Assembly: GCF_023168405.1 (NCBI RefSeq)
Contig: NZ_AP025285.1
Coordinates: 1,052,001 to 1,116,000, forward strand
Length of the DNA: 64,000 bases
Direction of reading: 5' to 3'
From: Leptogranulimonas caecicola
Lineage (GTDB): Bacteria > Actinomycetota > Coriobacteriia > Coriobacteriales > Atopobiaceae
Part shown: one piece after another, positions 1-64,000 of the stretch
Layout of the letters: the number at the start of each line of letters is the position of its first letter
How positions within the stretch are numbered: position 1 is the first letter of the stretch
Notes under the pieces: model-generated
The model's database searches: none
What the model saw: the letters and a program-made list of their open reading frames with translations, nothing else
Told to the model about the DNA's origin: nothing
Made by a program: the position numbers and the translations under genes

Positions 1-896
1 TCAACCAGGGCGTCCTCTGGGGCGTAATGGTGTTGGGTGTCTATATCACCTATAAGTTGTTAAACATCGCCGACCTCTCTGTGGACGGCACCTTCGCCCT
101 AGGCGGCTGCGTCGCGGCAACAGCCATGGTGACCGGCGGCATGGATCCCTGGCTGGCTGTGCTTTTGGCCTTTTTGGCAGGAGCCGTAGCCGGTGGCTGC
201 ACTGGCCTCATGCATGCGCTGCTCAACATCCCAGCTATCCTGGCGGGCATTCTCACCATGATTGGCCTGTGGTCTGTGAACCTGCGCATCATGGGCAAGT
301 CCAACACTCCCCTGCTCAACACCCGCACAATCTATAGCGACGTGGCAGACCTCACCGGCCTTCCCCGCGACGTGGTGGTGCTTCTGGTGGCTGTGGCCAT
401 TGCTGCCGCCCTGGTAGGCCTTCTCTACTGGTTCTTTGGCACCGAGATTGGCAGCTCGCTGCGTGCGACCGGCGACAATCCCGACATGGCAAAAGCCCTC
501 GGCGTGGACACTCGCTTCACCATCCTTTTGGCCCTCATGCTCTCCAACGGCCTGGTCTCCATGTCTGGCGCGCTGGTGTGCCAGAGCCAAAAGTACGCCG
601 ACGTAGGTATGGGCACCGGCGCCATCGTCATTGGCCTTGCCGCCATTGTCATAGGCGAAGCCCTGGGGCGTCTGACCCCTGGCAAGCTGCGCTCCTTTGG
701 CAGCCGCCTCATCGCGGCCGTGGTGGGTTCTGCCGCCTACTTCCTCATTCGCGCCATCGTGCTCCAGTTTGGCCTGGACGCCAACGACATGAAGCTGCTC
801 ACCGCCCTCATCGTGGTCGTCGCCCTAGGCGTCCCCTATCTGGCTGGCCGGGTCAAGCAGCGCAGCTCCTACCAGCGGGAAGGGGTGGATGACTAA
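1..896 (+). CDS. ABC transporter permease, 5' end outside the window
   Basis: The reading frame is open from base 3, so the true start lies upstream and only the last 298 or so residues are visible. The protein is a chain of hydrophobic helices with short loops, of the branched-chain/LivH-like permease fold used by TrpXYZ-type importers (a substrate-binding lipoprotein, this permease and an ATPase). The substrate cannot be read from the sequence; aromatic amino acids or other small organics are possible. Its stop codon TAA overlaps the ATG of the following ATPase gene by one base, so the two are translationally coupled. A substrate-binding protein gene would be expected just upstream of the window. 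Confidence 0.8.
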   Translation, partial: NQGVLWGVMVLGVYITYKLLNIADLSVDGTFALGGCVAATAMVTGGMDPWLAVLLAFLAGAVAGGCTGLMHALLNIPAILAGILTMIGLWSVNLRIMGKSNTPLLNTRTIYSDVADLTGLPRDVVVLLVAVAIAAALVGLLYWFFGTEIGSSLRATGDNPDMAKALGVDTRFTILLALMLSNGLVSMSGALVCQSQKYADVGMGTGAIVIGLAAIVIGEALGRLTPGKLRSFGSRLIAAVVGSAAYFLIRAIVLQFGLDANDMKLLTALIVVVALGVPYLAGRVKQRSSYQREGVDD

Positions 897-1711
897 TGAC
901 CGCTCAAAACCAACCCATGCTTCAGCTCAAGAACGTCTCCAAGACCTTTAACCGCCATACGGTGACCGAGAAACGCGCCCTCCACAAATGCAACCTCACC
1001 GTGGATCGTGGCGACTTCATCACAATCATCGGCGGCAACGGCGCCGGCAAGTCCACACTCCTCAATATCATCGCCGGCATGTTCTTGCCTGACGGCGGCA
1101 CCATCACCCTGGATGGCCAAGACGTCACCTTGCTCTCAGAGCCCCAACGAGCCAAGTACCTGGGCCGCGTCTTCCAAGACCCCATGCGCGGCACCGCGGC
1201 CGACATGCAGATCGCCGAGAACCTGGCTATGGCCTATCGCCGCGGCAAGCGCCGCACCCTGGCCTGGGGCGTCACCAAAACCGAGCGCGCCCTCTTCCAG
1301 GAGCGCCTCGCCGGTTTAGGCTTGGGACTAGAGAACCGTCTCAGCGACAAGGCCGGACTCTTGTCGGGAGGTCAACGCCAGGCGTTGACCCTGCTCATGG
1401 CAACCCTCCAAAAGCCCGATCTGCTGCTCTTGGACGAGCCCACCGCCGCTTTGGACCCCTCCACCGCCACCAAGGTGTTAGGGCTTATCCGCACCATCGT
1501 GGACTCCGAGCAGCTCACCACCTTCATGGTGACCCACAACATGGCCGACGCCCTCTCCATGGGCAACCGTCTCATCATGATGTGGGAAGGCAAGATCATC
1601 TACGACGTCAGAGGTGCCGAGAAGGACGCCCTCACTGTGGAGGACCTGCTCAAGAAGTTCGAAGAGGAGTCCGGCAGCGCCTTGGACAACGACCGCATGC
1701 TTCTGGGTTAG
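896..1711 (+). CDS. ABC transporter ATP-binding protein
   Basis: This 271-residue ATPase partners the preceding permease. It has a complete nucleotide-binding domain: Walker A GGNGAGKST at about residues 46-54, a Q-loop (FQDP) near 93, the signature LLSGGQRQ near 155, Walker B LLLLDEP near 178 and the H-loop THN near 212. It starts in a TAATG overlap with the permease stop, which fixes the start. The protein is expected on the inner face of the membrane, powering uptake. No odd residues are seen in the motifs. It is the last gene of its operon; an intrinsic terminator lies about 160 bp downstream. Confidence 0.9.
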   Translation: MTAQNQPMLQLKNVSKTFNRHTVTEKRALHKCNLTVDRGDFITIIGGNGAGKSTLLNIIAGMFLPDGGTITLDGQDVTLLSEPQRAKYLGRVFQDPMRGTAADMQIAENLAMAYRRGKRRTLAWGVTKTERALFQERLAGLGLGLENRLSDKAGLLSGGQRQALTLLMATLQKPDLLLLDEPTAALDPSTATKVLGLIRTIVDSEQLTTFMVTHNMADALSMGNRLIMMWEGKIIYDVRGAEKDALTVEDLLKKFEEESGSALDNDRMLLG

Positions 1712-1872
1712 TTCGCCTTGAGGACCTATAGTACCCATCCCTAAAGCCGGCCCTCGATGAATTCCCGCAGCTATTCCATCAAGTATATGAGAGCTTAAGG
1801 GTTCCGCGAGGACTTGGCGTAGGCTTTGGCGTACTACAATTCCTTAGGCGAGCAGCGCGAATCATCATCACA

Positions 1873-1910
1873 AGCACTCCAATGGCTTGCTGTCATTGGA
1901 GTGCTTTTTT
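1873..1910 (+). terminator. Intrinsic terminator upstream of the lactate permease
   Basis: A 12-bp perfect stem (AGCACTCCAATG/CATTGGAGTGCT) is followed by six T. It lies 160 bp after the ABC ATPase and only 23 bp before the lactate permease start. A weak promoter-like TTGGCG...TACAAT pair stands just before it, so it could terminate the ABC operon or act as a leader attenuator. Confidence 0.85.
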
Positions 1911-1933
1911 GAGCTTCGCACCTACCTTGGGAG

Positions 1934-3496
1934 ATGGTTACGATTTTTGGAATGTTCCTTCTGGCGCTTCTGCCCATCATCGTGCTCATAGTGGCACTTA
2001 CTGCCCTTAAATGGGAAGCCTATGCCGCAGCCTTGAGCGCGTTGGCCGTGACGCTTATAGAAGCGCTCTTCATCTGGCACATGCCGGTGGTCAATGCGGC
2101 CACCGCTACTGCCGAAGGCTTTGCCATGGCCCTCTGGCCCATTTCCATCGTCATCATTGCGGCGGTGTGGGTCTACAACCTCACTGTGCATTCGGGAGCC
2201 ATGGAAATCATCAAGGCCCAACTCATGGGCGTGTCTTCTGACCAGCGCGTGTTGGTGATTCTTATCGCCTGGTGCTTTGGCGGCTTTTTGGAGGGCATGG
2301 CCGGCTTTGGCTCGGCAGTGGCTATTCCTGCATCCATGCTGGTGGCGCTGGGACTCAATCCTGTCACCGCCATTTTAGCCTGTCTGCTTTCCAATGGTGT
2401 GCCTACTATGTTTGGCTCTATTGGCATTCCCACCAATACCTTGGCTTCCATCACCGGGCTCGATGTGATTCAACTCTCCCAAGTCCAGGTGATCCAGGTG
2501 GCACCCTTTGTGATCCTCACCCCCTTCCTGGTATGCATCGTGGCCGGTGGCGGTCCCAAGGCTCTCAAGGGAATGGTGCCTCTGCTGCTGGTGACCTCCC
2601 TCTCCTTTTTAGGCGCCGAGTTTGTCACCGCCTCTTTCATCGGCGCCGACTTAGCGGTAGTGGTGGGTGCGGTGGCCGCCCTTATCTGCACCATTGGCTA
2701 TGCGCTCTCCCAAAAGAAGAAGCCTGTGCCCCAGGAATACGCTATCGACGCACTCCCCCAGGGAGACGATGGCGAGCCAATCGATGCCACCAGCGCCCTT
2801 ATCGCCTGGTCTCCCTTTGTGCTGATCTTTGTGGTGCTGTTGCTTACCTCGCCGCTCTTTCCTGGGATCTCGGTGCCTTTGAGCTCGCTATCCTCCACTG
2901 TGAACATTTATGCAGGCGATCCGGAAGCCACTCTCACCTTCAAGTGGCTCAACACTCCTGGCGTCCTCATCTTCTTCTGCGGAATTGCAGGCGGCTTGAT
3001 TCAAAAAGTGAGTTTCAAAGACATGGTGGGCGTCCTTGGCGCCACCGCAAAGCAGATGAGCAAGACCGTGATCACTATGCTCTCTGTGCTGGCAGTGGCA
3101 AAGCTCATGGGCTATTCTGGCATGACCAGCGCCATCTCCGCCTTCTTTGTGGGCACGCTGGGTGGCCTCTATCCGCTCATCGCCCCTGTGCTGGGCGCCC
3201 TGGGCACCTTTGTCACCGGCTCCGGCACCAGCTCCTCAACCCTCTTTGGCAACGTGCAGCTGGAAGCCGCCCAAGCCATTGGCGCGAACCCCTATTGGCT
3301 GGCTGCCGCCAACTCCGTGGGCGTGTCTGCCGGCAAGATGCTCGCCCCGCAATCCATCGCCATCGGTTCTGCCGCCTGCGACTGCAACGGGGAAGACTCC
3401 ACTATCTTTTCCCGCATCCTTCCCTACTTTGTTCTCTACGTGGTGCTCATGATGATCTGGTGCTATCTGGGATCGTTCCTGTTCCCTGCTGCCTAG
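1934..3496 (+). CDS. lctP: L-lactate permease (LctP family)
   Basis: The 520-residue protein is a polytopic membrane carrier of the LctP lactate/glycolate permease family, of about the usual length. The family imports lactate with protons. Diagnostic stretches include the glycine-rich segment GGFLEGMAGFGSA near residues 116-128, the loop NGVPTMFGSIGIPTNTL near 155-171, and TGSGTSSSTLFGNVQ near 430. The start is not certain: the ATG at 1934 has its purine-rich GGGAG almost touching it, while an in-frame ATG at 1952 places the same GGGAG about 18 bases upstream. It is a single-gene unit ending at a strong terminator. Confidence 0.9.
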   Translation: MVTIFGMFLLALLPIIVLIVALTALKWEAYAAALSALAVTLIEALFIWHMPVVNAATATAEGFAMALWPISIVIIAAVWVYNLTVHSGAMEIIKAQLMGVSSDQRVLVILIAWCFGGFLEGMAGFGSAVAIPASMLVALGLNPVTAILACLLSNGVPTMFGSIGIPTNTLASITGLDVIQLSQVQVIQVAPFVILTPFLVCIVAGGGPKALKGMVPLLLVTSLSFLGAEFVTASFIGADLAVVVGAVAALICTIGYALSQKKKPVPQEYAIDALPQGDDGEPIDATSALIAWSPFVLIFVVLLLTSPLFPGISVPLSSLSSTVNIYAGDPEATLTFKWLNTPGVLIFFCGIAGGLIQKVSFKDMVGVLGATAKQMSKTVITMLSVLAVAKLMGYSGMTSAISAFFVGTLGGLYPLIAPVLGALGTFVTGSGTSSSTLFGNVQLEAAQAIGANPYWLAAANSVGVSAGKMLAPQSIAIGSAACDCNGEDSTIFSRILPYFVLYVVLMMIWCYLGSFLFPAA

Positions 3497-3521
3497 CGGC
3501 TCCACAGATACCCTTGCTTGC

Positions 3522-3566
3522 AAGCCCCAGCGCCTACGCCATCGCCCACTTCGCTGGGGCTTTTTG
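3522..3566 (+). terminator. Terminator after lctP
   Basis: AGCCCCAGCG pairs with CGCTGGGGCT across a 24-base loop, then a run of T. The dispersed core TGCCGAGAA starts two bases after the T run (3568-3576). Confidence 0.8.
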
Positions 3567-3630
3567 CTGCCGAGAATACCGTGCCCCAAGACTTCTAACG
3601 TATACCTAGCTTCCCTGGGCAATTGCATCA

Positions 3631-3679
3631 CAAAAGCGCCGGAGCTCCTCGTTTCTTAGAGGAGCTCCGGCGCTTTTGC
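3631..3679. terminator. Strong bidirectional terminator
   Basis: A stem of about 19 bp (AAAAGCGCCGGAGCTCCTC and its complement) around an 8-base loop has A on one side and T on the other. It sits between the convergent lctP (plus) and DUF308 (minus) genes and can serve both. Confidence 0.85.
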
Positions 3680-3741
3680 ATTGACAGGGAGCCTGCCGTT
3701 CTTTATGCCTGCCGCTCAGAACTTGCCGATTGGAGGGGCAA

Positions 3742-3754
3742 GGGTTTCTCGGCA
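3742..3754 (-). repeat. Dispersed 13-mer TGCCGAGAAACCC, copy 1
   Basis: Exact copy on the minus strand, between the bidirectional terminator and the 3' end of the DUF308 gene. A copy with one mismatch (TGCCGATAAACCC) lies at 4417-4429 in the next intergenic gap. Confidence 0.8.
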
Positions 3755-3761
3755 AAAAGGG

Positions 3762-4286
3762 TTAAAGGGCGATGCCCAGGCAGATCTCGGTGACGCCGTC
3801 GAAGATCAGGCAGATGCCGCCAACGAGCATGATGGCCTCGGCCATGGAGAACGGGGTGATGAAGGTGAGGATGCCGCAAAAGACGGTAAGGATGCCAAGC
3901 ACCAGCCAGAGGCCCCAGCGAGAACCCTCGATGTGACGGATGCTGAAGGCGTCGAAGATATCCCACACGCCGGTCATGAAGATGACGCAGCCCAGAAGGA
4001 TGACCAGGTACATCATGGACCAGCCGGGCCAAACCATGATGAAGATGCCCAACACGATCTCGACCACGGCAAGGACGATGTTGGCAGCGCCGCGATCGGC
4101 AGGGTCATGACGGAAATAGCCCACAATGGTGCCGATGCCGGCGAAGATGAACGCCCACCCACATACGTAGACGAGGAAGAGAGCCGAGGCGGCCGGAGCA
4201 ATAAAAAAGCCCATGCCCAACAGGGTGAGAGCCACGCCCAAAATAATGATGGACGCTTTAGTGCGCTTGAAAAGCGACTGATTCAT
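3762..4286 (-). CDS. HdeD/DUF308-family membrane protein
   Basis: The 174-residue protein has six hydrophobic segments in three hairpin-like pairs, as in the DUF308/HdeD family of small inner-membrane proteins. In enterobacteria HdeD is linked to acid resistance, but the role here is unknown. I chose the ATG at 4286 (MNQSLFKRT) because GGGAGG stands 4-10 bases upstream; a longer frame to 4343 lacks such a site. The gene stands alone, convergent with lctP across a bidirectional terminator. Confidence 0.75.
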   Translation of the reverse strand: MNQSLFKRTKASIIILGVALTLLGMGFFIAPAASALFLVYVCGWAFIFAGIGTIVGYFRHDPADRGAANIVLAVVEIVLGIFIMVWPGWSMMYLVILLGCVIFMTGVWDIFDAFSIRHIEGSRWGLWLVLGILTVFCGILTFITPFSMAEAIMLVGGICLIFDGVTEICLGIAL

Positions 4287-4469
4287 GGTTACCTCCCATG
4301 GAATAAAGCCATTGATGTCTTCACTTGTGCCCATTAGGGACATACATCAATACCCATAATTCACGACTGAGGTACCAGTGGTATCCAAATGCCCTTTTCG
4401 CGCTGCTCAAAGTCCTTGCCGATAAACCCTGCCGCCTATTCTGCGAGCCGTCCTTAAATTCGATCCCCT

Positions 4470-5042
4470 CTAGCCCGGGAAAACGCAGGCTTTAAGGCCA
4501 ATGCAAATAAGCACGATTCCACCTAGGATCTCGGCCTTGTCGCCCATGGCAGAGCCTACGCGCTTGCCCAGCGCAAGTCCGACAATGCACACGCCAAAGG
4601 TAGAGAGGGCAATGACCAACGAGGAGATCCAGATGTTGGCACCCATGGCACGCAGCGACACGCCCACTGCAAACGCGTCGATGGCGGTAGCCACTGCCTC
4701 GAAGAGCAGCTGGGTCACGCTTAAGTGCTCGCTGGCAGGCTTCGACTCCTCAGGCTCGCCCACTCTGAGCGCTGCAACCCCTTCGCGCACCATGTTACCG
4801 CCGATGATGCCAAGGATGATAAGGGCCACAATGCCCGAGTAGGTCTCGATGAGATCGCCGCAGACGCCGCCCAAGAAGTAGCCCAGCAATGGCATGAGCC
4901 CCTGGAAGAGGCCAAAGAGCACGGGCATCATAACGAGGCGCCGCCTGGGCTCGCTTGCAAAAGCAATGGAGTTGGAGATGGTCACTGCAAAGGCATCCAT
5001 AGCAAGCGCGATGCCCAATACCAGCATGGCCGACACATTCAT
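4470..5042 (-). CDS. mntP: Manganese efflux pump MntP
   Basis: The 190-residue protein has six membrane helices and the internal repeat typical of MntP (DUF204). The two halves carry the matching motifs AMDAFAV (about residue 15) and AIDAFAV (about 118), whose aspartates are thought to bind the cation. The family exports Mn2+ and protects against manganese stress. Length and motifs are normal. In many bacteria mntP is controlled by a yybP-ykoY manganese riboswitch; I looked at the upstream 120 bases and could not recognise one, although a GC-rich hairpin is present there. Confidence 0.88.
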   Translation of the reverse strand: MNVSAMLVLGIALAMDAFAVTISNSIAFASEPRRRLVMMPVLFGLFQGLMPLLGYFLGGVCGDLIETYSGIVALIILGIIGGNMVREGVAALRVGEPEESKPASEHLSVTQLLFEAVATAIDAFAVGVSLRAMGANIWISSLVIALSTFGVCIVGLALGKRVGSAMGDKAEILGGIVLICIGLKACVFPG

Positions 5043-5097
5043 GCATTCTCCCTGCTCACTACCAAAGTCCTCCTAAGATGCCCCATGCCACGCCAAA

Positions 5098-5141
5098 GCG
5101 CAACCCGCCCCGGACACCTTCACGTGCCAGGCAGGTTGCGC
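5098..5141 (-). other. GC-rich hairpin between the MFS gene and mntP
   Basis: GCGCAACC and GGTTGCGC pair around a 28-base insert that can itself fold. It lies 37 bp after the MFS stop and 56 bp before the mntP start. No T run follows, so it may be a weak terminator for the MFS gene or part of the mntP leader. Confidence 0.45.
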
Positions 5142-5177
5142 CCCAGCTCAAGCCTATGAAAGCGACGGCTGCTTGAT

Positions 5178-6449
5178 TTAAGCAGCGGCCACTGGATGCT
5201 CTGGCTCACCCTTAGGCATGATGAGAAGCATCACCAGGCCCACTACCAGCAAGATGCCGATGGAAAGCACACCCAAGTTGGCATTGCCCGTCATCGTGGT
5301 GATGACCGACACCAACAGGGTTCCCATTACGCTGGCATAGCGACCAAAAATGTCGTAGAAGCCAAAATACTCGTTTGAGCGGTCTTTGGGGATGATCTTT
5401 CCAAAATAGGAGCGAGAAAGCGCCTGGATCCCGCCCTGGAAGAGGCCCACCAAAATGGCCAGGATCCAAAACTCGGTAGCGGTGCGAAGAGCTGCAGCCG
5501 CAAAGAGCACAATGCCGCAATAGGCCACCACGGCCACGATGATCATGGTGAGGGTGCCAAAGCGGTCGGCCAGCTTGCCGTAGATGATGGCCGAGGGAAA
5601 CGCCACAAACTGCGTCACCAGCAACGCCATGATGAGGTGCGTGTTGTCGATACCCAGGGCGCTGCCATAGCTGGTGGCCATGGAGATGACGGTGTGCACG
5701 CCATCGATGTAGAAGAAGAACGCCACCAAAAAGAGGAACAGGCGCTTGTCGCGGGCGATGTCTTTCAACGTGCGGCCCAGGTTGGCAAAGGTGGCAGCCA
5801 CCTCGGCACGGACGTCATGGGACTCCTTGTAGTACTTCTGCTTGTAGGAGCGCACCAAGGGGATAGTGAACGCCAGCCACCAGATGCCCGTGATCACGAA
5901 GGCGATCTGAGTGCAAAGGCCCGTGGGGAGCCCCAAAAGCGCTGGGCCCCCAAAGATCAGCGCGATGCAGGCGATGAAGGGGATTGTGGAGCCAATGTAG
6001 CCCCATGCAAAACCTGCCGAGGACACGTCGTCCATCCGCGCATCATCGGTGACGTCGATGAGCATGGCGTCATAGAAGGTCATCGATGAGTTAAGGCCCA
6101 CGGTGGCCACTACATAGATGCCGAGAAACACCGCCGCCGACACCGGCAATGCCTGAGCGAAGCAAGCTACCAAACCGGTGAGGAAGAACCCCAAGAAGAA
6201 CTTGATCTTGTTGCCCTTGAAGTCTGCCAGAGAGCCCAAAATAGGCATGAGCATCGCCACGATGAGCGAAGAGACGGTCTGAGCCATGCCCCACTGGGCC
6301 ACAAGCCCTGCGGCATCGGTGGTCTCTGCTGCCAGCGCGTTGAAATAGATGGGCGTCACCGTGGTGCTCAGCAGGACCAAGGCCGAGTTTCCCACGTCGT
6401 ACATGATCCAATCGCGTTCTTGTCGGGTATGGCCGCCGATGAGCTTCAC
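5178..6449 (-). CDS. MFS transporter, UMF1 (Atg22-like) type
   Basis: The 423-residue protein has about 12 hydrophobic segments. Its N-terminal DWIMYDVGNSAL motif is typical of the UMF1/Atg22-like branch of the major facilitator superfamily. Vacuolar Atg22 exports amino acids in yeast; bacterial substrates are not established. The start is a GTG at 6449 preceded by AAAGGAG. The gene is divergent from the phospholipase C-like gene across a 307-bp gap and is followed by mntP on the same strand. Confidence 0.85.
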   Translation of the reverse strand: MKLIGGHTRQERDWIMYDVGNSALVLLSTTVTPIYFNALAAETTDAAGLVAQWGMAQTVSSLIVAMLMPILGSLADFKGNKIKFFLGFFLTGLVACFAQALPVSAAVFLGIYVVATVGLNSSMTFYDAMLIDVTDDARMDDVSSAGFAWGYIGSTIPFIACIALIFGGPALLGLPTGLCTQIAFVITGIWWLAFTIPLVRSYKQKYYKESHDVRAEVAATFANLGRTLKDIARDKRLFLFLVAFFFYIDGVHTVISMATSYGSALGIDNTHLIMALLVTQFVAFPSAIIYGKLADRFGTLTMIIVAVVAYCGIVLFAAAALRTATEFWILAILVGLFQGGIQALSRSYFGKIIPKDRSNEYFGFYDIFGRYASVMGTLLVSVITTMTGNANLGVLSIGILLVVGLVMLLIMPKGEPEHPVAAA

Positions 6450-6756
6450 GCGGTCTCCTTTCGAGGAGGATAGCGAACATCAAGGTAAATGATGCTTCGT
6501 AAGATTGCTGACGATAACCTTAGAGCACCAAGGCACCTATATTAGTTCTATCTGTGAACCATCACCTAATTCCCCCATGACCACACATTCTTAAAAAGTT
6601 GTCCTTTATTTCTTACATGGATGAAAGGGGTAGGTACCTGCTGTTGTGCGCTACACTTTTATCTCACCGAGAAACCTTTGCCATCGGTACTCGTCTATCT
6701 AATGTGACAGTTGAACCTTTATGTTCAACGGGTCTTCTTCTAAAAAGGAGTCAGCT
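6450..6756. promoter_or_regulatory. Divergent intergenic region with a GTTGAAC palindrome
   Basis: This 307-bp, AT-richer gap must hold promoters for the MFS gene (minus) and the phospholipase-like gene (plus). The clear structure is the inverted repeat GTTGAAC-N6-GTTCAAC at 6710-6729, 27 bp before the plus-strand start, well placed for an operator or 5' leader hairpin. A weak relative of the dispersed 13-mer (CACCGAGAAACC) lies at 6666. I could not assign -10/-35 boxes with confidence. Confidence 0.4.
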
Positions 6757-7683
6757 ATGCCCGCTCTCATCACCCACCATTTGTTTGGGGAGAAATGCGT
6801 CTCTGAGCTCCCCGATTCCATTATCGAAGATCAAGAGCAGCTCCTGGCCTTTCTGCTGGGAAACCAGGGGCCCGACCCCTTCTTCTTCCGCTTTCGCGGC
6901 CTGCCTCAAGACCTCTCTGCCTGTCACGAGCTGGCCAAGCGCATGCATGGCGAGCGTGTGGCGCTGGCCTTCAACTCCCTGCGCGACTCTGTAGGCCGCC
7001 TGCCTTTGCCAGACCAAAAGGTAGGCCGCGCCTTTGCCCTAGGCATGCTGGGCCATTACACGCTCGACCGCACCACGCATCCCTTCATCTTTGCCGAGCA
7101 AAATGAGATCATAGCCCAATCCCATGGCGAGCTTGACGGCCTTGACAGCCAGGTCCACGCCATCATCGAGGGGCGCCTAGACTCCTGGCTCCTCTGGCGC
7201 GAACGCCACTCCACCGTGCTCGACTGCCCTCCCGCCTACGAGCTCTGCCGCACCCCGCGCATCGACCGCGTCGCCGGCGCTCTCTTCTCCCAGATCGCCT
7301 GGCAGATCTACGGCATCTCCCTGCCTGTTGAGGCTTACGGCGCCTGTGTCAACGACATGCAGACGGTCTACAAGCTCATCGAGCCCGCCGGCTCCCCCAA
7401 AGGCGAAGTCCTCGCCGTCATTGAGGAGTCTCTGCGTGGCACCACCTCGCAAATCCAGGCCATGGCCCACGAGGTGCTCCAGACAGACGACTGCCCCCTG
7501 GCCAACCCCGGCCACCTGCCTTGGAAGAGTCCCGCCACCGGCAAGGAATCCACCGCGAGCTTCCTGGACCTCTTCAACCTGGCCGTCACCGACTACGGCG
7601 TCCTCGCCCAGGCCTTCGTCAAGGGCGGCGACGACATGGAAGCCGCCATCGACCGCCTCAACTACAGCGGGGAGACCTACTGA
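6757..7683 (+). CDS. Zinc-dependent phospholipase C family protein
   Basis: The 308-residue protein matches the zinc-dependent phospholipase C/nuclease-like fold seen in many Gram-positive proteins of unknown role. Candidate metal ligands are the N-terminal ITHHLFGE (residues 5-12) and the central GHYTLDRTTHPF (about 100-111). There is no signal peptide, so a cytoplasmic location is likely, which sets it apart from secreted PLC toxins. The start ATG has AAGGAG six bases upstream; a longer frame from 6721 has no such site. Substrate unknown. Confidence 0.75.
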   Translation: MPALITHHLFGEKCVSELPDSIIEDQEQLLAFLLGNQGPDPFFFRFRGLPQDLSACHELAKRMHGERVALAFNSLRDSVGRLPLPDQKVGRAFALGMLGHYTLDRTTHPFIFAEQNEIIAQSHGELDGLDSQVHAIIEGRLDSWLLWRERHSTVLDCPPAYELCRTPRIDRVAGALFSQIAWQIYGISLPVEAYGACVNDMQTVYKLIEPAGSPKGEVLAVIEESLRGTTSQIQAMAHEVLQTDDCPLANPGHLPWKSPATGKESTASFLDLFNLAVTDYGVLAQAFVKGGDDMEAAIDRLNYSGETY

Positions 7684-7734
7684 TCCTTCAGCTCTCCCCC
7701 ACTCATTTCCTTGCCGAGAAGATCGTGCAACCAA

Positions 7735-7776
7735 AGGGGCCCCGCACATTCCTTATTGGGATATGTACGGGGCCCT
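7735..7776. terminator. Hairpin between convergent genes, first of a similar pair
   Basis: AGGGGCCCCGCACAT pairs imperfectly with ATGTACGGGGCCCT. It is preceded at 7712 by the core TGCCGAGAA. A close relative of the whole arrangement (core, then GGCCCCGCACAT hairpin) lies at 8657-8719, so the pair flanks the DUF1287 gene. The T run is poor. Confidence 0.6.
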
Positions 7777-7783
7777 CGTCTAA

Positions 7784-8464
7784 TCACTGCATCCTGTAAT
7801 GGCCTACCAAGTCAGAACGTGCAGTGAGGATGTCTTCTTCAAAAGCTCTTTGGAGAGGACCTTCATGATGGATGAGATACGGCACTCCATCTGGAAGCCT
7901 TACGTCAGAGACCACGGCCACATGATCCCTGAATACCGCTATGTCACCTGCACGCCAGGCGGTCGCATCATGAGGATCCAGCGATAGCGAAGTGGTATGC
8001 CGCTCAAGGTACACCGCCACATTGCGCACCCGACGATAGTCGATATTGGGATCTGGCACATCTACTTCATAAGCCTCTGGATCGGCTTTAATGTCCTCAT
8101 CTATCAATGTTTGCAAGTCCCATCCTGCCCCTTTTAGTGCAGCTGCTAGAAGATCGGTGCATACACCACGGCCATCCGTAGGCGCACCACCTTCATAGTA
8201 GGCACTGCCATAGCGTGGTCGTGTGGCAGTATACCTGCGAGCCGAAGCAACAATATCCTGAGAATCCGATATCCCGTCTCCATCGTGGTCAGACCCGTCA
8301 ACAGGCACCTCTACAAACTCAGACTCCGGCACCCCCTGAGCCGGCGTAGGATCCGGCCCAAAAGCCAGAGGCCAAAGCAGCCAGGCAGCCACAGCAAGCA
8401 CAAATGCGGCAACAGCCGACACCGCAAACACTCGACGCTTCGGCTCTCCACTCCCTGCCGCCAT
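7784..8464 (-). CDS. DUF1287-family exported or membrane-anchored protein
   Basis: The 226-residue protein begins with a hydrophobic segment (about residues 12-35) that can serve as signal peptide or anchor. It then has the features of DUF1287: GRGVCTDLL with a conserved cysteine, a PDPNIDYRRVRN block, GDIAVF and a C-terminal HHEGP...GHYR. The family resembles cysteine-peptidase-like proteins acting on cell envelopes, but I know of no proven activity. I chose the ATG at 8464 because GGAG lies eight bases upstream; a GTG at 8497 would add 11 residues without a better site. Confidence 0.78.
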   Translation of the reverse strand: MAAGSGEPKRRVFAVSAVAAFVLAVAAWLLWPLAFGPDPTPAQGVPESEFVEVPVDGSDHDGDGISDSQDIVASARRYTATRPRYGSAYYEGGAPTDGRGVCTDLLAAALKGAGWDLQTLIDEDIKADPEAYEVDVPDPNIDYRRVRNVAVYLERHTTSLSLDPHDATAWRAGDIAVFRDHVAVVSDVRLPDGVPYLIHHEGPLQRAFEEDILTARSDLVGHYRMQ

Positions 8465-8679
8465 GACTGCTCCAATTCCTTGCAAACAAAGCTCCACTTA
8501 GCGACCTAGGTGCTCGCAGCCCTGCTCGCTTGCTGTACCACCCACATTATCCGCCTCAACAACCCCTGCAAGGTCGTCTAAAGGCACATCTGCATCGACG
8601 GGGCCTACAATCTTTTGGCGTCACTACGTGCTCCAGCAAACACATATCGATTTTCGTACCGAGAAACCCCGCCGCCAAA

Positions 8680-8719
8680 AGGCCCCGCACATCCCTTGCT
8701 CAAAGACGTGCGGGGCCCT
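8680..8719. terminator. Hairpin upstream of the DUF1287 gene and downstream of res
   Basis: AAGGCCCCGCAC pairs with GTGCGGGGCCCTT. It lies 31 bp past the res stop, so it can end the restriction operon. It shares GGCCCCGCACAT with the hairpin at 7735, and a one-mismatch copy of the dispersed 13-mer (TACCGAGAAACCC) precedes it at 8657-8669. Confidence 0.65.
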
Positions 8720-8749
8720 TATAACCGGATCAAGCGCTCAAATCGCTGC

Positions 8750-11700
8750 CTACGCCAATACTCCTCCTACCTGATAGGTGGTCATGGTCTCGTAGTGAAA
8801 ATCCTTGCCTAGATCCAACACCGCAAAATGCCTCTTGGCACATTGGATTTTGAGCTCTTCTGATCTCCTAAGCGCAGGATCACCATTTTTGCCGCCTTTG
8901 GTCTCAGTGACAAAGAAGACACGCTTCTCGTCATTGACCTCTTCTACATAGGCCCAATCGGGGTTGTAGCTGCCAAGCGGCGTATCGATCTTGAATCGAG
9001 GCGGCAGCTTGGCAAACACCAACACTTCCTCCTGTTTGTCCAGCGCCTCGGCGAAATTGCGCTCAACACCTGCGGAGTCATAGACCACGTAGTTGTATAG
9101 GCTTTTGCCCTGCACGCTTGGCTCCCAGGCATTTTGTCCCAGGTAGGCGGTATAGTCGTCCACCTTCAAGTCTTTCATGGTGTACCACTCGTCTTCTGGC
9201 AACTTCACGTACTTGATTCCCTGAGCAATCAGATCGTTCTTCACTTTGCTGATCTTGGCTCCCACTTGCTCCAAAAACGTTGCGGGGTCGATTGCAAACT
9301 CGTCGTAGCGATCACAGCCTTCAAGAATGTCCACCAACGTTGAGCGTGTAAGACCCACGGCATCCTGAAGCTCTGCCACCGGATCAGGAAGGTTGTACTT
9401 TATCGCGCCTGCCACATTGACCACAGATGTGCCAATGCCTTCAGTATCTACTCCACTGTCATCAATGCTCAGCGATGCTCGCTCACTGGTGATTTGCGGT
9501 AGCTGTATCTTGGGCATGTCATTGATGGCCTCGATAGACTCATCGACAAGACGCTGAGAGTCCACCTCCACTTCGAAGCGTGTGCGCTGGCGGATCCGCT
9601 CCCAAAGCTCTTGGAACGCAGGATCCAAGCTCACGTCCTTTTGAAGCTCTACTGTGACCTCTTGAGCCTTGTCATGGATCTGCACCTTCTGAGCCTTATG
9701 AATGATGATGGCCTCTACCTGCTCCTTTGCAGCAGCCATCTCTTCAGGTAATTCCACTACACCTGCTTCAGCGGCCGCTTTAAGCTCAGGAGAAATCGCA
9801 CCCTTTGCGCTGATCATGTCTGAGACAATCAGATAGTCAAAGATTTGTTTCGATTTCGCATATCCCAACCGCTCTTCTTCGCCATCCTTACCCGTATTCA
9901 GCATCACCATAGTGAAGCTTTCTGGGGTAATGATTCCAAACTTGAAATCGTCAGCCTCAAACTCTTTCTGCAGTCCATTGGCAAAATCCGAGTAGCTCTC
10001 ATTGGCGATGACGGTAAGAATGTTGGCCTCCGGATCGTGAATGCGCTCCCCTTCCTGATTTACGCACAAACGCAAGCCGCGGCCAATCTTCTGACGTTTA
10101 GTGAGGTTGTCCTTCGTCTCTACCAACGTGCAAATCTGGAAGACGTTGGGATTATCCCAGCCCTCCTTAAGTGCCGAATGGCTAAAGATGAACGCCACAT
10201 CCTTCTCTGGATCTTTGCCATCCGGAAAGGAGATCAATGTCTCCTTCTTGCGCATAATGAGCTCGAAGGCGCCCTGATCATCCGCTGTCGTCGCTTTACC
10301 CTTGGTGTCTTTGAACTTGCCCTTCTTATCCATGGCAAAGTAGCCCTGATGCACCCTATGAGGATCCATGCTCAACGGAATTCCCAAAACCTCATAGCAC
10401 TCACGCCAGGTACCCTGAGCAATACCAGCCGTTTTACACGCCTGCCGAGAAGCCCTACTGTCCAGAGCTGCTACATATTCCTCTTCGAACATCTGGGCAT
10501 AGATGCCGCCGTGCACTTCGGGCTCATAGATGCGATAGCGGTCGACGCGATCGATGAAGAATAGGCTCAGCACCTTCACACCTTGTGGCCACAGAACAAA
10601 CTGGCGCTCCAGGTGATCGTTTATCGTGCGCCTAATCTGAGCCCGTTTTACCAGCTCTTCACTGACGTCGCCTACCACTTCTCCCAGCTCAAGCTGTTCG
10701 CCATTCTGAAACTCGATAAACTCGTTGCCAGGAGCAGCCCCAATATTTTGGACTATCCAGCCATTTTCGTAGTCAGTATTCTCGCCACTCTTTTGAAAGA
10801 GGTCTGCCCCTTGCCTTACCGTGACCGTCTTGCGCTTTTGCGTTCCGTTCTTCTGACGCACATCGATGGTGAGCTTCGCCGAGAAAGGATCGGCTTTGGC
10901 AGAATCGAGCCTCACATAGGATCCGTTGAGATTAGGGGCAGCTTTAACCGAGTCCACGCAGATGCTTTTTACCAAGTGCCGGTCAAAGGCATCTACCGGT
11001 GTGAGGCGATAGACCATGTTATAGGTGTCTTTATGGGTTGCCGAATAGCGCAGCACAAACAGAGGATTCAAACTCTTAATGGCCGCCTTCGCCAACTTGC
11101 TGTTGTCCACGCTTTGAGGCTCGTCGATGATAACAACAGGCTTGCAAGCGCTTACCAACTCACGTGGACTGAAGCCTCCTGCAAGCTTCTCACTCGGCCT
11201 GTGGAAGAGATTTCCCTCTTTCGCCGACCCATCACTTTCAAGACCCTTATTAAACGCATCAATGTTGATGATCATGACTTGGATAGAACTGGACGTAGCA
11301 AAATTACCTACAGGCCCCATGTCCTTGGAGTCATAGACAAAGTAGTCCAGCGGCACCCCATCATACAAAGTATCAAAGTGCTTCTTAGTAGTTTCAAAGC
11401 TCTTAAGCACACCTTCGCGAATGGCCACACTAGGCACCACGATCAAGAACTTGGTGAGACCGTAACGCTGATTGAGCTCGTAAATGGTGCGGATATAGAC
11501 ATAGGTTTTACCAGTACCAGTCTCCATCTCCACGGTGAAGTCGCGTAGTCGACCATCCGTGAGCCTGTCAGTGGGTGGCAGGCAATGTTCTTCTTGCACA
11601 CTATGAAGGTTCTTCAATAGACGGCCAGGAGCCACTCTTAGCTCATTGCCATGACCTACCGAGAAACCCTCCAACCTCTTCTGCCCGGATACTTCATCCC

Positions 11701-11815
11701 CTGCATCGAAGACGCTTATGGCAAATTCCTGATCCCGAAAAAGATCACAGGTAGCATTGATTGCATCAATTTGGTATTGCTGGTTTGGCGAGAACTTGAA
11801 TTCTATCTGGGACAT
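8750..11815 (-). CDS. Type III restriction enzyme, Res subunit
   Basis: The 1021-residue protein is of normal length for Type III Res and looks intact. It has SF2 helicase motifs: Walker A ETGTGKT near residue 100, DEPQ (motif II) near 232, SATH (motif III) near 258, KEGWDNPNVFQ (motif V), and the arginine-finger stretch QKIGRGLRLC near 577. A PD-(D/E)XK nuclease follows at the C-terminus, with NPDWAYVEE near 950 and TETKGG near 969. Res needs Mod to find its asymmetric sites and cuts when two sites communicate by ATP-driven movement. Its ATG follows the mod stop TGA by one base. A copy of the dispersed 13-mer lies inside at 10443. Confidence 0.93.
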   Translation of the reverse strand: MSQIEFKFSPNQQYQIDAINATCDLFRDQEFAISVFDAGDEVSGQKRLEGFSVGHGNELRVAPGRLLKNLHSVQEEHCLPPTDRLTDGRLRDFTVEMETGTGKTYVYIRTIYELNQRYGLTKFLIVVPSVAIREGVLKSFETTKKHFDTLYDGVPLDYFVYDSKDMGPVGNFATSSSIQVMIINIDAFNKGLESDGSAKEGNLFHRPSEKLAGGFSPRELVSACKPVVIIDEPQSVDNSKLAKAAIKSLNPLFVLRYSATHKDTYNMVYRLTPVDAFDRHLVKSICVDSVKAAPNLNGSYVRLDSAKADPFSAKLTIDVRQKNGTQKRKTVTVRQGADLFQKSGENTDYENGWIVQNIGAAPGNEFIEFQNGEQLELGEVVGDVSEELVKRAQIRRTINDHLERQFVLWPQGVKVLSLFFIDRVDRYRIYEPEVHGGIYAQMFEEEYVAALDSRASRQACKTAGIAQGTWRECYEVLGIPLSMDPHRVHQGYFAMDKKGKFKDTKGKATTADDQGAFELIMRKKETLISFPDGKDPEKDVAFIFSHSALKEGWDNPNVFQICTLVETKDNLTKRQKIGRGLRLCVNQEGERIHDPEANILTVIANESYSDFANGLQKEFEADDFKFGIITPESFTMVMLNTGKDGEEERLGYAKSKQIFDYLIVSDMISAKGAISPELKAAAEAGVVELPEEMAAAKEQVEAIIIHKAQKVQIHDKAQEVTVELQKDVSLDPAFQELWERIRQRTRFEVEVDSQRLVDESIEAINDMPKIQLPQITSERASLSIDDSGVDTEGIGTSVVNVAGAIKYNLPDPVAELQDAVGLTRSTLVDILEGCDRYDEFAIDPATFLEQVGAKISKVKNDLIAQGIKYVKLPEDEWYTMKDLKVDDYTAYLGQNAWEPSVQGKSLYNYVVYDSAGVERNFAEALDKQEEVLVFAKLPPRFKIDTPLGSYNPDWAYVEEVNDEKRVFFVTETKGGKNGDPALRRSEELKIQCAKRHFAVLDLGKDFHYETMTTYQVGGVLA
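10443..10455 (+). repeat. Dispersed 13-mer TGCCGAGAAGCCC, copy 2
   Basis: Exact copy inside res, read on the opposite strand from the gene (encoding Ser-Arg-Gln in res). A one-mismatch copy, TACCGAGAAACCC, is at 11657-11669 near the res start. Confidence 0.75.
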
Positions 11816-11816
11816 G

Positions 11817-13797
11817 TCAGACCGTCCTCAGTTCGATCTCGGACCCGGTGCGCTCGGCGGCGTTCTTGAAGATCTGCACGGCGTTGAGCTTGAGGGAATC
11901 GTCGAGGATGGAATCGAGGATGAGGACGCGACGAGGTTCGAGGTCCGCCACCGCCTGCAGGGCATCGGTGGTGAGTCCCGGGTCCATGCAGCAGATGAGC
12001 TCATCTGCTGCAACGGACCAGACGGGATAGCCCACGACCTCGACACGCTCCACAGGCAGCGTGAGCTCGAGGCCCCACTTGAGCATCATCTCGAAGACGA
12101 TGTCGAGCTCGGAGCGGTCGGGCTTCACCACGTCCCGCATGAGGGTGCCCGGCTCCGGCCGCTCGATGCCGGAGCTGTCGAGCTCGAAGACGCGGAAGCC
12201 GATGTCAGGCATCCTCTTGGGCTCCTCACCGAGTTTGGGCTGCGCATTTTCTTTTTCGATTTCGGTCTTAATCTTGTTGCCGGCACGACGTATGCGTTCT
12301 TCACCGATTTGAGCAAGGTCGTGGTTCAAATGAAGACCGTCTAGGAAGGCGATTCGCTTCGCCGTCATCGCTTTCTTTTTGCTGTCATCTGAATTTGATA
12401 CTTCGATTATCTCTGGGAGCTGTACGGAAATGCACTTTCTGTGACCGCCGTCTTCTGCATTTAGTTGCAGCACAGACGCCGCAGTTGTTGAAGAACCCGA
12501 AAAGAAGTCGCAGATAATATCGTTCTTATCTAGAAAACAACGCATTTTGATGAGGGCAATCACTAGGCTCTTCGGCTTTGTAAAGTCAAAGAGGCCACCC
12601 ATCCCAAGATCGTCCATATCAGTGCTGGCGCTCTCATTCGTACCCACATCGACGCTGCTGTCAAGCTTTATTGGCATATAGTTCGTCGGTGTCTTGTATT
12701 TATCATCGTTAGCGATTCGCTGGAACCTCAAAGACATCTTTTTCGTCTTTGCAAGAAAATATGTTCCAGCAGCAATCTCATCATCCAAAGTTGACTGTTG
12801 CCATTTGAATTGACCCTTCAATACGGCCTTATTTGCATTTACGCCGTTCTCAATTTTGATGTTCTCAAGAATGCTTACGCCCTCATAGCCGCCAGCGGGA
12901 AGCACGCCCCTGTTTATGAAATTGAATCTGATAGAGCCAGCAGGAAACTCCAATGTTTTAATTGGATTACCTGTGTTTAATAGAGGGGCATCCCCATTAT
13001 CGAGCCATGCACCGAAAAATTTTGATTCGTTTGCCTTCCGCTCGTAACAAAGCACATACTCAACCGTTTTGCGACATTTATACGCAAGCGCTGGTGGCGT
13101 CATAGTCTTCGTCCACATAAAGCGAGCAGCAAAATTAGCTTCGCCAAACACCTCATCTGCAATTTTTTTCAAGTTGTCTACTTCATTGTCGTCGATGCTG
13201 ATGAAGATGACCCCGTCGTCTGTCAGCAGCTCCCGCGCCAGGTGCAGCCTGGGATACATCATGGACAGCCAGTCGCTGTGATAGCGGCCGCTTGTGTCGG
13301 CGTTCGACTGGCCGGTGAGCCCGGCCTGCTCTTTGTAATTTGCGATGGTGTCACCAAAGCTGTCCTTGTACACAAAGTCATGACCGGTGTTATACGGCGG
13401 GTCGATGTAGATCATCTTGACCTTGCCGTGGTAGCCGCGCTGTAGCAGCTTTAGCACCTCGAGGTTATCACCCTCGATATAAAGATTATCGGAGTCAAAG
13501 GAACCATCTTCGCCATCTCGTCCACGGCTCTTCTCCACGCACGGTCTCAACGTTGCTGTACTCACTGTCTGGGATTGACGAATGGCATCCGCCTTACCGG
13601 GCCAAGTAAACGCATAACGCTCCTGCCCCTCATCAACCTCATCACCCAAAAGAAGACGGAGCTTTTCAAAATCTATACTATGAGCTCTCTCTCTCTCTCT
13701 CTCTCTCTGTATTTTCGGTTTCAGTAATTATCTCTGGGAAGAGCTCTTTTAATTTTTCTATGCGATCTTTAACCAGGTCTTCTGATTGAAGGTTCAT
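11817..13797 (-). CDS. Type III DNA methyltransferase Mod, out of frame at an (AG)12 repeat
   Basis: This is a beta-class adenine methyltransferase with DPPYNTG (motif IV, about residue 130) and the AdoMet-binding DFFSGSSTTAA (motif I, near 430). The natural start is the ATG at 13797: its frame reads MNLQSEDLVKDRIEKLKELF, matching usual Mod N-termini, and begins five bases after the DUF4391 stop. That frame runs into the (AG)12 tract and stops at TAG 13680-13678 after 39 codons. The catalytic frame (IDFEKL...LLGDEVDEG) resumes one register away; one extra AG, or two fewer, would join them into about 660 residues. I therefore read it as phase-variable and OFF. The middle (about 12.35-13.2 kb) is AT-rich and the ends GC-rich, suggesting an exchanged target-recognition region. 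Confidence 0.88.
13685..13708 (-). repeat. Dinucleotide tract (AG)12 inside mod
   Basis: Twelve uninterrupted AG units (CT on the plus strand) lie about 30 codons into mod. Such tracts mutate by slipped-strand mispairing and switch Type III mod genes in several pathogens. At 12 units the upstream and downstream coding frames do not match. Confidence 0.95.
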
Positions 13798-13801
13798 CTT
13801 C

Positions 13802-14581
13802 TCAATCTCTGTCATTACAGATCTCCCTAATCTCCCGGCTTACTACGTCTCGTTCTTTCTCAAGCTGCTTTAGTTCGATGCGTAAGTACGCGCTTTCATT
13901 AAGGGTAAGGCTTTTATCGGTACGTCGTTTTTGAACAATATTATTAATTTTAGTTTCGAGAGACCCAAAGCTATTTAGAAGATTGCTCAATGAGTCACGG
14001 TATTGTTCTGGGCATTGAGGATAGAAGCCCACTGCTGGAATACCATGTGACAATCTGACATTCCATGTCAGATCATTAAGATATGCAAGTAAATCCTGCT
14101 GAGAGAGCTGGCTAAAGGCAAGAGAATCCAAGAAAGGTTTGTATGCCTTATCTGCTAAGGAGAAACCACCAGTAAATTCGACGGCCTCAACTACGATGGC
14201 GCCTTTCTCGGCAAGGCTTTTTCTCATGGTTGCCACCGAGATACAAGCTTCCTTAGATCCGTCGATGAGAATGACGGTGGGGTTAGGAAAGCATTTATGC
14301 AGCAGGCGGGCCACTTCACTGTAGGCAGCAGATTCGGCCATCTCACAATGAAGTATCAAGATGCTTTGGATGTCGTAGCTCTCATCTACATGAGGCGGAA
14401 TGCGTGTAGTTGACTTTTGTATGGTGGCAAAGTGGGTAAGCTTACGTGTCTTGTCGAGAATCTTCTGCTCGGTCTTAGTAAGAAGCGCTTGCCTCGTGAG
14501 CACTGTTTTGGGGATGCGGCGATCGCCCGCGAGGGCAGATCCGGGAAGCTGGAGCACATCATTCCAGTTGAAGGTAGTCAT
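13802..14581 (-). CDS. DUF4391-family protein of the restriction locus
   Basis: The 259-residue protein resembles DUF4391 proteins in length, in its basic N-terminal part and in its position between an SNF2-type helicase and a Type III mod gene. No catalytic motif is visible. The last 60 residues are rich in charged heptad-like sequence and probably form a coiled coil. It starts at an ATGA overlap with the preceding small gene and ends five bases before the mod start, so the order is translationally coupled. I know such genes repeatedly occur in these loci; their function is not established to my knowledge. Confidence 0.7.
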   Translation of the reverse strand: MTTFNWNDVLQLPGSALAGDRRIPKTVLTRQALLTKTEQKILDKTRKLTHFATIQKSTTRIPPHVDESYDIQSILILHCEMAESAAYSEVARLLHKCFPNPTVILIDGSKEACISVATMRKSLAEKGAIVVEAVEFTGGFSLADKAYKPFLDSLAFSQLSQQDLLAYLNDLTWNVRLSHGIPAVGFYPQCPEQYRDSLSNLLNSFGSLETKINNIVQKRRTDKSLTLNESAYLRIELKQLEKERDVVSREIREICNDRD

Positions 14582-14862
14582 CGAATCACCGCAAAGCTCA
14601 CGAGGGAATAGTCATTGAAGCCAAGGACAGTGCCTGAGCCTACCTCGCCAAGGCTAAAGAGGCTTTCGATACCCTTGTCCTGTTGAACTCCATTGATGGC
14701 GGCCACAACATCATCGAGCAGCTGAGTATAGACACCCATCTTGGTACCATCGCGGGTCTCTTTGTTGAATTGCTTGCAGAGCTCAGGGATAGGCTCGAGA
14801 TGGCCCGAGCAGGCCGCACGCATGGTGTCCAAGGCCAGCTTGGGTTGAGTGTGTTGGCTCAT
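14578..14862 (-). CDS. Small unknown protein of the restriction locus
   Basis: I do not recognise this 94-residue protein. It is acidic to neutral, mostly helical by composition, with no signal peptide or membrane segment. I prefer the ATG at 14862, which has GGGGA a few bases upstream; a GTG directly before it is possible. Its TGA overlaps the DUF4391 start (ATGA), and it begins 12 bases after the helicase stop. That tight packing makes it a real operon member rather than a chance frame. Confidence 0.6.
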   Translation of the reverse strand: MSQHTQPKLALDTMRAACSGHLEPIPELCKQFNKETRDGTKMGVYTQLLDDVVAAINGVQQDKGIESLFSLGEVGSGTVLGFNDYSLVSFAVIR

Positions 14863-14874
14863 CACTTCCCCATC

Positions 14875-17820
14875 CTAGGAGATATACACCACGTAGTAGG
14901 GGAACGTGGGATTGCTGTCTTTGGGATCTGCGAACTCATTATTCTGTTTGAGGCAGAAAATCACACCGGGCCTCACCTCGTCTTTGAGCTCATCTGGGAT
15001 AGGCGCAACCGTATGAAGCCCCAAAGGAGAGTCTTCGAGCAAATTAGGGTGATCTTTTACGTAGCGTTGGAGCTCGACCCGGAAGTCGTCAAAGGCAAAA
15101 TCGGTAATAGAGATCCCACCAGAGACATCTTCAAAGTCGAGTGTGTCTGTTTTTAGCTGCTGAAGTTGCTGCTTTCGATACTTGAGATCGTTCATCTGGG
15201 CGGTGTTCTTGGCCTCAAAAAGGTTCTCTTCACCGGTAGCAGAGGCATCCATAAGTACCATGCGGCCTTTGACGCGACCTTCTAGCTGAATGTACTCGTC
15301 GAGATCAATATCAGGCCAGAAGTTCACGAGCTGGATTTGAGAATTGGGGGAACCCAAGCGGTCGATGCGGCCAAAGCGCTGGATGATGCGCACCGGATTC
15401 CAATGGATGTCATAGTTGATGACGCAATCACAGTCTTGGAGGTTTTGTCCCTCAGAGATGCAGTCAGTGGCAATAACGATATCGATCTCGCCCTGGGCGC
15501 GCTCATACTCTGGGAGTTCCTTTGATACTGGTGAAAAGTGCGCCAGTATATTCTCGAAGGAACAGGGGGTTAGTTTTAGCGAGTAGGTTCTGTTTGAAGT
15601 ACCAGCGACCTCTGCACACTCGAGATTGAGTTCTTCTTTCAACCAAGGACTCAGCTGCTCAAAGAGGTAATCAGCCGTGTCAGCAAAGGCAGTAAAGATC
15701 AATATCTTCTTATTGCCCGGGTTATAGGGATGGGCGACCTTCTCGGTAATAAAAGATTTGAGTTGAGCCAATTTGCCGTCGCGCTCGTAGGTGACTTCGT
15801 TGGCATAGACCAAAAGCTTTTGAAGCACTTGGATGTCAAAGTCGAGGTCTTGGGCGAGAAGCATTGTATCGACGTCACGCAGGTCTACCTGTACTTTTCC
15901 GCCGATTTCCAACTCATCGGCATCGTCATCATCGAAGCCATCCTCTAGACCGGAAGTATCGTAGGAAACCGATGCGCCTACATCGAGCTTTTCTCGAAGA
16001 GCAAGACAGCCATCAAGAATGCGCTTAAGGGTGATCCTAAAGCTGTTGACAGAAGACTCCATACGCTTGAGCACATTGACACGCATGAGGTTGGTAACCG
16101 CATTAGTGCGGTTGAGCTGACTCTCAAAGTCCTTTCCCCAACTATCCCCATAGCGATCCTCATACTTAGTTCGCTGAGAACCTCGCACATAGCTGAGTAC
16201 GTGATATTGAGCGAACGTGAGCTGGGCAATCATATCGTTGAGATCGGCTACGGGTGGAAGTTCACCTTTGAGATCAATGGGAGTATTGAAGGAAATGGGC
16301 GGGCGGCGTGTGGGGAATGTGCCCGCATCCGCGCCGTAATATTTGGTGATGTGTTTGCGACTGCGAGCAATAGTGAGCACGTCTAAGAGCTTGAAATAGT
16401 CGGCAGTTACCGAGTTGACGAAGTTCTCTGTAGTGCGCTCGGAATCGGGCAATTTGCTCCACTCATTAAATTGTTGCTGCGCCAAGCGAGTAACTTGGGT
16501 TATGGAAGGAATGCCATCAGTATCTGAGAGGTAGGCGTCATTACCTTCTGTAATAAGCTCGATTTGATTGCGTAGATCGAGAAGCCGGTTGTTCACGGGC
16601 GTTGCCGAAAGCATGAGCACTTTGGTGCGCCGATTAGACTTGATGACGTCTTCGATGAGGCGAGTGTAGCGGTCGGTCTTCTCGGCATCGGTGCTTTTAT
16701 TTCTGAAGTTGTGGCTTTCGTCGATGACCACCAAGTCATAGTTGCCCCAGCGAAGATGGCCCAGATCCACGTCGCCGGACATGCCATGGTAGCGAGAGAG
16801 ATCTGTGTGGTTGAGCACCGTATAGGAGAAACGATCATCTGCCAAAGGATTGCGGTCGTCATTGTCCTGGGTCCAAAGCGTCCAGTTGTCGCGAAGGCGC
16901 TTGGGGCAAAGCACCAAAATGCGATCGTTTCGTTCCTGATAATACTTCATGACTGCAAGGGCCTCGTAGGTCTTTCCAAGGCCTACCGAGTCTGCGATGA
17001 TACAACCTTTGTACTTCTCAAGTTTATGGATGGCACCCACCACTGCGTCTTTTTGGAAGTCATAGAGCTTGTTCCAAATGGTGGATTCTTCGAAGTTAAG
17101 ACCAGGACGTATGCCGTTATCCTCGTTGTCTTCCATAAAGTCACGGAACAAGTGGTAGAGCGTGAGGAAGTAGATGAACTCAGGAGAGTTTTCTCGATAG
17201 AGAGTTTCCACCTGCGCGACGACCTGTTCTGTCACCTCTTCGACCATATCGGGATTGTTCCACAGGCCATCGAAGAGCACCTTGATGGCCATGGCTTCAC
17301 TGTTGCCCTCAAAATGGCTGATACAAGTGACCGTGTCCTGCCTATGTTCATAGCCCAGGCCTTCTTGGGTGAAGTTGGCCACAGAACCTATAAATGCCTG
17401 ATCTTCCCCTTGAGGATTCTCTACCACATAGGTGCCGCCAGATTGAACTACCCCTGTGTGTTTCGCAGACTTAAAGATCCCTTTTTCGCGAATCCACTGG
17501 GCACATTCTTTAGCTAGTGCACGCTGATTAAGATTGTTGCGAAGCACAAGCTCAAGGCCTGTACCACCAATCCCCTTCTCTCTATTGCGCCTTGCCAGAG
17601 CAAATTCACGCGGCTCTTTGCTATCGAGCATGGTTTTGATGAAGGTGGGCTCGCTAAAGAGGAAACGTACCTCATCGATCTTTGAGAGCTCCTCTTTGAG
17701 CTCGCCATAGGCAAAAAGGGTGAAGTACGAGCTGATGATAGAGAGCTTTGCATCCTCATCGATGGAATGAGCTAATGCGTCGCCCAAACGCTGTGCTCCT
17801 ACGTTATTGAGCGTCTTCAT
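14875..17820 (-). CDS. SNF2-family helicase with PLD-like N-terminal domain
   Basis: The 981-residue protein leads the restriction operon. The first 190 or so residues resemble a phospholipase D-like domain: the GSVANFTQEGLGY stretch is the usual end of a PLD half, but I cannot find the HxK pair of an active HKD motif, so the domain may be inactive or serve binding. The rest is an SF2/SNF2 ATPase: ADSVGLGKT (motif I, about residue 280), DESH (near 364), SATPVNN (near 402), and TDCISEGQNLQ with QRFGRIDRLG (near 790-820). The start is supported by AAAGGA upstream. It probably moves on DNA within an anti-phage system together with Mod and Res. Confidence 0.85.
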   Translation of the reverse strand: MKTLNNVGAQRLGDALAHSIDEDAKLSIISSYFTLFAYGELKEELSKIDEVRFLFSEPTFIKTMLDSKEPREFALARRNREKGIGGTGLELVLRNNLNQRALAKECAQWIREKGIFKSAKHTGVVQSGGTYVVENPQGEDQAFIGSVANFTQEGLGYEHRQDTVTCISHFEGNSEAMAIKVLFDGLWNNPDMVEEVTEQVVAQVETLYRENSPEFIYFLTLYHLFRDFMEDNEDNGIRPGLNFEESTIWNKLYDFQKDAVVGAIHKLEKYKGCIIADSVGLGKTYEALAVMKYYQERNDRILVLCPKRLRDNWTLWTQDNDDRNPLADDRFSYTVLNHTDLSRYHGMSGDVDLGHLRWGNYDLVVIDESHNFRNKSTDAEKTDRYTRLIEDVIKSNRRTKVLMLSATPVNNRLLDLRNQIELITEGNDAYLSDTDGIPSITQVTRLAQQQFNEWSKLPDSERTTENFVNSVTADYFKLLDVLTIARSRKHITKYYGADAGTFPTRRPPISFNTPIDLKGELPPVADLNDMIAQLTFAQYHVLSYVRGSQRTKYEDRYGDSWGKDFESQLNRTNAVTNLMRVNVLKRMESSVNSFRITLKRILDGCLALREKLDVGASVSYDTSGLEDGFDDDDADELEIGGKVQVDLRDVDTMLLAQDLDFDIQVLQKLLVYANEVTYERDGKLAQLKSFITEKVAHPYNPGNKKILIFTAFADTADYLFEQLSPWLKEELNLECAEVAGTSNRTYSLKLTPCSFENILAHFSPVSKELPEYERAQGEIDIVIATDCISEGQNLQDCDCVINYDIHWNPVRIIQRFGRIDRLGSPNSQIQLVNFWPDIDLDEYIQLEGRVKGRMVLMDASATGEENLFEAKNTAQMNDLKYRKQQLQQLKTDTLDFEDVSGGISITDFAFDDFRVELQRYVKDHPNLLEDSPLGLHTVAPIPDELKDEVRPGVIFCLKQNNEFADPKDSNPTFPYYVVYIS

Positions 17821-18088
17821 AGAGTCGTGAGTCCTTTATGCAAGATGGATGGCAAGTTTTCACCACCGGTTTATTGAATCGATGCTGAATAGTCTAACCT
17901 TTTGCACCTCATAGCTACTAGAGAGGATCACAGAAGAAAAAATTGCGGGGTGTCCTAATTGTGGGACATAAAAATGATTTAAGACAATAGATAGATTTTA
18001 TAAGATTTTAAATACTGCTGAATAGGCTGCCCGTGGCAATAGCGAACTCGTGGAGGAGCAATGAAGTGAACAGGATTGCCCGTGACGC
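17821..18088. other. AT-rich gap upstream of the restriction operon
   Basis: No gene is seen. The stretch 17941-18020 is markedly AT-rich and should contain the operon promoter (minus strand), which I could not place with confidence. At 18023-18040 the sequence ATAGGCTGC-CCGTGGCAA is repeated in inverted, slightly expanded form at 18128-18151, directly against the tRNA-Val gene. Confidence 0.4.
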
Positions 18089-18117
18089 TTGCATCTGGAT
18101 AAAGTCATCGCTATAGT
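18089..18117 (+). promoter_or_regulatory. Promoter of tRNA-Val
   Basis: TTGCAT (18089-18094) and TATAGT (18112-18117) are separated by 17 bases, and the tRNA begins 35 bases later. This is a good sigma-70-type match in the right place. Confidence 0.7.
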
Positions 18118-18151
18118 AATTCTTCGTTGCACGGGCAACCGAGCAGCCTAT

Positions 18152-18226
18152 GGGCGTTTAGCTCAGGGGGAGAGCGCTTCCCTGACACGGAAGAGGTCAC
18201 AAGTTCAAATCTTGTAACGCCCACCA
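18152..18226 (+). tRNA. tRNA-Val (anticodon GAC)
   Basis: The acceptor arms GGGCGTT and AACGCCC pair, the T arm is ACAAG-TTCAAAT-CTTGT, and the anticodon stem CTTCC/GGAAG encloses CTGACAC, giving anticodon GAC. The 3' CCA is encoded. It stands next to the restriction island, a usual place for inserted DNA. Confidence 0.93.
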
Positions 18227-18234
18227 CTATTTAC

Positions 18235-18266
18235 AAGGTCAGCGATTCTTTCGCTGACCTTTTTTG
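18235..18266 (+). terminator. Terminator of tRNA-Val
   Basis: GGTCAGCGA and TCGCTGACC form a perfect 9-bp stem around TTCTT, followed by a T-rich run. Confidence 0.9.
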
Positions 18267-18571
18267 TTTTGCAGATCATCCATTGATCGAATTCTCTCCA
18301 ATAGTCTACGCAAAGCCCCAGCTATACACCTATAAACACACTGAAATTGGTATCTATCTGCATCTATTTCCACCAGGATTCCCAGCGGTGTTCGGCGCGT
18401 ATCTCACTGGTTTTGCTCCGGTGTCAAAGGCGCAAATAGATGAGAACAGCTTTTCTCGCTCCCCGCTCAAAAGGACACACTGGCTTTAGCGACCACGCGA
18501 CCCAGGATGCAAGGGTTTCTCGGCAAGGAGAGATTGTTGTAGCTGGGGATAGCGATCAAGGAGCGGCGGCT
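18267..18571. other. Gap before the aminotransferase gene
   Basis: An open frame exists through part of this 305-bp gap, but it lacks coding character, and the aminotransferase has its own ribosome site at its ATG. The gap contains copy 3 of the dispersed 13-mer. I see no clear promoter or terminator beyond the tRNA terminator. Confidence 0.4.
18513..18525 (-). repeat. Dispersed 13-mer TGCCGAGAAACCC, copy 3
   Basis: Exact minus-strand copy in the gap 47 bp before the aminotransferase start. Confidence 0.8.
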
Positions 18572-19786
18572 ATGGCATCTGAGATGAGCTTTGTGGCAGA
18601 GCGCAATATGCTTGATGGCGAATTGGCAGAGATGATTGCGGCAGGAGATGCTCAGAAACCGGCGGATACCATCGATTTGGCTATCGGGGATCCGGATTTG
18701 GCGACCGATCAGCGCATCATCGACGCCGCCTTCGCCGATGCCAGCTGCGGGTTCACGCATTATGCGAGTCCTTATGGGGATTCGGAGCTTTTGGCTGCCA
18801 TCAGGCGCGTGTGGCAAGAAGATTATGATGTTGAAGTGGCTCGGGATGAAGTGATGGTTACTGCCAGTGCTACCCATGCCATGTATCTGCTGCTAGACAC
18901 TGTGGTGGATCCAGGCGATGAGGTGGTGCTCTTCTCCCCTTACTTCACGCCTTATAAAGCTCAGGTACAACATGCGGGCGGCGTTCCGGTGGTCATTGAG
19001 TGCGATCCTGATGCCGGCTTTAGACCCAGTGCCCAGGCGTTGGAGGCGGCGGTGACTTCTCGTACCAAGGCGATCATTGTGAATACGCCCAACAATCCTA
19101 CCGGAGTATGCCTGAGTTTGGAAGAGCTGCAGGGCTTGGTGGATGTGTGCCGCGCCCATCATATGCTGCTTATCGCCGACGAGATCTATACCTCCTTCTC
19201 GTTCATGCGACCCTTTGCTCCCGTGCTTTGGTGTGAGGGAGCACACGAAGTGTGCGCGACCATCCGGTCCTTCTCCAAAAACTACTGCATGAGCGGCTGG
19301 CGGCTGGGTTACGTGATCGCTCCAGCCGACGTCATCGAAGCCATGCGCTGCATCAACGAGTCGCAAGTCTATACGGCTCCCACCCTGTCGCAGCGGGCAG
19401 CCATCAGGGCATTGGAACTGCGCCAAGACATCCGAGAGTGCGTCCATGAGATCTACGGCGATAGGTTGCGCTTTGGCATGAGGCGTGCCTGTCAGCTGCC
19501 AGGTGTGAGCGTGCCCACCACCCAAGGAAGCCTCTACCTGTTCTTGGACGTGCGTGGCACCGGCATGGACGGCGCCCAGTTTTGCTCGCTCATGAAAGAG
19601 GAAGCCCATGTGCTGATGCTCTCTGGAGCCAGCTTTGGCGCGGCAGGCACGGGTTTCGTGCGCCTGGCACTGCGCGTGGACATCCCCCAGCTTGGCCAAG
19701 CCTTCGACCGCATGGAGCGCGTCTTAGCCGCTCATAGCGCCGCGCCCGTGGTGATGTTTAACGAGACCCAAAGCGTTTCTGCCTAG
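18572..19786 (+). CDS. PLP-dependent aminotransferase, class I/II
   Basis: The 404-residue protein is a fold-type I pyridoxal-phosphate aminotransferase, with NTPNNPTG near residue 172, ADEIYTSF near 205 and the Schiff-base lysine in SFSKNYCMSGWRLGY near 239. It belongs to the broad AspC/aromatic group; the substrate cannot be told from sequence alone. I chose the ATG at 18572 because AAGGAG lies eight bases upstream. A longer frame from 18440 would add 44 residues unlike family members. It is convergent with the phosphatase gene, with a GC-rich hairpin between them. Confidence 0.88.
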   Translation: MASEMSFVAERNMLDGELAEMIAAGDAQKPADTIDLAIGDPDLATDQRIIDAAFADASCGFTHYASPYGDSELLAAIRRVWQEDYDVEVARDEVMVTASATHAMYLLLDTVVDPGDEVVLFSPYFTPYKAQVQHAGGVPVVIECDPDAGFRPSAQALEAAVTSRTKAIIVNTPNNPTGVCLSLEELQGLVDVCRAHHMLLIADEIYTSFSFMRPFAPVLWCEGAHEVCATIRSFSKNYCMSGWRLGYVIAPADVIEAMRCINESQVYTAPTLSQRAAIRALELRQDIRECVHEIYGDRLRFGMRRACQLPGVSVPTTQGSLYLFLDVRGTGMDGAQFCSLMKEEAHVLMLSGASFGAAGTGFVRLALRVDIPQLGQAFDRMERVLAAHSAAPVVMFNETQSVSA

Positions 19787-19837
19787 GATTGCCTGGACGG
19801 CCTCAGCCGCCAAATCCAATGAGAGTCCCCCTGCCTG

Positions 19838-19858
19838 CCCCGCGAAGCGCTCGCGGGG
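19838..19858. terminator. Hairpin between convergent genes
   Basis: CCCCGCGA pairs perfectly with TCGCGGGG around AGCGC, between the aminotransferase and phosphatase 3' ends. There is no T run, so efficiency is uncertain. Confidence 0.5.
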
Positions 19859-19867
19859 AAGGCGCAT

Positions 19868-20887
19868 TTAGGGACGCACCAGATAGGCAGCCCGCAGTTG
19901 CGCGATCTTCTCGGCATCGAGATCGAGCTCCTGCTCGCAGTAGGCGTAAAACGAGCCCCACTCCTGCTCGATGGCATCAAACGCAGCCACGATGCTCTGC
20001 TCCTCCACGGTATAGAGCAGATGCAGCAAATTGTAAGGAGCCGAGGGAAGCATCCCGTTGCGGCCCAACGCCATAAGCACCTTGGACCATCCTGGCTGGA
20101 TGTAGCGGTTGGACGCCAGGTAGTCCTCCAGCACCAATGCTGGCGACACCCCCAGCACCAGCTCTAGGAAGGCCGCTGCGATGCCCGTGCGGTCCTTCCC
20201 TGCCGAGCAGTGCCACAGTACGCATCCTGGACGCTTCTGTGGCTCCTGGGGCACTTGAGCCGCCTGGGCCTGCGTCGACGCCCCTTGCGCCAGCGCCCCC
20301 GCGGGCTCTTGGATGAACAGCGGCACGAAGGTCTTGGGATTGGTAGCCTGCTCCAGCAGAATCTCAAAGAAGCGGCGATAGCCCTGGCGGCCCAGCTCGC
20401 TGGTGACAATGGTGGCATAGAGGCCGGAGATCTTGTCCTCGCCGCCCAGGTCGTAAGACTTGGCCTCGGCGATGAGGGAGCGCAGCGACTTGTCCTGGGT
20501 GATGCCCGCAGTAGACTGGCGAATCACCGGCACGAACTCCATGGAAGCCTCGGGCAGAAGGTGCATGGGCTCCGGCGACCGAGCCCGCTCGGACTGAGTG
20601 CGAAAGTCCACTACTACCGATAAACCCATTCCCCTTAAACGAGCTGCATCAGTCGCAGTAGCCTTTCCCAACTGACCTGTGCGCAGCAGCACCCCGTGGC
20701 GGACGACATGGCCGTCCTGAGTGGGCATGCCGCCCAGATCGCGAGCGTTGCGGACACCAGAGAGCCCCATATAGCCGTAACCCGACCCAATGAAGGCGTT
20801 CTCCAGCTGAGCCACCTGTGGTGACACCGGACGATCCTTTACGCGGGGATCTTTTTGAAGTGCTGCTTCACGTGTATCTTGGGTCAT
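19868..20887 (-). CDS. Tyrosine-protein phosphatase family protein
   Basis: The 339-residue protein has the N-terminal ARDLGGM block (about residue 48) and the catalytic loop HCSAGKDRTG (about 228), the CX5R signature of the bacterial tyrosine/lipid phosphatase group (Tyr_phosphatase3-like). Cys and Arg are both present, so it should be active. There is no signal peptide. A low-complexity Ala/Gln-rich insert (about residues 195-220) precedes the catalytic loop. The physiological substrate is unknown. It stands alone between an aminotransferase and a membrane protein. Confidence 0.87.
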   Translation of the reverse strand: MTQDTREAALQKDPRVKDRPVSPQVAQLENAFIGSGYGYMGLSGVRNARDLGGMPTQDGHVVRHGVLLRTGQLGKATATDAARLRGMGLSVVVDFRTQSERARSPEPMHLLPEASMEFVPVIRQSTAGITQDKSLRSLIAEAKSYDLGGEDKISGLYATIVTSELGRQGYRRFFEILLEQATNPKTFVPLFIQEPAGALAQGASTQAQAAQVPQEPQKRPGCVLWHCSAGKDRTGIAAAFLELVLGVSPALVLEDYLASNRYIQPGWSKVLMALGRNGMLPSAPYNLLHLLYTVEEQSIVAAFDAIEQEWGSFYAYCEQELDLDAEKIAQLRAAYLVRP

Positions 20888-20978
20888 AGAGACGATTCCT
20901 TAGAAGTCGAAGTATCTTGCCTGAACGGGTTCGCCTGCGGGAGATGGCTGCGACCTTCTCTCACGGCGTTGCGCTCCG

Positions 20979-22028
20979 CTAGGCGTTTGGCGCCAGCTGG
21001 CTTCCTACCACCAGGTTTTGAAACCTGTCTTCGATGAAGTCATTGTTAAAGTGAGAGTCCACGTAGACATCCACCGCGTTTTGGGGTGGTATGCCCAAAG
21101 CGCGCTGCTCCATGCGGTAGAAGCAATAAGCCGTGGCCAATAAATCTATAGTAATAAATGCCACAAGCACTCCCACCAGAACCGCTTGAGTTTTGCTGGA
21201 CGGCTCCCCTATGAACCATACGAACTCCGGTAGCACCACCTTAGTAAAGATCACGCCCAGCACCGCCCAAAGGACGATGGAGCGCCAACAGACCCACTGA
21301 GTGATGGCATCCGGAAGACCCAAGTACGTCCAGCTCTGCGCATGCCAGAAGAACTCCATGCACATGCCGGTAGCCTGCTCGATAGCCGCTCCCGCTCCCA
21401 TGGACACCAGCAAGATCTCGTACCACTTGCTATCGCGGAAGTTCCACAGCACGATGGCGAACATAAGGCCGCCGAATCCATAGAGCGGCGAGAATGGGCC
21501 CCACACCACACCCACTCGACTTTGGGTGAGACCCTGGGAATGCCACATCCAGATCTCCTCACCCACGAGACCCAGTAGGCTGCAGACCAAAAAGATCGTG
21601 ATGTAGTGGGTGATCCCCAAGCTCGCCTGTTCCAAATACTGATGCTTCGCCATGCGCTCCGCTTTAAGCGTTGCTTTGCGCTGCTCTTTGGACATGGGAC
21701 GCCCCGTGCGAGTTCTCAGCTCATAGTAAGCCGGATCGTGCCGAGAAACCCCCACCCTCTTGCGAAAGCGCTCCTGTCGCTGAGACTCCTTGCGCGCCAA
21801 GCGGGAAGCGATCCTGCTTTGCAAGCTGTCAGAGCTTGAAGCCTTATACGCAAGCGTCGACGCATCCACTACATCATCTGCATCGAAGCGTTCCCGCCCC
21901 ATGGCCTCTGAGTAACTTCTACCGCTCATGAAGCGCCAGCTCACTTCTGAGATGGCCCAGGAGGTCAACAGACACACAAACACGAAGAGCAAGATGAGAA
22001 GCAAGGTGTTGATCAAGAGAAACCCCAA
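20979..22028 (-). CDS. Polytopic membrane protein of the ABC-transporter type IV-like family
   Basis: The 349-residue protein begins with one hydrophobic helix, has a charged cytoplasmic-like region rich in Arg/Lys/Ser (about residues 35-140), then four or five membrane helices. The motif VWGPFSPLYGFGG matches the family often labelled putative ABC-transporter type IV, whose function is not known to me. The charged linker contains copy 4 of the dispersed 13-mer. No ABC ATPase is next to it. Confidence 0.65.
   Translation of the reverse strand: MGFLLINTLLLILLFVFVCLLTSWAISEVSWRFMSGRSYSEAMGRERFDADDVVDASTLAYKASSSDSLQSRIASRLARKESQRQERFRKRVGVSRHDPAYYELRTRTGRPMSKEQRKATLKAERMAKHQYLEQASLGITHYITIFLVCSLLGLVGEEIWMWHSQGLTQSRVGVVWGPFSPLYGFGGLMFAIVLWNFRDSKWYEILLVSMGAGAAIEQATGMCMEFFWHAQSWTYLGLPDAITQWVCWRSIVLWAVLGVIFTKVVLPEFVWFIGEPSSKTQAVLVGVLVAFITIDLLATAYCFYRMEQRALGIPPQNAVDVYVDSHFNNDFIEDRFQNLVVGSQLAPNA
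21739..21751 (+). repeat. Dispersed 13-mer TGCCGAGAAACCC, copy 4
   Basis: Exact copy inside the charged linker of the preceding membrane-protein gene, encoding Val-Ser-Arg there in a different frame from the Ala-Glu-Lys reading. Confidence 0.75.
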
Positions 22029-22460
22029 GGTGTGCTGGATGGCTTACAGAGCGATGAAGCGTATGGGATTGAGACATTGTAGTCAACTGTAGAGGAATGT
22101 ACCTATACCTGCATAGACTGCAGGCTATCTACCCCATCTAAAGGAGAGTGCGCTTACGATGCGCTGTAATTCGCGAGTGCAGCGGATAGTACATCTTGTA
22201 GAAATGTGAAGGCCAGAGTGAATGCAGACTACCGGATCCTAAGGACGAGAAGGATATTGGTATCCTCAGAACTTATACTTCATTAGTAACGCGAAAATAG
22301 CCTATTTTTACTTTGAATGCTACGTTATTGTAACCATCGTAGTTCTTTTTCTGAGTGTGTCAGAGACATCTTTAGCAGCAAAACCACCGCTTTAGCAGCT
22401 AGCCCGCCAATTCATCATCAAGCCCACTAATCGTGCGTGCATTCATATGCATATCAACCA
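22029..22460. other. Gene-free stretch upstream of the tRNA cluster
   Basis: No convincing gene is present. Small inverted repeats occur (CCTGCA-N5-TGCAGG near 22110; AGGATA-N4-TATCCT near 22250). A 16-codon frame at 22158 has an AGGAGAG upstream but nothing else in its favour. The 3' part is AT-rich. Confidence 0.4.
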
Positions 22461-22494
22461 AAAAAGAAAAAAGCCACCCCGTAAAGAGTGGCTT
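22461..22494 (-). terminator. Terminator after tRNA-Gly 1
   Basis: On the minus strand AAGCCAC pairs with GTGGCTT, then a long T run. It lies 10 bp past the tRNA end. Confidence 0.88.
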
Positions 22495-22503
22495 GAAAAA
22501 TTC

Positions 22504-22579
22504 TGGAGCGGACAACGGGATTCGAACCCGCGACCCTCACCTTGGCAAGGTGATGCTCTACCAACTGAGCCATGTCCGC
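22504..22579 (-). tRNA. tRNA-Gly (anticodon GCC), copy 1
   Basis: Acceptor GCGGACA/TGTCCGC pairs (with one G-T pair), the T arm is CGGG-TTCGAAT-CCCG, and the anticodon loop TTGCCAA gives GCC. CCA is encoded. The sequence is identical to the copy at 22957. Confidence 0.95.
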
Positions 22580-22800
22580 GTCAACGGAGAATACTATACC
22601 CAGAGCCTCTATCTGGCGCAAGGGGTTATTTTCAAGGCTCGCAAGTTTTGGATGCCTGGTGAATCCAAGGGACACATGAAGAAGGCGCACTCTCTATTTG
22701 TCATCTCTACCTGCTATCTCTACCCGCCCTTAAACGCCTGGCCTTTAGAGCCTTCGCTCGCACCTTCCTGCTTCTCACCGCCGGCGCTCCCCTCGTCAAA

Positions 22801-22830
22801 CAAAAAGCCGACTCCCAAAAGAGCCGGCTT
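22801..22830 (-). terminator. Terminator after tRNA-Cys
   Basis: On the minus strand AAGCCGGCTC pairs with GAGTCGGCTT, followed by T5. It ends nine bases from the tRNA-Cys 3' end. Confidence 0.85.
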
Positions 22831-22838
22831 GAATGTAC

Positions 22839-22912
22839 TGGAGGCGACGCCCAGATTCGAACTGGGGGTAAAGGCTTTGCAGGCCTCTGCCTTACCACTT
22901 GGCCACGTCGCC
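22839..22912 (-). tRNA. tRNA-Cys (anticodon GCA)
   Basis: GGCGACG pairs with CGTCGCC; the anticodon loop CTGCAAA gives GCA; the T arm is CCCAG-TTCGAAT-CTGGG; CCA is encoded. Confidence 0.95.
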
Positions 22913-22920
22913 AGTAATTG

Positions 22921-22945
22921 AAAAGGCCGGTGTGGGGCCGGCCTT
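22921..22945 (-). terminator. Terminator after tRNA-Gly 2
   Basis: AAGGCCGG pairs perfectly with CCGGCCTT around a 7-base loop, with a short T run on the minus strand. Confidence 0.8.
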
Positions 22946-22956
22946 AGGAAGATCAC

Positions 22957-23032
22957 TGGAGCGGACAACGGGATTCGAACCCGCGACCCTCACCTTGGCA
23001 AGGTGATGCTCTACCAACTGAGCCATGTCCGC
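22957..23032 (-). tRNA. tRNA-Gly (anticodon GCC), copy 2
   Basis: Identical 76 bases to the copy at 22504, with anticodon GCC and encoded CCA. Each of the three tRNA genes in this cluster is followed by its own terminator. Confidence 0.95.
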
Positions 23033-23133
23033 GTGCGGTAGCTACTATAAACCAGCGAGCAACTGGGTGCAAGTCTCAATTTCCAAGAACTTACAAGCCT
23101 TTAGTGCCGCGAGCCCACAGACGCCAGTGAGCC

Positions 23134-24420
23134 TTAACGCTCCTCGATGTAGACCGCGGGCTTCTCGTCATCCTTAGGATGACCAGGAGCCGCGGGGAGC
23201 ACGAGGTTCATGATGATGCCCACGATAGCCGAGAGTGCCATGCCAGGGATGGTGTAGTCACCCAGAGGCAGCGAGAAGCCGCCACACTCCATGCCTACGC
23301 CCAAGATGATGACCACGGCGGCAATCATGAGGTTTCGATTCTCGCCAAAGTCGATGTTGTTGGTCACCAGCATGCGCAAACCGTTAGAAGCAATAAGGCC
23401 AAAGAGCAGCAGACTTACGCCGCCCATGACAGGAGTGGGTATGCTCATGATGAGCGCTTCGAGCTTGGGGCAGAAGCCGCCTACGATGAACGCGAAGCCC
23501 GCAGCATACCAGAAGACCTGGGTGGAGTAGACGCGGGTGACGCTCATGACGCCGATGTTCTCGGCGTAGGTGGTGGCAGGAGGGCTACCCAAAAAGCCGG
23601 CGATGCAGGTGGCGATACCGTCACCTGCCAGCGAGCGTGGCAGCATGGGGACGAAATCCTCGCCTACCACCTCAGAGACTACCAGCAGGTGGCCGATGTG
23701 CTCGATGACCACTACCAGCGCCACCGGAGCGATGAGCGCGATGGCCACAGGGTCGAACTCTGGGAACTGCAGATGGGGCAAGCCAATCCAAGCAGCCTCG
23801 GCCACAGGGGCGAGATCTACCAAGCCGCAGAAAGCTGCGACGATATAGCCCACAATAATGGCCAAGAGCACTGGGATAGTGCCGATAAGGCCCTTCATCG
23901 AGGAGAAGATCACTGCCGCAAACAGAGTGATGCCCGCAACCAGAGTCGCAATGCCGTTGAATTCTCCCGTGGAGCCTGTGAGCGCCATGTTCACTGCGGT
24001 AGCAGAAAGGCCCACACCAATGACGATAATGATGGAGGCAATGAGCACCGGGGGCAAAATGCGATCGATCCAACCGGTGCCAATGAGCTTGATAATGCCG
24101 GCCACTGCCAGAAAAACTAGACCAGCCACAACCACGCCGGAGAGCGCCGCTGCGGTGCCCTGTGTAGCACCAACCGCAATAATGGGGCTGATAAATGCGA
24201 ACGAGCTTCCTAGATAGCTAGGAATCTTGTTCTTGGTCATGAGCAGGTAACACACCGTGCCGATACCTGAACACATGATGGCAGCACTGGGATGCAGACC
24301 CGTGAGCATGGGCACCAGTACGGTGGACCCAAACATTGACATCATGTGCTGGATGCCAAGAGGGATCGCTTTGCCCACCGACACGCGGTCGGAGACTCCA
24401 ATCACTTCTCTTTCTGCCAT
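23134..24420 (-). CDS. uraA: Uracil permease (NCS2 family)
   Basis: The 428-residue protein has about 12-14 hydrophobic segments and the NCS2 signatures: an N-terminal QHMMSMFGSTVLVP block near residue 24, a central EHIGHLLVVSEV near 236 and GGVSLLLFGLIASNG near 315. In UraA the glutamate of the central block contacts the base, and the context fits uracil uptake by proton symport. The start ATG has AAAGGAG upstream. It follows the purine permease gene on the same strand, but an intrinsic terminator sits just before its ribosome site. Xanthine cannot be fully excluded as substrate. Confidence 0.87.
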   Translation of the reverse strand: MAEREVIGVSDRVSVGKAIPLGIQHMMSMFGSTVLVPMLTGLHPSAAIMCSGIGTVCYLLMTKNKIPSYLGSSFAFISPIIAVGATQGTAAALSGVVVAGLVFLAVAGIIKLIGTGWIDRILPPVLIASIIIVIGVGLSATAVNMALTGSTGEFNGIATLVAGITLFAAVIFSSMKGLIGTIPVLLAIIVGYIVAAFCGLVDLAPVAEAAWIGLPHLQFPEFDPVAIALIAPVALVVVIEHIGHLLVVSEVVGEDFVPMLPRSLAGDGIATCIAGFLGSPPATTYAENIGVMSVTRVYSTQVFWYAAGFAFIVGGFCPKLEALIMSIPTPVMGGVSLLLFGLIASNGLRMLVTNNIDFGENRNLMIAAVVIILGVGMECGGFSLPLGDYTIPGMALSAIVGIIMNLVLPAAPGHPKDDEKPAVYIEER

Positions 24421-24433
24421 GAAACTCCTTTCT

Positions 24434-24475
24434 CAAAAAATGCAGGCCCTCGCCCTCTGGTGGCGGGACCTGCAT
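24434..24475 (-). terminator. Terminator or attenuator directly before uraA
   Basis: On the minus strand ATGCAGG pairs with CCTGCAT and is followed by T6, then AAAGGAG and the uraA ATG. There is no room for a promoter between the T run and the start. It may be a read-through control point for uraA or simply end the upstream transcript. Confidence 0.75.
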
Positions 24476-24522
24476 CATTAACAACAAAGCTGATGAAAAG
24501 AGGGTGCAGCCCTTATCGGCAA

Positions 24523-25863
24523 TTATGAGATGAGGAAAGATACCAAGAAGGCGACTGCAGCCACCCACATGAGAGGCTTGACCTTTTTCGCATTGCCAGT
24601 AGCGCAGGCAACCACCACGTAAGTGATGAAGCCCAGGCCAATACCGGTGGAGATGGAGTAGGTCAAGGGGATGCCGGCCAGAGTGATGAAGGCGGGCAGG
24701 CCATCGAGCTTGGAGTTCCAGTCGATGTCTTGGACCTGATCCATCATGAGGAAGCCCACGAGCACCAGAGCGCCGGTGGTGGCAGGAGAGCTCACCACGG
24801 CAATGAGAGGTGCGAAGAAGGCGGCTAGAACGAACAGCACGCCGGTGGTGATGGAGGTGAGGCCAGTGCGACCGCCATCGGCAGCGCCGGAAGCAGACTC
24901 CACAAAGGTGGTGATTGAGGAAGCGCCCACCAGGCCGCCTACGGCAGCTGCGCAGGAGTCAACAATGAGGATGGGGCGAATGTCTTCCACTTTGCCATCG
25001 GCAGTAAGGAAGTCACCCTGCTTGGCCACTGCGAAAGCGGTGCCCATGGTGTCGAAGAAGTCAGACATCATGAGGGAGAACACGAACATGAGAAGGACGG
25101 GGCTCGCCACGACCTTGGCGATACCCATGACACCGGACTCGTCGGTGAGGAAGGGGGCGCCAAAGGTGGAGAAGTCCAGCGAAGACACGATGCCAGTGGG
25201 AGTAGCGGTGACACCCAGAGGAATGCCCACGATCACGGCAATGACGATGCCAATGAGGATCTCGCCGGGCACATTCATGCAGTAGAGCACGAAGGTGGAG
25301 AAGATGGCGATCATGGCCACGATGTAGTTGGGGTCGCTCAGGGCTCCCATAGTGATGAGGGTGGAGTCATCGTTTACCACAATGGACCCGTTGATGAGGC
25401 CGATAAGGCATATGAAAAGACCCAGGCCAGCGGCGATGGCGTGGCGCTGAGATGCGGGGATGGCATCCATGATGGCCTCACGCAGACCGCAAAGCACCAG
25501 AATAAGAATGGCGATACCCTCGATAAAGATGACCGCCATAGCGGCGTGCCAATCGCCGTCGCAAAGGCCGGTGAGGGTGAAGGCGACCACCGCGTTGATG
25601 CCCATGCCCGAGGCGCAGGCCAAAGGACGATTGGCGAAGAGGCCCATGAGGATGGTCATGATGCCAGCGCCAATACAAGTAGCAGTCACTGCTGCCCCCG
25701 AAGGAATGCCCGCAGCCTCCAACAGGGACGGATTGACGGCGATGATGTAGGCCATCGCCAGAAAGGTTGTGAGACCAGCACGTACCTCCTGGCCCACAGA
25801 CGATCCACGGGCGCTCATATGGAAGAAGTTTTCCAGCGCGCCTCCTTGGGCTTGATTTGCCAT
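24523..25863 (-). CDS. Guanine/hypoxanthine permease, AzgA/PbuG type
   Basis: The 446-residue carrier belongs to the AzgA-like branch of nucleobase permeases: GLTTFLAMAYIIAVNP near residue 33, the conserved CASGMGINA near 81, SDFFDTMGT near 277 and the GASSITTFVESASGAADGGRTGL stretch near 320 agree with family members. It imports hypoxanthine/guanine or adenine by proton symport. I chose the ATG at 25863 (MANQAQGG) with AGGAA upstream; the longer frame begins with an Arg/Gly-rich tail of non-coding character. I found no purine riboswitch upstream. Confidence 0.88.
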   Translation of the reverse strand: MANQAQGGALENFFHMSARGSSVGQEVRAGLTTFLAMAYIIAVNPSLLEAAGIPSGAAVTATCIGAGIMTILMGLFANRPLACASGMGINAVVAFTLTGLCDGDWHAAMAVIFIEGIAILILVLCGLREAIMDAIPASQRHAIAAGLGLFICLIGLINGSIVVNDDSTLITMGALSDPNYIVAMIAIFSTFVLYCMNVPGEILIGIVIAVIVGIPLGVTATPTGIVSSLDFSTFGAPFLTDESGVMGIAKVVASPVLLMFVFSLMMSDFFDTMGTAFAVAKQGDFLTADGKVEDIRPILIVDSCAAAVGGLVGASSITTFVESASGAADGGRTGLTSITTGVLFVLAAFFAPLIAVVSSPATTGALVLVGFLMMDQVQDIDWNSKLDGLPAFITLAGIPLTYSISTGIGLGFITYVVVACATGNAKKVKPLMWVAAVAFLVSFLIS

Positions 25864-25970
25864 AGACAAATTCCTCTCATGTATTCTCTCGCTTTGGGAG
25901 GCCAATCCTCCCCCACTCCGACGCGCCAGCCTCACCTACAAGACGACTCGCACGTCTATCCCAGGCGTAT

Positions 25971-26417
25971 TTAAGAAACGCCGCTGGAACCAAATCCCCC
26001 TGTGCCGCGATCGGTCTCATCCAGCTGATCCACCTCTAAGAGAGTTACCTGAGGCACCGGAAGGATGACCAGCTGGGCGATGCGATCGCCCCGGGTAATG
26101 GCGATGGGTTTCTCGTCATCTAGATTGATGGCGCAGACTTTGAGCTCGCCACGATAATGGGAATCCACAAGACCGGGCGTATTGGCCATAGAGAGCCCTT
26201 GTTTGAGGGCCATGCCGCTGCGAGGTTGGACAAAGCCGGCATAGCCATCAGGGATAGCGATGGCTAACCCGGTAGAAATCAGGCGGCGCTCATGAGGAGC
26301 CAACACTACATCCTCTGCGGAACGAAGATCCAACCCCGCATCACCCACATAGGCATAGGAAGGAAGCTCCACTGCAGGGTCCAGTCGCTGAATGGGCAGG
26401 GTGATACCGCTATTCAT
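25971..26417 (-). CDS. dut: dUTP diphosphatase
   Basis: The 148-residue enzyme hydrolyses dUTP to dUMP and PPi, keeping uracil out of DNA and feeding dTMP synthesis. All five trimeric-dUTPase motifs are present: AGLDLRS, PRSGMAL, the GLVDSHYRGEL block, GDRIAQLV and the C-terminal RGTGGFGSSG. The start ATG overlaps the nrdR 3' end by eight bases, so the two are translationally coupled. A longer upstream frame is simply nrdR in another frame. Confidence 0.95.
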   Translation of the reverse strand: MNSGITLPIQRLDPAVELPSYAYVGDAGLDLRSAEDVVLAPHERRLISTGLAIAIPDGYAGFVQPRSGMALKQGLSMANTPGLVDSHYRGELKVCAINLDDEKPIAITRGDRIAQLVILPVPQVTLLEVDQLDETDRGTGGFGSSGVS

Positions 26418-26862
26418 TGGCAAGCCTCCGAAGCTCTTCAGAAAACTCATCAAGGTTTTTAAACTCGCGATAGACTGAGGCAAACCGCACATAGGCCACG
26501 TCATCTATATCGCGTAGATGTAAAAGGACCATCTCGCCCAGACGCTTGCTGGGAACTTCTGTGATACCGCCGTCGCGAAGCTCGTTTTCTACCGAGTCGA
26601 TAAGAGCGTCCAGCTGAGCCACGTCCAAATCGCGCTTGACCGTAGCGGCCACAAGACCGCGCATGATCTTTTGCCGATCGAAAGGCTCGCGACGGCCATC
26701 GCTCTTAATTACTACGAGAGGCAGCTCTTCTCGGCGTTCATAGGTGGTAAAACGACAACCACAGGCAGTGCACACGCGCCTGCGACGGATAGCTTCATGG
26801 GATTCAGAAGGCCTGGAATCAATGACCTTGGAATCATCACACCCGCAATTGGGACAGCGCAT
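26410..26862 (-). CDS. nrdR: Transcriptional repressor NrdR
   Basis: The 150-residue protein has an N-terminal zinc ribbon (CPNC near residue 3 and CTAC near 31) and an ATP-cone domain (about residues 48-138). NrdR senses ATP/dATP and represses ribonucleotide reductase genes. Coupling to dut gives a small nucleotide-pool operon. It is divergent from lexA across about 325 bp. I did not find a clear NrdR box in front of it. Confidence 0.95.
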   Translation of the reverse strand: MRCPNCGCDDSKVIDSRPSESHEAIRRRRVCTACGCRFTTYERREELPLVVIKSDGRREPFDRQKIMRGLVAATVKRDLDVAQLDALIDSVENELRDGGITEVPSKRLGEMVLLHLRDIDDVAYVRFASVYREFKNLDEFSEELRRLANE

Positions 26863-27111
26863 CGACCAATCTCTCCTGTCGCTAGGATTTATAGAGCTTC
26901 AGAGTCCTATGCAAAAGACGTCGCGGATTTACCGGATACGTAGGGCGTCGAACCTTGAGACAGGCTAATGCCCAACGTCATGGATGCCAACCGGTCAAGC
27001 CAAAATAGCTGCCGATTAACCTGTGCGGCGCTACATTACCACAGTTTCTTCCAAAGTGTTTCACATAGTCTCCACTATTTCGCTTATCCGAAACAACTTG
27101 CCTATTTTCTG

Positions 27112-27125
27112 CGAACATCTGTTTG
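27112..27125 (+). promoter_or_regulatory. LexA box 1 of lexA
   Basis: CGAACATCTGTTTG matches CGAAC-N4-GTTYG. Its last three bases overlap the proposed lexA -35 box. Confidence 0.8.
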
Positions 27126-27151
27126 CGCCCGAACGTTCGTTTGGCTATGAT
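27123..27151 (+). promoter_or_regulatory. lexA promoter
   Basis: TTGCGC (27123-27128) and TATGAT (27146-27151) are 17 bases apart, 38 bp before the ATG. LexA box 2 lies entirely in the spacer. The remainder of the nrdR-lexA gap (26863-27111) shows no further gene. Confidence 0.7.
27130..27143 (+). promoter_or_regulatory. LexA box 2 of lexA
   Basis: CGAACGTTCGTTTG is CGAAC-GTTC-GTTTG, a second match 18 bp after the first, between -35 and -10. Two boxes suggest tight self-repression. Confidence 0.78.
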
Positions 27152-27188
27152 AGGGACACAGGAGCAAGACCTACTGGCAGGAGTGCCC

Positions 27189-27863
27189 ATGTCACGGCCA
27201 CAACTGAGTCATCGCGTTCAACAGATCTATGACTTTCTGGTTACCTATAGCCAGGAGCATGGCTATCCGCCCTCAGTGCGCGAGATTGGCGCTGCGGTAG
27301 GTCTCAAATCTCCCAGCACTGTGCATATGCATCTGCAAACCTTGGAAGATCTCAACCTCATTAGGCGCACTGCCAATAAATCCAGGACTATCGAGATCAT
27401 CAGCGGTGCCGAGAAGAGCACACCTCAGCCGGCTGCACCTCATTCTTCCCATGCACAGGTAACGGTGGAACACGATCCTAACGACGGAGTCATTAGACTT
27501 CCAGTGGTAGGCCGCGTAGCTGCAGGCGTGCCCATCCTGGCTGAGCAAAACGTCGAGGATGTACTGCAGCTTCCCACCAGCGTAGTGGGCGATTCCAGCT
27601 CCTTCGTGCTGCGTGTGCGCGGAGAGTCCATGATCAATGCCGGCATCTTTGATGGCGACTATCTAGTGGTCTCTGAGGCGCATGATGCAGTAAACGGAGA
27701 GATCGTTGTGGCCCTTATCGATGATGGCGCCACCGTAAAGACCTTCTATCGCGAGAAGGACCGCTGTCGCCTGCAACCTGAGAATGACTCTATGGACCCC
27801 ATCTATGTGCGTGAACCCCATATCATTGGTCGTGTAACGGCTCTTATGCGTTCTATTGTCTAA
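27189..27863 (+). CDS. lexA: LexA repressor
   Basis: The 224-residue protein is the SOS repressor. A winged helix (about residues 1-65, with SVREIGAAVGLKSPSTVHMHL) is followed by a variable linker and a C-terminal S24-type peptidase domain. The self-cleavage site Ala-Gly lies in VAAGVPIL; the catalytic serine is in GESMINAG and the lysine in VKTFYREKD. RecA filaments stimulate self-cleavage. GGCAGGAG is 5-6 bases before the ATG at 27189. The linker contains a 9-base core of the dispersed motif. The gene shares a one-base stop/start overlap with the next gene. Confidence 0.95.
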   Translation: MSRPQLSHRVQQIYDFLVTYSQEHGYPPSVREIGAAVGLKSPSTVHMHLQTLEDLNLIRRTANKSRTIEIISGAEKSTPQPAAPHSSHAQVTVEHDPNDGVIRLPVVGRVAAGVPILAEQNVEDVLQLPTSVVGDSSSFVLRVRGESMINAGIFDGDYLVVSEAHDAVNGEIVVALIDDGATVKTFYREKDRCRLQPENDSMDPIYVREPHIIGRVTALMRSIV

Positions 27864-28675
27864 TGGCTCCTCAGGATCACGCCTTAAAGACAACGGATAC
27901 ATCTTTTAACGTAAGCCCTCTCCATCAGGGTTGGTCCCACCCCTCTGGCCGTGTCGGTCTCTTTGACGCCGTGAGGGGTTTTTCTGTGACCTCCATGGTG
28001 CTCTTTCATCTTTGCTATGACTTGGTAGTGCTTACCTCGGTCTCCTTGTTTTGGTTCAAGCCGCCCTTTGAAGATATTTGGCGCGCCTCTATCAGCTGGA
28101 CCTTCCTTTTGGTCTCTGGATGGATGTGTTCTTTTTCCAAGAACAATCTCATTCGCTCGCTGCGCTACCTAGTGGTAGCAGCTGCGATTTTTGTTGTAAC
28201 TTCTCTGGCTGCAGTAGATGATCCCATCAATTTTGGCATCATCTACTGCATAGGGGGAGCTACCTTGATAGATGCACTGCTAGAACGGGTGGGCCTAGAG
28301 CCTTCTGGGCCTCTGGCTACCACCGTCCTCTTTGTGCTCTTTCTCGCCTGTCTCCATGTGCCTCAGGGAAGCTTTGGATTCCCCGGCTTCACAGCAGAGC
28401 TTCCAGCAAACCTTTACGCCATCTCTTGGTTTTCTTGGGCGGGGTTTCCGGGTCCTGGCTTTATCTCTGGCGACTACTACCCGCTGATACCGTATGCCTT
28501 AATCTATGGCGTAGGCATTGCGGCGGGTCGCACATTCTTGCGCACAGGATATCCAGCATGGTTCTTACGAGCACAATGCCGCCCTCTCCAATGGATTGGA
28601 CGGCATGCGCTCGCTATTTATATAGTGCACCAACCAATTATTCTAGGCTGCCTGACGCTTGCGGGACTGTTATAG
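27863..28675 (+). CDS. DUF1624 / HGSNAT-like membrane protein
   Basis: The 270-residue protein has about seven or eight membrane helices and the N-terminal FDAVRGFSVTSMVLFHLCYD block with a conserved histidine, as in DUF1624, the catalytic region of heparan-alpha-glucosaminide acetyltransferase-like proteins. Bacterial members probably acylate envelope sugars, but no substrate is known here. Its ATG overlaps the lexA stop (TAATG), so it shares the SOS-regulated transcript. It is convergent with hflX, the stops lying four bases apart. Confidence 0.75.
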   Translation: MAPQDHALKTTDTSFNVSPLHQGWSHPSGRVGLFDAVRGFSVTSMVLFHLCYDLVVLTSVSLFWFKPPFEDIWRASISWTFLLVSGWMCSFSKNNLIRSLRYLVVAAAIFVVTSLAAVDDPINFGIIYCIGGATLIDALLERVGLEPSGPLATTVLFVLFLACLHVPQGSFGFPGFTAELPANLYAISWFSWAGFPGPGFISGDYYPLIPYALIYGVGIAAGRTFLRTGYPAWFLRAQCRPLQWIGRHALAIYIVHQPIILGCLTLAGLL

Positions 28676-28679
28676 CACC

Positions 28680-30050
28680 CTAGGTAACGGGAGACTCTGA
28701 GACATTCCGCTCTGTATCTGGCTCTGACTCGGAGTCTTCTTTGGATTCCAAGTTGTCACCATCTACGCGATAGGGAGCCAACGTGCCTGCAAGGCGCACG
28801 GGAACCTTTGCGGTGATAAGCAATCCCCCGTCCTCATAGGTTTCACGAAGTACTTGCCCACGCTCATGAACCATCTTCATGAGCAGTCCCTTTTCGTAGG
28901 GGATGCGCGCAGTTACCGTGCAGTCATTCTCAGAGGCGATAGTTGCAATCTCATGGAGTAGCCCCGGAAGTCCTTGGCCGGTAAGTGCAGAAACCTGTAG
29001 TGCTTGAGGGTGCATGATGCGAAGGGTGTCCTTCTCGGCAGCAGATAACTCGTCGATCTTATTAAGACACAAAAGGTTTGTGATAGATCCTGCATCGATT
29101 TGCTCGAGAGTATCGCGCACAGAAGCCACCTGGGCAGGCCAATGAGGATCAGAGGCGTCAGCGACGATGATGATGAGGTCTGCAGCAGCCACTTCGGCAA
29201 GTGTGGACTTGAAGGCTTCCACTAGCGTGGTGGGGAGCTTTTGAATGAACCCTACAGTGTCAGTGATGGTGATCTTGCGGCCTTCTGCCAAATCGAGGGC
29301 GCGCGTGGTGGGATCAAGGGTGGCGAATAGCTCATCTTTGGCGTAGACGTCCGAGTCTGTGAGAGCGTTGAGCAACGTTGACTTTCCCGCATTGGTATAA
29401 CCCGCAAGGGCCACTCTATAGACACCGGAGTCCCAGCGCGCTTTGGATTGCACCTCTCGGCGCTGAGCCAAGCGCTTGAGCTCCTCGCGCAGTTTTGAGA
29501 TGCGATCGCGCACCAGTCGACGGTCCACCTCTAGCTGGGATTCGCCTTGACCAAAACGGCTTCCAATGCCGCCACGGGTTTGCTCGCCCATCAGGTGGCT
29601 CCACATGCCACGAAGACGCGGCAGTACGTATTGGAGCTGGGCCAATTGCACCTGTAGACGTCCCTCACGGGTTTTAGCATGATTGCCAAAGATATCTAGG
29701 ATGAGAGCAGTGCGGTCAATGACCTTTACGGGCTCGCCCACCGCTTTTTCGATATTGGATTGCTGGGAAGGTGTGAGCTCGTCATCAAAGATGACCACAT
29801 CTACATCCAGAGCATGAACAAGGTCTACCAGCTCACGAGTTTTGCCCGACCCAATAAAGGTCTTAGGAACTGGTCTGTCCAGACGCTGTGTGAGCTCCCC
29901 CACCACCTGAGCGCCGTCGGTTTGAGCCAGTCGCGCAAGCTCTGCCATGGAATCTGTCATGGCCCAATGATTGATGCCCGGTAAATCAACGCCTATGAGA
30001 AGCGCTCTTTCCTGAGGAAGAGCCGTAGGTTGAGACGTTTTGCGTGCCAT
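28680..30050 (-). CDS. hflX: GTPase HflX
   Basis: The 456-residue protein has the N-terminal HflX domain (about residues 15-190, including GSGKTRELV) and a central G domain: GYTNAGKSTLLNAL (G1), DTVGF (G3) and NKID (G4). HflX binds and splits stalled 70S ribosomes under stress. The C-terminal 40 residues are acidic and rich in Ser/Glu. It is downstream of miaB-miaA, a common neighbourhood. Confidence 0.95.
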   Translation of the reverse strand: MARKTSQPTALPQERALLIGVDLPGINHWAMTDSMAELARLAQTDGAQVVGELTQRLDRPVPKTFIGSGKTRELVDLVHALDVDVVIFDDELTPSQQSNIEKAVGEPVKVIDRTALILDIFGNHAKTREGRLQVQLAQLQYVLPRLRGMWSHLMGEQTRGGIGSRFGQGESQLEVDRRLVRDRISKLREELKRLAQRREVQSKARWDSGVYRVALAGYTNAGKSTLLNALTDSDVYAKDELFATLDPTTRALDLAEGRKITITDTVGFIQKLPTTLVEAFKSTLAEVAAADLIIIVADASDPHWPAQVASVRDTLEQIDAGSITNLLCLNKIDELSAAEKDTLRIMHPQALQVSALTGQGLPGLLHEIATIASENDCTVTARIPYEKGLLMKMVHERGQVLRETYEDGGLLITAKVPVRLAGTLAPYRVDGDNLESKEDSESEPDTERNVSESPVT

Positions 30051-30104
30051 GAAACCTGCTTCCTTAAGCTCTGATATGTATGACGTACTTAGTAGTGCGA
30101 GACC

Positions 30105-31073
30105 TTAGGAAGTCTCATTCACATTATGATAGGTTGCCAATATTACGTCACGTGCCTGGGGAATAGAAAGTTGCTCAAGATCGAGTGTTGCGGCTCGCCC
30201 ATCTCGCCTGAGCCAGGAGAGTTGACGCTTGGCATACCTGCGAGTATTGCGCTTGATGAGCTCCCTCGCTTCATCCATAGAGATCTGACCGTCTAAAGCC
30301 GCAAGCACCTCTTTGTAGCCAATGGCCTGCCGTGCAGTGAGGTTTTGCTGGATCCCTTGGGCTTTGAGGGCTTGTACCTCATCTACCAGACCTTGTTCAA
30401 ACATCTGATCCACACGGGTGTCTATGCGCGAGTAGAGCTTTTCTCGGTCGCGGACGACAGCATAGATGCGACATTGATAATGAGGGTCGCGATGCCTGAG
30501 ATGCTGAGTGCGTTCCCCATAACTCTCCCCCTTCTCATGGAGCTCCAGGGCACGGATGACACGCCGCGAATTGTGAGGGTGAATGAGCTGGGCGCTTTTG
30601 GGATCGGCAGCATTCAAGAGATTCCAGAGGTAGTCTTCACCTCTTTTAGTCAAAAGAGCCTCGTATTTTTGGCGATCAGAAGAGATCGAGCCACCCTCAG
30701 GAAAATCCATCTCGTCGATAACGGCATCCAGATAAAGCCCAGTACCCCCACAGAGCACGGGGGTAAGGCCTGCGGCTAGCTGCTGGTCTATCTCACGCCG
30801 GGCGTCTTTTTGGAAGAGAGCTACCGAGTACTCCTCAGAAGGCTCTACCACGTCCACCATCTTGAGAGGTACTTTTCGCTCTGCCTCAGGAGTTTTGGCA
30901 GTGCCTATGTCCATACCTCGATAGACCTGCATGGCATCGATGGAGGTGACACAGGAGTTAAGAGCCTGTGCCACCTCATCTGCCAAAGCCGACTTTCCCG
31001 AAGCCGTAGGCCCCACGATGGCAATCATTGGCTGCGAGGCTAGATGAGCTTGTGGCAAGGTGGCCCTATCCAT
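30105..31073 (-). CDS. miaA: tRNA dimethylallyltransferase MiaA
   Basis: The 322-residue enzyme transfers a dimethylallyl group to A37 of tRNAs reading UNN codons. Its P-loop GPTASGKSAL is near residue 21, and SIDAMQVYRGMDIGTAK near 45 carries the conserved catalytic/substrate residues. The product is the substrate of MiaB, whose gene is directly upstream with a TGATG overlap. Length is usual. The protein begins with a short extension before the P-loop. Confidence 0.95.
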   Translation of the reverse strand: MDRATLPQAHLASQPMIAIVGPTASGKSALADEVAQALNSCVTSIDAMQVYRGMDIGTAKTPEAERKVPLKMVDVVEPSEEYSVALFQKDARREIDQQLAAGLTPVLCGGTGLYLDAVIDEMDFPEGGSISSDRQKYEALLTKRGEDYLWNLLNAADPKSAQLIHPHNSRRVIRALELHEKGESYGERTQHLRHRDPHYQCRIYAVVRDREKLYSRIDTRVDQMFEQGLVDEVQALKAQGIQQNLTARQAIGYKEVLAALDGQISMDEARELIKRNTRRYAKRQLSWLRRDGRAATLDLEQLSIPQARDVILATYHNVNETS

Positions 31074-32440
31074 CAGCGTGGCTCGCTGGCCACAGTGCCG
31101 CGAAGATACCAGGTGCGCGCTTCATCTACATGGACATCCACAATGGAGCCAATGTAGTCGCTGGCACTGCGCCCTTGAGGAATGGGAAAATGCACCGTGA
31201 CGTTTTCTGGGCTATGGCCCACAAGCACTTCCGCTGACTTCTTAGAGGGGCCTTCTACCAGGACCGCCACATCGCGACCGGCTTGAGCCTGGTTATACCG
31301 CCAGCTCATCTCTTGCACCAGCTTGGCTAGCCGGTCGAAGCGCTCCTGAATCACCTCGCGAGGCGTAGGATCATCAATCTTTGCAGCCGGCGTACCTGGA
31401 CGCTTGGAGTAGATGAAGGTGTAGGCGCTAGAGAACCCCGCCTCACGTACGAGCGAGAGGGTATCCTCAAAATCCTGCTCGGTCTCCAGAGGAAATCCCA
31501 CTATGAGATCTGTGGAGAGGGCGATATCTGGCATAGCCTTCTTGATGCGGCTCACCAAGCCGAGAAACTCTTCCCTCGAATACTTGCGATTCATACGCCG
31601 CAGCACGTCAGTGGATCCCGATTGAGCAGCAAGATGAAGCTGAGGCATCACTGCCGGAGTTTCAGCCATGGCGGCAATAGTTTCGTCGGTAAGGTCTTTG
31701 GGATGGGAGCTTGTGAAGCGGATGCGATCGATGCCGGTCTTGCCCACTGCCCTTAAAAGCTCAGCAAAGCGAGGCTCGCCGTAGAGATCACGCCCGTAGG
31801 AGTTGACGTTTTGACCCAACAAGGTCACTTCGCGCACGCCGTCGGCTACCAGAGAACGTACCTCGTCCACTACCTCCTCAAAGGCACGACTGCGCTCTCG
31901 ACCGCGCACATAAGGCACAATGCAGTAGCTGCAAAAGTTGTTGCAGCCAGTCATGATGGGCACCCAGGCATGAAACTTCTGGGCACGGTGGCTAGGAAGA
32001 TCAGTAGAGAAAGAGTCATAGGGCTCTTCGACGTCCACCTCGAGGTGCTCGCCTTTCTCGGCACGTGAAGCCTCGATGAGGCGAGGAAGCTCAGAGACTG
32101 CTTGGGTGCCAAAGACCACGTCTGCATTGGGGGCAAACGACCTCATGGCTTCACCCTCGCGCTGAGCGATGCATCCACCTACGCACACCGTGCGTAAACC
32201 CGAGGAAGGCGCCGGAGCGCTCACCATAGAAGAGATTTGCCCCTGAAGGTGGGTATCGGCTTTTTCACGCACACAGCAGGTCATATAGACCACAATATCT
32301 GCATCCTCAGGCTCAGAAACCTCCAAGCAGCCACAGGAATCCAAAAGACCTGAGACGCGCTCGGAATCATGGAAGTTCATCTGGCAGCCAAAAGTGCGCA
32401 CATGATAGGTAAGGCCGGACAGAGAGCGGTCTAGCAACAA
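31073..32440 (-). CDS. miaB: tRNA 2-methylthio-N6-isopentenyladenosine synthase MiaB
   Basis: The 455-residue radical-SAM methylthiotransferase has an N-terminal UPF0004 domain with three cysteines (first in TFGCQMN), the radical-SAM cluster CNNFCSYC with VPYVRGRERSR near residue 155, and a C-terminal TRAM domain. It adds the 2-methylthio group to i6A37 in tRNA. It sits upstream of and overlaps miaA. The VPYVRGRE sequence separates it from the RimO and MtaB paralogues also found in this window. Confidence 0.95.
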   Translation of the reverse strand: MLLDRSLSGLTYHVRTFGCQMNFHDSERVSGLLDSCGCLEVSEPEDADIVVYMTCCVREKADTHLQGQISSMVSAPAPSSGLRTVCVGGCIAQREGEAMRSFAPNADVVFGTQAVSELPRLIEASRAEKGEHLEVDVEEPYDSFSTDLPSHRAQKFHAWVPIMTGCNNFCSYCIVPYVRGRERSRAFEEVVDEVRSLVADGVREVTLLGQNVNSYGRDLYGEPRFAELLRAVGKTGIDRIRFTSSHPKDLTDETIAAMAETPAVMPQLHLAAQSGSTDVLRRMNRKYSREEFLGLVSRIKKAMPDIALSTDLIVGFPLETEQDFEDTLSLVREAGFSSAYTFIYSKRPGTPAAKIDDPTPREVIQERFDRLAKLVQEMSWRYNQAQAGRDVAVLVEGPSKKSAEVLVGHSPENVTVHFPIPQGRSASDYIGSIVDVHVDEARTWYLRGTVASEPR

Positions 32441-32454
32441 ACTAAATGCCTCCC

Positions 32455-32772
32455 TTAGGCGTTGAGGATACTCACGCCGGGCTCTGAGAGAGGAGTTTCT
32501 TCGGCAGAGATCCTGTGGACGAAGACAGCGATGCGAATAGCAGTGCGCGAGTCGCCGTTGATTTGAATGTCGGAAAACGAGGGAGCAATGGAGATATCGA
32601 GGCCCACTGGAATAAGAAACCCTCGTGCGATGGCCACTGCCTTGATGGCCTGATTGACTGCGCCTGCACCTATTGCCTGCAGGTTTACAGGTACGCCGTC
32701 TTTGACCATACCAGCGATGGCGCCGGCCACCGAGGCCGGGGAAGATTTACTGGAGACCTTGAGAAAATCCAT
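32455..32772 (-). CDS. spoVS: SpoVS-family DNA/RNA-binding protein
   Basis: The 105-residue protein matches SpoVS almost throughout: MDFLKVSSKSSPASVAGAIA at the start, then GAGAVNQAIKAVAIARGFL. The family is Alba-like and probably binds nucleic acid; in Bacillus it affects sporulation. A C-terminal tail of about 20 residues exceeds the usual 86-residue form. The ATG at 32772 has AGGAG about nine bases upstream. The gene lies just before miaB, as in many clostridia. Confidence 0.92.
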   Translation of the reverse strand: MDFLKVSSKSSPASVAGAIAGMVKDGVPVNLQAIGAGAVNQAIKAVAIARGFLIPVGLDISIAPSFSDIQINGDSRTAIRIAVFVHRISAEETPLSEPGVSILNA

Positions 32773-32917
32773 GTCGATGGCTCCTGGATGTTGTAGTGCG
32801 GGTGTCGTTCGTTGGTTGTGTGTACCGTATCTCTTAAGCATGGTACCCGAGCACAGGATCTAAAGAAGACAGGTCAGACAGCTCCCGTCAAATATACGCA
32901 GGAGCCAGAAGATGCGC

Positions 32918-33994
32918 CTAGCCCTCATCCTCTTTTGCGATACGAAAGGTGACCGTAATCTTGTCCTTGCCACATCGCACCGTGGGCTCGTCTTCCAGAG
33001 CTACATAGTAGCGATCAGAGATAAATGAAAAGGCTCTCTCCATACGCCGAGAAAACTCTTTGGAATCCCCTTCGTCGAGCTTGAGACCCCGATGGTCTTT
33101 GGAAAGATCCACCGGAGAGGAGGTCTGGCCCTTGTCAGTGCCGTGGGTGAGCCTTGCCATCACAGAGCGTACGGGGCGAATGGCTCCCGAAAGAATACGA
33201 TGGGCAGTACGCTCTGAGAGTTCCAAGCCGAGAGAAGATGCAACCTCCACCAGCTCTTTTGCGTCCACTGCTGCATAGAGGCGCTCCAAGAGCGGCAGCG
33301 AGTCGATGCTGTCAAGGAAGAGCAGCGAGGCATCATCCATGGCGCTGGCCATACGGCTGCGAATAGTTACCACGATCTCTGCAGGAGAACCCAAGAACAC
33401 TGTGACACTATGCCTTTCTTCGAAGGCAAACTCACAGCAGGTACGAGGAATGTTGTGAGGCCCTCGCGCCACAGTGGTCTCGTCGTCTTCTGTGGTAAAG
33501 AGTGTTGGCCAGGTAGACTGATCTGCTCGTTCAGGAAGTTCTGGGCCTGTGATCACCTCGATTGAAGTACCCATGCGCTCACCGGAAGCCCTTACACGGG
33601 CGATACGGGCATTCTGCCGAATGGAAAAAAGCGCCATGCCGCGACCGTGCACACCCCATCGATCCTCGTGAATCGAGTCTAGCTTGGAAGTCACGCGAGC
33701 TTCAAAGATGCGTTCCTGCATAGACAAGGGCACACCGGAACCGTCATCGATCATAGTGAGATGGCGCTCGTCGCCTTGCCTAGTGGTGGCGAGATAGATC
33801 TGGGTGGCGCCAGCATCACGGGCGTTGCGCAGAAGCTCCACTACCACGTCTTCCACACAGCGGATATCATGACGCGCTTGACGACGCTCAGCCTCATCTA
33901 CTACCAGGCGCACGTAGCCCGCACCAAAGTTTTCTTCGACGCGGGCTACAGACTCCCCTGTGACGTCTGCGATGAAATCGCTGAGATCTCCCAT
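32918..33994 (-). CDS. GHKL-family ATPase, MutL-like N-terminal fold
   Basis: The 358-residue protein has the three ATP-binding motifs of the GHKL (gyrase/Hsp90/kinase/MutL) fold: N-box ELLRNARDAGATQI near residue 53, DDGSGVP near 82 and GVHGRGMALFSIRQN near 113. There are no kinase phosphoacceptor, membrane or MutL endonuclease motifs. The middle and C-terminal thirds are not recognised. It starts three bases after the rny stop and precedes spoVS. In clostridia mutL occurs near miaB; no mutS or mutL is in this window. Confidence 0.7.
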   Translation of the reverse strand: MGDLSDFIADVTGESVARVEENFGAGYVRLVVDEAERRQARHDIRCVEDVVVELLRNARDAGATQIYLATTRQGDERHLTMIDDGSGVPLSMQERIFEARVTSKLDSIHEDRWGVHGRGMALFSIRQNARIARVRASGERMGTSIEVITGPELPERADQSTWPTLFTTEDDETTVARGPHNIPRTCCEFAFEERHSVTVFLGSPAEIVVTIRSRMASAMDDASLLFLDSIDSLPLLERLYAAVDAKELVEVASSLGLELSERTAHRILSGAIRPVRSVMARLTHGTDKGQTSSPVDLSKDHRGLKLDEGDSKEFSRRMERAFSFISDRYYVALEDEPTVRCGKDKITVTFRIAKEDEG

Positions 33995-33997
33995 GGG

Positions 33998-35560
33998 CTA
34001 CTTGGCAACGTCGATTGCGCGAGATTCGCGGATGACTACTACGCGCACCTGGCCGGGATACTCCATCTCATCCTCGATCTGCTTGGCGATGTCGTGAGCA
34101 AGCACTACTGCCTCGGCGTCAGAGATCTTTTCAGGCTCAACCATGACGTGAAGTTCGCGGCCTGCCTGCATGGCATAAGTGCGTTCAACGCCCTCATGGG
34201 CATTGGAGATCTCCTCAAGCTTCTCAAGACGCTTGATATAGGCCTCAGCAGACTCGCGCCGTGCACCAGGGCGAGCAGCGCTGATGGCATCTGCAGCCTG
34301 CACCAACACATCCAGTACAGTCTCAGGCTCGATATCTGCATGGTGAGCCTCGATAGCATGGACAATCTCAGCCTTCTCGCCATATTTGCGCGCAAGGTCA
34401 GCGCCAATAACGGCATGAGGGCCTTCCACTTCACGATCGATGGCCTTGCCAATGTCATGAAGCAGACCAGCACGCTTCGCCATAGCAGGGTCGCTGCCAA
34501 GCTCGGCTGCCATAAGCGAGCAGAGCTCAGCCACTTGCTTGGAATGCTGAAGCACGTTCTGCCCATAGGAAGTGCGATAGCGCAAGGCACCCAAGGTACG
34601 AACAAGCTCAGGATGGAGATCATGGATGCCTAGGTCGAAAGCAGCTTGCTCGCCGGCGTCCAAGACACGCTGGTTTACCAGCTTCTCTGCCTTGGCATAC
34701 ATCTCCTCAATGCGCGCAGGATGAATGCGTCCATCTGCTACCAGGTTTTCCAGCGCCACACGGGCAGTTTCGCGACGTACGGGATCATAGCTAGAAAGGC
34801 CAACGCTCTCTGGAGTGTCATCGATGACTAGCGTTACGCCAGAGATCTGCTCGAAGGAACGGATGTTGCGGCCTTCGCGACCAATGATGCGACCTTTGAG
34901 ATCATCGGATGGAATATGCACGGTGGTTACAGTGATCTCAGAGGCTTGATCCGCCGCACAGCGCTGAATAGCCGTAGAGATGATCTCTCGAGCAGTTTTT
35001 TCTGCAGTAGCGCGAGTGCGCTGCTCGCTCTCACGAAGGATTTGTGCCTCTTCACGCACTGTATCCTTGCGAACGCGCTCCAGAAGCTCATCATGCGCCT
35101 CGTCTTTGGTGAGGGCAGCAATGCGCTCGAGCTCAGTGGACTGCTGGGCTATCAGTTTTTCTACGTCATTGCGGCGACGATCCAGCTGGCTCTGATTCTC
35201 AGAAAGCTGATGCTCTTTGCGATCCAATGCATCGTTTCTGCGGTCCAGCGACTCCTCACGCTGCATAATGCGAGATTCGAGGTCACGAAGCTCGCCTTTA
35301 CGTGCGCGATTTTCAGCCTCTTGGGCCTGCTTTAATTTGAGAATCTCTTCTTTTGCAGAGAGAATGGACTCTTTCTTTTGGGTCTCTGCATTTCGGGATG
35401 CCTCGGCTTCAATTTGAGTAGCACGACTCTCTGCATCGCGCACTTTTTGATTAGCCTCGATCACCTTGGCATTGGTCTTGCCATTAGCAAGATTCCAGGC
35501 CACCAGGGCGCCTACAACGATCCCGACGATGCAGAGTACCACGGGGAGTGCGATGTCCAT
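33998..35560 (-). CDS. rny: Ribonuclease Y
   Basis: The 520-residue endoribonuclease starts mRNA decay at the membrane. It has an N-terminal membrane helix (about residues 5-24), a long charged coiled coil (about 30-200), a KH domain (GRIIGREGRNIRSFEQ near 219) and an HD domain with the metal-binding HDIGKA near 370. All key parts are present at the usual length. RNase J and PNPase genes lie 10-16 kb away in the same block. A hairpin-rich leader precedes it. Confidence 0.96.
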   Translation of the reverse strand: MDIALPVVLCIVGIVVGALVAWNLANGKTNAKVIEANQKVRDAESRATQIEAEASRNAETQKKESILSAKEEILKLKQAQEAENRARKGELRDLESRIMQREESLDRRNDALDRKEHQLSENQSQLDRRRNDVEKLIAQQSTELERIAALTKDEAHDELLERVRKDTVREEAQILRESEQRTRATAEKTAREIISTAIQRCAADQASEITVTTVHIPSDDLKGRIIGREGRNIRSFEQISGVTLVIDDTPESVGLSSYDPVRRETARVALENLVADGRIHPARIEEMYAKAEKLVNQRVLDAGEQAAFDLGIHDLHPELVRTLGALRYRTSYGQNVLQHSKQVAELCSLMAAELGSDPAMAKRAGLLHDIGKAIDREVEGPHAVIGADLARKYGEKAEIVHAIEAHHADIEPETVLDVLVQAADAISAARPGARRESAEAYIKRLEKLEEISNAHEGVERTYAMQAGRELHVMVEPEKISDAEAVVLAHDIAKQIEDEMEYPGQVRVVVIRESRAIDVAK

Positions 35561-35580
35561 GGTATCTTCCTCGTCTTCTC

Positions 35581-35700
35581 TAATCAGTGCTCTTATCGTT
35601 TGATAGCTGCCACCTAAATTTCAGGTGGCCACCGTAAGAGCGACCGTGTGCCCCCAAGGGGGTCCTCGGAAGCGAGGAGGCTCATGACCTCGATAAATAG
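35581..35700 (-). promoter_or_regulatory. Hairpin-rich leader of rny
   Basis: On the minus strand four hairpins follow each other in about 120 bases: CCTCG-CTTC-CGAGG, CCCCC-TT-GGGGG, CAC-type pairing around GGTCGCTC, and GCCACCT-N7-AGGTGGC (35609-35629). The rny ATG follows 49 bases later. I recognise no named riboswitch; the rest of the 308-bp recX-rny gap also has CCTAGG-N6-CCTAGG near 35750. Confidence 0.5.
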
Positions 35701-35843
35701 CGACATAACCTGAGTTTGAGGTTGGGTCGTTGGTGGTCTATGAAAACCTAGGGCAAAAGCCTAGGAAGGACGCTCTGCGGCTCTTGCATTTTAGTTTATG
35801 TAGGCTGACTCGTAAAGCTAAGGAGCACGCCTTGATGCATAAA

Positions 35844-35880
35844 TCAGAGGAATCTTTGAGATGGCTGACTATTCCTCTGA
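35844..35880 (-). terminator. Hairpin over the recX stop codon
   Basis: TCAGAGGAAT and ATTCCTCTGA are perfect 10-bp arms spanning the recX end. Only a weak T-rich stretch follows, so it may reduce rather than block read-through into rny. Confidence 0.5.
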
Positions 35881-36609
35881 TTCTTCTTCCACGCGACGAG
35901 AGGCGCACTGGCGGGCGATTCCATAATCAAATCCTCGAGAGACTAAGAATCTCACAAGCTTTTGATAGCCATTCTTCTCTGAGACAGGCTTTCTAGCCAC
36001 CAATTCCCAGGCACGCTCAAGCTCTTCCCCTTGAGCAAAGTACTCTTCTGGCCACCCCGAAACAGATTCTGCTGAGATGCCTCGACGGGCAAGCTCGCGC
36101 TTGATGCGCCCCTGACCCCACCCAATGGAGATCTTGGTGCGAATGAAGGTCTCTGCAAAACGATCGTCATCTAGCAGACGACCCCGTGTGGCACGCTCCA
36201 CTACATCTTCTATAGCAGAAGCAGAATATCCTGCTCTTTGGAGTCGCTCCCGAGCTTCTTTTCTTGCGTAATCGCGACGGTTCACAAGATCTGTGAGCCG
36301 TTTAGCCGCACAGGAGATCTGAAGGCCTTCAAGGACTGTCTCCATGGCATGAGGACTAGTAGGGACCCCATCTTCCTTCACCTGCTTGAGCAGAGCCTTA
36401 GCCACATCCTTAGGCACGTTAAAACGGCATGTACTCTGAGTGCCTACCACATCCTCTCCCACCACAGAGACGAGCGGAGCTCTAGAAAAGCTCACTGCCT
36501 CTTTGGGGGGAAAGTAGAGGGTCCAGCTGGCCCCAGAGCCCGAGAGACGCTCGATTCTCTGTGTTTTCGCGGTCTCTGAACTCTGGGAGCCTCCTGTGCC
36601 ATAACGCAT
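35869..36609 (-). CDS. recX: Regulatory protein RecX
   Basis: The 246-residue protein has three-helix RecX repeats, including RDYARKEARERLQRAGYSASAIEDVVERA near residues 130-155 and GWGQGRIKRELARRGIS near 175. RecX caps RecA filaments and limits recombination. It begins one base after the recA TAA and surely shares its SOS promoter. An N-terminal stretch of about 110 residues precedes the repeats, longer than usual. Confidence 0.9.
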   Translation of the reverse strand: MRYGTGGSQSSETAKTQRIERLSGSGASWTLYFPPKEAVSFSRAPLVSVVGEDVVGTQSTCRFNVPKDVAKALLKQVKEDGVPTSPHAMETVLEGLQISCAAKRLTDLVNRRDYARKEARERLQRAGYSASAIEDVVERATRGRLLDDDRFAETFIRTKISIGWGQGRIKRELARRGISAESVSGWPEEYFAQGEELERAWELVARKPVSEKNGYQKLVRFLVSRGFDYGIARQCASRRVEEESEE

Positions 36610-36612
36610 GGA

Positions 36613-37716
36613 TTACTCGTCTGCCTTTGCTTGAGCATCTTTGGATTCAGAAACCACAGGAGCTTCTTCATCATCAAACTCGAGGTCACAAGCTATGCGG
36701 ACCTTGTGATCGATCTCATCGAACAGATCCGGATTGGTGCGCAGGAACTCCTTGGCTGCCTCGCGACCTTGGCCCAGTCGCTCACCCTCATAGGTATACC
36801 AGGCACCGGATTTGTTGACCACATCGTAGTCCACCGCCATGTCCAGAGTGGAGCCTTCTTTGGAGATGCCGGTGCCATACATGATGTCAAACTCAGCAGT
36901 TTGGAAGGGAGGAGCCACCTTGTTCTTGACTACCTTGACGCGCACGCGATTGCCCACTACCTCGCCATCTTTTTTGATGGAGTCGATCTTGCGGATGTCC
37001 ATACGCACCGAGGAGAAGAACTTGAGCGCGCGACCACCGGTGGTGGTCTCAGGATTGCCAAACATCACGCCGATCTTCTCGCGCAGCTGGTTGATGAAGA
37101 TGCAAGTGGTATTGGACTTGCTTAGAGAGCCAGCGAGCTTGCGTAAAGCCTGGCTCATAAGTCGAGCCTGAAGGCCCACCGTAGTCTCGCCAATCTCACC
37201 CTCGATCTCTGCGCGAGGCACCAAGGCTGCCACAGAGTCGATGACGATGACATCCACAGCGCTAGAGCGTACCAGCATGTCGCAGATCTCCAATGCCTGC
37301 TCGCCGGTATCTGGCTGAGAAATGAGCACTTCATCGATATCCACGCCAATGCGAGCGGCATACCCGGGATCCAACGCATGCTCAGCATCGATAAAGGCCA
37401 CTACGCCGCCTTGGGCTTGGGCCTCTGCCAGAATCTCCAGCGACAGGGTGGTCTTACCGGAGGACTCCGGACCATAAATCTCTACGATACGGCCACGGGG
37501 AACACCGCCAATACCCAGAGCGGCATCCAGAGCGATGCAGCCGGTAGGAATAGCCTCCACCTCTAAATCGTTGCCTGAATCTCCAAATTTCATGATGGCG
37601 CCGGCGCCAAAGCGCTTGCGGATCTCGGCCGTAGTAGCCTCAATAGCGTGATCACGCTCTTCGCCCGTAGTACGCTCTGCCACTGTCTTGCTGAGAGCGG
37701 TTTTGTTTTTAGCCAT
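36613..37716 (-). CDS. recA: Recombinase RecA
   Basis: The 367-residue protein has Walker [11 protein letters not shown] near residue 80, Walker [11 protein letters not shown] near 154, loop L2 around [25 protein letters not shown] near 207-230 and an acidic C-terminal tail. It drives strand exchange and LexA cleavage. Translation start has GGAAGGAG upstream. Its promoter carries a LexA box. The order is cinA, recA, recX on one strand, as in many Gram-positives. Confidence 0.98.
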
Positions 37717-37749
37717 GAGGCTCCTTCCCTGGTGTTCTTATCGTCGAAC

Positions 37750-37778
37750 ATACTACGCGAACACCTGTTCGTAGTCAA
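37750..37778 (-). promoter_or_regulatory. recA promoter with LexA box in the spacer
   Basis: On the minus strand TTGACT (37778-37773) and TAGTAT (37755-37750) are 17 bases apart. The palindrome CGAACACCTGTTCG (37758-37771) fills the spacer, an ideal place for LexA repression. Confidence 0.88.
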
Positions 37779-37813
37779 TACTCACGACCTATAAAACCAC
37801 CGGGGTCTGACCG

Positions 37814-37879
37814 TTTTCTGTCCCGTTTTTGGCACTTTTCTGTCAATTGGTTCGACTATTTTTGTCACTTTTCTATACT
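37814..37879 (+). repeat. Three direct repeats with a 22-bp period
   Basis: TTTTCTGTC begins at 37814 and 37836, and a variant ATTTTTGTC at 37858, each exactly 22 bp apart. The stretch is AT-rich and lies upstream of the recA promoter, between cinA and recA. Such spaced repeats resemble multiple terminal repeats of IS21-like elements or a row of protein sites; no transposase gene is present. Confidence 0.6.
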
Positions 37880-38053
37880 GACAGCTTATGGCTTTAAGAG
37901 CTATGAAGGAGCCTTCATAGAAGCTCATGCATCCCTCTCAGGCTCACAGCTTCTTCAAACAAGGGCTGCTGCAGTCTCTAAACGCCATATCCGTCCTTAG
38001 AAGAATCTTTCAAGACGGATGCTGGAACATGAGTGCTGGAGCATTTTTGCAAG

Positions 38054-38629
38054 CTAGAGACAGGCCTTTGTCAAAAGCGCCAGAGCCGTGGCTACCGACT
38101 TTGTGCGAACTTGCGCCCGATCGCCAGAGAAATGCCTAACGAGCGATCTGCACTGATGATCAGATCCCTCTATGGTAGTGCAGGCACAAAACCATACAGT
38201 ACCTACGGGTTTGCCGGGAACGGCGCCTCCAGGGCCGGCAATGCCAGAGATGGCTACAGAAACATCGCATCCCAACACGCGGCAGGCCCCCAGCGACATG
38301 GCGATAACGCAGGGCTCGGAAACAGCCCCCACCGTATCCAAAATGACAGAGTCAACGCCTAGCACATGCTCCTTTACCGAGCAGGCATAGCTCGTCACTC
38401 CTCCCATGACCACATCTGAGGATCCGGGCACTTCTGTGAGCGCGCCAGACACCAAGCCTCCCGTGCACGATTCTGCGGTTCCCAAGCTATGGCAGGTACG
38501 TCTGGCCACCTCAAGGGCGTCAACCGCAAAAGCGTAGATCTTCTCGGCAGAAGGGGCCCGATCTGTCTCAAAAGAAGGATCCAACACCTGGTCGCACCAG
38601 GACACCAAAGGCTCAAGATCCAAATCCAT
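38054..38629 (-). CDS. cinA: CinA C-terminal-type nicotinamide nucleotide amidase
   Basis: The 191-residue protein corresponds only to the C-terminal CinA/PncC domain: AESCTGGLVSGALTEVPGSSD near residue 53 and SGIAGPGGAVPGKPVGTVW near 128. This domain deamidates NMN in pyridine nucleotide salvage. The N-terminal MoeA-like domain of full CinA is absent, which is common in actinobacteria. It precedes recA and follows pgsA on the same strand, the usual order. An Ala-Glu-Lys codon run contains the 9-base dispersed core. Confidence 0.9.
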   Translation of the reverse strand: MDLDLEPLVSWCDQVLDPSFETDRAPSAEKIYAFAVDALEVARRTCHSLGTAESCTGGLVSGALTEVPGSSDVVMGGVTSYACSVKEHVLGVDSVILDTVGAVSEPCVIAMSLGACRVLGCDVSVAISGIAGPGGAVPGKPVGTVWFCACTTIEGSDHQCRSLVRHFSGDRAQVRTKSVATALALLTKACL

Positions 38630-38638
38630 GGGCTCCTC

Positions 38639-39253
38639 CTAGCGAATGTAGGCCCAGCATTTCATGAAGTAATCGGCTCCAGACCAAAGAGTGAGCACGA
38701 CGGCGGCGGCCATGGCGATCCAAGAAGCTCCGTAGAGAAGCGAGGTGAACGGACCTACAGGCAGTGCCATAGCCACCAGATAGCCGGCAATGGCGCCCAT
38801 GGTGGTAGCCGTCTTCCATTTGCCCAGCCGGCTTGCAGCCACCACTACGCCTTTAGAGGCCACCACCATACGCAAGCCGGACACCAAAAACTCTCGGGTC
38901 ACAATGACCACGATGACCCACAAAGACACCAGCGAAGCATCCATGAGGTAGAGAAGGGCAGCCACTACCACCAGCTTGTCGGCTATGGGGTCCAAGAACT
39001 TGCCAAAATCGGTGACCTCGTTGCGGGAGCGGGCCAAATAGCCATCCAGAGAATCGGTGCCAGCAATGAGTCCATAGAAGGCTGCCAGGCCCAGATGCGC
39101 CCAGGAGACCTCAGTGGTGGCCGCAGGGCCGCATAGACCTGCGAGGAGCAGCCATACAAAGATGCAAGCTACACGCACTAAGGTCACAATGTTGGCCGCA
39201 GTCATGAGCGTGGAGGGCTTTTGCGGCTCAGACTGCCGAGAAGATGCCGCCAT
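38639..39253 (-). CDS. pgsA: CDP-diacylglycerol-glycerol-3-phosphate 3-phosphatidyltransferase
   Basis: The 204-residue membrane enzyme makes phosphatidylglycerophosphate. The CDP-alcohol phosphotransferase signature DG-x2-AR-x8-G-x3-D-x3-D is seen as DGYLARSRNEVTDFGKFLD near residues 83-101. Four or five membrane helices follow. It stands between rimO and cinA, the classic actinobacterial/Firmicutes order. The start codons contain a core of the dispersed motif. Confidence 0.93.
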   Translation of the reverse strand: MAASSRQSEPQKPSTLMTAANIVTLVRVACIFVWLLLAGLCGPAATTEVSWAHLGLAAFYGLIAGTDSLDGYLARSRNEVTDFGKFLDPIADKLVVVAALLYLMDASLVSLWVIVVIVTREFLVSGLRMVVASKGVVVAASRLGKWKTATTMGAIAGYLVAMALPVGPFTSLLYGASWIAMAAAVVLTLWSGADYFMKCWAYIR

Positions 39254-39255
39254 AG

Positions 39256-40731
39256 CTACCGGCTCTCTTTGGAGCTGTCTAGGGGCTCTCCCACCAGCTC
39301 ATAGCAGAAGGCGTCCACCAACTTCACGGGCACGACGTCGCCAATGGCGTACTCTCCCTCAGGGATGTGCACGGCACCGTCGCTGTCGGGTGCTTGGAAC
39401 CAGGCGTGGCCAATAAACTCAGCCATATCGCTCTCTTCCTCGATGCCGTCGATGATGACGTCCAACGTCTCGCCCACATGGGCTGCAGTGGCGGCAAAGC
39501 CTAGGTCTTCTGCCGTATCCACCAGGCGCTGAGTGCGCTCCAGCTTGGTATTGGTAGTGATTTGGTTATCCATCTTGGCGGCCAGCGTGCCCTCCTCGGG
39601 CGAATAGGCAAAGACTGAGACGTAGTCAAAACCCACTTCGCGCAAGAACTCATCCAGCTCGTCGAATTGCTCGTCGGTCTCTCCGGGAAAACCCACAAGC
39701 CCCGTGGTCCTGAGCACCATATTGGGGATCTCTTGGCGCAGACGGCCAAATAGCTCTCGCAGCTCCTGAGCATTGCCTTGACGCCTCATAGCCTTGAGCA
39801 CCGGCTCGGAGACATGCTGGATAGGGATGTCGATATAGGGCAACACTGAAGGGTTGTCGCGAATGGCAGCCACCAGCTCGTCTGTCATACCTTCCGGCTG
39901 CAGATAGAGCACACGAAGCCAGGCGCCCTTCTCGGCAACGACGGGATCCAGCTCGTTCAGAAGGTCTGCCAACGTAGAGGGTTCGTCGAAGTCTGAACCC
40001 CAGACGCCAGTGTCCTGACCGATAAGCACGATCTCCTTGACCCCGCCGTCGAGAAGCCCCTGGATCTCTTGTTTGATCTCTGCGGCAGGCCGTGAGGCAT
40101 AGCGACCGCGAATATTGGGGATGGCGCAGAAGGAGCAGTAGCGGTCGCAGCCGTCGGAGATCTTCACATAGGCGCTGGCAGACTCCACCGTGCGAAGCAC
40201 CTGGCCAGCCCCCTCCATCTGAGCAGCCTCTGGCACAGTGGAAACATCCTGTCTGCCCAGCACCTCATCTACCACCTCGACAATGCGGTCTTCCTCGTCG
40301 GTGCGCACAAAGGCGGCCACCTCCGGAAGCTCGGTGGGGAGCCCATCGCCATAGCGGGAAGGCACACAGCCACACATGATGATGGGCAGATCCAGCGATG
40401 CCTGCTCGCGTTCTTCGGCCAGCTCCAAGGTGGCCTCGATGGACTCCGAGGTGGCGCTGGCCAAAAACGAGCAGGTGTTGATGAGGGCCACATCCGCCTC
40501 TGCGACCTCTACCGCCTCCCTGTAACCCGCACGCTCCAGAAGGGACTTCATGCGGTTGGTATCCACCTCGTTTTTGGCGCACCCCAAGGTGATGTAAAGC
40601 ACAGCAGGGGCGTGGGTATCGAGAGCTTCTGCAATTGCGTCTTGCTCCTCGCTTGCCATCGGAAAATCTTCGAGTGAGGCAAGCTCATCTTGAGACTGGG
40701 ACATATCCACTGCTTTCAGATTAGCGGCCAT
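39256..40731 (-). CDS. rimO: Ribosomal protein uS12 methylthiotransferase RimO
   Basis: The 491-residue radical-SAM enzyme methylthiolates an aspartate in S12. It has the N-terminal UPF0004 cysteines (LGCAKNEVDTNRM near residue 52), the cluster motif CDRYCSFCAIPNIRGRY near 200 and a TRAM domain at the end. IPNIRGRY is the RimO form. About 40 extra acidic residues precede the first domain; an internal ATG at the tenth codon is possible. It ends two bases before pgsA. Confidence 0.94.
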   Translation of the reverse strand: MAANLKAVDMSQSQDELASLEDFPMASEEQDAIAEALDTHAPAVLYITLGCAKNEVDTNRMKSLLERAGYREAVEVAEADVALINTCSFLASATSESIEATLELAEEREQASLDLPIIMCGCVPSRYGDGLPTELPEVAAFVRTDEEDRIVEVVDEVLGRQDVSTVPEAAQMEGAGQVLRTVESASAYVKISDGCDRYCSFCAIPNIRGRYASRPAAEIKQEIQGLLDGGVKEIVLIGQDTGVWGSDFDEPSTLADLLNELDPVVAEKGAWLRVLYLQPEGMTDELVAAIRDNPSVLPYIDIPIQHVSEPVLKAMRRQGNAQELRELFGRLRQEIPNMVLRTTGLVGFPGETDEQFDELDEFLREVGFDYVSVFAYSPEEGTLAAKMDNQITTNTKLERTQRLVDTAEDLGFAATAAHVGETLDVIIDGIEEESDMAEFIGHAWFQAPDSDGAVHIPEGEYAIGDVVPVKLVDAFCYELVGEPLDSSKESR

Positions 40732-40734
40732 AGA

Positions 40735-41232
40735 TTAGCGATAGTTGGTGAACTGCAGCGGTACACCGTAATCTGCGTCGCGCATCATGCCGATAACCTG
40801 TTGCAAGACATCTTTGGAGGGGCTGGAGACGCGCACTTTGTCGTCTTCTACCGCGGCCTTGCATTTGAGCTTGGCGTCGCGGATGTCCTTGGCAATGCGC
40901 TTGGCGGTCTCTTTGTCTATGCCGGTCACAATGCGGCCTACGACGCGCACCGAGCCACCGCTTGCGGCTTGGGGAGCATCCCACTGCACTGCCTTGAGGT
41001 CGATGCCGCGCTTGACCAAGCGGCCGCCCAACACATCGATCACTTGACGGGCTACGAAGTCTGCCGGAGCCACGACGGTAATGGTGCCTTCGCTTTTGGC
41101 AAGATCGATAGTGGCGCCGGAATTCTTGAGGTCATAGCGCTGAGTCAGCTCACGGGCAGTCTGCTGGTAAGCGTTGTCTACCTCTTGCATGTCCACCTGG
41201 GACACGATGTCAAACGATGAGTCCTTAGCCAT
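40735..41232 (-). CDS. YajQ family nucleotide-binding protein
   Basis: The 165-residue protein matches YajQ (UPF0234) from start to end: SSFDIVSQVDMQEVDNA at the N-terminus, RYDLKNS near 34 and the repeat-like second half ending DYGVPLQFTNYR. YajQ proteins bind nucleotides or RNA; in Xanthomonas one binds cyclic di-GMP. The ATG at 41232 has AAGGAG six bases upstream; the long frame beyond it is rodZ in another frame. Confidence 0.93.
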   Translation of the reverse strand: MAKDSSFDIVSQVDMQEVDNAYQQTARELTQRYDLKNSGATIDLAKSEGTITVVAPADFVARQVIDVLGGRLVKRGIDLKAVQWDAPQAASGGSVRVVGRIVTGIDKETAKRIAKDIRDAKLKCKAAVEDDKVRVSSPSKDVLQQVIGMMRDADYGVPLQFTNYR

Positions 41233-41248
41233 GATGCTCCTTATAAAT

Positions 41249-42850
41249 CTAGTTGGTGGTGCCAGTGGAGGTGCCGGAGGGCGCAGCAGAAGAGCCAGAT
41301 CCTGCGCTTCCAGTGCCAGAGGCGGTGCTGCCAGAGCCCGCGCTGCTCGAACTGTCATTACCCGCAGCGGCAGTGCCGCTATCAGAAGTTGAACCCTCCC
41401 CGCTCTGGGCCATGCCCTGGGAAGCAGACTCGTCCACTTTGGGACCGTCGATGGTGGCAGTGCCCACGCCTGCAGCGGAGGTGTTGAAGGGCACCGTTTG
41501 CCCATTGGCCGTGACGGTCACCTGGGCAGGGTCTGCAGTGCGAACCACCAGCTGGCCGTTAGACACCACATTGAACGTCTTGGTCCAAGGGCCGGTGACG
41601 GTTTGTGCCACCTCGTTGGTATCGCCGTTCTTGACCTCCACCCACACGGCTGCACCGTCAGGCACCGATACCTCCACCACTACCGGTTCTGCGGCTTTTT
41701 GGGCTGCTGCGGCTGCCGCTGCTGCCGCAGCATCGGCAGAGTTGTCGTTGGCAGGGGCGCCAGAAGTATCATTAGTGGAAGTATCTGCAGAACTGTCAGA
41801 ACCGCTGTTGGCAGCAGTTTGGGTCTGCTGTGTCTCAGAAGTCTTGGGGGCAGGGTCTGCAGTGCAGCTCCTCACACCAATGACGATGATGACGATGAGG
41901 GCTATGGCCACCGCCACAAAGATGGTGGCCATTGTACGTCGCTGGTCAGAAAACCAGGCGCGAATGACATCTCCTACGCTGGCGCTTCCTTGGCTCTGGC
42001 CACGAGAGCGAAGATTGGCCTGGGCTTGGCTGGAAGGGCGCCTGCGCACATTGGGGCGCTGCGCCGAGCTTCCCATAGAGCGTGCCGCCTGACGCACCTC
42101 GCTGGACGTGGCTTGCCGATAGCTGTCAGAAGCCAGCCCGTAGCGCAGGTCGTCCTCATAGGCATCCTGAGACACCCTGCGCGTTTGGATGGCACCTTCC
42201 CCAGCATACCTGCGAGCATCGCTTGCAGCTCGAGAGCTTCTTTGCTGCCGAGAAGCCCGTGGCGCTGGCAATGCAGCTCGTGTGCTGTTGGTGCGGGGCG
42301 CACGGGCAGTATAGGGGCGACCCTGGGGGTAGCCCTCTTGGGTGTTTTGTAAGTCGCCGGTGTATTGGCGCAGGTAGCGCTCAGAGTACCCGGCGTTGCG
42401 CCCGTTGGTGATGGCCTCGGAGCGTCGAGTGGAACCGTTTCGCAAGCTATGTCCTAATGCTGTGCCTGTAAGAATCGATCCGGCTGGGCCGGCAGAGCCA
42501 TAGAGGTCGATGTCTGCGCCCTGGCCCCTGCGAGAGCGTCCATGGGCAGGAGCAGCTCCTGCTTCGTAGGGCGCGGTTTTATCGGCAGGAGACACATGCC
42601 CATGGGTGTAGGCGTCCAGGTCGTCCTGGAACATGTCGATGACCTCTCGGGGATTGAGCCCCAGATAGCGCGCATAGCTGGAGAGCATGCCCAGCGCATA
42701 GCCCGAACGGGGGATGCGCTGCCAGTCTCCCTCCTCAAAGGCCACAATGACCTGCTCTTTGAGCCTCAGGACTCGGGCAGCCTGAGGAATGGTGAGGTTG
42801 AGCTGACGCCTACGCTGGGCCAGATACTCGCTAAAACGCGGCTTTGCCAC
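41249..42850 (-). CDS. rodZ: RodZ-like cell-shape protein
   Basis: The 533-residue protein has an N-terminal helix-turn-helix of the RodZ type (about residues 4-75: LAQRRRQLNLTIPQAARVLR), a long Arg/Ser/Gln-rich linker, one membrane helix (about 313-333) and an outer domain of the DUF4115 kind. The linker has a polyalanine run and the C-terminus is Gly/Ser/Thr-rich. RodZ links the elongation machinery to the cytoskeleton. The linker contains copy 5 of the dispersed 13-mer. It follows ftsK by three bases. Confidence 0.82.
   Translation of the reverse strand: MAKPRFSEYLAQRRRQLNLTIPQAARVLRLKEQVIVAFEEGDWQRIPRSGYALGMLSSYARYLGLNPREVIDMFQDDLDAYTHGHVSPADKTAPYEAGAAPAHGRSRRGQGADIDLYGSAGPAGSILTGTALGHSLRNGSTRRSEAITNGRNAGYSERYLRQYTGDLQNTQEGYPQGRPYTARAPRTNSTRAALPAPRASRQQRSSRAASDARRYAGEGAIQTRRVSQDAYEDDLRYGLASDSYRQATSSEVRQAARSMGSSAQRPNVRRRPSSQAQANLRSRGQSQGSASVGDVIRAWFSDQRRTMATIFVAVAIALIVIIVIGVRSCTADPAPKTSETQQTQTAANSGSDSSADTSTNDTSGAPANDNSADAAAAAAAAAAQKAAEPVVVEVSVPDGAAVWVEVKNGDTNEVAQTVTGPWTKTFNVVSNGQLVVRTADPAQVTVTANGQTVPFNTSAAGVGTATIDGPKVDESASQGMAQSGEGSTSDSGTAAAGNDSSSSAGSGSTASGTGSAGSGSSAAPSGTSTGTTN
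42246..42258 (+). repeat. Dispersed 13-mer TGCCGAGAAGCCC, copy 5
   Basis: Exact copy inside the unconstrained linker of rodZ, encoding Ser-Arg-Gln on the gene strand. A one-mismatch copy, minus strand, is at 44405-44417 in the ftsK linker. Confidence 0.75.
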
Positions 42851-42853
42851 CTG

Positions 42854-45568
42854 CTATACCTCCCTGTAAAGAGCTTCGGCCTGACGGAGCTCCTCCAGCC
42901 CCTCCGGCTGAAGCAGCACGTCACGAGGCTTGGAGCCATTGGGGGGACCCACAATGCCCTTGTGCTCGAGCATGTCCATGATGCGGCCAGCTCTAGCGTA
43001 GCCCACCTTGAGGCGCCTCTGGAGGGTGGAGGTGGAACCTAGCTGGGAATCCACGACGATCTGAGCCGCCTCCCATACCAAAGGATCGTCCTCCTCGTCT
43101 AGGTCGCTGGCCTCAGAGGAGCCTTCTAGCTCGGCGGGAGCCACGGCAGAGAGCACTTCCTCGTGGTAGTCGGGCTCGCCCTGATCGGCCCAGTAGCTCA
43201 CCACGTTCTCCACCTCGTCGTCAGAAACGTAACAGCCCAGGATGCGGCGAGGCTTTAAGCCTCCAGACTTGAAGAGCATGTCGCCGTTACCCAAGAGACG
43301 GTCGGCGCCCTTCTCGTCCAGGATGATGCGTGAGTCGTTCTTTTGAGCCACCGTGAGGGCGATGCGGCTCTCGATGTTGGCCTTGATGAGGCCGGTAACC
43401 ACATCTGTGGTGGGGCGCTGGGTGGCCAGCACCAGATGGATGCCAGCGGCACGGGCCAGCTGGGCGATGCGCACGATGGAAGCCTCCACCTCCTTGCCCG
43501 AGACCATCATGAGGTCGGAGAGCTCGTCCACCACCACTACCAAATAAGGCATGGGATCTGGCGAGGTACCCTCGTCATCGTCCAAGGCACCCGATTTCAC
43601 CTTCTTGTTGTAGCCGGCGATGTTGCGCACGCCCGCCTTGGCAAAGATCTTGAGGCGCCGCTCCATCTCGGTAGTGGCCCACTGCAGAGCGCTGGCCGCC
43701 TGCTTGGGCTCAGTGACCACAGGCACATAGAGGTGTGGCAAGCCCTCGTAGAAGGTGAACTCCACGCGCTTGGGGTCCACCATGATGAGGCGCAGCTGGT
43801 CAGGTGTGGCCCGCATGAGCATGGACATGATGATGGTGTTGATCATGACGGACTTACCGGAGCCCGTGGTACCGGCGATAAGCAGGTGGGGCATCTTGGC
43901 CAGGTCTGCCACCACAGGCTTGCCCTCGGAGTCGCGGCCAATGGCAAACTCCAGCGCGCCCCCTTTGGCAAAGGGCACCACATCGCCCAGATAGACGTTG
44001 CGACGCTTGCTATTGGGAATCTCGATACCTAGATAGGTGGAGCCCGGAATCACAAAGATACGCACCGATTTGGCGGCCAGCGACAAGGCGATGTCGTCTT
44101 CAAGGTTCATGATCTTGCTTACGCGCTCGCCCTCGCCCATCTGGATCTTGAAGGTGGTGACGATGGGGCCGGCCACCCAGCCGACCACCTGGCTGGTGGA
44201 GCCAAACTCGATGAGCTTGGCTTGCAGGCGGTCGGCCGTAGCTTGGAGCTCTTCCTCCGAGCTTGCCGTGACCGAGTTGTCCTTGGAAGTATCCAAGAGC
44301 GAAAGGGGAGGCAACTCGTATTGCGCAGAATCCTCGCCCGGACGCTTGGGTTTGGCAGGGGCTTTGGCCATGGCGGCCTTGGAGATGCCGCCGGAAGGAG
44401 CGGTGGGCTTCTCGGCCGAAAGACCTGCAGACTCCGCGGCGTTCTTGGGCTTTTGAGTGGCAGGCGCCTCTTCCCAGGGAGCCGTGAGATCCAACTGGGG
44501 AGTGTCAGGACTGTCCCACTGGTCGACATCGCGGGCATCTGCAGCCTCCTCGTTGCCGAGAAGATCTCCATCCTCTACCAGCGCGTCTTGAGCCTCTTGG
44601 GCCTTTGTGCGACGGCGGCGCTGCGGGCGCTTCTTGTCGTGGGAGGCCGGAGTCACCGGCAGCGGCGCGGTGACCGTCTGACCCTCCAGATCCTCCACGG
44701 TGTCATGAAGGGCGCCGGGAACCTCATCGGCGGCCATACGGGGATGCTGGTAGGGTTTCTGGGCTTTGTCGCCTCGACGCAACACCGAGGTCTTGCGATT
44801 GCCCAGGAAGGTGGTGGCAGGCTCGCCGGACTTGGAGCGGCCGCGGCGAGGTAGAGCGGTAGTGGGGTTCGCGGCCAAGACAGCGGTCCCCTCCCCTGCC
44901 GCAGCCCTGGCGGCCCGTGCCTGAGCACGGCTGGTAGCGCGCTCGCTCGCGCGCTCGGCCAGGTGCTCATGGGCAGCGCTGGAGGCGTTGCGGATCTTTG
45001 CCACCAGGCCTGAGATGGAGAAACCGCAAATCACAATGCCGGCGATCATAAGGCCTACCAACACGATGAGCGATATGGTGCGACCCAAAAGGGTGAGCAG
45101 CACCCAGGCCGCAGCTCCGCCTAGCCATCCGCCGGATGTCTGAGCGATGGCATCGGTAAAGACCATATCCGCATTGGCAGAAGCCAGGCCATCTGGGGTG
45201 GCCAGCACAGAGAGCATTGCCAAAAGAGCCACCACAATGAGCGTGAGTCCCAAGGCGATGCGCAGGGAGAAGGGGCCGTCTTGTGGCACAAAGTAGGTGA
45301 TGGCGTAAAGCAACAGGGCACAGGGAACCAACGGGGCGCCTGCTCCAAAGCCCATCACCAGACCAGTGCGAAAGGCCTGGGCCACCAAGGCGTCGCTAGG
45401 GCTCATCAACGCCACCAGCAGCGCCACTGCCAACACGATCAACGCCACTCCGGCGATGTCGTGCCATGCAGAAGGAGCCACCACCGCCTGATGGGCGGCG
45501 GGCTTTTGGTTGTGGGTGTTTGTCGGTGCCTTGCGCTTGGGTGCGTTGGATTTGCGTTGCGACGGCAT
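42854..45568 (-). CDS. ftsK: DNA translocase FtsK/SpoIIIE
   Basis: The 904-residue protein has an N-terminal membrane domain (about residues 38-195, four helices), an Ala/Pro/Glu-rich linker (about 200-420), the RecA-like motor with Walker A GTTGSGKSVMIN near 568 and Walker B VVVVDELSDLMM near 680, and a C-terminal winged-helix gamma domain (SQLGSTSTLQRRLKVGYARAG near 850) that reads polar DNA signals. It pumps chromosomes at the septum. It is flanked by rnj and rodZ on the same strand. Confidence 0.95.
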   Translation of the reverse strand: MPSQRKSNAPKRKAPTNTHNQKPAAHQAVVAPSAWHDIAGVALIVLAVALLVALMSPSDALVAQAFRTGLVMGFGAGAPLVPCALLLYAITYFVPQDGPFSLRIALGLTLIVVALLAMLSVLATPDGLASANADMVFTDAIAQTSGGWLGGAAAWVLLTLLGRTISLIVLVGLMIAGIVICGFSISGLVAKIRNASSAAHEHLAERASERATSRAQARAARAAAGEGTAVLAANPTTALPRRGRSKSGEPATTFLGNRKTSVLRRGDKAQKPYQHPRMAADEVPGALHDTVEDLEGQTVTAPLPVTPASHDKKRPQRRRRTKAQEAQDALVEDGDLLGNEEAADARDVDQWDSPDTPQLDLTAPWEEAPATQKPKNAAESAGLSAEKPTAPSGGISKAAMAKAPAKPKRPGEDSAQYELPPLSLLDTSKDNSVTASSEEELQATADRLQAKLIEFGSTSQVVGWVAGPIVTTFKIQMGEGERVSKIMNLEDDIALSLAAKSVRIFVIPGSTYLGIEIPNSKRRNVYLGDVVPFAKGGALEFAIGRDSEGKPVVADLAKMPHLLIAGTTGSGKSVMINTIIMSMLMRATPDQLRLIMVDPKRVEFTFYEGLPHLYVPVVTEPKQAASALQWATTEMERRLKIFAKAGVRNIAGYNKKVKSGALDDDEGTSPDPMPYLVVVVDELSDLMMVSGKEVEASIVRIAQLARAAGIHLVLATQRPTTDVVTGLIKANIESRIALTVAQKNDSRIILDEKGADRLLGNGDMLFKSGGLKPRRILGCYVSDDEVENVVSYWADQGEPDYHEEVLSAVAPAELEGSSEASDLDEEDDPLVWEAAQIVVDSQLGSTSTLQRRLKVGYARAGRIMDMLEHKGIVGPPNGSKPRDVLLQPEGLEELRQAEALYREV

Positions 45569-45572
45569 CGAG

Positions 45573-47237
45573 TTAGACCTCCATCACGACCGGGATGATC
45601 ATTGGACGGGTGCGGGTTTGCGACCAGAGATAGTTAGACAGAGCACTGCGAACAGCCTTGCGAATAGAGTCTGTGGTGGCCCCAGCCTTCTCGGCAGTAC
45701 GGTCTACCGTAGCAAATACCGTGCTTTGAGCGCCATCCAGGGTCTCAGGCTCGTCGGCAAAGGAGACGCCGCGGCTGGAGATGTCTACCTCCAGGGCCTT
45801 ATGAGTGCGGCTGCCCACTGTGACCACGCAGGTCACAATGCCATCGTTGGAGAGCTTCTGGCGGTCGCGCATGACGCCGGTGTCTGCCCCCTGGATGCAC
45901 ATGCCGTCCACGTAGACCACGCCAGACTCCACCGGTGTTCCCAGCTTCACCTGGTGGTTGCGCATCTCCAGCGTGTCACCATTGTCCAACAAGAAGATGC
46001 GGTCTGGTTCCAGACCCATGGATTCTGCCAGGGAGGCATGGGCACGCAGGTGCACTGCCTCGCCGTGCACCGGCGCGAAGTAGCGGGGATGCACCATGGC
46101 CAACATGAGCTTGAGCTCTTCTTGGCTGCCGTGACCAGAGACGTGCACCAAGGCATTGGACTTGTCAAAGACCGCGCAGCCGATCTTGGAAAGCGAGTTG
46201 ATGATGGACTGTACCGACTTCTCGTTGCCGGGAACCGGCGTGGCGCTGATGATCACCGTGTCGTTGGGGCCAATGGACAGGGAGCGGTGCTCGCCGTTGG
46301 CCATGCGGGCCAGAGCGCTCAGAGGCTCGCCTTGGCTACCGGTGCAAAGCACCACCACCTTGTCATCGGGCAGCTCGTCGATGTCGAAGGCATCCAGGAT
46401 GTCGTCTGCAGGAATGTTGAGGTAGCCCAGCTCCCGGGCGATCTTGGTGTTGGTCACCATGGAGCGGCCTGTGACCACCACTTTACGGCCCACCGCCACC
46501 GCAGCGTCGCAGACCTGCTGCAGACGGTGAATGTGGCTGGAGAAGGAGGCCACAAAGACGCGGCCAGGCGCATTCTTGATGATATGGCGCAGGCTGGCCC
46601 CTACCGAAGCCTCAGAGCCCGTGAAGCCCGGGCGAGTGGCATTGGTGGAGTCAGACAGCAGCAGGTCGACGCCCTTGGCGCCGTAGGCGTTGATGGCGTG
46701 ATAGTCAGGGCACACGCCGTCGATGGGCGTTTGGTCCAGCTTGAAGTCGCCGGTGTGCAACACCGTGCCCTGCGGGGTCTCGATGTAGATGCCCAGAGCG
46801 CCGGGAATGGAGTGGGTCATGGCGAAGAAGTTGACACCAAAAGCCCCCATGTCCACATGCTGGCCCGATTGCACTTCGATAAGCTTCTCGTTTTGCAGCT
46901 TGTGCTCGTTGAGCTTGCCCTCGATGAGACCCAGCGTCATGCGCGAGGCATAGATGGGCACGCGACGGGTCAGGTCGCGCAGCAGATAGGGCAGCGCGCC
47001 GGTATGGTCTTCATGACCGTGGGTGATGACGATGCCGCGCAGTTTGTGCTCGTTTTCCAACAGGTAGGTGTAATCAGGAAGCACCAGGTCGATACCGGGC
47101 TGATCGTCATCGGGGAACATAAGGCCTGCATCTACCAGCACCATATCGTTGCCGTATTCGAAGGCGGTCATGTTCTTGCCAATGCCGTCCAGTCCGCCTA
47201 GGGGAATTATCTTGAGAGGCGGTTTTTTCTTTGGCAT
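45573..47237 (-). CDS. rnj: Ribonuclease J
   Basis: The 554-residue enzyme is a metallo-beta-lactamase/beta-CASP nuclease: HGHEDH near residue 73 binds two zinc ions, with further ligands in FAPVHGEAVHLRAHA near 384. RNase J has 5'-3' exo- and endonuclease activity in RNA maturation and decay. The ATG at 47237 (MPKKKPPLK) has AAGGAA 11 bases upstream; a TTG further up would add 11 residues. A single paralogue is seen in the window. Confidence 0.94.
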   Translation of the reverse strand: MPKKKPPLKIIPLGGLDGIGKNMTAFEYGNDMVLVDAGLMFPDDDQPGIDLVLPDYTYLLENEHKLRGIVITHGHEDHTGALPYLLRDLTRRVPIYASRMTLGLIEGKLNEHKLQNEKLIEVQSGQHVDMGAFGVNFFAMTHSIPGALGIYIETPQGTVLHTGDFKLDQTPIDGVCPDYHAINAYGAKGVDLLLSDSTNATRPGFTGSEASVGASLRHIIKNAPGRVFVASFSSHIHRLQQVCDAAVAVGRKVVVTGRSMVTNTKIARELGYLNIPADDILDAFDIDELPDDKVVVLCTGSQGEPLSALARMANGEHRSLSIGPNDTVIISATPVPGNEKSVQSIINSLSKIGCAVFDKSNALVHVSGHGSQEELKLMLAMVHPRYFAPVHGEAVHLRAHASLAESMGLEPDRIFLLDNGDTLEMRNHQVKLGTPVESGVVYVDGMCIQGADTGVMRDRQKLSNDGIVTCVVTVGSRTHKALEVDISSRGVSFADEPETLDGAQSTVFATVDRTAEKAGATTDSIRKAVRSALSNYLWSQTRTRPMIIPVVMEV

Positions 47238-47384
47238 GGAATTACTAGTTCCTTTCTTAATCGCAACCAATGCGAATCTATAAATACGGCCTCTTGGGCC
47301 GTTGCGTCACAAATCAATAGCTTCTTATGATAGCCGGGGCCTATGGATTCTCTGTTAACGCCAAAAGCCCCTCTCGCAGATACA

Positions 47385-47424
47385 CAAAAACAGACACCCG
47401 CCTGCGCCGGGCAGGCAGGTGTCT
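47385..47424 (-). terminator. Terminator after pnp
   Basis: On the minus strand AGACACCTGCCTGC pairs with GCAGGCGGGTGTCT and is followed by G-T5. It lies 75 bp past the pnp stop. Copy 6 of the dispersed 13-mer (47461) stands between them. Confidence 0.85.
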
Positions 47425-47460
47425 TGTCTATGCAGCTTGAAGTCTCAGCGCCCTAAAGGC

Positions 47461-47473
47461 TGCCGAGAAGCCC
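47461..47473 (+). repeat. Dispersed 13-mer TGCCGAGAAGCCC, copy 6
   Basis: Exact intergenic copy between the pnp stop codon and the pnp terminator, so it is transcribed as its complement in the pnp 3' untranslated region. Confidence 0.8.
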
Positions 47474-47498
47474 ACACCCTCGAGGGCTGCACCTTTGG

Positions 47499-49742
47499 TT
47501 AGCCCTCGTGATGACGGCGGAGCTTGCGGGCAGGAGCCTCGTCTTGCCCCTTGGCGCCGCGATCGCCAGGCTTGCGGGTGCGAGGCTTGGGTTTTGAGTC
47601 GCCCTTGCGACCGGCGTGCTCGGGCCCCTTGTGACCGTTGCCAGCCGGCGCCTCGGGCTTGTCCAGACGATCCAGGGAGATCTTTCCCTTCTCGTCCACC
47701 TCGAGCACCTTGACCTTGACTTCGTCACCCACGTTGAGGACGTCTTCCACCTTGTCCACGCGACCCTGGGCCACACGGGAGATGTGCAGCAGGCCGTCCT
47801 TGCCAGGCAGCAGCTCCACGAAGGCGCCAAAGGGCTGAATGCCCACTACGCGGCCCACGTACTCCTCGCCCACCTCGGGCACCTTGACGATGGCCCTGAT
47901 GCGATCGGCGGCCTCTTCACCGGCAGCGCCTACGCCGGCGATAAAGACAGTGCCGTCTTCCTGGATGTCGATGGTGGCGCCGGTGTCGTCTTGAATGCCG
48001 CGGATGACCTTGCCGCCAGAGCCAATGACGTCGCGGATCTTATCGGGAGCGATGTTGAGGGTGATGATGTGAGGAGCGTTGTCCTTCACCTCTTCACGGG
48101 GCTGGGGAATAGCCTCGAGCATAGCGGCCAAGATGTGGGCGCGCCCCTCTTTGGCCTGATGTAGAGCCTGCTCCAGGATCTCAGGGGTAAGGCCTGTGGC
48201 CTTGTTGTCCATCTGCATGGCGGTGATGCCGCGCTCGGTGCCGGTGACCTTGAAATCCATGTCGCCCAAGAAGTCCTCGAGACCCTGGATGTCAGAGAGC
48301 ACCACGGTCTTGCCGTTCTCTTGGATAAGGCCCATGGCGATGCCGGAAACCGGGCGCTTCAAAGGCACGCCGGCATCCATCAGAGCCAAGGTGGAGCCGC
48401 AGGTAGACGCCATAGAGCTGGAGCCGTTGGACTCCATTACCTCAGAGACCACGCGAATGGTGTAGGGGAACTCTTCCTCGGTAGGGATCACAGGAAGAAG
48501 GGCACGCTCAGCCAGGTTGCCATGGCCAATCTCACGGCGCTTGGGAGCGCCCATACGACCGGTCTCGCCGGTGCAGAAGGGCGGGAAGTTGTAGTGGTGG
48601 ATGTAGCGCTTGCCATCCACAGGCTCGATGGTATCCAGGCGCTGCCACTCGTTGAGCATACCCAGGGTGCATACCGAGAGCACCTGGGTCTGGCCGCGCT
48701 GGAAGAGGCCGGAGCCGTGCACCAGCGGCAGATAGTCGCCCTTGACCATGAGGGGGCGAATCTGAGTGGCAGTGCGGCCGTCCACACGCTCGCCGGTCTC
48801 TACCACCATCTCGCGCATGGCATGCTTCTCGAGGTTCTTGAGCTCGACGGCGATGGAGCGATGCTCGCTCTCGCGCTCCTCCCCGCTAAACTCGGAGACG
48901 ATGAGGTCCTTGAGCTCTGCCACCTTGGCCATACGGGACTGCTTGTCCGGGTCTTTGAGGGCTGCGGACATCTCGTCGAAATGGGCGAAGACCTTCTCGT
49001 GCACAGCGGCGTTAGGCTCGTCCAGCACATACTCCTTGGGCTGGATGGGGCCGTTGACCTCGACCCACTTGGCGATGAAGGCCTCTTGCTCCGCGCAGAA
49101 GGCGGCAATGGCGTCCTGGCCAAAGGCCATGGCGTCCAGCATGTCTGCCTCGCTCACCTCGTCGCCGGAAGCCTCCAGCATAGAGATGAAGGTGGAGGTG
49201 CCGGCAAGCTCCAGGTCGAGGTCGGAGTTGTCGCGCTCCTCATAGGTGGGGTTCACCAGATACTCGCCGGTGTCGCGGTCGCGACCCACGCGCACGCAGG
49301 CCAGCGGTCCCTCGAAGGGCACACCGCCGATGGTAAGGGCGGCGCTGGCTGCCATGACGCAGATGGTATCCACAGGATCTACCTGGTCTGCGACGAGAGG
49401 CATAGCCACTACCTGGACCTCGTTGCGGAAGCCGTCAGGGAAGCTGGGGCGCAAAGGACGGTCGATCATGCGGGCGGTGAGGGTGGCCTTCTCGGAAGGG
49501 CGAGCCTCACGCTTGAGGTATCCGCCGGGAATGCGGCCCACGGCATACATCTTCTCGATGTAATCCACCGTGAGGGGGAAGAAATCAAAATCTTTGCGTT
49601 CCTTGGACACCACGGCGGTCACGAGGACCTCAGAATCGCCTTGACGCACAATGCACGCACCGGTGGCCTGCTTGGCGAGCTCGCCGGACTCCAGCGCATA
49701 ATGTTTGCCATAGAGGTCAAACTCGTGGGTGACTTTGGTCAT
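47499..49742 (-). CDS. pnp: Polyribonucleotide nucleotidyltransferase
   Basis: The 747-residue PNPase has two RNase PH domains (the second with SNGSSSMASTCGSTLALMDAG near residue 440), a KH domain (IRDVIGSGGKVIRGIQ near 562), an S1 domain (GEEYVGRVVGI near 623) and a basic tail. It degrades RNA 3'-5' with phosphate. It follows rpsO, an arrangement widely conserved. The start ATG is at 49742. Confidence 0.97.
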   Translation of the reverse strand: MTKVTHEFDLYGKHYALESGELAKQATGACIVRQGDSEVLVTAVVSKERKDFDFFPLTVDYIEKMYAVGRIPGGYLKREARPSEKATLTARMIDRPLRPSFPDGFRNEVQVVAMPLVADQVDPVDTICVMAASAALTIGGVPFEGPLACVRVGRDRDTGEYLVNPTYEERDNSDLDLELAGTSTFISMLEASGDEVSEADMLDAMAFGQDAIAAFCAEQEAFIAKWVEVNGPIQPKEYVLDEPNAAVHEKVFAHFDEMSAALKDPDKQSRMAKVAELKDLIVSEFSGEERESEHRSIAVELKNLEKHAMREMVVETGERVDGRTATQIRPLMVKGDYLPLVHGSGLFQRGQTQVLSVCTLGMLNEWQRLDTIEPVDGKRYIHHYNFPPFCTGETGRMGAPKRREIGHGNLAERALLPVIPTEEEFPYTIRVVSEVMESNGSSSMASTCGSTLALMDAGVPLKRPVSGIAMGLIQENGKTVVLSDIQGLEDFLGDMDFKVTGTERGITAMQMDNKATGLTPEILEQALHQAKEGRAHILAAMLEAIPQPREEVKDNAPHIITLNIAPDKIRDVIGSGGKVIRGIQDDTGATIDIQEDGTVFIAGVGAAGEEAADRIRAIVKVPEVGEEYVGRVVGIQPFGAFVELLPGKDGLLHISRVAQGRVDKVEDVLNVGDEVKVKVLEVDEKGKISLDRLDKPEAPAGNGHKGPEHAGRKGDSKPKPRTRKPGDRGAKGQDEAPARKLRRHHEG

Positions 49743-49840
49743 GTACTACCTCTCGATCTCCACCTGCCCCTTGCAGGCGGTTCCGCTTTGGCCGCTCGCA
49801 GGCGGCTCAGGACACTTGTATGCAAGTACCCTTCCATATA

Positions 49841-49868
49841 AAAAGGAGCGCCTTGAAAGCGCCCCTTA
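49841..49868 (-). terminator. Terminator after rpsO
   Basis: On the minus strand AAGGGGCGC and GCGCTCCTT pair around TTTCAAG, followed by a T run. It can reduce read-through from rpsO into pnp. Confidence 0.82.
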
Positions 49869-49879
49869 ATTCCCGCTTC

Positions 49880-50158
49880 TTACTGGATATTGTCGCGAAT
49901 ACCCAGGCGACCAATAAGCTCACGGTACTCGTCGATGTTGTTGCTCTTGATGTAAGAGAGCAGACGACGACGCTTACCAACGAGCATCAGCAGGCCACGA
50001 CGAGTGTGGAAGTCCTTCTTGTGGGACTTCATGTGCTCGGTGAGCTCGCGGATGCGGTCGGTCATGATGGCGACCTGCACGGGAGCAGAACCGGAGTCCT
50101 GGTCGTTCTTGCCAAACTCACGGATGAGCTCAGCCTTGCGCTCCTTAGAGATGGTCAT
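49880..50158 (-). CDS. rpsO: 30S ribosomal protein uS15
   Basis: The 92-residue protein is S15: [22 protein letters not shown] near the centre and [10 protein letters not shown] near 62. It binds 16S rRNA early in assembly. The ATG at 50158 has AAAGGTGA upstream; a longer frame exists but is unlike S15. The 240-bp region before it has potential leader structure, in keeping with S15 self-control in other bacteria, but no known motif was recognised. Confidence 0.96.
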
Positions 50159-50398
50159 AGGAATCACCTTTCTTAAGAAAGATTCGCCTCGAACTGGAAC
50201 GCTCGCCGGTGACGCGAAGCGCCAAGTAGGAGGTAGGGACCCAAAGAGAGTACCACGTTTAGTGCCGCACATCTCGCAGCGGCTAAATCCCCACATCCCC
50301 TGGGAGTTAACTGAAGTGCTGGGGAGAAGCGGTAGCAAAAGGTCGACGGCACGCAAGAACGTTGCCGACCGTCCCGCGCGCAACCTCTCGGCTGCGCC

Positions 50399-51169
50399 TT
50401 AGACTCCCCGCAAAAACTCGAAGGCCTTGAGGCGAGCGTCCAGATGGGTAGCAGCCCAAAGATGCGCCTGCTCCAGCAGCAGAGACGCAGTATCCAAGCT
50501 GGCCGGCTGAGCCAAAAGATCGTCGAACGTGAGGCTCACCAGCGCTTCGATCCAGCCCAAAAGCGCAGGGTCCGCCAGTTGGGCTCCGGCCACGTCGCGT
50601 GCACACGACTCGCAGAGGGCGCCTCCGGCGGCTACCGAGAAACGCGTCACCTGCTCGTCGCCACATTCGATGCAGTTGGAAGTCTCCGGTCGCCACCCCT
50701 CATGGGAGAGCGCTTTGAAGGTGTAGGCAGCAACCACCTCGAACAAGAGTGCCTGCCGCTCTCCCTCCCCTTCCAGCTCTTGAACCTGAGCAAGCGCCAG
50801 CAGGCTCCGCGCAAAGAGGCCATAGAGATAAGGGTCTGGCGACTCCTCGAAACTCACCAGGCGCGTAACCGAGCAAATTGCCGCAGCTGCCTCCGAGGCA
50901 TCCGGGTCATAGGCGATCTTTGCCCGGGCATCGGTAAGGGAGGCCTCGCACACCACATCCAGCGTGCGCCCTTTGGCGATGAGGTACTTTCCTTCCGAGA
51001 AAAGCTGCGTGCGGCCTGCCAGCTTTCCCGTGGGCTTGCGCGCCCCCTTGGCCACAGCGCGCACCAGGGAGCCGTCCGAGGAAAGCAGCGTCAGGATAAG
51101 GTCTGCCTCCCCGAGCTTCACTCGGCCGATGACGGTGGCCACCACCGGATAGGTGCGTGCCCTCGCCAC
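50399..51169 (-). CDS. recO: DNA repair protein RecO
   Basis: The 256-residue protein has the RecO OB-fold N-terminus (residues 1-80, VIGRVKLGEADLILTLLS) and a C-terminal zinc-binding part with CIECGDE near 162 and CESCA near 181, i.e. four cysteines. RecO loads RecA with RecR on gapped DNA. The start is GTG immediately after the era stop (TAG-GTG), a coupled pair found in many bacteria. Confidence 0.93.
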   Translation of the reverse strand: MARARTYPVVATVIGRVKLGEADLILTLLSSDGSLVRAVAKGARKPTGKLAGRTQLFSEGKYLIAKGRTLDVVCEASLTDARAKIAYDPDASEAAAAICSVTRLVSFEESPDPYLYGLFARSLLALAQVQELEGEGERQALLFEVVAAYTFKALSHEGWRPETSNCIECGDEQVTRFSVAAGGALCESCARDVAGAQLADPALLGWIEALVSLTFDDLLAQPASLDTASLLLEQAHLWAATHLDARLKAFEFLRGV

Positions 51170-52300
51170 CTAGGCCTCCGCGTTGTAGCCAAAGCGGCGG
51201 ATGGCTTCCTCGTCTTTGCGCCAGGAGGGCTTCACCCGCACCTCCAGGTCCAAAAAGACCTGGGCGCCCAGCCATTGCTCGATCTCCTTGCGGGCTTGGG
51301 TGCCTATGCGTTTGATCATGGAACCGCCTTTGCCCACCAGGATGCCCTTTTGGCTGTCGCGTTCCACAAAGATGGTGGCTTTGATGGAGGCATGGCCCTC
51401 GTCTCGCCACTGGATGGAATCGCAGAGCACGCCTACGGCGTGGGGCACTTCCTGGCGGCAGTTGAGCAGCACCTTTTCGCGCACAAACTCAGACACCTGC
51501 TCGGAGTCCGTGGCGTCCACCGGCATATCCTCCGGGAACCAGCGCGGCCCGTAGGGCAGATGCTCGATGACCAGCTGGATGAACGCCTCGGTATTGAAGC
51601 CCTCCTGAGCCGAGGTCACCAACACATCGTCAAAGGTGGCCATGGCTTGTGCAGCCTCGATTTGTGCCTGCACTTGTTCCGGCGTGGCGAGATCCGCCTT
51701 GGTGATCACCAGCAGGCGCACCGCCGAGCTGGCGTTCACATGGGAGGCCACCCAGGCATCTCCGGTGCCGGCAGGCTTGGTGGCATCCAAAAGCATGGCC
51801 ACCACGTCCACGTCTGCCAGCTCCCCCAAGGCGGACTTGTTGAGCTCCTCTCCCAAGGCATCCTTGGGCTTATGCAAGCCGGGGGTATCCACGATGACCA
51901 CTTGGGCGCCTGGCCTGTTGACGACCGCCCTCATGCGCCGGCGCGTGGTTTGAGCCACCGGGCTTGTGATGGCGGCGTGCGCCCCCAGGCAGGCGTTGAG
52001 CAGCGTGGACTTGCCGGCATTGGGGCGACCCACCAGCGCCACGAAGCCGCTGCGAAAATCATCGGGCAAGCTCGCCATGGGAGCCGGAGCCCCAAACTGC
52101 TGCATCAGCAGCAGCTCTTCCTCATCCAGATCCAGGTCTTCGTCAGCCTCTAGCTCCACATCGCCTGAGGAGGCGGCGTCGTCTGTTCCAGCCACCAAAC
52201 CCTGCTCAATGGCCCCAGCGGCTGCAGCCACCTGAGGGCCGTCCTTCTCGGCAGCGGCAGTTTCTAAATCAAAATCTTGTGAGGACGAGGGAGCTGTCAC
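51170..52300 (-). CDS. era: GTPase Era with an acidic N-terminal extension
   Basis: The 376-residue protein has the Era G domain (GRPNAGKST, DTPGLHKP, TKAD) and a C-terminal KH domain (GILVGKGGSMIKRIGTQAR near 315). Era checks 16S rRNA maturation. About 75 residues precede the G domain, very acidic and Ala-rich, where most Era proteins have under 10. The GTG at 52300 has AAAGGAG seven bases upstream. If translation began inside, the extension could be an artefact; no internal start with a good ribosome site was seen. Confidence 0.92.
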   Translation of the reverse strand: MTAPSSSQDFDLETAAAEKDGPQVAAAAGAIEQGLVAGTDDAASSGDVELEADEDLDLDEEELLLMQQFGAPAPMASLPDDFRSGFVALVGRPNAGKSTLLNACLGAHAAITSPVAQTTRRRMRAVVNRPGAQVVIVDTPGLHKPKDALGEELNKSALGELADVDVVAMLLDATKPAGTGDAWVASHVNASSAVRLLVITKADLATPEQVQAQIEAAQAMATFDDVLVTSAQEGFNTEAFIQLVIEHLPYGPRWFPEDMPVDATDSEQVSEFVREKVLLNCRQEVPHAVGVLCDSIQWRDEGHASIKATIFVERDSQKGILVGKGGSMIKRIGTQARKEIEQWLGAQVFLDLEVRVKPSWRKDEEAIRRFGYNAEA

Positions 52301-52346
52301 CACGTCGCTCCTTTCTGCGAGATGAATGGGGGTAAAGCCGGGCTCA

Positions 52347-52359
52347 TGCCGAGAAACCC
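52347..52359 (+). repeat. Dispersed 13-mer TGCCGAGAAACCC, copy 7
   Basis: Exact copy in the gap between the era start and the dgkA stop. Confidence 0.8.
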
Positions 52360-52392
52360 GGCCATGAGCGGCTGCCATAACCGTCTTGTGCC

Positions 52393-52776
52393 CTACCCAA
52401 AGAGGCGCAGGGCGGCGTTTACAAAAATCACGACTCCCATGATGCCCACCAGGGTGCTCAGGATGTAGACGGCTGCAGCTGCCACATCCTTGGCGTGGCC
52501 GGCCAGGGTGTTGTACTCAGGGGACACCAGGTCGACGATGGTCTCGATGGCAGTATTCATGAGCTCGGCGGAGAGCACGGTGCCGCAGCCCAAAAGCAGG
52601 CAGCCCCATTCTCCGGGAGTGCACTGGAGCGCGAAGCCCATGACCACGGAGAAGATAAAGCCGCCCACCATGATTTTGATGTTGCGCTCGGTGGTGAAGG
52701 CGAAGGCGAAGCCCTGGATGGCGAAGGCGAAGCTTTTGAACAGCGTGGGATGGTTCTTGTCTGAGCCGGGAATCAT
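52393..52776 (-). CDS. dgkA: Diacylglycerol/undecaprenol kinase
   Basis: The 127-residue membrane protein has three helices and the signature AELMNTAIETIVDLV near residue 70. In Gram-positives this enzyme phosphorylates undecaprenol, recycling the lipid carrier for wall synthesis. Its ATG overlaps the ybeY stop by four bases (ATGA), the classic phoH-ybeY-dgkA-era order. Confidence 0.94.
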   Translation of the reverse strand: MIPGSDKNHPTLFKSFAFAIQGFAFAFTTERNIKIMVGGFIFSVVMGFALQCTPGEWGCLLLGCGTVLSAELMNTAIETIVDLVSPEYNTLAGHAKDVAAAAVYILSTLVGIMGVVIFVNAALRLFG

Positions 52777-53336
52777 GGGGAGACCCTCCCCTCCTGGGAC
52801 GGGGAGCCCTGAGGCTCTGCGCCTGCCGCCACCTGCGGGTCATGGCGATGGCGCGTAGTGGGGGCAGAGAACGCCGGCTGCCCCGACACCTGCGCCAACA
52901 GGGCGTCTTCCAAAGGCTCCATGACGGCAGCGTCTTCTTCTGTCATATGGTCGTAGCCCAAAAGATGCAAAAGGCCGTGGATGAGCAGAAGACGGGTCTC
53001 CTGAGCTGGGCTGTTGTTAAAATGAGGCGCCTGCGCTGCGATGAAAGCTGGGGCCAGCGCAATGTCTCCCAAAGAGCACGGCTCGTCGGGGGCCAGATCT
53101 GGGTCGTCCGGGCGCTCGCACTCTACCGAGATGACGTCTGTTGATCCTTCGACCCCGCGCCACTGGGCGTTAAGGTCTGCCATGGCATCATCGTCTGCGA
53201 CGGTCACGTCCACCAAACACAGGCGTTCCACCTGCTCGTGAGCAAGCACCGCCTCAAAGATGGAAGCGACTTCATCCCAGCTCACCGCCAAAGGCGCTGC
53301 ATCGGGCAGCTGGTTGACAGAGATCTCCACGGCCAT
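52773..53336 (-). CDS. ybeY: Endoribonuclease YbeY
   Basis: The 187-residue enzyme processes 16S rRNA and aids ribosome quality control. The zinc motif HGLLHLLGYDH is near residue 125 and the TDVISVE strand near 68. A tail of about 35 residues after the usual end is His/Pro/Gly-rich and unknown. The ATG at 53336 is the natural start; the longer frame overlaps phoH. Confidence 0.94.
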   Translation of the reverse strand: MAVEISVNQLPDAAPLAVSWDEVASIFEAVLAHEQVERLCLVDVTVADDDAMADLNAQWRGVEGSTDVISVECERPDDPDLAPDEPCSLGDIALAPAFIAAQAPHFNNSPAQETRLLLIHGLLHLLGYDHMTEEDAAVMEPLEDALLAQVSGQPAFSAPTTRHRHDPQVAAGAEPQGSPSQEGRVSP

Positions 53337-53343
53337 AGCGGCT

Positions 53344-54288
53344 TCACGCTCCCTGACGTTCGTAGGCATCCACGATGCGGCCCACCAGGCTATGGCGCAC
53401 CACGTCGGTGCGATCGAGATCGCAAAAGGCGATGCCCTCGATGCCTTCGAGCACGCGGCGCGCACTCTCAAGACCGCTTTTACCCAAGAGGTCCCGTTGG
53501 GTTGAGTCTCCGGTAATCACAAAGGTGGACCCAAAACCCAGTCGAGTGAGAAACATCTTCATCTGCTCGGGCGTGGTGTTTTGCGCCTCGTCCAAGATGA
53601 CGAAGGCGTCGTTTAAGGTGCGCCCACGCATGAAGGCTAAAGGAGCAATCTCCACTACCCCTTGCTCGATGAGGGTATGGCTCTTCTCGGCATCCAACAT
53701 ATCAAAGAGCGCATCATAGAGCGGGCGTACATAGGGGTCGAGCTTCTCCTCCAGCGTGCCCGGCAGATAGCCCAAAGACTCGCCGGCTTCCACCACCGGG
53801 CGGGTGAGCACGATGTGGGAGACCTCTCGACGCTTGAGCGCTGCCACGGCACAAGCCATGGCCAGGTAGGTCTTTCCTGTACCTGCAGGACCCTGCACAA
53901 AGGTGATGGTATGGGAGAGCAGCGCATCCACATAGCGCTGCTGGCCTGCGGTTTTGGGGCGCACAGGCTTGCCGCGCTGGGTAGTGAGGATGTCGTTTGC
54001 CCCGGCGCGCGGCGCAGGCGTTCCCAAAGACGCCTGGTCCAAGATGATGTCCACGTCGGAAATGTCTGGAGTCTCGCCCGAGAGCACGGCGTCTATCAAG
54101 CGCGTGAACACACGCACCATGGCGTCAACCTCGTCTGGCTCGCCCACCAGGGTGATATGGTTGCCCCGCACCGCCACCGAGGCGCTCGTCTTCTCTTCGA
54201 TATGTCGCAGCAGGCTGTCAGCCGGCCCCATGAGCCGGCACACATCCACCGATTCCGGAATGCTCAAACGCAGCGTAGTGGGCTCCAC
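53344..54288 (-). CDS. phoH: PhoH family ATPase
   Basis: The 314-residue protein has an N-terminal KH-like part and a RecA-like ATPase: Walker [12 protein letters not shown] near residue 132 and Walker [12 protein letters not shown] near 228. PhoH works with YbeY in RNA metabolism. I chose the GTG at 54288 because GGGAGGAAC immediately precedes it; a further upstream start is possible but lacks a site. Confidence 0.92.
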
Positions 54289-54419
54289 GTTCCTCCCCTG
54301 AATGCACAGATGCGCAATGGCTACAAATACCGGACGCTCAAGGGCGCCCTTGGGGCTTCTATGGTAGGTCAAAGCGGCCTTAAGCGCTTGCGCTGTCTTT
54401 GTAAGCTCCAGGCCCTCCT

Positions 54420-54432
54420 TGCCGAGAAGCCC
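54420..54432 (+). repeat. Dispersed 13-mer TGCCGAGAAGCCC, copy 8
   Basis: Exact intergenic copy between mtaB and phoH, eight bases before a perfect hairpin (54440-54462). Confidence 0.8.
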
Positions 54433-54439
54433 ATGCCTC

Positions 54440-54462
54440 AGAAGCCGTCTTTGCCGGCTTCT
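54440..54462. terminator. Hairpin after mtaB
   Basis: AGAAGCCG and CGGCTTCT are perfect arms around a 7-base loop, 28 bp past the mtaB stop. No T run follows, so it is only a possible terminator. Confidence 0.45.
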
Positions 54463-54490
54463 GCCCCAACATCAGCCGAGCTAGAGGCTT

Positions 54491-55891
54491 CTAGGCTGTG
54501 GCGCTGCGCCCGTCCAACTGACCTGAGGGCAGAAGGCTGTGAGGCGCCACCTTCACAAAGGAACCAGGGGCAAAGCCTGCGCCTGAATCCACCAACACCT
54601 CTGCAAGGCCGCCAGTGATGGCGCGGCCAGGACGCTCGATAAACGCCAGCTCCTGCCGGCCAATACAGCTCGCAAGGTAGGAGGTGCGGCTTTGGCGGGC
54701 CATCTGGCGCATAAGGCGCGAGCGCTCATGGGCCACCTGAGGATCCACCTGATCTGGGGCAACGGCGGCTGGGGTTCCTGGGCGCTTGGAATAGCGGAAG
54801 ACATGCATGTTGGCATAGTCCATGGAACGGCAAAACTCCAGGCTTTGGTTGAACTCCTGGGCCGTCTCCCCAGGGAAGCCCACGATAAGGTCGCAGGCCA
54901 AGGCAAGGCCCGGCACCAACTCGCGCGCCCGCTCAACGATGGCGCGATAGCGAGCCGTGTCGTAAGGTCTGCCCATGCGAGCCAATGTGGCGTCGCAACC
55001 AGACTGCAGAGGCAGATGCAAGAAGGGCGCCACACGCCCGCTGGAGTCGCCCATAAGGCGCAGCAGATCGTCAGAGAGCTCCACCGGCTCCACGGAACTC
55101 AGACGGATGCGTCCTACCTTGGTTTTAACAAGCAGCTGATCTAGCAGGCCCGCAAGGCCAATGCCCCCGTCATAGCGGCCAAGATCGATACCGGTGAGTA
55201 CCACCTCGCCGGCACCTTGCTCCACTGCCTGACTCACCGCAGCCACCGCCTCATGCGGCGACAGCGAGCGTGCAGGCCCGCGCGCTTTCCATACGATGCA
55301 ATAGGTGCACCGATTGTCGCAGCCATCTTGGATTTTGATGCCCGGCCGCATGCGGCCTGTAGGCGTCACCGTGCCCTGAGCTTCTGAAGTCACCGGGAGC
55401 AACGAGCTGTCCACGGCGATTTGAGAAGCGCTGGCAGAGGGTGCAGATTCGTGCACCTGCAGGCTGCCCCCAGGCCTATCCTGCAAACCCTTTCCTGCCC
55501 CTGCAACGGCATCAGCCAGACCCAGGCGTCCTGCCTCTGCCAAGACACAGGATGCCACCTGCGTCTTAAGAACTTCGACTTGCATCTTTTCGCCCAAAGA
55601 CGCTACTTCGTCTGCAAAGAGCGTAGCCATGCAGCCGGTAGCCACCACGCTCTGCACCTGAGGGAGCGACGCATAGTGGCGCAGAGACTTGCGGGCTTTG
55701 GCCTCAGCCTCGCCAGTGACCGCGCAGGTGTTCACCACCACGATGGAGGCTTCGTCCTCGCCCACCAGCTCGCAGCCTGCCTGCTCCAGAGAAGCGGCGA
55801 TGGCATCGAGTTCTGCGCGGTTCACCCGGCAGCCCAGGTTTTTAAGGGCCACCTTGAGCGGCTTGACCCCTTTGTGCTGCGCCGCCGTCAC
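54491..55891 (-). CDS. mtaB: tRNA t6A37 methylthiotransferase MtaB
   Basis: The 466-residue radical-SAM enzyme adds methylthio to t6A37. N-terminal domain LGCRVNRAELDAI near residue 18; cluster CDNRCTYCIVWKARGPARS near 191, whose WKARG form marks MtaB. It starts with GTG in a 4-base overlap (GTGA) with the dnaJ stop. A Gly/Ser-rich insert of about 45 residues lies before the cluster. Confidence 0.93.
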   Translation of the reverse strand: MTAAQHKGVKPLKVALKNLGCRVNRAELDAIAASLEQAGCELVGEDEASIVVVNTCAVTGEAEAKARKSLRHYASLPQVQSVVATGCMATLFADEVASLGEKMQVEVLKTQVASCVLAEAGRLGLADAVAGAGKGLQDRPGGSLQVHESAPSASASQIAVDSSLLPVTSEAQGTVTPTGRMRPGIKIQDGCDNRCTYCIVWKARGPARSLSPHEAVAAVSQAVEQGAGEVVLTGIDLGRYDGGIGLAGLLDQLLVKTKVGRIRLSSVEPVELSDDLLRLMGDSSGRVAPFLHLPLQSGCDATLARMGRPYDTARYRAIVERARELVPGLALACDLIVGFPGETAQEFNQSLEFCRSMDYANMHVFRYSKRPGTPAAVAPDQVDPQVAHERSRLMRQMARQSRTSYLASCIGRQELAFIERPGRAITGGLAEVLVDSGAGFAPGSFVKVAPHSLLPSGQLDGRSATA

Positions 55892-57204
55892 GAGCGCTTC
55901 TTCTTACGCTTGCCAAAGGGCTTGGGGCGCGGCTTCTTGCGGCCAGAGGCGCCATCTCCCCCAAAGAGCGAACCCTGTTCCTCATCGCCAAAGAACGACG
56001 AGGACTCAGAATCTGCCTGGCGGGAAGGCTGGGGCTTCTCGGAAGCAGGGGCAGTAGAAGCACCTGCAGCCTGCTGGTCTTGGGCGAAGGTCTCGTCCAG
56101 CAGCGACTGGGCGGTGTCAGCGGTGGAAAGGCGGCTGCCGCGCTCCAGAGCCACAGCCTCCAACTGTTGGGTTTGCGCTGGCGTGAGGTCCTTGGGCACC
56201 GTGAGGTTCACGATGCATACCAGGCTTCCGCGCTGGGAGGGATTGTAGAGATTGGGCATGCCAAAGCCAGGCACCCGTACATGGTCTCCAGGCTGTGTAC
56301 CTGCGGGTATGTTGACCTCCACCTGCTCGTGGGGCATGATGCCCTCCATAGTGAAGGTGGCGCCCAACATGGCCTCGAAGCAATCGATGTCGACGGCGCA
56401 GATAAGGTCGTCGCCCTGGCGCACCAGGTCTGGCTGCTGGGCCACCTCGATGCGCACGATGAGGTCGCCCGCCCTGTCGCCGCGCACACCAGCCTCGCCG
56501 GCGCCCTCGATAGAGAGCTGCATGCCTGAGGCCACGCCCGCCGGAATATGCACTGTCACCTTTTCATGGGACGGCGTGCGGCCCTGGCCGTCGCAAGTCT
56601 CGCAGGGATGCTCGATGACCTGGCCGGTGCCGTGGCACTCCGGACAGGTGGACTGGGTTTGCATGCGACCCAAAATGGTGTGCTGCCAGCTGGTGACCAC
56701 GCCAGTGCCGCCGCATTCGGGGCAGGTGACGGGGGCAGAGCCATCGGCAGAGCCGGTGCCGCCGCAGTCCTCGCAAGGCGCCAGCCGATCATAGGTAATG
56801 GTGCGGTCTAGGCCGGTGGCCGCCTCTTGCAGCGTGATGGTGAGCGTCACCGACATATCGCGGCCTCGCGTGCGCACCCGCCCGGCTCCGGCGGCCCCTC
56901 CCCCAAAGAACTGGGAGAACAGGTCGCTCATGTCGAAGCCGCCGCCAAAGAAGTCATCCATGCCGCCAAAGCCCGCCGGGCCGTCGGCAGTGCCATAACG
57001 ATCGTAGTTGGCGCGCTTGGTCTCATCGGACAGCACCGAGTAGGCCTCGTTGAGCTCTTTGAACTTTGCCTCGGCATCGGGATCATCCGACACGTCCGGA
57101 TGCAGCACGCGCGCCTTCTTCAAAAACGCACGCTTGATAGTCTTGGCGTCGGCATCGCGCTCGACGCCGAGCACCTCGTAGAAATCCCTTTGCGACTCTG
57201 CCAC
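55888..57204 (-). CDS. dnaJ: Chaperone DnaJ
   Basis: The 438-residue protein has a J domain (residues 7-72, HPD included), a Gly/Phe-rich link, four zinc-finger CxxCxGxG units between about 140 and 205 and the two C-terminal beta domains. A basic Lys/Arg-rich tail follows (ending KKRS). It works with DnaK. I prefer the GTG at 57204, which has GAGG eight bases upstream, over an ATG at 57225 that abuts its purine stretch. Confidence 0.94.
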   Translation of the reverse strand: MAESQRDFYEVLGVERDADAKTIKRAFLKKARVLHPDVSDDPDAEAKFKELNEAYSVLSDETKRANYDRYGTADGPAGFGGMDDFFGGGFDMSDLFSQFFGGGAAGAGRVRTRGRDMSVTLTITLQEAATGLDRTITYDRLAPCEDCGGTGSADGSAPVTCPECGGTGVVTSWQHTILGRMQTQSTCPECHGTGQVIEHPCETCDGQGRTPSHEKVTVHIPAGVASGMQLSIEGAGEAGVRGDRAGDLIVRIEVAQQPDLVRQGDDLICAVDIDCFEAMLGATFTMEGIMPHEQVEVNIPAGTQPGDHVRVPGFGMPNLYNPSQRGSLVCIVNLTVPKDLTPAQTQQLEAVALERGSRLSTADTAQSLLDETFAQDQQAAGASTAPASEKPQPSRQADSESSSFFGDEEQGSLFGGDGASGRKKPRPKPFGKRKKKRS

Positions 57205-57265
57205 GGTAGACCTCAGACCTTTCATCCCTCGAGGTAAACCCTACATTGTTGGCAGCCGTTCCCGC

Positions 57266-57278
57266 TGCCGAGAAACCC
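57266..57278 (+). repeat. Dispersed 13-mer TGCCGAGAAACCC, copy 9
   Basis: Exact intergenic copy between the two dnaJ-type genes. Confidence 0.8.
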
Positions 57279-57347
57279 TCGCCCCAGGCGCTTGCCCCCT
57301 TTGGATGAAATGCAAGCGAACCTGAGGCGAAAGGCGTGCGTTACGTG

Positions 57348-58460
57348 CTAGAAGCGCATGGCCGCCCGGCCCGCGCCCTGGGCGCAGCTGATCATGAGCG
57401 TCATGAAGAGCGCCAGCATGAAGCCGTTGGAAAGGCCGGCCACCACATGATTGCCGGCGTTCTTCCACCAGACGGAGTTATGCTTGGCAAGGCCTCCGCG
57501 CACCACCATGAAGAGACCCATGACAAGCGGCACAGCGATGATGAGGCTCACTGCGCCCAGCACCTGGAAGAAGAGTCCCATGGCGATGAAGGGCAGCGCA
57601 AAGCCAATGAGCTGGAAGCCCATGGCGCTCTCTGGCGCCAGGCGCTCTGCAGGAATGCCTACACGCACCAATAGATCGCCTGTCTTGCCGCCATTGGTGC
57701 CCGCATTGCCCATGCCGGGCACGCGGATCATGTCGCCATCGTGGGAGTCGGCAGGAATGTCTACCACTGCCTCGCTGGCAGAAAGGATGCGGCCGGTGCC
57801 CTTGCATCGATGGCAAGGATCCGCCACCACTTTGCCGGTGCCCTCGCACTCAGGGCATTGCACGCGCATAGCGCCAAAGCCCATACCGCCAAAGACTGCC
57901 GAGAGATCGACATCGATAGAGCCTTTGCCATGGCAGGTGGGGCACACCTTGGCGTGCTCGGACTCTTCCGAGCCAGTGCCATGGCAGACGTCACAGACTA
58001 CGTAGCGATCGTAGGTGATGCCGCGGCGAGTGCCTGTCGCAGCGGTCTTGCTATCCAGTTCGATGTCATAGACGACGTCTGCGCCGGAGCGGGGATTATA
58101 GGCAGTGGCCCTGCCGCGCTGGGCGCCAAAGCCTCCAAACCCCCCGAAGCCGCCAAAGGGCATGCCGCCATAGCCGCCAAAGCCTCCGCCAAAGGGAGAC
58201 TGGGGAGCACTGGATGTCGAAGAGCCCATGAAGGGTGCACCCGATCGCATGGCATCGTAGCGGCGCCGCTTGTCCTCGTCTGAAAGCACCGCGTAGGCCT
58301 CGGAGACTTCTTTGAACTTCTCCTCTGCATCCGGCGCCTTGTTCACGTCTGGATGGAGGGTGCGGGCTTTCTTTTGAAATGCTTTACGAATCTCCTCTGT
58401 TGTGGCGTCTGAGGAGACGCCAAGGATTTCGTAGTAGTTCTTATCGGTCATCGCAGACAT
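57348..58460 (-). CDS. DnaJ-type protein with C-terminal membrane segments
   Basis: The 370-residue protein has a full J domain (HPD near residue 39), a long Gly/Phe/Met-rich link (about 75-110), a zinc-finger region with four CxxCxGxG-like units ([32 protein letters not shown]) and only part of one beta domain (to about 275). Instead of the second beta domain and dimer part it ends in three or more hydrophobic helices (about 280-365). This would hold the co-chaperone at the membrane. It has its own promoter and lies upstream of dnaJ. The start is the first of two close ATGs. Confidence 0.85.
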
Positions 58461-58488
58461 GCGGTGAGAACTCCTGTCGTCGAGTCAA

Positions 58489-58523
58489 GCCACGATATTA
58501 TTCCGTGGCACAAACGTTCGCAA
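58489..58523 (-). promoter_or_regulatory. Promoter of the membrane DnaJ gene with a palindrome over the -10
   Basis: On the minus strand TTGCGA (58523-58518) and TAATAT (58500-58495) are 17 bases apart. The inverted repeat GCCACG-N9-CGTGGC (58489-58509 on plus) covers the -10 box and could be a repressor site; it is neither CIRCE nor a clear HAIR element. Confidence 0.6.
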
Positions 58524-58586
58524 TCTCATATCTTAGCGCGAACGACGCAGATTTCTCTGGGCATCATGGTTTGTGCGCAAACGTGA

Positions 58587-58616
58587 AGCGCCCGAGCTCT
58601 CATGAGCCCGAGCGCT
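58587..58616 (-). terminator. Hairpin after the glutathione peroxidase gene
   Basis: AGCGCTCGGGCTC pairs, with two weak pairs, with GAGCTCGGGCGCT. It starts 27 bp after the stop codon. The T content after it is low. Confidence 0.55.
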
Positions 58617-58642
58617 AAGAGATGCATTAGCAGTTGTCGATG

Positions 58643-59188
58643 TTAGAGGACTTCTTTGACTGCCTCTTCTACCAGCGCCATATCTACCGTGGGCTCGAAG
58701 CGGGCCACCACGTTGCCGTCGCGATCTACGAGGAACTTGGTGAAGTTCCACTTGATGTCGTCGTTGTCTGCGTAGTTAGGATCGACGTTCTCTTTGAGGT
58801 AGTTGTCCATGAAGTCGGCCTTCTCGCCGGTGAAACCCTCGAAGCCCTTCTGCTCTTTGAGGAAGGCATAGAGGGGCAGCTGGCCTTCGCCGTTGACCTC
58901 GGACTTCTTGTACTGCTGATAGGGCGTGCCAAAGGTCATGGTGCAGAACTCGTGGATCTCGTCGTCCGAGCCGGGCGCCTGGTGGCCAAACTGATCGCAG
59001 GGGATGTCGATGATCTCGAGGCCCTGCTCGTGATAGTTGTTGTAGAGGTTCTTGAGGTCCTCGTACTGCGGGGTGAAGCCGCAGCCCGTAGCCGAGTTGA
59101 CGATAAGCATAGGCTTGCCCTCGAACTCGGAAAGGCTTACTTGAGTGCCGTTCGGCTTCTCAATAGTGAAATCATAAATGGTAGGCAT
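58643..59188 (-). CDS. Glutathione peroxidase family protein
   Basis: The 181-residue protein has NSATGCGFTPQYEDL near residue 31, where cysteine takes the place of selenocysteine, and the Gln/Trp parts of the tetrad can be seen in IPCDQFGHQ near 62 and IKWNFTKFLVD near 148. Bacterial homologues usually use thioredoxin to reduce peroxides. The ATG at 59188 has AAAGGAG seven bases upstream. It stands alone. Confidence 0.93.
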   Translation of the reverse strand: MPTIYDFTIEKPNGTQVSLSEFEGKPMLIVNSATGCGFTPQYEDLKNLYNNYHEQGLEIIDIPCDQFGHQAPGSDDEIHEFCTMTFGTPYQQYKKSEVNGEGQLPLYAFLKEQKGFEGFTGEKADFMDNYLKENVDPNYADNDDIKWNFTKFLVDRDGNVVARFEPTVDMALVEEAVKEVL

Positions 59189-59279
59189 AGGTTGCTCCTT
59201 TGTTGGAGTGTCTTGTAGTCTGCGCCTATTCCTACCCATGCAGTGGGATTTTGAGTACGGAGAAGGCAGAAAGCTCAAG

Positions 59280-59537
59280 TTAAACAAATAGATCTTTATG
59301 GCTGATCCATATCCTGCCGAGAAGCCCACCCCCCCCCTCATCAAGGACTACGTTTGCAACATACTTCCCTTTTCCTATGCCGAGATCTTGAAGCGCATCT
59401 TCAGGAGAAGAGAAACCGGCTTCTTTATCAACCAGATTGTTACCCCTGCCATAAGACCAGAACCATCCGTCATCGTCTTTTACGATGGTATAGAGATTGC
59501 CCTTATAACCCCTATGTGTGTATACAGCATGATCCAA
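59280..59537 (-). CDS. Small hypothetical protein with a G9 tract
   Basis: I do not recognise this frame of about 85 residues. The region YTIVKDDDGWFWSYGRGN...FSSPEDAL has the look of a real small domain with aromatic pairs, but the start is only a TTG without a ribosome site, and the frame continues upstream against the broken regulator on the other strand. Near the 3' end it holds nine consecutive G (C on the plus strand, 59329-59337) next to copy 10 of the 13-mer. It may be a remnant. Confidence 0.35.
   Translation of the reverse strand: MDHAVYTHRGYKGNLYTIVKDDDGWFWSYGRGNNLVDKEAGFSSPEDALQDLGIGKGKYVANVVLDEGGGGLLGRIWISHKDLFV
59315..59327 (+). repeat. Dispersed 13-mer TGCCGAGAAGCCC, copy 10
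   Basis: Exact copy one base before a run of nine C (59329-59337). Confidence 0.75.
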
Positions 59538-59565
59538 ATCACCATCTACCGTTGGAGCATGACTA

Positions 59566-60727
59566 TGGGCTTCTGGTCTCAGAGGACCAATACGAGAGCG
59601 ACCATGCCCACGCCAACGCGCTGCAACGGCTGCGCTGTGACCTGGTGACGCTTAACAAGCTGTTCGCCCGTCGAGATTCGCTGACTCATCCAGATGCTGA
59701 GCCTCATCGCACGGTCACCACCACGCCTCAGGGGCAGAATTGCTATACCTACCACGTGGAGCGGCCCTTCTCGGCAGAAGAAGCGTTTATATTGGCCAAT
59801 GCGTTGGCACACTCGCGCCTAGCCGACTCCCAGGAAAAAGAGCAGCTTCTGGAAAAGTGAAGTCCCTCCACTACCGAGAAGACCATCGCCCTATAGCCCC
59901 TTGCATTACTTATAGGCCCAGGCCGGAGGCTTCGGCAGCTCTGCTGACGAATTATCGTGCGGTGGCGCGGGCGGTGGACAGGCTGAACGAGATGGGCAAC
60001 CGCCGAGGTGGCAAGCTGGCCCCTATCTCGCTTATCTACGGGACGCTGGGCCGGATTTTGATTTGGTGGCGCAACCTAGGCAAGGCTGCTTGCTAGAGTG
60101 CGAATTACTGCCCATCGCGGTGCATGAGGATCGCGGGCGCTACTACATGAGCTCCCGGTTCATCGATCTGGGGGAGACCCCAGAAGGCCCCGCTACGTGG
60201 TGCACAATGATGGCTATTTGAACTATCGACTGGATCGCATCATTCCCGAGAGCATCAAAGATTATGCCGATGAGGGCTGCCCCGGCATGCTGCCCTATCG
60301 CCTGACAGATCCTGCGCCCCAGAAACGCGCCGGCCTCACCGAGCAGGAGCTTTTTACACTGGAAGCCAGTTACGAGATGTATGCTACCTCGGATCCTCTG
60401 CGCCTGGAGCTCGAAGCCGAGGGCCCCGTACTCAAAGCCATTGCCGACGCCTTTAACCCAGACAGCGAGGATTCTCCCCTTGCCGATAAGAAATCCGTCC
60501 GCAAGCTGCCAGATGGCAAGACTCGTATTGAGGTACCGGTTTCAGATGGCGCCGTCCTCATGGGACGTCTGGCAAGCTTTGGGCCTTCTGCCCACGTGGT
60601 AGGTGATCGCAGGCTCAAGGAGACTTACGTCCGCTTTTTATGCAATGTACTGGGCGCCTACGCTGACGATCCCCAGGTAGGAGAAGAAGTGAGAGCTTGG
60701 GCGAGAGGTGCTATTGACGAAGGATAA
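59566..60727 (+). pseudogene. Broken WYL-domain-type regulator
   Basis: Three pieces in different frames read like one regulator: a first part ending near 59860 (ALQRLRCDLVTLNKLF, then AEEAFILANALAHS), a middle part to about 60190 (REDHRPIAP; ELLPIAVHEDRGRYYM) and a last part from 60197 to 60727 (VHNDGYLNYRLDRIIPES). The last resembles the WYL domain's RLDRI region followed by a C-terminal domain. At least two frameshifts separate them and the N-terminal helix-turn-helix is not evident. I judge it decayed; the 60197-60727 part alone could be translated. Confidence 0.5.
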
Positions 60728-60780
60728 GCGATCAAAATAGCGCACCTTCGGTTTATAGGACAGATAGTGTGCTGTGATAA

Positions 60781-60817
60781 GGGGTGTTGACCTGCGCCAG
60801 ACCTGCGTCAACACCCC
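60781..60817. repeat. Inverted repeat GGGGTGTTGAC/GTCAACACCCC
   Basis: Perfect 11-bp arms around a 15-base loop, directly inside the left end of the element. The right end has the shorter relative GACGTTGAC-CTGC-GTCAACGTC at 61361-61382. Confidence 0.85.
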
Positions 60818-60892
60818 ATAATCTGTAGGCCAAAAACCTGTAGACCAAATTTACCTTCATTATTTATAAGCACTCTTTGCGGCTAAAAGGGA

Positions 60893-60924
60893 GCGGTGTG
60901 AAAGCAGGGCTGCTTTCACACCGC
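60893..60924. repeat. Perfect 14-bp hairpin
   Basis: GCGGTGTGAAAGCA and TGCTTTCACACCGC surround GGGC. No T run on the plus strand; a T-rich stretch follows on the minus strand, so it could terminate minus-strand transcripts. Confidence 0.8.
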
Positions 60925-61017
60925 AAGCCTCAGATAAATCCTGGAGGGCCAAAAGCAGACCTGTCTGTGAGATGGGGATGCAGGGCGGATGGGATTCGGG
61001 CTGGGCGCCGTTCCATG

Positions 61018-61037
61018 CCTACTAAGTACTTAGTAGG
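61018..61037. repeat. 20-bp perfect palindrome
   Basis: CCTACTAAGTACTTAGTAGG is its own complement. Its half-site recurs at 61119-61130 (GTACTTAGTAGG) and, with the centre changed, at 61147-61159 (TGTACTAAGTAGG), so a protein-binding site cluster is plausible. Confidence 0.85.
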
Positions 61038-61360
61038 CCAATTTTGCCCAAAATCTGCGTCACTTTTTATTTTAGTATTACATCACCCAAGCTCACGGAG
61101 TTGGTTCCATATTCAATTGTACTTAGTAGGCACATGCCGAAGGAAATGTACTAAGTAGGCGGAAGCGTTGTCGCTCTTCTTATGGTCACTCTTCTGCATC
61201 TTGGCCCCGCAGACCGCCTTTTTCATCGGGCCCTGCAAATCCTGGATGTAACGACTAGATTTTTCTGTCTTCAGCTGGGGCACCACTGCATTGGACAGCA
61301 CATCTTCTGTGCGAGTTCCCGTGTTCAAATGAGCCTTCCGTATTTAAACACCCAAAAAGG

Positions 61361-61382
61361 GACGTTGACCTGCGTCAACGTC
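61361..61382. repeat. Inverted repeat GACGTTGAC/GTCAACGTC
   Basis: Perfect 9-bp arms around CTGC, just inside the right end of the 668-bp element; mirrors the larger repeat at 60781. Confidence 0.85.
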
Positions 61383-61527
61383 ACCATTCACAGCACGCTT
61401 TTTGTCCTATAAGCCGCACCTTCCTTAGAGGAAAGCACGCTTGACTCTTCACACTATTGAATACATGAGTTGGCTGCATCCGCTTATCATGTTGAGTTTG
61501 GAAATTTGCACTTTATCAGCCATAATT

Positions 61528-61571
61528 CTACACAATAGGTTACAGTATATTTACCACACATATTGTGTTAG
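61528..61571 (+). promoter_or_regulatory. Probable operator of the first toxin-antitoxin module
   Basis: CTACACAATA (61528-61537) and TATTGTGTTAG (61561-61571) form an inverted repeat across an AT-rich, promoter-like centre, directly before the antitoxin ribosome site. Antitoxins of this kind usually repress their own promoter. Confidence 0.5.
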
Positions 61572-61581
61572 GAGTTGTCCA

Positions 61582-61938
61582 ATGATTGCAGATGCAAGCC
61601 ACAGCCTTCCCGTTATGCCAGAACGAGTAGGTCTCGCTGAACTTGGACGGTCTTCCAATTGGCGAGATGCAGTAAACCGCGATGGCATCATTGAAATATC
61701 CGAGCATAATCGTCCTCGCTATTTTGTTGTCACACCTGATTACCTTGCACGCAATGATGCTTATACACAGGCTCTTGAATTAAAACTTAGTGAGATTGAG
61801 TCAGAACTTGATCGTCTCGATATAGAACATGCATTACTACGCGATAAAGCCTTAGCTGAGCAAGGCGAACTGCCTCTTTCTGGTCCTGAACTCAAAACTG
61901 CTGCGTTAGACCTTATGGAAAAAGCTGGTCTTATATGA
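61582..61938 (+). CDS. Antitoxin of a type II toxin-antitoxin module (Phd/YefM-like)
   Basis: The 118-residue protein has an N-terminal segment (GLAELGRSSNWRDAVNRDGIIEISEHNRPRYFVV) typical of Phd/YefM-type antitoxins that bind DNA as dimers, then a long helical, acidic part that should wrap the toxin. AGGAG lies eight bases before the ATG. Its stop overlaps the start of the next gene by four bases (ATGA). It is lower in GC than the housekeeping block, suggesting transfer. Confidence 0.72.
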   Translation: MIADASHSLPVMPERVGLAELGRSSNWRDAVNRDGIIEISEHNRPRYFVVTPDYLARNDAYTQALELKLSEIESELDRLDIEHALLRDKALAEQGELPLSGPELKTAALDLMEKAGLI

Positions 61939-62316
61939 CAAGACAAGAGTTATTTCTTGAACTAATTGACGCTCTTTCCAATATACCTGGCTTGACTATT
62001 GAACCTATCGTTTTCGTAGAGGAAGCAAGAGCGCTTGATGAAGCTTATCCGGCGCTAGAGGATCTTACACCTGTTGTAGTAGCGATAATTCGTGCCATGA
62101 AAGATTTGGCCGCCGGACGCGTGTCAAGTTCTTCCCTCTCTCTCAAGCTTGAGGGTGCGCGATCCTATCATTTTCAAAAAAAACCGTTCGCAAGGTGAAA
62201 AGACAGAACTAAGAATTGTTTATCGCATCTTAGATAATGGTGCTCTATACATCTTGGCTTTTGGCAATCGTTGGAGACCCGAAGCCATTTACAGAAGAGC
62301 TGCAAAACACATGTAA
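61935..62316 (+). pseudogene. Toxin partner, frameshifted at an A8 run
   Basis: The frame starting at 61935 reads 87 residues and stops at 62198. Removing one A from the A8 run at 62176-62183 joins it to a second frame (TELRIVYRILDNGALYILAF, then GNRWRPEAIYRRAAKHM) ending at TAA 62316, giving about 126 residues. That second part resembles RelE-like toxins. So either the toxin is inactivated by a one-base insertion or full-length protein needs slippage at A8; a base-call error is also possible. Confidence 0.65.
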
Positions 62317-62513
62317 TGAAAAAGTCGTTTAAGCTCCAGTGGATAATTGAGAGGATGCACCACGAGGAATTCACTTAATTTGTTGAAGATCGAAGACCAT
62401 CGGTCAAGAAAGGATCTCGCAGAAGCCGTACTCCCTGCCCTCGCCACAATAAACACCAGAATATAATCTATATCTTGATATGCAGATTCAGTTATAACGA
62501 CTTTATAGTTCAT
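62289..62513 (-). CDS. ParE/RelE-like toxin, probably truncated
   Basis: The 74-residue frame begins MNYKVVITESAYQDIDYILVFI, like ParE/RelE toxins, with FLDRWSSIFNKLSEF in the usual second helix. Family members run to 90-100 residues and end in a beta-strand region that is missing; the last codons lie opposite the end of the first toxin. It overlaps the stop of its antitoxin by 11 bases. Truncation makes activity doubtful. Confidence 0.55.
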   Translation of the reverse strand: MNYKVVITESAYQDIDYILVFIVARAGSTASARSFLDRWSSIFNKLSEFLVVHPLNYPLELKRLFHYMCFAALL

Positions 62514-62773
62514 ATTTCTCCCGAAGCTGATTCACAGCAGCGCCTGCTTCGGAATACGAGCCTTCTGCGACCTCTTTCTCCCCCGTCACTTCACGTGCAA
62601 GAAGATTGGCCCTTGCAAGCTGGGGCTGTAGGCTTTCCCAGTACTTTGTTGACATAGACCACCAATGCACCTGCCCTATTGTGCGTTACCGTGACAGGTC
62701 CGTCTTTTGACCTCACTAACTCGGTAGACTTCACTGTATTATTCATGTCATGCATCGAAACGCACTTTGGCAT
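62503..62773 (-). pseudogene. Antitoxin partner with a one-base frameshift
   Basis: From the ATG at 62773 (AAGAAGG upstream) the frame reads MPKCVSMHDMNNTVKSTELV and on to ALVVYVNK, a RelB/Phd-like start. One base too many at the AACAAAG stretch near 62643 shifts the frame; in the other frame the protein continues YWESLQPQLARANLLAREV to LREKYEL and stops at TAA 62503, overlapping the toxin ATG as expected for an operon. Confidence 0.62.
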
Positions 62774-62822
62774 TATTACCTTCTTAGTGGTCAAATCGCA
62801 GTATATAAAGGCAAAGTTCGAT

Positions 62823-64000
62823 TTAGTTATCAGAGGCCAAATCCCAGAGCGACCCATAGACTTCATTGCCCAAAAGCCAGCCCTGCTGAGTGGGCACGTA
62901 GGCGCCAGAAGCCACTTGCTCTATCAATCCACGCTCGCACAGATCATCAATCGTTGCATCCACTGCCTCTTGGCCAATGGCTTTATAGGCACGTTCCTGC
63001 AGTTCGCGCCCAATGCCATAAGTAGTACGAGCCGCAAGCATCAGATCTTCTGCCGCGGCCTCACGAGCAGTCAGCGATTCTACTTCAAACTGCAGCGCTT
63101 GCAAATTGCCACAAGCCTCAGCGATTTCTGCTGCAGTAGAAGTGCATCTAAGACGCAGGCGCGCTGCGGCGGAGGCGTTTCTCGGCAGCTGAGGCATGAG
63201 CTGACGCAGCTTCTCATAGCCCGCAGCATCAACCATGGAAGCCGCAGCCACACCAAATCCCAGGTAGGGAGTGCCGTTCCAGTAAGCCAAGTTGTGCAGG
63301 CACACCTCACCGGGCCAAGAATAACTAGCCACCTCATAGCGTGAGAACCCCTGAGCCGTGAGGATGCGCTGGGCGGCGAGCATGGCGTCAGCCTCGGAGT
63401 CTTCTGAGGGTTGGGCCATCTCACCCGATTCCACCGCAGCATAGAAGGGCGTTCCTTCCTCGATGATGAGGGGGTAGATACTCAAGTGACCCACGCCCAG
63501 CCGTATCGCCTGCTCGATGGAATAGGCGAAACTTTGAGGGGTTAGGTAAGGTATCGCACCCATGAGATCGCAGGATACCCGCAGCCCAGATGCCACTGCA
63601 GCCTGCAGCGCCTCGCGGGCTTTCTGTGCCGTGTGTACACGGCCAAGCGCGCAAAGCTCCTCGTCGATGAACGATTGGACGCCTAAAGAGATTCGTGTGG
63701 CTCCCCCATCGCGCAGCGCGGCGAGGTGGTCAGGAGTGAGCGACTCTGGGTTGGCCTCGCAGCTGAGCTCCTGAATAGAACCGTAGCTGCAGATCGTTGT
63801 AGCTAAATTCCCAAGTTCATCGGGTGCAAGCATGGTAGGCGTGCCACCGCCAATGTAGGCAGTGGCAAGGCTGTCAAGCAGGCCAGACTCCCCCACCTGA
63901 CGCACCATCGCTTGCAGGCTCCGAGCATAGCCGTGCATAAGCGGCGCCCGATGAGGCGTGGCGCAAGAGGCAAAGTCGCAATAGGCGCACTTGCGCAAGC
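62823..64000 (-). CDS. hemW: HemW-type radical-SAM protein, 5' end outside the window
   Basis: About 392 residues are visible; the frame runs off the window end, so the start and the first cluster cysteine are missing, while KCAYCDF shows the other two. YIGGGTPTML near the N-terminus, CEANPESLTPD and RISLGVQSFIDEEL mark the HemN/HemW group. HemW is a haem chaperone rather than a true coproporphyrinogen oxidase; its lack of the HemN-specific N-terminal region cannot be tested here. It is followed by the second toxin-antitoxin module on the same strand. Confidence 0.88.
   Translation of the reverse strand, partial: LRKCAYCDFASCATPHRAPLMHGYARSLQAMVRQVGESGLLDSLATAYIGGGTPTMLAPDELGNLATTICSYGSIQELSCEANPESLTPDHLAALRDGGATRISLGVQSFIDEELCALGRVHTAQKAREALQAAVASGLRVSCDLMGAIPYLTPQSFAYSIEQAIRLGVGHLSIYPLIIEEGTPFYAAVESGEMAQPSEDSEADAMLAAQRILTAQGFSRYEVASYSWPGEVCLHNLAYWNGTPYLGFGVAAASMVDAAGYEKLRQLMPQLPRNASAAARLRLRCTSTAAEIAEACGNLQALQFEVESLTAREAAAEDLMLAARTTYGIGRELQERAYKAIGQEAVDATIDDLCERGLIEQVASGAYVPTQQGWLLGNEVYGSLWDLASDN

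Follow-up and report, generated by a model that had tools for sequence, protein, structure and literature searches.

Between gpx and hemW, Leptogranulimonas caecicola carries a hairpin-rich stretch of some two-thirds of a kilobase with inverted ends, which raises the question of what it is and how it came to lie there. The window, that is, the whole 64,000-nucleotide stretch of DNA analysed, corresponds to positions 1052001-1116000 of a 2.0-Mb single-contig genome. A first-pass annotation had described a 668-bp element with 29-bp ends agreeing at 25 of 29 positions. This pair (60749/61416) is indeed present, and is the sole inverted pair of such quality within 1 kb across the whole window; each end had, however, been drawn one base too long, because the 60749 C/61416 G pair belongs to a perfect 8-bp target duplication, GCACCTTC, found on both sides (60742-60749 and 61416-61423). 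The element spans exactly 60750-61415 (666 bp), starts with GGTTTATAGG at 60750 and ends with CCTATAAGCC at 61415. Its inverted ends are 28 bp long and match at 24 of 28 positions, with GGTTTATAGGACAGATAGTGTGCTGTGA on the left (60750-60777, plus strand) and, in a minus-strand reading, GGCTTATAGGACAAAAAGCGTGCTGTGA on the right (61388-61415).

The internal landmarks described earlier were all recovered. The GTTGAC/GTCAAC palindromes inside both ends correspond to a left subterminal hairpin with an 11-bp stem (GGGGTGTTGAC...GTCAACACCCC; 60781-60817, plus strand), the pairing of which is kept in some copies via compensatory changes, and to a right subterminal hairpin followed by CCTTTTT (61361-61382, minus strand). 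The latter is terminator-like, and has the place and form of the 5′ hairpin of IS1249-type elements. A terminator scan detected the perfect 14-bp hairpin at 60893-60924. The 20-bp perfect palindrome, CCTACTAAGTACTTAGTAGG, lies at 61018-61037 and consists of two overlapping TACTWAGTA sites, while the two further half-sites, both on the plus strand, are GTACTTAGTAGGC (61119-61131) and, 29 bp on, GTACTAAGTAGGC, which has one mismatch (61148-61160). The element had been called gene-free; no intact gene is present in it, but its minus strand retains a decayed transposase start (ATG, 61226-61224), the only coding capacity left. This remnant (61190-61226) reads MKKAVCGAKMQK... and contains half a zinc ribbon.

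The decayed neighbours of this copy had been regarded as the sign of a recombination-prone site; they are not specific evidence of one, because the whole stretch between gpx and hemW is different in the sister species. On the left, positions 59354-60727 hold an apparently decayed regulator gene, with its frame in pieces and a C-terminal part matching the WCX domain (PF25583); the element begins 22 bp past its stop codon. On the right, two small gene pairs (61582-62866) read like toxin-antitoxin modules, one of them with a broken second gene; no Pfam match was obtained for the two scanned frames of the first pair.

A genome-wide search with the ends, proposed earlier as a check, revealed that they recur: the genome contains about 10 copies of the element, both ends being present in six of them, together with two solo ends. 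The nine further copies showed 74-79% BLAST identity to that in the window. The sister species, Olsenella sp. KGMB02461, has about nine copies, including partial ones, and this congener was the only one of the 60 relatives searched to contain full copies. Target duplications, also proposed as a check, are not limited to the window, since perfect 8-bp duplications flank the copy at 330 kb (TAGAACAG) and one copy of the sister species (CAGGAACT). No duplication could be recognised around several complete copies, which would be expected if these are old but does not prove it. Both species have a copy beside a sequence resembling a tRNA gene, with the insertion points ~30 bp apart, and each species is uninterrupted at the point where the other has its insertion; the element has therefore moved. 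Three insertions (L004/L053, L008/L058 and L009/L057) are common to both species, which places the origin of the family before the species split; the two insertions that are not shared show later or lineage-specific movement. The pair L003/L049 was rejected as orthologous; these are independent insertions, and were excluded from the divergence test described below. The region of the 330-kb copy lacks the element in the sister species, although it is not a precise empty site. The left flank of another copy (L004, genome position ~1596.5 kb) is TAGAACAG, which also forms the duplication around the 330-kb copy (L002), while its right flank differs; recombination between copies is possible, or else the match arose by chance.

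The origin of the element can be traced through its ends, which are homologous to those of IS1249-type elements. Full elements with the same ends and encoding a transposase, the third check proposed, were found outside this genome, in related genera. Genes for IS1249-family transposases are flanked by a 15-mer, TTATAGGACAAAAAG, in G005, G010, G075, G084, G099 and other Coriobacteriia genomes, while the reversed sequence, used as a control, gave zero matches; G005 also has an internally deleted IS1249-type element with both ends. The sequence TTATAGGACAAAA of the left end also terminates IS1249-type elements, and an annotated IS1249-family element of Collinsella aerofaciens (NZ_OY725717.1) has GGCTTATAGGACAAAAT at both ends. 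In the latter, a hairpin containing GCGCAGGTC comes after the 5′ end, succeeded by a T-run and then TTTAAAT. On the minus strand, the right third of the MITE shows the same order: GGCTTATAGGACAAAAAG, a hairpin with ACGCAGGTC, TTTTT, GTTTAAAT and ATG; the TTTAAAT of the IS1249-type layout is kept ahead of the decayed transposase start with its half zinc ribbon. The better-kept copies read MKKAVCGxCGAKMQK from this ATG. With an IS1249 protein profile built from zinc-ribbon N-termini, the minus-strand frame (a remnant of ~20 codons) gave E < 0.01 in 8 of 19 copies, none of the shuffled controls falling below 0.07; the remnant of the window copy itself scored weakly.

The right third is best explained as the 5′ end of the parent insertion sequence, made up of the inverted repeat, a hairpin terminator, a leader and the beginning of the transposase gene. 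For the left and middle parts, no source in the parent could be traced. A hairpin is present at both ends of the MITE, and both ends may descend from the 5′ end of the insertion sequence. A search of both genomes of the genus revealed no IS1249 (NF033544) or IS256 (PF00872) transposase, and the family now looks orphaned of its transposase. ISL3 parentage, suggested by the 8-bp duplication, was rejected, PF01610 being absent from the genome; a duplication of this length is also reported for ISCth4, a member of the IS256 family (PMC7780238). The subterminal TGTAAA described for the IS256 family in general (PMC7780238) was not found in the ends of this element, nor is it evident in those of the intact IS1249-type elements compared, which read TTATAGGACAAAA or TTAAGGGTCAAAA.

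With no intact coding sequence, ends in common with an autonomous element, dispersed copies, target duplications and empty sites, the element is very probably a MITE whose ancestor was an IS1249-type insertion sequence (IS256 family). That it was a MITE was one of the possibilities raised by the first-pass annotation, and every sequence test put forward there (further copies, recurring ends, target duplications, and full transposase-encoding elements elsewhere) supports it. An IS1249-type transposase, supplied in trans, would have recognised the 28-bp ends and mobilised the element, generating the 8-bp target duplications, presumably by the copy-out/paste-in route known for the IS256 family (PMC7780238). 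The body of the transposase gene has been lost, and its place taken by ~300-400 bp that include the TACTTAGTA-type site array and a 14-bp hairpin; the right hairpin might be an inherited terminator that stopped outside transcription from entering the transposase gene. The transposase acting in trans would later have been lost from both genomes, in neither of which is one detected.

Two observations concern IS1249-type elements in other genomes. A relative with a 1.0-Mb genome (G033) has eleven exact copies of the IS1249-type end, several of them at contig edges, which suggests a repeated element of this kind breaking the assembly. In addition, a 1628-bp record of C. aerofaciens labelled as a circular plasmid (L192, NZ_OY725723.1) contains almost nothing beyond an IS1249-family element and ~280 bp; this could be a circular intermediate, or else an artefact of the assembly.

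The suggestion that the locus is a paired regulatory region would apply only to the internal palindrome array, the sites of which are putative protein-binding sites as judged from their sequence. A reading that adds to, and does not exclude, that of a MITE is that the array itself has the function, its sites being bound by a DNA-binding protein specific to the genus (a regulator or a nucleoid protein); the MITE would have spread them and selection preserved them, and some copies would now serve the host. We consider this a tentative possibility, somewhat short of an even chance. The copies agree on average at 83% of positions; agreement is 98% in the palindrome and ~82-96% in the stretch leading to the next sites. 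Sites of the GTACTTAGTAGGC form occupy fixed places, with two overlapping inside the palindrome and one lying 93 bp on from its plus-strand site, a spacing found in all 18 copies holding both; the others are mostly found at 21 or 29 bp to one side and, to the opposite side, at 29 or 42 bp. The two genomes of the genus contain 45 and 43 occurrences of the 13-mer GTACTTAGTAGGC, which was found in none of 98 relatives. A search for the 20-bp palindrome across 84,980 species, from which the window's own genome was possibly left out, yielded the genus plus single matches in Jettenia and Nocardia, which were taken as chance. Between true orthologues, the core diverges by 6.6%, compared with 12.2% for the rest (Fisher p = 0.003), although the counts are small and come from three pairs; further, the likeness of the cores could also be explained by gene conversion between copies, or by selection acting while the element was mobile.

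The same motif, in another fixed geometry, also appears in a second intergenic repeat that lacks the MITE ends. This repeat is ~120 bp long and has four GTACTTAGTAGGC-type sites at spacings of ~49, 38 and 15 bp. It was found at L043:2263-2375 and 3965-4080, L044:2629-2806 and 4350-4465, and L045:2709-2865 (genome positions ~62.8, 64.5, 150.2, 151.9 and 744.2 kb); that at 150.2 kb adjoins an isolated right end of the MITE family. A bolder extension of the binding-site reading is that the MITE distributes a fixed-geometry candidate array for a genus-specific protein, and that selection has maintained the array after loss of the transposase, seeding a host regulatory or chromosome-organising network; this we regard as rather unlikely.

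A gene for a structured non-coding RNA, dispersed as a repeat, is an improbable reading of the element. The pairing of the 14-bp hairpin (60893-60924) is maintained by compensatory changes at five of its 14 pairs, with 98.2% of cells paired in 12 copies and a covariation score exceeding that of all 500 shuffles; template switching, however, can also produce compensatory changes in a DNA palindrome. For the whole consensus fold, covariation contributed only -4.29 of -114.79 kcal/mol, and no sigma-70-like promoter was found in the element. Membership of an Rfam RNA family was rejected, no covariance model giving a match up to E = 10. The remaining option of the first-pass annotation, a remnant of a replication or conjugation origin, can be dismissed almost entirely: its repeated sites in fixed geometry are iteron-like in outline, but no relative was found among 72,556 plasmids and 50,697 phages, the palindrome is absent from viral contigs (a lone 16-mer match on one of these was taken as chance), and it is contradicted by the ~10 copies scattered over the genome, with their target duplications and empty sites.

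The persistence of a MITE family where the matching transposase is not detected is of interest in itself. The main interest, however, lies in the palindrome array, with a 13-bp site present ~45 times per genome, in two repeat families, in this genus only; the identity of its binder would tell whether the host has recruited a mobile repeat.

The MITE shares with its IS1249-family relatives the ends GGCTTATAGGACAAAA, the order of 5′ subterminal hairpin, T-run and TTTAAAT, and what reads as the zinc-ribbon transposase start. Two intact IS1249-type relatives also have 8-bp duplications (GGGACGGG in L161 and CACTTCGT in L168), while the end of IS1249 proper (of Tn5432), GGGTTAAGGGTCAAAAAGTGTGTCC, is more distant. 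Unlike the IS1249 elements, the MITE lacks the transposase body, is about half as long and has a hairpin at both ends; its internal palindrome array was not seen in them. The REP/REPIN repeats moved by RAYT (PMC3116915, PMC3733652) likewise consist of palindromic intergenic motifs in inverted pairs with GTAG inside, but the motif described here rides in a MITE with IS256-type ends, and no Y1/RAYT transposase was detected. A RAYT/REPIN source of the palindromes was rejected, the Y1 transposase (PF01797) not being detected in either genome of the genus. The open-access literature searched contained no relevant report of IS1249 or IS256 MITEs, or of MITEs in Coriobacteriia or Olsenella. Bacterial MITEs are also short and noncoding, have inverted ends and target duplications, and are moved in trans; some, such as the Correia elements with their IHF site, likewise carry protein-binding sites (PMC10969869). 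The present family differs from these in its IS1249-type parent, and in that its internal sites form a fixed multi-site array confined to one genus.
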